From assembly GCA_001790855.1 (NCBI GenBank), contig MGDH01000011.1:246245-264400 (forward strand): DNA of 18,156 nucleotides, read 5' to 3'. The notes under the pieces are model-generated. The model made no database searches. It was not told where the DNA came from and worked only from the letters and a program-made list of their open reading frames with translations. The position numbers and the translations under genes are program-made. Below, piece by piece: positions 1 through 18,156 of the stretch. The stretch is from Candidatus Schekmanbacteria bacterium RIFCSPLOWO2_02_FULL_38_14. GTDB lineage: Bacteria > Schekmanbacteria > GWA2-38-11. Position 1 is the stretch's first letter. Every line of letters begins with the position of its first letter.

Positions 1-1347
1 AATGAAAAGGTTGGCGGATGCTGTGCCAATACAGAAACCAACGGATATATTTTCAATGACGGGGCTTTATATCTGGCATTCCCGGGAATCTTTAATCATG
101 TATTTGAAGAACTGGACCTTGACAGAGCCTCCCTGATTCCAATGAGAAAAATAACTGCAAATCTTAAGACCACTCTTCCTGACGGAACAATTGTAACTCT
201 TGGCGACGGAACTGAAATATCCATTGAAAACTGTCCAAGAAAAATTGACATGGACAAGGTTAATAGAGAATTCAAAAACTTCATGAATAAATGGAATCCG
301 GTCCTACGCCTTTTTTCTGACGATATCCTTATCCGTCCTTTTTCAATGCTCCATTTGCTTGCAAAGGGATGGAAACATCTGAGCAAGTTTAAAGGAACAA
401 TTGCGCAGGAGATGTATAAATCATTTAGCGATGAGTCAGTCCGTTCTGCAATCGCAGGAATAATGCTGTATGCATGGGTTCCTCCGATGAAAGCCCCGGT
501 TTCACTGATACTGGGACCTGTTGCAATGATTAGTGAAGGCTTTCACCTTCCTGAAGGAGGCATGGGAAGAATCACCGAGGTGCTTGCAGATATACTGAAA
601 AAAAATGGCGCTGAAATTCATTTAAAATCGTCTGTTGAAAAAATTCTTGTAAAAAACAACCGTGTCAAGGCTGTTCTTGTTGACGGATATGGTTATGTTC
701 AGACAGATGCTGTCATATCAACAGCCAGTGGAATGCTCACTTATAGTGAACTGATTGAGCCGGATTTTGTCCCGCCTGATATGAAGAAGAAGGTTGATAC
801 TGCTCCCCTCTCCCAAAAAGCCCTTAATCTCCAGCTCGGGCTTTCAAATAAAATTGATACAAAAAGCCATTCCAATAAAGTAATCCCAATGATGGAGGAA
901 CAGGATAAAGCCTTTCTGCCAGAAGAAAGTAAAATGCACTCAGTTATCTATTCTGTACCAACAGTAACAATGCCCGAACTTGCTCCTCAGGGCAAAAGCA
1001 TAATTGAAATGTTCCCTCCAATCAAGCAGGACATACCCCTTGAAAAATGGGATGAGGAAAAGGAAAGAGTGGCTGAGGTTGCAATCAGAGAGCTTAAAAA
1101 GATACACAAGATTGAGGTTGCTGTGAAACGTGTGAGAAGCCCAAGGGATTTTATTGAGCAGATGCATCTCTACAAAGGCGCAATTTACGGCATATCGCCG
1201 GCTGCAGACCCAAAGGCTCAGTTCCCGCACAAGTCCCCTATTCAGGGACTCTTCCACGCGGGGCAGTCAACCTATCCGGGTTTTGGAACCGGCCTTGCAG
1301 CAATGTCAGGCATCTTTGCAGCAAAGGCATTGTTGAAAAGCAAATAA
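1..1347 (+). CDS. Phytoene desaturase-like FAD-dependent oxidoreductase (5'-partial)
   Basis: The reading frame is open from the first base of the window, so the gene begins upstream; the Met codon at 142 is internal. The visible 448 residues start in the GG-x(3)-T segment that follows the FAD dinucleotide-binding motif in COG1233/CrtI-type proteins (GGCCANTETNGYIFNDG). Next comes the family block LPEGGMGRITEVLADILKK, followed by a GAEI..SSVEKI segment that fits the second part of the FAD domain. The C-terminal signature LFHAGQSTYPGFGTGLAAMS matches the FAD-proximal end of CrtI-like desaturases and isomerases. The family acts on carotenoid or other polyprenoid chains, usually at the membrane. 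Other COG1233 members have unknown substrates, so carotenoid specificity is not shown. No other carotenoid gene is visible in the window. Confidence 0.82.
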   Translation, partial: NEKVGGCCANTETNGYIFNDGALYLAFPGIFNHVFEELDLDRASLIPMRKITANLKTTLPDGTIVTLGDGTEISIENCPRKIDMDKVNREFKNFMNKWNPVLRLFSDDILIRPFSMLHLLAKGWKHLSKFKGTIAQEMYKSFSDESVRSAIAGIMLYAWVPPMKAPVSLILGPVAMISEGFHLPEGGMGRITEVLADILKKNGAEIHLKSSVEKILVKNNRVKAVLVDGYGYVQTDAVISTASGMLTYSELIEPDFVPPDMKKKVDTAPLSQKALNLQLGLSNKIDTKSHSNKVIPMMEEQDKAFLPEESKMHSVIYSVPTVTMPELAPQGKSIIEMFPPIKQDIPLEKWDEEKERVAEVAIRELKKIHKIEVAVKRVRSPRDFIEQMHLYKGAIYGISPAADPKAQFPHKSPIQGLFHAGQSTYPGFGTGLAAMSGIFAAKALLKSK

Positions 1348-1377
1348 ATGGAGTTACACCACTTCAATTCCCTATAA

Positions 1378-2091
1378 CTATAACCCAAGAAATTGGATTG
1401 CCATCCCACAAAAGCATATCGTGGCACCAGCTAAAGCGTGGGTGTATCGTTCCAATCTTTCCATTGGCAGAAGATTTATTCCCATAGATGAAACTAATAC
1501 AACACCAAGCATTGTCACAATTGTTACCAGACTAAAAACAGCAGTTACAAAAACTAAATCCAAAAAACTTCCTCTTGCAGCAGGGTACATCAGTATAGGT
1601 ATTAATGGCTCACAGGGTCCAAAAACAAATATTGTAAATAAAATCCACGGTGTGAGGTTTGCAGCACTTTTTTCTGTATGGACATGTACATGTTCTTTGT
1701 TGTGTCCATGTGTGTGGATGTGGGTATTTTCATCTCTGTGGATATGCAGATGTTTGTGAGGATGGTTTCTTATAGCCTTTCGCAACCCCCAGATAAAATA
1801 TACAAGCCCAAAGGCTATGAGTATCCATGCAGCAAGGTTACCGCGAAACGATTCTACTGCTTCAAGTTTTGTAACAGTAATTCCCAGAGCGATTCCCAAA
1901 GTTCCAAGTACAACAGAGCTCGCTATGTGTCCAACACCGCACAGAGCAGTAATCCACATTGTTTTGACTGATGACCATTTTCTTGCCCGTGCCATTACAA
2001 CAAATGGAATATAGTGGTCAGGTCCAAGCAATGTATGAAAAAAACCTACTGAAGCCGCTGTCAGCGCAAGTATAAGCATTCCATTTGACAT
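1378..2091 (-). CDS. NicO/UreH-like membrane transporter with His-rich loop
   Basis: A 237-residue integral membrane protein with about six hydrophobic segments (roughly residues 5-25, 45-72, 86-104, 147-168, 174-200, 214-236). The first helix carries HTLLGPDH (H19, D25, H26), the H-x5-D-H type signature of nickel/cobalt permeases and UreH-like proteins. A cytosolic-type loop at residues 110-138 holds about 12 histidines in alternating H-x-H pairs, typical of RcnA-like Ni/Co exporters and other divalent-metal carriers. Start: ATG with AAGGAG about 10 bases upstream. It lies 28 bases downstream of the DUF2007-type gene on the same strand and converges with the flavoprotein gene. The metal and direction of transport cannot be decided from sequence; a TauE/SafE-type label would also fit the fold. 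Nickel or cobalt is an inference from the motif and His loop. Confidence 0.75.
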   Translation of the reverse strand: MSNGMLILALTAASVGFFHTLLGPDHYIPFVVMARARKWSSVKTMWITALCGVGHIASSVVLGTLGIALGITVTKLEAVESFRGNLAAWILIAFGLVYFIWGLRKAIRNHPHKHLHIHRDENTHIHTHGHNKEHVHVHTEKSAANLTPWILFTIFVFGPCEPLIPILMYPAARGSFLDLVFVTAVFSLVTIVTMLGVVLVSSMGINLLPMERLERYTHALAGATICFCGMAIQFLGL

Positions 2092-2119
2092 TACAATTAA
2101 TCTCCTTAAGTCAGGTTAG

Positions 2120-2470
2120 CTATTTCTCATTATTATCCAATTTTTTACTTTTCCTCATTCCGGGCATTATCCATCCAAAGAGCAAAAACTCAATCACCAT
2201 TCTGACATAATCAGCTATTGAATATTTCTTTTCAACAGACCCGTTTTTCTCACCAGTACTCTCAAGATAATCCTTTAAAAGCTCTTTTGCCTTTTCATAT
2301 TGGTCATCCTGAACCATTATCATCTTCTTGTTTAAAAGCTCAATCTTGGGACCAATCTCAAGAGAACCAAACTTATCATTCCTGACAAAATAATTTATCC
2401 CCTCTGCATCAAGGATGCTTTTGAGCAAAGCCAGTTCTACTTCGTTGTTTGGGGAATAAAGGTCACGCAT
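2120..2470 (-). CDS. DUF2007-type small protein
   Basis: A 116-residue protein. Its N-terminal half (about residues 3-68) has the pattern of DUF2007, the putative prokaryotic signal-transducing fold: an L/LYSPNNEVELALLKSILDAEGI opening, a central short strand segment, then a VQDDQYEKAKELLKDYL helix. The second half is charged, with a short hydrophobic stretch near 91-104 (MVIEFLLFGWIMPG) that may be a single membrane anchor or an amphipathic helix. It sits directly upstream of the metal transporter in the same orientation, so they may be co-transcribed. The ribosome binding site is weak (GAGAA). The biochemical role of DUF2007 is unknown; I infer only domain membership. Confidence 0.65.
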   Translation of the reverse strand: MRDLYSPNNEVELALLKSILDAEGINYFVRNDKFGSLEIGPKIELLNKKMIMVQDDQYEKAKELLKDYLESTGEKNGSVEKKYSIADYVRMVIEFLLFGWIMPGMRKSKKLDNNEK

Positions 2471-2594
2471 AAAATATTCTCAACAACTTCTCATCATTAA
2501 ATTCCTTCCAATAACATTCCTGATACATAATCAGCTTATTTAGTCAGATAAACAATTAAGGAACAGTTATTCTATTAACTTTGTGGTTGCTCTA

Positions 2595-3527
2595 TTAATC
2601 TTCTTTTCCCATTAAGAAGTCTAATGATTTTCGAAATAGTGGAAAAAACGATTTTACTTTTGTTGCAGAAGGGTTAATCTTGTATACTGCTTCTTTCCAC
2701 AGGTCTTCATACCTATCCATTTTTAAACCCTGAGGCTGTATTTTTACAGCAACAGTTTTGGGTAATTTAAAAAAGAAAGCGAAGGTCTTCGAACCAATCC
2801 ATTTAATACCAAAAGCGTTGAAAAAACCATGTTTAAAACCACAATAATGTTTATTAAATTTCATTTCAAGTGGCCATCCTTTTGACTTGATTAATTTTTC
2901 TGTTTCTTGAGCAAACGAAAGAAATGCTTCAACACTATTCTTGTTGTAGTGATCTTCATAAAATGCACGGTCATAAACTTCGAGGCCACGAACAGTTCTA
3001 ACCTTTTTGGGTTGCTCTGGTTCCAGTTTGTTGACAAGAAGGAACTGATTTGTTCCCTCAGTCCATCTTTTTATTTCAATTAAGTCAACTGGATAATTTA
3101 TAGTATTTACCAACTCCAATGTAGAATGCTCAATAGCTGGAGCTATGATAATAATTCGGACTTCATAATTGTCCCAGTTGACTACAACATCTTCAGGCTG
3201 TTCAGGTGCTTCAAGCCAAAGATTCTTGATTGAGTCTGGATTTTTCTGTGCCCAAAAAGCATAAGCAAGAACCTGAGGAATTACAGATGCATCGATAGTA
3301 ACATTCTTCATTTCAACAATACAAACATTACCATCGTTATCAATTCCAACTATATCTGGAATACCTGCCTTCTTCCCGCCCCTGACTTGTCTTTTGATAA
3401 GAAATATGTCCTCAAGTATTTCTTTTGTTTGAAAAATGACCTTTTCAAACTCCTCTTCTGAGGCAAACGGGGATGACAATAAGTTTAGCGTTTTATCCCC
3501 TTTTTGTTTCCAAAATAAATTAGCCAT
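2595..3527 (-). CDS. PD-(D/E)XK nuclease-like protein (DUF91/NucS-type fold)
   Basis: A 310-residue soluble protein. Residues about 20-80 hold the PD-(D/E)XK core: a Glu-rich first helix (EEEFEKV, about 24-30), GIPDIVGID with D58, then VCIVEMKN with E72 and K74. A helix with Q85 follows (PQVLAYAFWAQ), a common feature of RecB/NucS-like nucleases. The second half (about 195-305) is a separate domain containing FLSFAQETEKLIKS and KTFAFFFKLP, resembling small DUF5655-like C-terminal modules. Such proteins are usually DNA endonucleases or repair/defence nucleases; the substrate here is unknown. Start: ATG with a strong AAGGAGG six bases upstream. A TATAAT hexamer at 3568-3563 could be the -10, but no clear -35 is seen. 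The gene stands alone, with no methylase beside it. Confidence 0.65.
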   Translation of the reverse strand: MANLFWKQKGDKTLNLLSSPFASEEEFEKVIFQTKEILEDIFLIKRQVRGGKKAGIPDIVGIDNDGNVCIVEMKNVTIDASVIPQVLAYAFWAQKNPDSIKNLWLEAPEQPEDVVVNWDNYEVRIIIIAPAIEHSTLELVNTINYPVDLIEIKRWTEGTNQFLLVNKLEPEQPKKVRTVRGLEVYDRAFYEDHYNKNSVEAFLSFAQETEKLIKSKGWPLEMKFNKHYCGFKHGFFNAFGIKWIGSKTFAFFFKLPKTVAVKIQPQGLKMDRYEDLWKEAVYKINPSATKVKSFFPLFRKSLDFLMGKED

Positions 3528-3774
3528 TATTCCTCCTTATTGTGAGCGGGTAGGCAAAGTTTATTATATCATAAAAAATACTTGTCCTCTTTATAAATGA
3601 ATGAATCTAAGTTAGTTTTTTTAAATCATAAATATTTTCTACTGTCAAAGAAATTTAATCTATGAAATGAAAGGGTTGATTGCACAGATTATTTAGCTAT
3701 AAGCTGTAAGTTATAGGCAATAAGTCAGTAGATAATACATTTAAACTTCAGAAATATTTTAAAAGATCAAATTA

Positions 3775-4461
3775 TCACTTCAGTACCTCTAAAATCTCTC
3801 TATCCTCACTCTCTTTTAATCCCTCTCTTATCTTTTTCTGCCATTTTTGAGGAATTGAATTAAAAACATTTTTTATGATGCTTGATTCACCTTTATTTAT
3901 TAGTATTTTTAGAATCTCAATAGCAACATTCCTGTCTTTAATAGCTTTTTCTTTTTTTAACCTCCGCTGAAAAATTATTAGCTTGTGCAAAGCAAAGTTG
4001 GCGGGATGTGGCAGAGTTAAATAAAAACCTTTCATTCTAATCTTTATGGTATTACTTGATAAAAAGTTCAGAAATCTCAAAGGAGTAGCGTTTAAACCGA
4101 GTTTTGGCAAAGGATAAGGTTTATTTATACTTTTGCCTTTCTCCGGAACTAAAAATTCAAGGATAAGATTTGGATGGTCAAGTTTAATATATCCTTTGCT
4201 TCTATTAAAGATGGTAACAAAACCTAAGTCTTTAAGAAGTTCTGGTATATCTACTTTATTTCTTATTTTCGAAGGGTCGTTTATCAGAAAATCAAGGTCT
4301 CTTGTTTTAAGAGTCGCTTGGTCAATATATGGAACATTAGAAAAATAATCTTTATAAAAGTAGACACACCAGCTGCCTATTAGAATAAAATTGTCTAATA
4401 TGCCTGCGTTATGAAAGCGGGTTAATATTTCAAGACACAACTCAGATTGCTTCTTTTCCAC
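3775..4461 (-). CDS. Nucleotidyltransferase-fold protein, second gene of a small operon
   Basis: A 228-residue protein with a complete DNA polymerase beta-type nucleotidyltransferase core: GSW at 29-31, TRDLDFLI giving catalytic D55 and D57, and a third acid E102 in LEFLVP. This arrangement fits GSU2403/AbiEii-like stand-alone nucleotidyltransferases, which add nucleotides to RNA or protein and often act as toxins or as enzymes in defence or toxin-antitoxin loci. The C-terminal half (about 130-228) is helical and lysine-rich. Translation starts at GTG (4461-4459), preceded by AAGGAG eight to nine bases upstream. It overlaps the end of the preceding gene by 20 bases, so the two are translationally linked. 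The upstream operator-rich promoter supports an autoregulated module. Toxin activity is inferred, not shown. Confidence 0.68.
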   Translation of the reverse strand: MEKKQSELCLEILTRFHNAGILDNFILIGSWCVYFYKDYFSNVPYIDQATLKTRDLDFLINDPSKIRNKVDIPELLKDLGFVTIFNRSKGYIKLDHPNLILEFLVPEKGKSINKPYPLPKLGLNATPLRFLNFLSSNTIKIRMKGFYLTLPHPANFALHKLIIFQRRLKKEKAIKDRNVAIEILKILINKGESSIIKNVFNSIPQKWQKKIREGLKESEDREILEVLK

Positions 4462-4762
4462 GGAGAGAACTCCTTAAGAACCTAATTTGTTTTTTTACTT
4501 GAGATAATAGCTGTCTATATTTAGCCCTTAGTATTTTAGCTTCTTCATATTTCTTTTTTTCTTTCCCTGATATTTTCCCTCTATAAATATGTTTTACTTT
4601 TTTTCCTTCTCTTTTTACCAAATAATAATACTCATGGCCTTTTATTTTTTTAATAGAAATACATCCTTTAGGTAATTTTCCCAAGACTTCATCGTATTCT
4701 TTTTTCATACGAAGAGAGTTCTCAAGTTCTTCTGCTAAAACTCCTTTTATTACTCCTCTCAT
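4442..4762 (-). CDS. Small basic protein of unknown function, partner of the nucleotidyltransferase
   Basis: I do not recognise this 106-residue protein. It is very rich in Lys and Arg. Residues 1-30 and 65-103 look helical, the second with coiled-coil character (KKYEEAKILRAKYRQLL). The middle (about 33-58) looks like a beta hairpin around GHEYYYLVKREGKKVKHIYRG. It has no HEPN R-x4-6-H motif and no obvious helix-turn-helix. Its ATG is preceded by AGGAGA with four to five bases spacing. It is the first gene after a promoter loaded with four operator-like repeats, and its 3' end overlaps the nucleotidyltransferase start. The size, charge, gene order and operators suggest an antitoxin, autorepressor or RNA-binding partner. 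This is inference from context only. Confidence 0.6.
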   Translation of the reverse strand: MRGVIKGVLAEELENSLRMKKEYDEVLGKLPKGCISIKKIKGHEYYYLVKREGKKVKHIYRGKISGKEKKKYEEAKILRAKYRQLLSQVKKQIRFLRSSLRGKEAI

Positions 4763-4772
4763 AACTTCTCCT

Positions 4773-4872
4773 GTTACCTAACAAACTATTAAGTAATATA
4801 ACTTGTTGGGTAACTAATGTCAAACAATAAGTTACCCAACAAAAGTGATTGTTTTGATATATGTTGGGTAAC
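4773..4872. repeat. Four alternating copies of a 12-bp operator-like motif
   Basis: The element TTGTTGGGTAAC occurs four times in alternating orientation: 4773-4784 (reverse, one mismatch), 4803-4814 (forward), 4831-4842 (reverse), 4861-4872 (forward, first base differs). Starts are spaced 30, 28 and 30 bases apart, close to three helical turns. The first copy abuts the ribosome binding site of the 106-residue gene, and the second lies inside its promoter spacer. The arrangement forms two inverted pairs, each with an 18-base gap. A repressor acting cooperatively on one DNA face is the simplest reading. Confidence 0.75.
4795..4823 (-). promoter_or_regulatory. Sigma70-type promoter for the small protein/nucleotidyltransferase operon
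   Basis: On the minus strand, TTGACA (4823-4818, perfect -35) is followed after exactly 17 bases by TATATT (4800-4795, five of six -10 matches). The spacer contains a complete copy of the 12-bp repeat (4803-4814), and another copy lies just downstream of the expected start point near 4788. Binding at either site should block RNA polymerase, so autorepression is likely. Confidence 0.7.
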
Positions 4873-4892
4873 AGGTACTAATCAATTTCCTC

Positions 4893-4921
4893 TTGACTAT
4901 CTCAATTAATCCCATTTAACT
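4893..4921 (+). promoter_or_regulatory. Possible promoter for ribonuclease HI gene
   Basis: TTGACT (4893-4898) is followed after 17 bases by TTAACT (4916-4921), a poor -10. A start at the usual distance would fall at or next to the A of the ATG at 4928. No Shine-Dalgarno sequence is seen before that ATG, which would fit a leaderless message. This is weak evidence. Confidence 0.3.
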
Positions 4922-4927
4922 ATCCTC

Positions 4928-5374
4928 ATGCAAGAAATTACAATCTACTGCGACGGGGCGTGCAGCGGAAATCCCGGGCCCGGAGGATTTGGGTACATAA
5001 TAAAAAAGAGTTGCAAATCAGCAGAATTCAAGGGAGGCAGTCCTGCTACAACAAACAACAGGATGGAACTCATTGCTGCAATAAAAGCAATTGAGAAGAT
5101 AAAACACCACTCCAAAATAACAGTAGTCAGCGATTCTCAATACCTTGTAAAGGGGATGACTGAATGGATTTTTGGCTGGCAGAAAAGAGGATGGATAAAT
5201 TCCCAGAAAGACCCTGTAAAGAATAAAGACCTCTGGCTCAAGCTTCTTGAACTTTCAAAAAAACATAATATAAAGTGGGAATGGATAAAGGGACACGATG
5301 GACATCCTGAGAATGAAAGGTGTGATGAGCTTGCAAGGGAATACATTGAAAAAATCAAAAGTCGAAAAAGCTGA
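4928..5374 (+). CDS. rnhA: Ribonuclease HI
   Basis: A 148-residue protein of the usual size for bacterial RNase HI, which cuts the RNA strand of RNA-DNA hybrids during replication and R-loop removal. All catalytic residues are present: D9 in YCDGACSGNPGPGG, E47 in NNRMEL, D69 in SDSQYL, the catalytic-loop H123 in KGHDGHPENE and D133 in RCDELA. The basic segment around residues 80-95 (EWIFGWQKRGW) corresponds to the handle/basic protrusion of E. coli-type enzymes. The start has no clear ribosome binding site, but alignment of the YCDGAC motif near residue 8 fits the family exactly. The gene reads away from the operator array on its left. Its stop codon lies in a small AGCTGA/TCAGCT inverted repeat. 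Confidence 0.95.
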   Translation: MQEITIYCDGACSGNPGPGGFGYIIKKSCKSAEFKGGSPATTNNRMELIAAIKAIEKIKHHSKITVVSDSQYLVKGMTEWIFGWQKRGWINSQKDPVKNKDLWLKLLELSKKHNIKWEWIKGHDGHPENERCDELAREYIEKIKSRKS

Positions 5375-5397
5375 CAGCTATCAGCTAGACAATTTTG

Positions 5398-5425
5398 ATA
5401 GACGGGGTTTTCTAACCCCGTCTAT
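5398..5425 (+). terminator. Strong hairpin downstream of rnhA
   Basis: A perfect 12-base-pair stem, ATAGACGGGGTT / AACCCCGTCTAT, with a 4-base TTCT loop, begins 24 bases after the rnhA stop. It is followed by only a short run of three T within TATTTG, so it may end transcription weakly or work mainly as an intergenic repeat or mRNA-stabilising structure. Confidence 0.5.
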
Positions 5426-5427
5426 TT

Positions 5428-5447
5428 GCGGGACAAGAATGTCCCGC
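5428..5447. repeat. Second GC-rich hairpin (GCGGGAC / GTCCCGC)
   Basis: A seven-base-pair stem at 5428-5434 and 5441-5447 with a 6-base AAGAAT loop, directly next to the previous hairpin. The pair, embedded in AT-rich DNA, looks like a mobile intergenic (REP/MITE-like) repeat unit rather than two independent terminators. Confidence 0.55.
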
Positions 5448-5453
5448 CTATCC

Positions 5454-5481
5454 TGCTGATTGCTGATTGCTGAAGGCTGAA
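5454..5481. repeat. Short tandem heptamer repeat (TGCTGAT-type, four units)
   Basis: Four consecutive 7-base units at 5454, 5461, 5468 and 5475 read TGCTGAT, TGCTGAT, TGCTGAA and GGCTGAA. They end ten bases before the ribosome binding site of the next gene. Confidence 0.7.
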
Positions 5482-5502
5482 GGCTTTCCAGAAAGGAGCA
5501 TT

Positions 5503-6129
5503 ATGTACTTCAAACAGATTCCTTTAGGACAGATGGGAAATTATTCATACCTTTTTGGCTGTGAAAAAACAAAGGAAGCTGCTGTTGTTGACCCTGCCTT
5601 TGAAGTAGATAGAATAATTAAAGCTGCAAATTCTGACGGTTACAAAATCAAATACATCTTCACAACCCACGGTCATTTTGACCATACTGGCGGACATATT
5701 GAAACAGCATCAAAGACAGGAGCAAAAATCATAGCCCACAAAAAAGAAACAGGAAGCCTTAAAAGAAATAGCATTACAGTTGACATTGAAGTTAATGACG
5801 GAGATGAGATAAATGTTGGCAACATAACTGTAAAAATCATTCACACACCGGGGCATACAAAGGGAGGTATCTGCCTGCTCGTAGATGACAAGAAACTGAT
5901 TACAGGGGATACCCTTTTTGTCGGAGATTGCGGAAGAACGGATTTGGGAGACGGAAGTTCCAAAGAACTTTTTAACAGCATAAATGAGAAATTAAAAACC
6001 CTTCCTGATAATATTGAAGTTTATCCCGGACACAGCTACGGAGGGGCTCATTCCACAATCGGGCAGGAGAAAAAAACAAACCCTGCAATGAAATGCAAAA
6101 CTCTTGAAGAGTTTGAAGCTCTGCCATAA
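5503..6129 (+). CDS. Metallo-beta-lactamase-fold hydrolase (glyoxalase II/GloC- or ETHE1-like)
   Basis: A 208-residue protein with a complete metallo-beta-lactamase site: THGHFDHTGG (H56, H58, D60, H61), H118 in TPGHTKGG, D136 in GDTLFVGDCGRTDL and H177 in YPGHSYGG. The GDTLF...GRTD segment and short length fit the compact hydroxyacylglutathione hydrolase/GloC and persulfide dioxygenase group, which splits thioesters of the glyoxalase pathway or oxidises persulfides in the cytoplasm. It lacks the long C-terminal glutathione-binding extension of classical GloB. The start is the ATG at 5503, five bases after AAAGGAG. An in-frame TTG at 5467 would add 12 residues encoded by the heptamer repeat and is unlikely. 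Glutathione dependence is not provable here. Confidence 0.8.
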   Translation: MYFKQIPLGQMGNYSYLFGCEKTKEAAVVDPAFEVDRIIKAANSDGYKIKYIFTTHGHFDHTGGHIETASKTGAKIIAHKKETGSLKRNSITVDIEVNDGDEINVGNITVKIIHTPGHTKGGICLLVDDKKLITGDTLFVGDCGRTDLGDGSSKELFNSINEKLKTLPDNIEVYPGHSYGGAHSTIGQEKKTNPAMKCKTLEEFEALP

Positions 6130-6154
6130 AATCACTCAAGCTTACTTTCCGTCA

Positions 6155-6172
6155 TTCCCGCGAAGGCGGGAA
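6155..6172. repeat. TTCCCGC-GAAG-GCGGGAA hairpin repeat
   Basis: A seven-base-pair stem with a GAAG loop, flanked by GTCA and CCCAG. This matches the very common intergenic repeat of the form GTCATTCCCGCGAAGGCGGG. It lies between two convergent genes and may also act as a bidirectional terminator. Confidence 0.65.
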
Positions 6173-6199
6173 CCCAGTAGATTGGTAGCTATTCTGTTT

Positions 6200-7585
6200 T
6201 TAATTTCTATCTGCCATGTGTCCAACCATAATATTACATGAAGATTTTATAAGAGAAAAAAACACTTTGGGTTTAAGCACCCTGTGAAAAATCGCAAATG
6301 AAAATATTTTCCAGAAAGATGACAGGTTATAGAATTTGCGGTATATAGCCTTTCTTATTTTCTTAAGGTCTGCAACAGAGTAGGTATCAGAATAAACCCT
6401 TCCTCTTTTATCCAACTGGTATCCATTAAGTTTTTTTATCACATTATACAATGGAGCATACTGAGAACAACGCAGATTGCTGACACCTATTGAATGGAGC
6501 CCTATCTGTTTTGCAAAACCTGCAATACCAAACATCTCATCCCTTGTTTCCTCAGGAGAACCAATTATAAAGTAGCCGTGGTAATACATATCATGTTGTC
6601 TTAATACACTGAAGCATTCTCTTGCTTCCTCGATTGTGAAACCTTTATTGAATTGCTTTAATATCCTGTTCTGTGCCGACTCGATTCCAAACAGCAGAAC
6701 CTTAAACCCTGCTTTCTGCATTTTTCTGATAGTTTCAGGGCTTTTAGCCACATCTACTCTTGCATTGGCAGTAAACATCTTATTAACTTTTTCACGTATC
6801 AGGATATCACAGATTTCATTTACTCCTTCTGTGTTAAAGGTGAAGTTCTCATCAAGAAATATTATCACATCTGATTTAATACTCTTGATTTCCTTAACCA
6901 CAGTTTCAGGAGACCTTCCTTCCCACTTTCGCCTTCCTCCTCCTGCTGAATTATTAAAGGAGCAAAAGGAGCAGTTGTAAGGACATCCCCGCGAAGAGAA
7001 TATTCCGTCAACTGTATATCCAAAATCAAATCCATTGCTAATCAACTTGTACTCGTACTTTCTCAGGCTCCTGTCTATTATAAAGTAAGGGTCAAGTTTC
7101 TCTAGTTTTCTATAAGGGTTGTGGATGATTTCTCCTTTATTTCTGTAAGAAATTCCCTGTATCTCGCTCAGCGGCTTATTCTCTATAATCTCCCTTATTG
7201 TATTCTCTCCGTCACCCTTAACAATTATGTCAATATTAGGACATTCACTGAATAAATTATCCACATCATCCGTAGCCGCCCTTCCGCCAACTATTGTAAA
7301 GATATCAGGAGGAATTTCCAGTATACGTCTCCTGACATTATTCTTCTCCTGATCCCAGTTTACGCTCACACATGCAAGGTCCGGCTTGTTCTTAAAAAAA
7401 TAATTCAATCCATTCTTTTCATATCTGAGGTCAACAATACTTACCCTTTCACAGGATTTACTCAAAACAGTGGCTATGTATTCAAGCCCCAGCGGAGGCA
7501 TAAACCCCATTGAAGCCAGCTCTTTTTTATAAGGGTACATACAGAGCGCATTTTTAAAACGAGGATATGTATTGCTTATTTCCAT
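6200..7585 (-). CDS. Cobalamin-binding radical SAM enzyme
   Basis: A 461-residue protein with the class B radical SAM layout. The N-terminal Rossmann-like B12-binding domain (about 10-140) contains PPLGLEYIA, VDLRYE, IVGGRAAT and VKGDGENT. The radical SAM barrel follows, with the [4Fe-4S] motif RGCPYNCSFC (C201, C205, C208 counted from this start). Later barrel motifs are FLDENFT, TANARVD and LFGIESAQNRIL. The C-terminal part (about 385-461) is hydrophobic and basic and could touch the membrane. Relatives methylate or rearrange unactivated carbons in lipids, hopanoids, antibiotics and tetrapyrroles. ATG at 7585 is preferred because GGAG lies six bases upstream; the upstream TTG at 7597 overlaps that site. 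It is the last gene after the SMR-like transporter gene, 54 bases away. The substrate is unknown. Confidence 0.85.
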   Translation of the reverse strand: MEISNTYPRFKNALCMYPYKKELASMGFMPPLGLEYIATVLSKSCERVSIVDLRYEKNGLNYFFKNKPDLACVSVNWDQEKNNVRRRILEIPPDIFTIVGGRAATDDVDNLFSECPNIDIIVKGDGENTIREIIENKPLSEIQGISYRNKGEIIHNPYRKLEKLDPYFIIDRSLRKYEYKLISNGFDFGYTVDGIFSSRGCPYNCSFCSFNNSAGGGRRKWEGRSPETVVKEIKSIKSDVIIFLDENFTFNTEGVNEICDILIREKVNKMFTANARVDVAKSPETIRKMQKAGFKVLLFGIESAQNRILKQFNKGFTIEEARECFSVLRQHDMYYHGYFIIGSPEETRDEMFGIAGFAKQIGLHSIGVSNLRCSQYAPLYNVIKKLNGYQLDKRGRVYSDTYSVADLKKIRKAIYRKFYNLSSFWKIFSFAIFHRVLKPKVFFSLIKSSCNIMVGHMADRN

Positions 7586-7639
7586 TCCAGACTCCAAAAA
7601 ACATCTGCCTTGAAACGTTTCTTAAGCTTATAGCCAAAG

Positions 7640-7990
7640 TTATTTTTCTTCTTTGTCCTTATTGCCCCAGTTTATGATAAAGATACCTGATGAAATAAGA
7701 ATTGTCCCAATAATGATTTTATCTGTTATTACTTCATCAAGGAAAATATAAGAAACAATGGCAACAGTTATGTAAAGAACGGATGCTGTTGTTAATGCTA
7801 TGGATAGTTTTGTAGATTTTAAAATCTGCATCCATGCAATAAAAGAAAAAATATAAAAACTATAACCAACGATTATAAGATAATTAATCTTTAGCCCTGA
7901 TGATGGAAGGCTCACAGCCCCCATCTTTAACAATAGCTGTGCAATAGTATCTGACAATATCAGTAAAACCCAGTAAAAAAGAGTTTTCAT
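7640..7990 (-). CDS. SMR/EamA-like four-helix transporter subunit (first of two)
   Basis: A 116-residue membrane protein with four hydrophobic segments (about 3-23, 35-56, 62-84, 91-110), the size and shape of small multidrug resistance proteins and ArnE/ArnF-type undecaprenyl-phosphate-aminosugar flippase halves. D14 in LSDTIAQLLLKMGA takes the place of the membrane-embedded Glu of EmrE. The tail ends in charged residues (GNKDKEEK). It is the first gene of a leftward pair with the radical SAM enzyme. It diverges from the arginase-fold gene, with a 107-base very AT-rich gap that must hold both promoters. A second SMR-like gene lies at 12107-12466, so the two may form a heterodimer. The cargo is unknown. 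Confidence 0.7.
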   Translation of the reverse strand: MKTLFYWVLLILSDTIAQLLLKMGAVSLPSSGLKINYLIIVGYSFYIFSFIAWMQILKSTKLSIALTTASVLYITVAIVSYIFLDEVITDKIIIGTILISSGIFIINWGNKDKEEK

Positions 7991-8097
7991 TTGCTGAATT
8001 CATGTCCTAAATGTATTTCCATTCTTCCTATGTTTATTAATAAATTATATACTTTAAATTATTATCTATATTATAATAAATTGGAAGCTAAATAGTT

Positions 8098-8994
8098 ATG
8101 GACACTAAAAATAGATTTACTGATAACGACCTCTTCCGGGATGTCCTGATAATTGATTTTGACGGCTCTGTTTCTCTCCCTTTCAAAGCAGACAGGCTTG
8201 ATATGAGAAACAGGGAAGAAGAAATCCGCTATTCTGCAAGTTTTAATCATTTTAAAATTCTTGAAAATGAAATAAAAGAGCAGATTAAAAATCATAAGAT
8301 ATTTTTTCTCGGCAGTGGTGATTTTCATCATGTAAGCTACCTCTTAATAAAAAACATAATCAAAGAACCATTTCAGGTCATTGTTTTTGACAACCACCCC
8401 GACAACATGGTTTTTCCATTTGGCATACATTGCGGTTCGTGGGTATATCACGCAAGCAAGCTTCCGAATGTTTTAAATACCGCTGTATTTGGAATCGCTT
8501 CAGCAGATACAAAGGGTATTAATATCTTACAAAACCATTACTCTGCTATAAAAACCGGCAAGGTAAAATATTATTGCCTCTCCACTGTCCCAAAACTAAC
8601 AAAATTTTTAAGCAGTTATAAAATTGAAGAAAATATATCTTCAAAAAAACATATATCAGAAACTTTAAAAAAACATGTTCAAAGCACAAATGCTCCTGTT
8701 TACCTTTCCATAGACAAGGATGTACTCCGGGAAAAATCATTGAAAACAACATGGGACCAGGGAGAGCTATCAGAAAATAACCTCCTGCAATGTATCAGGG
8801 AAATACTTCCGTATGTTTTTGCTGTTGATATTGCAGGAGACATCTCAACCCATGATTTTAAAAGCCCTGTAAAAAAAATAATGAAATGGTTGGATGGAGA
8901 CAAGAAGGTTTTCCCTTCTGTTGAACAGGAACGTCTCAGGCATGAGAATTTTAATATAAAGCTTATTTCTTTAATAAATGGAATAGATTTATAA
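8098..8994 (+). CDS. Arginase/ureohydrolase-fold metalloenzyme
   Basis: A 298-residue protein with the metal-binding pattern of the arginase-agmatinase superfamily: LGSGDFHHVSYLL (H77 or H78) in place of GGDHS, VFDNHPDNM giving the D98-x-H100-x-D102 triad, and YLSIDKDVL giving D206 and D208. WDQGELSENNL sits where family members have the PGGL segment. All expected Mn ligands are therefore present. The family hydrolyses C-N bonds in guanidines, amidines or related amides. The divergent substrate loops give no reason to call it arginase proper. It is the only rightward gene inside a leftward cluster, and its TAA shares a TTATAA with the stop of the FemAB-like gene. SD is weak (GGAAG). Its position suggests it acts in the same pathway; that is inference. 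Confidence 0.68.
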   Translation: MDTKNRFTDNDLFRDVLIIDFDGSVSLPFKADRLDMRNREEEIRYSASFNHFKILENEIKEQIKNHKIFFLGSGDFHHVSYLLIKNIIKEPFQVIVFDNHPDNMVFPFGIHCGSWVYHASKLPNVLNTAVFGIASADTKGINILQNHYSAIKTGKVKYYCLSTVPKLTKFLSSYKIEENISSKKHISETLKKHVQSTNAPVYLSIDKDVLREKSLKTTWDQGELSENNLLQCIREILPYVFAVDIAGDISTHDFKSPVKKIMKWLDGDKKVFPSVEQERLRHENFNIKLISLINGIDL

Positions 8995-10101
8995 ATTGCT
9001 GTCAAGTTTTTCAATTATACGTTTATCTGATTCAAATAATGACTTGAACCTCGTTAAAACAAATCTCAGAACAGGGTTTTTGATATAAACAGCGTGATAG
9101 GTGTATGTAAACCTTGCGCCAAGGTAAGACTTGATTTCAGGGTCAGTCCAGCCAGCTATATATGTCTTAATATTATTTTCAATGCAGTAGCTTAAGTTAT
9201 AAAACCAGCTCAGAAAATAAAGGTTATATTCCAAGGCTTCAGGATAAAGGAAGCCTATGTATTTATCAATCAGATAATCCTGAACCATAAAACACAGATT
9301 GTAGCCTATAACCTTATCCTGACTTTTATAGAGAAAAACCATTCCATTGTTTTCTTTGTCGGTTAAAAGTTTTTTGAAAAACTGATATGTCAGCTTATCA
9401 AAATGGATCTTGCTGTTTTCATATACGTCAAGATAATATTTATAGAGAAGCTCTATAGTTTCTTCATTAAAAAACTCATCGCCTAAAGGAATTTTACTGA
9501 TGCTGACCTGAGGGAAAACCCGGAGTTTCCTCTTAAAATCCTTTCTTCTTGACCGTGAAAACCTGCCAAGATATTCATCAACAGAACTGAAATCAATCTG
9601 CACATAAGCCAATGCCTGGCCAAAGATGACCAAAAACCCGCTCTTTTCAAGGTATGAAATTAACTTTTTTGAAAATTCATTCTCAATCCCTGAAAGAAGA
9701 GGAGATTCAGAAGGAATGTCCTTAAATATAAGAAACTTTAAACCCGTCTCTTTTAATCTTTTAAAGGCAGAATCCTTAAGGCTTTTTAAATCGGTTCCGC
9801 TTGGGAACAAGGCATATTCAGAAACCGTGGTGCCGACAAAAAATACTTTTGGTGTAAAAAAATTTTTAACAAACCCGGGAATCAGTTTTCTGTATTTTTG
9901 AAACAGCCTTTTAACACTTTCATCTGCAGTGATAAAAAGGTCCAGCTCCGCAAGGAATCCAGGAACATTCTTGCTCTCCACCTCAAGAATAACAGGATCA
10001 AACCCTTCGGGCGGATTATTCAAAAATCTGTTTACTACCTCTTCTGGTTCAAGAAGGTTAAGATATTTTTTCGTGTTATTACAGACCATGCCGGAATACA
10101 T
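8989..10101 (-). CDS. FemAB/GNAT-like acyl- or aminoacyl-transferase
   Basis: A 370-residue protein of the FemAB-like GNAT group (Acetyltransf_6/DUF482-like). Typical features are the basic segment FSRSRRKDFKRKLR (about 182-195), then VIGYNLCFMVQDYLIDKYIG and a C-terminal acetyltransferase strand-helix region ending near KSYLGARFTYTYHAVY. The N-terminal half (1-160) is a less conserved GNAT-like lobe. Such enzymes transfer amino acids or acyl groups to amines of cell-envelope precursors or exopolysaccharides. The start ATG at 10101 lies two bases after the stop of the DegT-like gene, so translation is coupled; no Shine-Dalgarno is visible. It is the last gene of the long leftward operon. The acceptor may be the amine made by one of the two upstream aminotransferases (inference). 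Confidence 0.7.
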   Translation of the reverse strand: MYSGMVCNNTKKYLNLLEPEEVVNRFLNNPPEGFDPVILEVESKNVPGFLAELDLFITADESVKRLFQKYRKLIPGFVKNFFTPKVFFVGTTVSEYALFPSGTDLKSLKDSAFKRLKETGLKFLIFKDIPSESPLLSGIENEFSKKLISYLEKSGFLVIFGQALAYVQIDFSSVDEYLGRFSRSRRKDFKRKLRVFPQVSISKIPLGDEFFNEETIELLYKYYLDVYENSKIHFDKLTYQFFKKLLTDKENNGMVFLYKSQDKVIGYNLCFMVQDYLIDKYIGFLYPEALEYNLYFLSWFYNLSYCIENNIKTYIAGWTDPEIKSYLGARFTYTYHAVYIKNPVLRFVLTRFKSLFESDKRIIEKLDSNL

Positions 10102-10103
10102 TT

Positions 10104-11324
10104 TTATAAATCAGCCAAAATGTTTACAACCATATCCAAATCTTTTTTCTTCAGGAATGTACTTGTAGAAAGTGTAATTTCTCTATCTGTCAGGTAGCGG
10201 GCATTTGAGCAGTTGCTGTCAGGAATAATCTCTTTTAAATAATAGTAATCAGATATGGCACAGGCATAAATTTCTGATACGCCGAATCCTGAGGATTCAA
10301 GGCTTTCCAAAGCCTTCTTTTTTTTCCCCTTATCATCAAAAATTAATGTCACAAAGGGATAAACAGCCATTGTTTCCGGCAATTCCCGGATAACATTCAC
10401 CCCTTTTATATTCTCAAGCCTTTCAATGTAATAAGAGGCTTTTTCTCTCTGTTTTCTGATTTCATTCTCCAGACGGTTAAACTGGCTATGCCCTATAGCT
10501 CTTCTTGCTTTTGAAACCCTGTGTAATGGAAAATTGATTGTAAAATATTCTGACAAAGCCTTAACCTTGTTCCCTCTCCAGTTCCAGAAAATCTGTGGAA
10601 GCCTGAAAACCAGCCAGAACAAACTAGGGCGGTAAAATATCCAGTAACCTATCATTTTAATAACAAGCAGAGCCTCGGAAATAGAATCTATTTTCACCAG
10701 ACTCTCTATTGTTTCATCAATAAGAGTTGAATGTTCCTTTCTGTTTGCAACAACAGCCCCACCTTCATAAATAGTAATCCCTTTGCCCCTGCACATACTG
10801 AAAAAAGAAAAATCACCAAGTGTTCCTGCTTTTTTCCCTTTGTATACCGCTCCCAGAGACTGTGCGCAGTCTTCTATGGTAAATATTCCATATTTTTTTG
10901 CAACATCATCTATTGCATCAAACTCAAGCGGAATCCCTGCAAGGTGAACTGCAACAATTGCCAAAATATCTCTGTTAAAGGAACATAATTTTTCCAGCAT
11001 TGAAGAGGAAAAGTTAAAATCGCTTTTCCTTATGTCACACACAGCAATTTTCAGTCCTGCCCTTTTTATGGCAAGAGGGATAAGGGGACAGATATAGGAA
11101 GGAATTATGATTGTTTTTTTTGTTGATATTTTTTTTAAACTCTCAAGAATAAGATAAAAAGAGGCAGTCCCGGAACAGGTTATTCTCACATAACTGGCAT
11201 CAAGAAACCGTCTGAAGTCTTCCTCAAGAAGGTCATCTCTATTATCAGCTTTTAATGACAGGAATAATTCTTTTATCTGAAGAGTAAATCCGGCAGTTGG
11301 AGGAATCTCTCTAAATATGCTCAT
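10104..11324 (-). CDS. DegT/DnrJ/EryC1/StrS-family aminotransferase
   Basis: A 406-residue PLP enzyme. SGTASFYLIL (51-60) is the phosphate-contacting start of the fold. TIEDCAQSLGA carries D152 and Q155 that stack on and pair with the pyridine ring. GDFSFFSMCRGKGITIYEGG carries the Schiff-base lysine K181. This RGK variant of the usual motif and the intact EGGAVV segment fit sugar or cyclitol aminotransferases of this family, which use glutamate or glutamine as amino donor. An insertion at about 205-260 contains a hydrophobic stretch (LLVIKMIGYWIFYRPSLFWL) that is unusual for a cytosolic sugar aminotransferase and may attach it to the membrane. Its start overlaps the end of the alpha/beta hydrolase gene by 14 bases. 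The substrate is unknown. Confidence 0.85.
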   Translation of the reverse strand: MSIFREIPPTAGFTLQIKELFLSLKADNRDDLLEEDFRRFLDASYVRITCSGTASFYLILESLKKISTKKTIIIPSYICPLIPLAIKRAGLKIAVCDIRKSDFNFSSSMLEKLCSFNRDILAIVAVHLAGIPLEFDAIDDVAKKYGIFTIEDCAQSLGAVYKGKKAGTLGDFSFFSMCRGKGITIYEGGAVVANRKEHSTLIDETIESLVKIDSISEALLVIKMIGYWIFYRPSLFWLVFRLPQIFWNWRGNKVKALSEYFTINFPLHRVSKARRAIGHSQFNRLENEIRKQREKASYYIERLENIKGVNVIRELPETMAVYPFVTLIFDDKGKKKKALESLESSGFGVSEIYACAISDYYYLKEIIPDSNCSNARYLTDREITLSTSTFLKKKDLDMVVNILADL

Positions 11325-12102
11325 TAAAAAAATTGATGGTTTCCTGTGAAACCAATTCTCTTTTGTTGTCTACTGTAATCATGTGATAACAGTCGTCTAT
11401 CAGTATCTTTCTAACCCTGTCCGAGCCTATGTTTTTTTCAACAAAATCCGCATTCCTGATACTTGCAACATCATCCTCAAGTGAGTGCAGAATCAGAGTT
11501 GGGATTTCAATTTTAGGCAGAAGTTTTCGCACCATCTTGCTGAACTCAAGCAATTCATAAAAACATTTAAATGGAATTTTTGTGTGTGCTATATTTTTTT
11601 CATTCATCAGGCGGACAACATGTTTTCTAAGCAAAGCATTTTTTATCCCGTAAGGTTCTTTTTCCCTGTATGAATAAAAATACCTTAGAGGGGTGTAATA
11701 AGCCAGAGGTATAAAAATCCTGTACCATGGGATGCTCCATCCGTCATAAAAAAGTGTTGTTGACATAAGGGATATCGCTGATACCTCGCTCCCAAGTTCA
11801 CAAGCTGTGTAAAGGGCTAAAACTGCCCCCATGCAAAGCCCTGAAACAAAAACCTTGTCATGGGTTTCTTTAAGGATATGAAAAGTATTGAGGATAGATT
11901 TGTGCCAGTCTTTCCACGAAGCATTTGAAAGGTCACTCAGAGATGACCCATGTCCGGCAAGGCACGGGACGCTTACTGAAAATCCAGCCTTGTGCAGTTT
12001 CTTTGCCAGATAGTTCATCTCAAAAGGACTTCCGGATAATCCGTGGATTAAAAGGACGGCATTTTCCCCGCCATTCAGATTTATATCATCTGTATTAGAC
12101 AT
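11311..12102 (-). CDS. Alpha/beta hydrolase with Cys nucleophile
   Basis: A 263-residue protein of the carboxylesterase/monoacylglycerol-lipase type. IHGLSGSPFEM (19-29) forms the oxyanion hole. The nucleophile elbow reads GLCMGA, with Cys90 where most relatives have Ser (codon TGC). D210 in LHSLEDDVAS and H240 in DDCYHM complete a Cys-Asp-His triad. The cap region (about 117-185) is aromatic and basic (YYTPLRYFYSYREKEPYG), which suggests a lipid or acyl substrate at the membrane. Cys nucleophiles occur in dienelactone hydrolases and in some acyl-transferring hydrolases of biosynthetic clusters. It may act as a transferase or thioesterase rather than a plain esterase (inference). It lies between the SMR-like and DegT-like genes with four bases gap and 14 bases overlap. 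Confidence 0.82.
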   Translation of the reverse strand: MSNTDDINLNGGENAVLLIHGLSGSPFEMNYLAKKLHKAGFSVSVPCLAGHGSSLSDLSNASWKDWHKSILNTFHILKETHDKVFVSGLCMGAVLALYTACELGSEVSAISLMSTTLFYDGWSIPWYRIFIPLAYYTPLRYFYSYREKEPYGIKNALLRKHVVRLMNEKNIAHTKIPFKCFYELLEFSKMVRKLLPKIEIPTLILHSLEDDVASIRNADFVEKNIGSDRVRKILIDDCYHMITVDNKRELVSQETINFFNEHI

Positions 12103-12106
12103 ATTA

Positions 12107-12466
12107 CTAACCTGCCTGTACTATTACTGCTATACCCAATGAGGTTATTGCCACCCCGATCCATTCAGTTTTGCTTATTTTTTCTTTCAGCACAAAAAGT
12201 GAAAAAAGTATTATGAATATTTTCTGGATTCCTGTCAGAGGAAAAGCAATTGAAAGTGGTATATAGGAAAGAAGAACTATCCATATAACCATCTCAACCA
12301 GATATGACAATATGCCAATTATAACCCATTTGTTCTTTAGCAGCTTAATGTAGTATGCTAACCCATCTGTCCCGCTATGAATTCCTGCTCCTTTTTTGAG
12401 GCATATCTGTGTAACGCTCTCCATAGCAGCTCCGGTTATAAAAAGAGGAATCCATTTGATTATCAT
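12107..12466 (-). CDS. SMR/EamA-like four-helix transporter subunit (second of two)
   Basis: A 119-residue protein with four membrane segments (about 5-24, 47-67, 71-93, 99-117). E16 in MESVTQICLKKGAG matches the essential glutamate of EmrE-type proteins and aligns with D14 of the SMR-like protein at 7640-7990. LSIAFPLTGIQKIFIILFS, then EKISKTEWIGV, matches the helix 3/loop/helix 4 pattern of SMR and ArnE/ArnF proteins. The gene is separated by four bases from both neighbours (aminotransferase and hydrolase), so it is certainly co-transcribed with them. The likely role is flipping or exporting an amphipathic amine-bearing intermediate; cargo unknown. Confidence 0.75.
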   Translation of the reverse strand: MIIKWIPLFITGAAMESVTQICLKKGAGIHSGTDGLAYYIKLLKNKWVIIGILSYLVEMVIWIVLLSYIPLSIAFPLTGIQKIFIILFSLFVLKEKISKTEWIGVAITSLGIAVIVQAG

Positions 12467-12470
12467 TGTA

Positions 12471-13853
12471 TTAGTTCACGCATCTTTTAATCAGTGATTC
12501 AAATAAAGTGATGAATAAATCCATTTCATCATCAGTTATTGTCAGTGCTGGAGCAAGAGTAAACACATTTTTATAGTATCCGCCGACATCCAGAACCAGA
12601 CCATATTTTTTGCCATTAAACTTTATGTCACCCTTCATTCCTTCCTGAAAAATCCTGTCAGTAAGTTCTCTGTCCGGTGTAAATCTGTCAGATTTTGTCA
12701 GCTCTATCCTTATTGCAAGTCCCAACCCGTCTACATCTCCTATCACTTTATATTTCTTCTGAAGTTTCTTTAACCTAGATATTATATAACTTCCTTTTCC
12801 CTTTACAGTCTTTTCAAAATTATTTTTTTCTATAAATCTCATTGTAGCAAGTCCGGCTGCTGTGCCAAGGGGATTGCTTGAAAAAGTTGAATGTGTTGAC
12901 CCGGGAGGAAACATTTTTGGATTAATCAATTCCTCTTTTGCCCAAAGACCTGAAAGCGGATTGAGCCCGTTTGTAAGGGCTTTTGCAAATGCAATCACAT
13001 CAGGTTTTACATTGAAGTGTTCCATTGCCCACATTTTACCGGTCCTGTAAAATCCCATCTGTATCTCATCATCCACAATAAGGATACCATATTTTTTTAG
13101 AATCTTTGAAAGCCTTCCAAAGTATTCAGGAGGCGGTACAATATAACCACCTGTTGCCTGCAAAGGCTCTATGAAAAATGCGGCGTACTCAGCTTCTTTT
13201 TCCTTTAAATCCATAATCCCATAGTATTCTGTCTCAAAATGTTTTTCAAATTGCTTTATGCATTCATATTTGCAGCTATTGCGGTTTTTGTCATAAAAAC
13301 ATCTGTAGCAGTATGGGAAAGGAACAAAAAATGCCCTATTGCTAAAATGTCCGTATCTTCTTCTGTATCTGTAGCTGCTTGTAATCTCTGATGCGGCTAA
13401 TGTACGGCCGTGATACCCGCCCATAAACGCAAACATCAGGGATTTCCCTTTCTTATAGTTGCGCACAAGTTTCAGGCTGTCCTCAATAGCCTGTGCCCCG
13501 CCAACATTAAAATGCACCCTTCCCTTTGTTCCAAATCTTTTTTCTGTTTCTTTTGAAATGGCTGATGCAAGCAATATCTTTTCCTTGTGCAGATATTGTG
13601 ATGCAAGCTGCGGAAGTGTTGACATCTGCTTGTTGTATAAATTTTCTATTTCTTCGTTTTTGTATCCAAAACTAACAGCAGAGTACCACATCTGCATATC
13701 AAGGTATGGTTTATCCTTCATGTCAAAAAGCCATGAACCCTTACACTTCTTAAATATTTTTGGAACATCAAGATAGTGCACTGTATCTCCAAAAGAACAA
13801 TATTTTGCTTCAATCTCAAGAAGCTCTTTCTCTGTCAGTTCGCGTGATTCCAT
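12471..13853 (-). CDS. Class III PLP aminotransferase with a four-cysteine insert
   Basis: A 460-residue aminotransferase of the ornithine/GABA/lysine-epsilon type. Visible parts are the PLP phosphate site NVGGAQAIEDSLKL (116-129), MGGYHGRTLAA, IEPLQATGGY, the pyridine-binding DDEIQMGFYRTG (D262, Q265) and AKALTNGLNPLSG with Schiff-base K291. Residues 180-200 form an insert with C182, C185, C194 and C198, resembling the cysteine segment of GABA-transaminase-like enzymes, where a [2Fe-2S] cluster is known in some members. The closest functional types are L-lysine 6- or 4-aminobutyrate aminotransferases, but the substrate is unproven. AAGGG precedes the ATG; the gene follows the HAD phosphatase by 12 bases. 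Confidence 0.87.
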   Translation of the reverse strand: MESRELTEKELLEIEAKYCSFGDTVHYLDVPKIFKKCKGSWLFDMKDKPYLDMQMWYSAVSFGYKNEEIENLYNKQMSTLPQLASQYLHKEKILLASAISKETEKRFGTKGRVHFNVGGAQAIEDSLKLVRNYKKGKSLMFAFMGGYHGRTLAASEITSSYRYRRRYGHFSNRAFFVPFPYCYRCFYDKNRNSCKYECIKQFEKHFETEYYGIMDLKEKEAEYAAFFIEPLQATGGYIVPPPEYFGRLSKILKKYGILIVDDEIQMGFYRTGKMWAMEHFNVKPDVIAFAKALTNGLNPLSGLWAKEELINPKMFPPGSTHSTFSSNPLGTAAGLATMRFIEKNNFEKTVKGKGSYIISRLKKLQKKYKVIGDVDGLGLAIRIELTKSDRFTPDRELTDRIFQEGMKGDIKFNGKKYGLVLDVGGYYKNVFTLAPALTITDDEMDLFITLFESLIKRCVN

Positions 13854-13865
13854 TTTTTCCCTTTC

Positions 13866-14552
13866 TTATTGCAGAATGGAGATAAAACCTGCTTTACCAA
13901 GGTCAAAACTATTTTTAAGATATTTTTCAAGAACTGCTTCAATATCGCTGAAATCTTTAAAAGAGGAATGAGGAAGGTTGTTTTTCCTGCAGTAATGCGT
14001 GAGTTTTCCTTTGGAAAACGTGTATGTGACTTTTTCTGAAAGGCAAAAATCACTTCTTCCGTCGCCAATATGAAATATTTTATATCCATTACTTAACTTT
14101 TTAGCCACACTGCATTTGCATATGCCAAATGAACAGTCTTTACCACTGTATGGGAATATTGTCTTTAGACCATTACCATTGTTTTCAATTTTATTTGCGA
14201 AAAGAGGAACACCTTTTATACCCGCATTTAAAAGAATCCGTTTAATAAAAATATCAAACCCATCGCTTATGATTGCAAAAGGAATCTGATTTTCTCTGAG
14301 AAAATCTATAAACGGGAAAAAACTCTTGTTTGGAGAAAAGCAATCTACATATTCCAAAAGCCTTTCAATAGGAGAGTCTACAAGGGAAAACTGGAGAGAA
14401 AGGCATTCCCTTGAACCAATAATCCCCTGCTCCCACTGCCTTTCAATCTCTTCCCATTCGGGTTTTGCAAAGGCTTTTAAAATCTCATCAGTTATATCAG
14501 AATCAGTTATTGTCCCGTCAAAATCTATTGAAACAAATATCTTTGGTTTCAT
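13866..14552 (-). CDS. MtnX-like HAD-superfamily phosphatase
   Basis: A 228-residue HAD subfamily IB phosphatase. Motif I DFDGTITD gives nucleophile D10 and acid D12. Motif II is IISDGFD (S96). The motif III lysine is in VAKKLSNG (K151/K152). Motif IV is HIGDGRSDFC. The DSDITDEIL and WEQGIIGSREC segments are typical of MtnX (2-hydroxy-3-keto-5-methylthiopentenyl-1-phosphate phosphatase) and phosphoserine-phosphatase relatives, but no other methionine-salvage gene is present. A pathway-specific sugar- or lipid-phosphate phosphatase is therefore more likely. C140, C145 and C147 cluster in the cap/core linker. It is the first gene of the long leftward operon. Its ATG lacks a clear ribosome binding site. 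A weak TATACT on the minus strand near 14630 may be the -10. Confidence 0.8.
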   Translation of the reverse strand: MKPKIFVSIDFDGTITDSDITDEILKAFAKPEWEEIERQWEQGIIGSRECLSLQFSLVDSPIERLLEYVDCFSPNKSFFPFIDFLRENQIPFAIISDGFDIFIKRILLNAGIKGVPLFANKIENNGNGLKTIFPYSGKDCSFGICKCSVAKKLSNGYKIFHIGDGRSDFCLSEKVTYTFSKGKLTHYCRKNNLPHSSFKDFSDIEAVLEKYLKNSFDLGKAGFISILQ

Positions 14553-14677
14553 ATGTTTTGCCTATAGCATTAAAAATTTTTTCTCTCTTTACTTTCCCCT
14601 AATTCCTTTTTTACAAAGCTACTAGTATATATATCTTTTCTAAATTTTAAACAATAAAAAAAGACAAGTTCAATAAT

Positions 14678-15079
14678 CTAACGCAACACTTTGGTATCAT
14701 AGAGGGTAGCTAAAGGAGGTATCCCTTTCCTTATACCAAACAATGTTCCCTCGTCTTCAATCATAGTCCATTCTGCCCATAATCCGTGTGTCTTTAGCTT
14801 GTGGTCTATCTCCTTCTGACCAAACTTCTCATTCTTTCTTCTGTCAATTATCCCTGAATATACCTTGAAGTAGGTGTCAGCCATGTTTTTGAAAAATTCA
14901 AAATCCTTTTCATCAAGCTTGAATGAATATATTCCTGCATAGCTTCCTACCTTCTCGCCTTTATAGTCCTTTCCGTGCCTCTTGCAAAGCTCTTTCATTG
15001 CATCGCCAAAGAGTTTATTATCGTTTTCATTTAAATAATACGGAAAAATATCAGTTTCTCCTGCAAGAACTATTTTGAT
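14678..15079 (-). pseudogene. 5'-truncated, divergent coproporphyrinogen III oxidase (HemF-like) remnant
   Basis: The minus-strand frame is open from 15079 to the stop at 14678 (133 codons), with a stop at 15082-15080 just before it. Only one ATG lies inside, at 14998. The translation upstream of that ATG already matches HemF: AGETDIFPYYLNEND fits the conserved GGGxDLTPYY..EED block, followed by MKELCKRHG. The 3' part IIDRRKN...EDEGTLFGI fits VERRK...DRGTLFGLQ. Compared with intact HemF (about 300 residues), the N-terminal half is gone. A stretch of about 17 residues in the middle and the C-terminal tail also appear missing. No start codon is available at the homology edge. It is either a decayed gene or a highly reduced relative; I favour decay. 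Family assignment is from remembered motifs. Confidence 0.55.
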
Positions 15080-15110
15080 TTACAAAAATTTTCTTGATTA
15101 CTTATTCAAT

Positions 15111-15140
15111 CTGCGTAATCTGTCTACAATCAGCGTAATC
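15111..15140. repeat. Direct repeat CTGCGTAATC / CAGCGTAATC before the flavoprotein gene
   Basis: Ten-base units at 15111-15120 and 15131-15140 differ at one position and are offset by 20 bases. They lie in the 5' region of the flavoprotein gene and could be a regulator site or simple intergenic repeat debris. Confidence 0.4.
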
Positions 15141-15159
15141 AATTTTAAAGGAGGTAATT

Positions 15160-15735
15160 ATGAAAATTCTCGGCATCTGTGCCAGCTTAAGGGAAGACAG
15201 CAATACAAACAAAATAGTAAAAAAAATAGTTGAAGCATCAGGTTGCGATTATGAGCTCGTCTATCTAAAAGACCTTGAAATCAAGCCATGCACAGGCTGC
15301 TATAACTGCATGATGACTGAAGGGCAGTGCAGTCAGATGGATGGGATGCAAAGCCTTTATGAAAAAATGATGAATGCTGGGGCAATGGTATTCGGGGCAC
15401 CAACATATTTCCTTGATGTCTCAGGGGTTGCCAAATGCTTTATTGACAGAACTATGGCTATTTTCTACCGCGGAGTCGGGGAGAATGCAGAAATCGAAGT
15501 TCTCGGGAAAAGGCCTCTTGCAGGAAGACCTGCTGTCCCTGTTACAACTGTAGCAGGAAACGGACACCTTAGAGCCATTGAAACAATCAAGACATACTTT
15601 CAGGTCAACAAAATGAAAATAGTTGATGAAATCGCTGAACCGGTTGGAATGGGTGATGTAAGCGATATGCCTGAGATTATGCAGAAGGCTGAAAAGGCAG
15701 GGAAGAAACTTGGAGAAATATTGAGAAAAAAATAA
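15160..15735 (+). CDS. Iron-sulfur flavoprotein (Isf-type), NAD(P)H-dependent FMN reductase family
   Basis: A 191-residue flavodoxin-like protein. The N-terminus ILGICASLREDSNTNKI forms the FMN phosphate loop. PCTGCYNCMMTEGQC contains C44, C47, C50 and C57, the compact C-x2-C-x2-C-x6-C motif that holds a [4Fe-4S] cluster in the Isf family of anaerobes. FGAPTYFLDVSG is the second FMN contact. Isf proteins shuttle electrons from ferredoxin to oxygen, peroxide or other acceptors. The C-terminal half (about 110-191) keeps the family's GNGHLRAIETI segment. Start: ATG after a strong AAAGGAGG seven bases upstream. The following permease begins two bases after its stop, which implies a shared message. 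Confidence 0.85.
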   Translation: MKILGICASLREDSNTNKIVKKIVEASGCDYELVYLKDLEIKPCTGCYNCMMTEGQCSQMDGMQSLYEKMMNAGAMVFGAPTYFLDVSGVAKCFIDRTMAIFYRGVGENAEIEVLGKRPLAGRPAVPVTTVAGNGHLRAIETIKTYFQVNKMKIVDEIAEPVGMGDVSDMPEIMQKAEKAGKKLGEILRKK

Positions 15736-15737
15736 AG

Positions 15738-17090
15738 ATGCTTGAGAAGATTTTCAAATTAAAAGAAGCTGGCACAACCGTTAAAACAGAAATAATTGCA
15801 GGCATTGTTACCTTCATGACCCTCTCCTACATCATCTTTGTCCAGCCTGCAATCTTAAGCAATCCAAACGGACCGGCAATGGATTTTGGTTCTGTGATGG
15901 TAGCAACCTGTATAGCAAGCGCTATTGCTACCTTTTTAATGGGCTTGCTTGCAAATTATCCCATAGCCTTAGCACCTGCAATGGGACATAATTTTTTCTT
16001 TGCATTTACTGTCTGCGGTTCTGCTGCAATTGGAGGAATGGGTTATCCATGGCAGGTTGCCCTTGGGGCTAATTTTATTGCAGGCGCTATTTTCATTCTC
16101 ATATCCCGATGGGGGCTGAGAGAACTTATCCTTACAGCAATACCTGATTCCCTCAAACACGCGATTGCCGTAGGAATAGGACTGCTGATTGCCTTTCTTG
16201 GATTTGAATGGGGAGGACTTGTTATTCCCTCTCCGGGAACCTTTGTTACTCTTGGAAATTTAAAAACCCCGGAAGTCATTCTCACAATTTTTGGAATAAT
16301 CCTTATTGCCTCGCTGATGTCTCTGAAAATTAGCGGAGCGCTTCTCTGGGGAATAATTGCTACCGCGGTTTTGGGAATGCCAATGGGAATTGTAAAATAT
16401 CAGGGAATCATCAGTGCTCCTCCTTCCATAAAACCGACTTTCTTAAAACTTGATATCTTGGGTGTATTTACCCAGCCCGGTTTCATTACTGTCATATTCG
16501 TACTCTTCCTTCTTGCCATTTTTGATACTGTTGGAACACTTGTCGGAGTATGTGAAAGAGCAGGGCTTATGAAAAACGGAAAATTGCCAAATGCGCAGAA
16601 AGCACTTTTTTCTGATGCAGTGGGGACAACAACAGGCACACTCTTTGGAACATCCACTATTACCTGCTACATAGAAAGCGCAGCCGGAGTATCAGAGGGA
16701 GGTAGAACAGGTCTTGCAAATATGGTAACAGGGTTTCTTATGCTTATATCTTTGTTTTTTTATCCCCTTGTTAAAATGATTGGTGGAGGGTATCAGACAG
16801 CAAAGGGAAACATCCTCTACCCTGTGATTGCCCCTGCGCTGATAATTGTTGGAAGCATGATGATTCAGAGTGTAAAAAAAATAAACTGGGATGACCCGAC
16901 AGAATCAATTCCGAGTTTTCTTACTCTTACCATTATGCAGTATGCCTTCAGCATCACTGAAGGAATCTCATTTGGATTTATTTCATATTCATTTCTTAAA
17001 TTAATCTCTGGCAGGGCAAAAGAGGTCCACTGGATTGTCTATGTGTTTTCAGTGCTGTTTCTTGTGAGATATATTTTCCTCACCCGTTAG
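15738..17090 (+). CDS. NCS2-family purine permease (AzgA/PbuG type)
   Basis: A 450-residue membrane protein with about 12-14 hydrophobic segments, of usual length for AzgA-type adenine/guanine/hypoxanthine:proton symporters. Diagnostic segments are the N-terminal TEIIAGIVTFMTLSYIIFV, the transmembrane-3 LAPAMGHNFFFAF, the substrate-site AIFDTVGTLVGVCERAGLM, and GTSTITCYIESAAGVSEGGR. In characterised relatives the third segment reads APGMGLNAFF; the His here in place of Leu and the Phe runs are minor departures. The start codon is two bases after the flavoprotein stop, with no separate ribosome binding site, so translation is probably coupled. The exact purine cannot be told. Confidence 0.88.
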   Translation: MLEKIFKLKEAGTTVKTEIIAGIVTFMTLSYIIFVQPAILSNPNGPAMDFGSVMVATCIASAIATFLMGLLANYPIALAPAMGHNFFFAFTVCGSAAIGGMGYPWQVALGANFIAGAIFILISRWGLRELILTAIPDSLKHAIAVGIGLLIAFLGFEWGGLVIPSPGTFVTLGNLKTPEVILTIFGIILIASLMSLKISGALLWGIIATAVLGMPMGIVKYQGIISAPPSIKPTFLKLDILGVFTQPGFITVIFVLFLLAIFDTVGTLVGVCERAGLMKNGKLPNAQKALFSDAVGTTTGTLFGTSTITCYIESAAGVSEGGRTGLANMVTGFLMLISLFFYPLVKMIGGGYQTAKGNILYPVIAPALIIVGSMMIQSVKKINWDDPTESIPSFLTLTIMQYAFSITEGISFGFISYSFLKLISGRAKEVHWIVYVFSVLFLVRYIFLTR

Positions 17091-17136
17091 TATAATTCAT
17101 TAAGAAATATCTTAAATCTACACCTTTTCTTGACAG

Positions 17137-17223
17137 GTGGTTTTTATTGACTATAATGAAAAACAGATTGCTGCTTGTTTGGATTACGCCCGTGAGTCAT
17201 CAGAGTTTGAGGTCGCAGTTTAA
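17137..17223 (+). pseudogene. C-terminal remnant of a DUF433-type antitoxin
   Basis: Reading from 17137, 28 codons end at TAA 17221-17223. The encoded FIDYNEKQIAACLDYARES matches the last helix of DUF433/VapB45-type antitoxins, whose end usually reads like LT-x2-x-I-x-ACL-x-YA. A stop (TGA 17131-17133) lies just upstream in frame, and the main DUF433 core is absent, so this is a relic or a recombination junction. No matching DUF5615 toxin follows; instead the MazF gene ends 19 bases further on. Confidence 0.4.
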
Positions 17224-17241
17224 TGAAGCAGCAAACTTGCT

Positions 17242-17580
17242 CTATAACCCCAAGGTCTTTCGCAAGGCAATTTCAATAGATTGCATATCCTTAGGTGGCA
17301 TTACTCCTAATCTTCGATGAATCATGGATTGCTTTATTGTTCTCAAGATTCCTGTTGCTACGGAAGGGTAAAGAAGGCCTGCTTCTTTCCAGCCTGCGAT
17401 GCGATAATCCCCGGCCAATAAACGATTAACATTGCTAGTAATTGCTAAAACAATAACTTCTTTCCTACCTCGCTGATATGAGTCAGTGCTAACAATTACA
17501 GCAGGGCGATATTTTATTCCTGTCTCATCAGCGTAAATAAAACTTACAAGAACTACATCCCCTCTGTTATAAGCGGTCAT
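17242..17580 (-). CDS. MazF/PemK-type toxin endoribonuclease
   Basis: A 112-residue protein of typical MazF length. The N-terminal RGDVVLVSF and KYRPAVIVSTDSYQRG form the SH3-like barrel with the catalytic Arg (R25) region. EVIVLAITSNVNR carries the conserved Thr/Ser used in RNA cleavage, and the middle LLYPSVATGILRTIKQSMI is the barrel's PS.... .I.t... strand. C-terminal helix: SIEIALRKTLGL. MazF proteins cut mRNA at short sequences and are neutralised by an adjacent antitoxin. The start overlaps the end of the antitoxin gene by 14 bases. All expected core parts are present, so it is probably active. Confidence 0.9.
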   Translation of the reverse strand: MTAYNRGDVVLVSFIYADETGIKYRPAVIVSTDSYQRGRKEVIVLAITSNVNRLLAGDYRIAGWKEAGLLYPSVATGILRTIKQSMIHRRLGVMPPKDMQSIEIALRKTLGL

Positions 17581-17833
17581 AAGCAGAATCTTTATCGTTA
17601 TCCCATAGCTCAGCTAAAACAGGATCAGCTTTAGAGGTTAATGCAAGAATATTCTCTCTTACTTCATGCTCTTCTAAGTCTTCCTCAAGCCGAGATTCAA
17701 TAGCATGAAGTAGATATTGTCGTACACTCATATCTCGCTTGGCTGCTGCCAAACGTATACGACGACGGATTTCCTGATCCACATCTACACTGATTCTTGG
17801 TCTCTTAACAGAAGAACTCATCTCCTTTGCCAT
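17567..17833 (-). CDS. Ribbon-helix-helix antitoxin of the MazF toxin
   Basis: An 88-residue protein. After a short basic N-terminus, RPRISVDVDQEIRRRIRLAA forms the strand and first helix, and MSVRQYLLHAIESRLEEDL the second helix, of an RHH (CopG/Arc-like) DNA-binding dimer. The acidic tail ELWDNDKDSAYDRL is typical of the toxin-binding part. The start is the ATG at 17833, eight bases after AAGGAGGT. Upstream in-frame codons to 17899 lie across the promoter and are not coding. Its promoter contains a palindrome, so it very likely represses its own operon. Gene order antitoxin-toxin with a 14-base overlap is standard for such modules. Confidence 0.88.
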   Translation of the reverse strand: MAKEMSSSVKRPRISVDVDQEIRRRIRLAAAKRDMSVRQYLLHAIESRLEEDLEEHEVRENILALTSKADPVLAELWDNDKDSAYDRL

Positions 17834-17857
17834 AATATTTACCTCCTTACCCCCATA

Positions 17858-17886
17858 AATATATAGCAATAACACCTTGGTGTCAA
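17858..17886 (-). promoter_or_regulatory. Promoter of the antitoxin-mazF operon with palindromic operator
   Basis: On the minus strand, TTGACA (17886-17881) and TATATT (17863-17858) are separated by 17 bases, the same hexamers and spacing as at 4823-4795. ACACC-TT-GGTGT at 17872-17883 is a five-base-pair inverted repeat overlapping the -35. A half-match ACACCA lies at 17914-17919. The palindrome is a good binding site for the RHH antitoxin. Confidence 0.7.
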
Positions 17887-18156
17887 TGGCAATTATCAAC
17901 CTTCACTCAAAAAACACCAAAGGAGTTATGATTTTGAAAACCCCTGCAAATGATACTTCGACTGCGCTCAGTATCAACCCTGAGCAAACCTTAGCTTTTA
18001 AGCAGAGGAGTCGAATGGGTTGATTTTGCAATCCCCTGTATCAAAAAGTTTTATATTTGCAAACTCTCGCCTTATTTCTTCAATGCAAGCTATGATTTCT
18101 TAACCCTGGCAATTGCAGATAACGTTTACGTTGCAAAAGAAGCCCGAAGGGTTTGG
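17887..18156. repeat. Gene-free end region with a degenerate intergenic inverted repeat
   Basis: The last part of the window has no supportable gene. TTCGACT (17957-17963) and AGTCGAA (18009-18015) form an outer stem around an inner GCTCAG (17966-17971)/CTGAGC (17980-17985) hairpin. This is a decayed copy of the common TTCGACTGCGCTCAG...CTGAGC...GTCGAA intergenic repeat. A frame without a start codon stays open from 17995 to the window end, but nothing in it is recognised with confidence. Confidence 0.45.

Follow-up and report, generated by a model that had tools for sequence, protein, structure and literature searches.

Bacteria owe resistance to antibiotics and to peptides of the host to cationic aminoacyl lipids, which in many cases also have a part in the association with hosts. 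MprF combines a tandem-GNAT, aminoacyl-tRNA-dependent transferase with a lipid translocator (PMC11980842), and the LpiA/AcvB system of Agrobacterium includes a hydrolase for the aminoacyl lipid product in the same operon (PMC13197417). In the pathway of argolaphos, an arginine-containing phosphonopeptide, AlpO, a GNAT of COG3146, has been suggested to act as an aminoacyl-tRNA ligase (PMC8976061). For the transamination of DHAP followed by dephosphorylation, RtxA provides a precedent (PMC3222319). The locus described here lies in a stretch of 18,156 nucleotides from Candidatus Schekmanbacteria bacterium RIFCSPLOWO2_02_FULL_38_14 (contig MGDH01000011.1), referred to as the window. Eight of the nine genes analyzed, all except the one for a radical SAM enzyme, form a conserved biosynthetic locus.

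The original prediction for this DNA had counted eight genes in its text and nine in its list. The list was correct, and all nine open reading frames were confirmed in position, order and strand (positions within the window):

13866..14552, minus strand: HAD, MtnX-like HAD-IB phosphatase of 228 aa, core module (NCBIfam TIGR01489)
12471..13853, minus strand: AT3, class III PLP aminotransferase of 460 aa, core module (PF00202)
12107..12466, minus strand: SMR1, EamA/ArnE-like small membrane protein of 119 aa with 4 TM, translocation module (PF00892, 36.8 bits)
11311..12102, minus strand: ABH, alpha/beta hydrolase of 263 aa with Cys90 as nucleophile, core module (PF12146, 84.9 bits)
10104..11324, minus strand: DegT, DegT/DnrJ-type PLP aminotransferase of 406 aa, accessory (PF01041, 160.8 bits)
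8989..10101, minus strand: FemAB, FemAB/COG3146-like transferase of 370 aa with a tandem-GNAT fold (PF04339)
8098..8994, plus strand: ARG, protein of 298 aa with a ureohydrolase (arginase/agmatinase) fold, convergent (PF00491)
7640..7990, minus strand: SMR2, EamA/ArnF-like protein of 116 aa with 4 TM, presumed partner of SMR1 (EamA and ArnF scores)
6200..7597, minus strand: B12-binding radical SAM enzyme, judged to lie outside the locus (orthologues in the genomes G001-G003)

Six genes of the minus strand, HAD - AT3 - SMR1 - ABH - DegT - FemAB, make up the main run. Their spacing is as close as originally stated: ABH and DegT overlap by 14 bases, and the other gaps measure 12, 4, 4 and 2 bases. 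ARG, on the plus strand, converges on FemAB, and the two genes overlap at the end of FemAB. Next, again on the minus strand, come SMR2 and the radical SAM gene, 42 bases apart.

Searches against Pfam and NCBIfam upheld the predicted family names. HAD scored 114.2 bits with the MtnX-like HAD-IB subfamily TIGR01489 (cut-off 81.55) but 96.8 bits with the MtnX equivalog of NCBIfam (cut-off 303.2), and its DxD and SDG motifs are kept among homologues. AT3 matched PF00202 with 251.9 bits (cut-off 30.5) and reached no NCBIfam equivalog (best 290.5 versus 552). A comparison of the AT3 profile with the PDB revealed no near characterized enzyme, the top match being alanine/serine racemase with 253 bits. 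The score of SMR2 with EamA in Pfam, 24.6 bits, is below the cut-off; its orthologues at the loci L032, L033 and L036 are 50-57% identical. Orthologues of SMR1 with 58-76% identity are present at L030-L034 and L036, and L030 contains a DegT orthologue with 58% identity. The predicted Cys nucleophile of ABH is real (GLCMGA, Cys90), but it represents an exchange of Ser and Cys inside one family: the homologues mostly have GLSMGA, and His and Asp of the triad are invariant.

FemAB matched PF04339 with 56 bits (cut-off 27), and no NCBIfam model was matched at E 0.1. Its structural model (pLDDT 92.6) is a single globular tandem-GNAT protein, for which FemX, L-PGS/MprF and Sba18/Sbb17 were the best fold matches (VIA Z 16-18.5 over 246-285 residues); N-acetyl- and N-myristoyltransferases show the same fold with lower Z. 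Judged by the fold alone, FemAB is probably a user of aminoacyl-tRNA. ARG scored 32.2 bits with PF00491 (cut-off 22) and 22.8 bits with the agmatinase equivalog TIGR01230, for which 174.3 bits are required. Its metal-ligand motifs GSGDxHH, DxHxD and DKD are invariant in 16 sequences, and in fold the ARG model agrees with agmatinase and proclavaminate amidinohydrolase.

With identities of 56-77% across phyla, AT3 is a distinct class III aminotransferase family. Its distribution is patchy: AT3 was present in 10/386 sampled genomes (2.6%), the window's own included (9/385 others), and was 56-64% identical to the AT3 of the window. A profile scan returned at least 585 coding stretches. The best 80 of these at least 585 loci belong by record title to Nitrospirae, Deltaproteobacteria, Acidobacteria, Alpha-, Beta- and Gammaproteobacteria (including Legionella), Omnitrophota, Riflebacteria, Gemmatimonadaceae, Methylomirabilota, Parachlamydiales, Magnetococcales and Sulfurihydrogenibium. 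On plasmids, AT3 was found in Rhizobium (for example R. acidisoli pRapFH23c, L109), Agrobacterium, Bartonella, Sinorhizobium, Phyllobacterium and Xanthomonas sacchari.

Linkage was counted in the 51 AT3 loci flanked by 4 kb or more of sequence on either side. HAD is located beside AT3 in 47 of them. ABH is present in 39/51 and an AMP-forming ligase in 7/51; the ligase occupies the position of ABH in Acidobacteria and Omnitrophota. Because no locus (0/51) holds both, the two genes look interchangeable at the third position. At the same 51 loci FemAB occurs 21 times, SMR 24 times, ARG 13 times and DegT 11 times, and FemAB, the SMR pair, ARG and DegT constitute a second linked module. The Fisher p values for this linkage, which are inflated by kinship among the loci, were 4e-7 for ARG-FemAB, 4e-6 for SMR-FemAB, 5e-6 for ARG-SMR, 5e-5 for DegT-SMR and 3e-3 for DegT-FemAB. 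Since the genes recur together in distant phyla and the p values of the second module range from 3e-3 to 4e-7, the grouping is beyond chance.

Within the second module FemAB and ARG co-vary. Wherever ARG occurs at an AT3 locus, FemAB is present too (18/18), and the pairwise distances of FemAB and ARG are correlated with a partial r of 0.89 after removal of the AT3 distances (permutation p 2e-4). FemAB and ARG are therefore inherited jointly, and AT3 remains in place. Homologues scattered singly in genomes, which the original prediction had named as evidence against itself, were looked for and not found for the core; all FemAB-family matches in the tested AT3-positive genomes lie at most 10 kb from AT3. 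Among the 386 sampled genomes, ARG and AT3 co-occur only in the window's own genome, and the members of the ARG profile in other genomes of this sample are lone genes in unrelated contexts. FemAB is absent from more than half of the AT3 loci and DegT from most. Many loci contain HAD-AT3-ABH alone, so the first product cannot depend on the second module.

The radical SAM enzyme, which had been counted as a member, could not be retained. Orthologues with 70%, 54% and 54% identity are kept in G001-G003 (completeness 70% for G001, 97-98% for G002 and G003), to which the comparison within the family and order was confined, and these genomes are without AT3 and FemAB. At AT3 loci the gene is missing everywhere except for one relative with 31% identity in L088. 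In G001 the genes for RNase H, a metallo-beta-lactamase and the radical SAM enzyme retain their order. A sigma factor gene separates the latter two, and a two-component system comes after the radical SAM gene; none of the eight locus genes is present in this neighbourhood. Beyond the opposite end of the eight genes, a coproporphyrinogen-oxidase-like gene is represented in the window by its C-terminal part alone; the relatives of this gene in G001-G003 are in frames of 265-279 aa. The truncated gene and the radical SAM genes kept without the block suggest that the eight genes were probably inserted beside an older radical SAM gene of the lineage.

Several loci resemble that of the window closely. 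L032 and L033, both from Nitrospirae, contain HAD, AT3, SMR1, SMR2, FemAB, ARG and ABH, and further full sets close to that of the window were found at L043, L067, L085, L104 and L106. At L030 the genes HAD, AT3, SMR1, ACP, KAS, ABH, DegT and FemAB are followed by the end of the contig. The plasmids of Bartonella, Rhizobium and Xanthomonas carry matching gene sets. HAD-AT3, KAS-ACP, FemAB-ARG and DegT-SMR-SMR-ABH are located inside 9 kb on the Xanthomonas sacchari plasmid, where HlyD/ABC/TolC genes follow. The order in Rhizobium acidisoli and Phyllobacterium is HAD-AT3-ARG-SMR-desaturase-ABH-FemAB-SMR-cyclopropane synthase. In Legionella (L061) one protein unites the domains of a fatty-acyl-AMP ligase (FAAL), ACP and ABH, and another FemAB and then DegT.

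ACP with a GLDSLD-type site and KAS with an intact C-H-H triad adjoin the operon in Nitrospirota and others. The window is without this pair. Its own genome contains two FabF-like matches (45-47%), and a ketosynthase elsewhere in the genome proves nothing. The KAS of the Nitrospirota, Xanthomonas and Rhizobiales-type loci score below the cut-off for housekeeping FabF. The KAS of the Acidobacteria loci were left uncounted, because they pass this cut-off, and the ACP-KAS-glycosyltransferase genes of Acidobacteria are doubtful as parts of the pathway. The FAAL-ACP-ABH fusion, the ACP and ketosynthase, the desaturase, the cyclopropane synthase and the TolC exporters point to an amine-bearing lipid that depends on acyl-ACP.

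That the locus makes a lipid-type product is thus quite probable in our judgement. Lipid-type chemistry combined with translocation, as originally predicted, proved to be the best reading in view of the ACP/ketosynthase, FAAL-ACP-ABH, desaturase and cyclopropane synthase genes of the relatives, while the acylated amine that the prediction also named is a presumed product. The original statement that the genes match no known pathway agrees with our result of one functional locus for which no known cluster was found. A literature search for combinations of the parts retrieved no paper describing the cluster, but it covered mostly non-subscription papers, so that this absence is weak evidence. 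For the outline of an amine-bearing lipid or lipid-like molecule that would be made on the cytoplasmic side and moved across the inner membrane, belief and doubt are evenly balanced.

With conservation, linkage, fusions, folds and intact catalytic motifs observed, we infer the following scheme for the substrates, the sequence of the reactions, the use of tRNA, the flipping and the product. AT3 would transaminate a small keto or aldehyde compound that probably carries a phosphate, and HAD would take the phosphate off. ABH might then acylate the product of AT3 and HAD from an acyl-ACP thioester, the AMP-forming ligase standing in for it in Acidobacteria and Omnitrophota; ABH could also be a hydrolase instead of an acyltransferase. 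FemAB would add an amino acid, probably from aminoacyl-tRNA, onto the free amine of the lipid. Two observations suggest arginine as the transferred residue: ARG is paired with FemAB, and a COG3146 GNAT serves in the arginine-containing phosphonopeptide pathway (PMC8976061). ARG may work on the guanidine group of the FemAB product or supply the substrate of FemAB; in the simplest case it would convert the transferred arginine to ornithine and urea. SMR1 and SMR2 may together flip the product in the manner of ArnE/ArnF, and DegT would provide an optional second amination. That arginine is converted to ornithine on the lipid is quite unlikely. Equally unlikely is that all details hold together, with an AT3/HAD amino-alcohol acylated from ACP, arginylated by FemAB in a tRNA-dependent manner, converted to ornithine on the lipid and flipped by an EamA/SMR heterodimer; the product would then be a widespread, new class of bacterial cationic lipid, and the locus a split counterpart of MprF built from different proteins. 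Serinol formed via DHAP transamination is a lead only, as the RtxA precedent has no tie to AT3 by sequence.

Instead of a membrane lipid, the locus might yield a natural product for secretion, either lipopeptide-like or a small molecule, such as a signal, siderophore or antibiotic, with FemAB and ARG as tailoring enzymes and the SMRs together with ABC/RND/TolC systems for export. The HlyD/ABC/TolC genes that come after the locus in Xanthomonas sacchari and on Agrobacterium pAspH13-3a, the outer membrane efflux protein in L033, the folds similar to Sba18 and proclavaminate amidinohydrolase, and the plasmid carriage with patchy spread in 2.6% of the sampled genomes would all fit such a product. 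However, the genes are broadly conserved across phyla, a desaturase and a cyclopropane synthase are located inside the operon, and the constant transporters are small EamA proteins and not MFS/ABC exporters; we consider a natural product somewhat unlikely, though it has to be reckoned with.

The lipid genes themselves also allow a different assignment of roles, in which FemAB is an N-acyltransferase with acyl-ACP as donor and ABH an O-acyltransferase. The AT3/HAD amino-alcohol would then give a serinol-like diacyl aminolipid, and ARG and DegT would adjust its head group. The context of ACP, KAS, FAAL and desaturase, the place of FemAB within the wider GNAT/NMT fold group and the RtxA precedent (PMC3222319) agree with these roles, but the top fold matches of FemAB are aminoacyl-tRNA-dependent enzymes, FemAB is lacking at more than half of the AT3 loci and the DHAP precedent is not connected with AT3 by sequence, which makes this assignment unlikely. 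Very improbable is the absence of any single pathway, with a HAD-AT3-ABH unit of other function, for example in amino acid salvage, that lies near envelope genes by chance. Trio-only loci such as L024, L025 and L056 beside methanopterin/methanofuran-type genes and the lone ARG-type proteins elsewhere could be explained in this way; the significant linkage of FemAB, ARG, SMR and DegT at AT3 loci, the matching sets on the Xanthomonas, Rhizobium and Bartonella plasmids and the two gene fusions that unite parts argue against it.

If the reading as an amine-bearing lipid is correct, about 2-3% of the sampled species possess an undescribed envelope lipid pathway, and its carriers include Legionella, Bartonella, rhizobia, a xanthomonad, Acidobacteria and Nitrospirota. 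Annotations such as 'aminotransferase class III', 'MtnX-like' and 'EamA family' would turn into a testable pathway. To our knowledge, FemAB-ARG would also be the first case in which arginine is transferred to a lipid and then undergoes ureohydrolysis there.

Among the known systems, the exosortase A-associated polysaccharide clusters share a FemAB-like protein, an alpha/beta hydrolase, an AMP-ligase, ACP and a PLP enzyme with the locus, but no exosortase was seen at AT3 loci. ABH reached 32 bits with the exosortase-associated hydrolase TIGR03101 (cut-off 202.75), and FemAB did not match the FemAB-related PEP-CTERM model. The enzymes of tRNA-dependent tailoring are the nearest in fold to FemAB (Sba18/Sbb17) or belong to the same COG with an arginine-containing product (AlpO); they act on water-soluble antibiotics, whereas the locus has lipid and flippase genes. 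Ornithine lipid synthesis (OlsB/OlsA, OlsF, OlsI) likewise yields an amino-acid lipid via a GNAT-type enzyme, and OlsI is an alpha/beta-fold O-acyltransferase. In contrast to it, the locus contains a tandem GNAT like FemX and, in addition, aminotransferases, a phosphatase and a flippase pair. None of the locus proteins scored above the cut-off of an Ols family in NCBIfam (OlsI NF052614: 15.2 bits versus 385).

With the ArnB-ArnE/ArnF system for 4-amino-arabinose lipid the locus has in common a DegT aminotransferase and paired 4-TM EamA proteins as the presumed flippase, but no ArnA-, ArnC- or ArnT-like gene is present. SMR1 scored 40.3 bits with the ArnE equivalog of NCBIfam (cut-off 92) and 35.5 with ArnF (cut-off 99), SMR2 25.7 with ArnF (cut-off 99) and DegT 78.9 with the ArnB equivalog PRK11658 (cut-off 631). 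An Arn-like aminosugar pathway was rejected, since DegT and the SMRs are far under these cut-offs; together with the absence of DegT from most AT3 loci, these scores leave an aminated sugar as the product of DegT without support. Like MprF/LpiA together with AcvB, the locus pairs a tandem-GNAT-type transferase with presumed translocators and a hydrolase-family protein. However, transferase and presumed translocators are separate genes, the latter coding for unrelated small proteins, FemAB shows no transferase-flippase fusion and belongs to PF04339 and not to DUF2156, and a dedicated aminotransferase/phosphatase/ACP apparatus is available for the acceptor. Taken together, the locus is by cut-off and fusion criteria a member of neither system, and it is predicted to work like MprF with a hydrolase or like ArnB-ArnE/F.

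The eight-gene block adjoins, at its edge on the side of the MtnX-like HAD phosphatase gene, a truncated coproporphyrinogen III oxidase-like gene. Two gene pairs lie elsewhere in the window. The positions of the three features are:

14678-14998, upstream to about 15100, minus strand: coproporphyrinogen III oxidase-like gene, 5'-truncated
3775-4762, minus strand: PF12281 nucleotidyltransferase gene with a small gene (family unknown) upstream
17242-17899, minus strand: gene for a ribbon-helix-helix protein, then one for a MazF-like protein, near the contig end

Only the C-terminal part of the oxidase-like gene is present, with an open frame of 133 codons, whereas the frames of its relatives in G001-G003, genomes of the same family or order without AT3 (class III aminotransferase) and FemAB (FemAB-like transferase), comprise 265-279 aa. 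The truncated gene may be an insertion scar at the block edge. The ribbon-helix-helix and MazF-like genes are likely a toxin-antitoxin pair. The nucleotidyltransferase gene and its small neighbor overlap by 20 bases and possibly constitute an AbiE-like or other defence/toxin-antitoxin pair.

In the loci L024, L025 and L056 of other genomes, HAD-AT3, in part followed by the alpha/beta hydrolase ABH, adjoins genes resembling those of the tetrahydromethanopterin/methanofuran-linked C1 pathway (record title of L056: Methylomirabilota). About 30 loci among L029-L108 contain sensor kinase and response regulator genes close to AT3, a hint of regulation by envelope stress or environmental cues.

In L061, L070 and L090 (Legionella and a gammaproteobacterial MAG), ABH forms the C-terminal end of proteins roughly 1000 aa long. 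The L061 protein has the domain order fatty-acyl-AMP ligase, ACP, alpha/beta hydrolase, and its gene adjoins AT3 and HAD, which run on the opposite strand. On the plasmid of Bartonella sp. HY038 (L110), AT3-FemAB-ARG is present without HAD and ABH alongside; adjoining on the opposite strand, a DltB-like MBOAT protein and a hypothetical protein without match are encoded, possibly as replacement for the acyltransferase.

Lone arginase-fold proteins (L132-L141), shorter than the ureohydrolase-fold enzyme ARG and about 27-33% identical to it, were found in unrelated genomes and gene contexts. They represent a wider uncharacterised ureohydrolase group with motifs of the DNHPD/DKD type.
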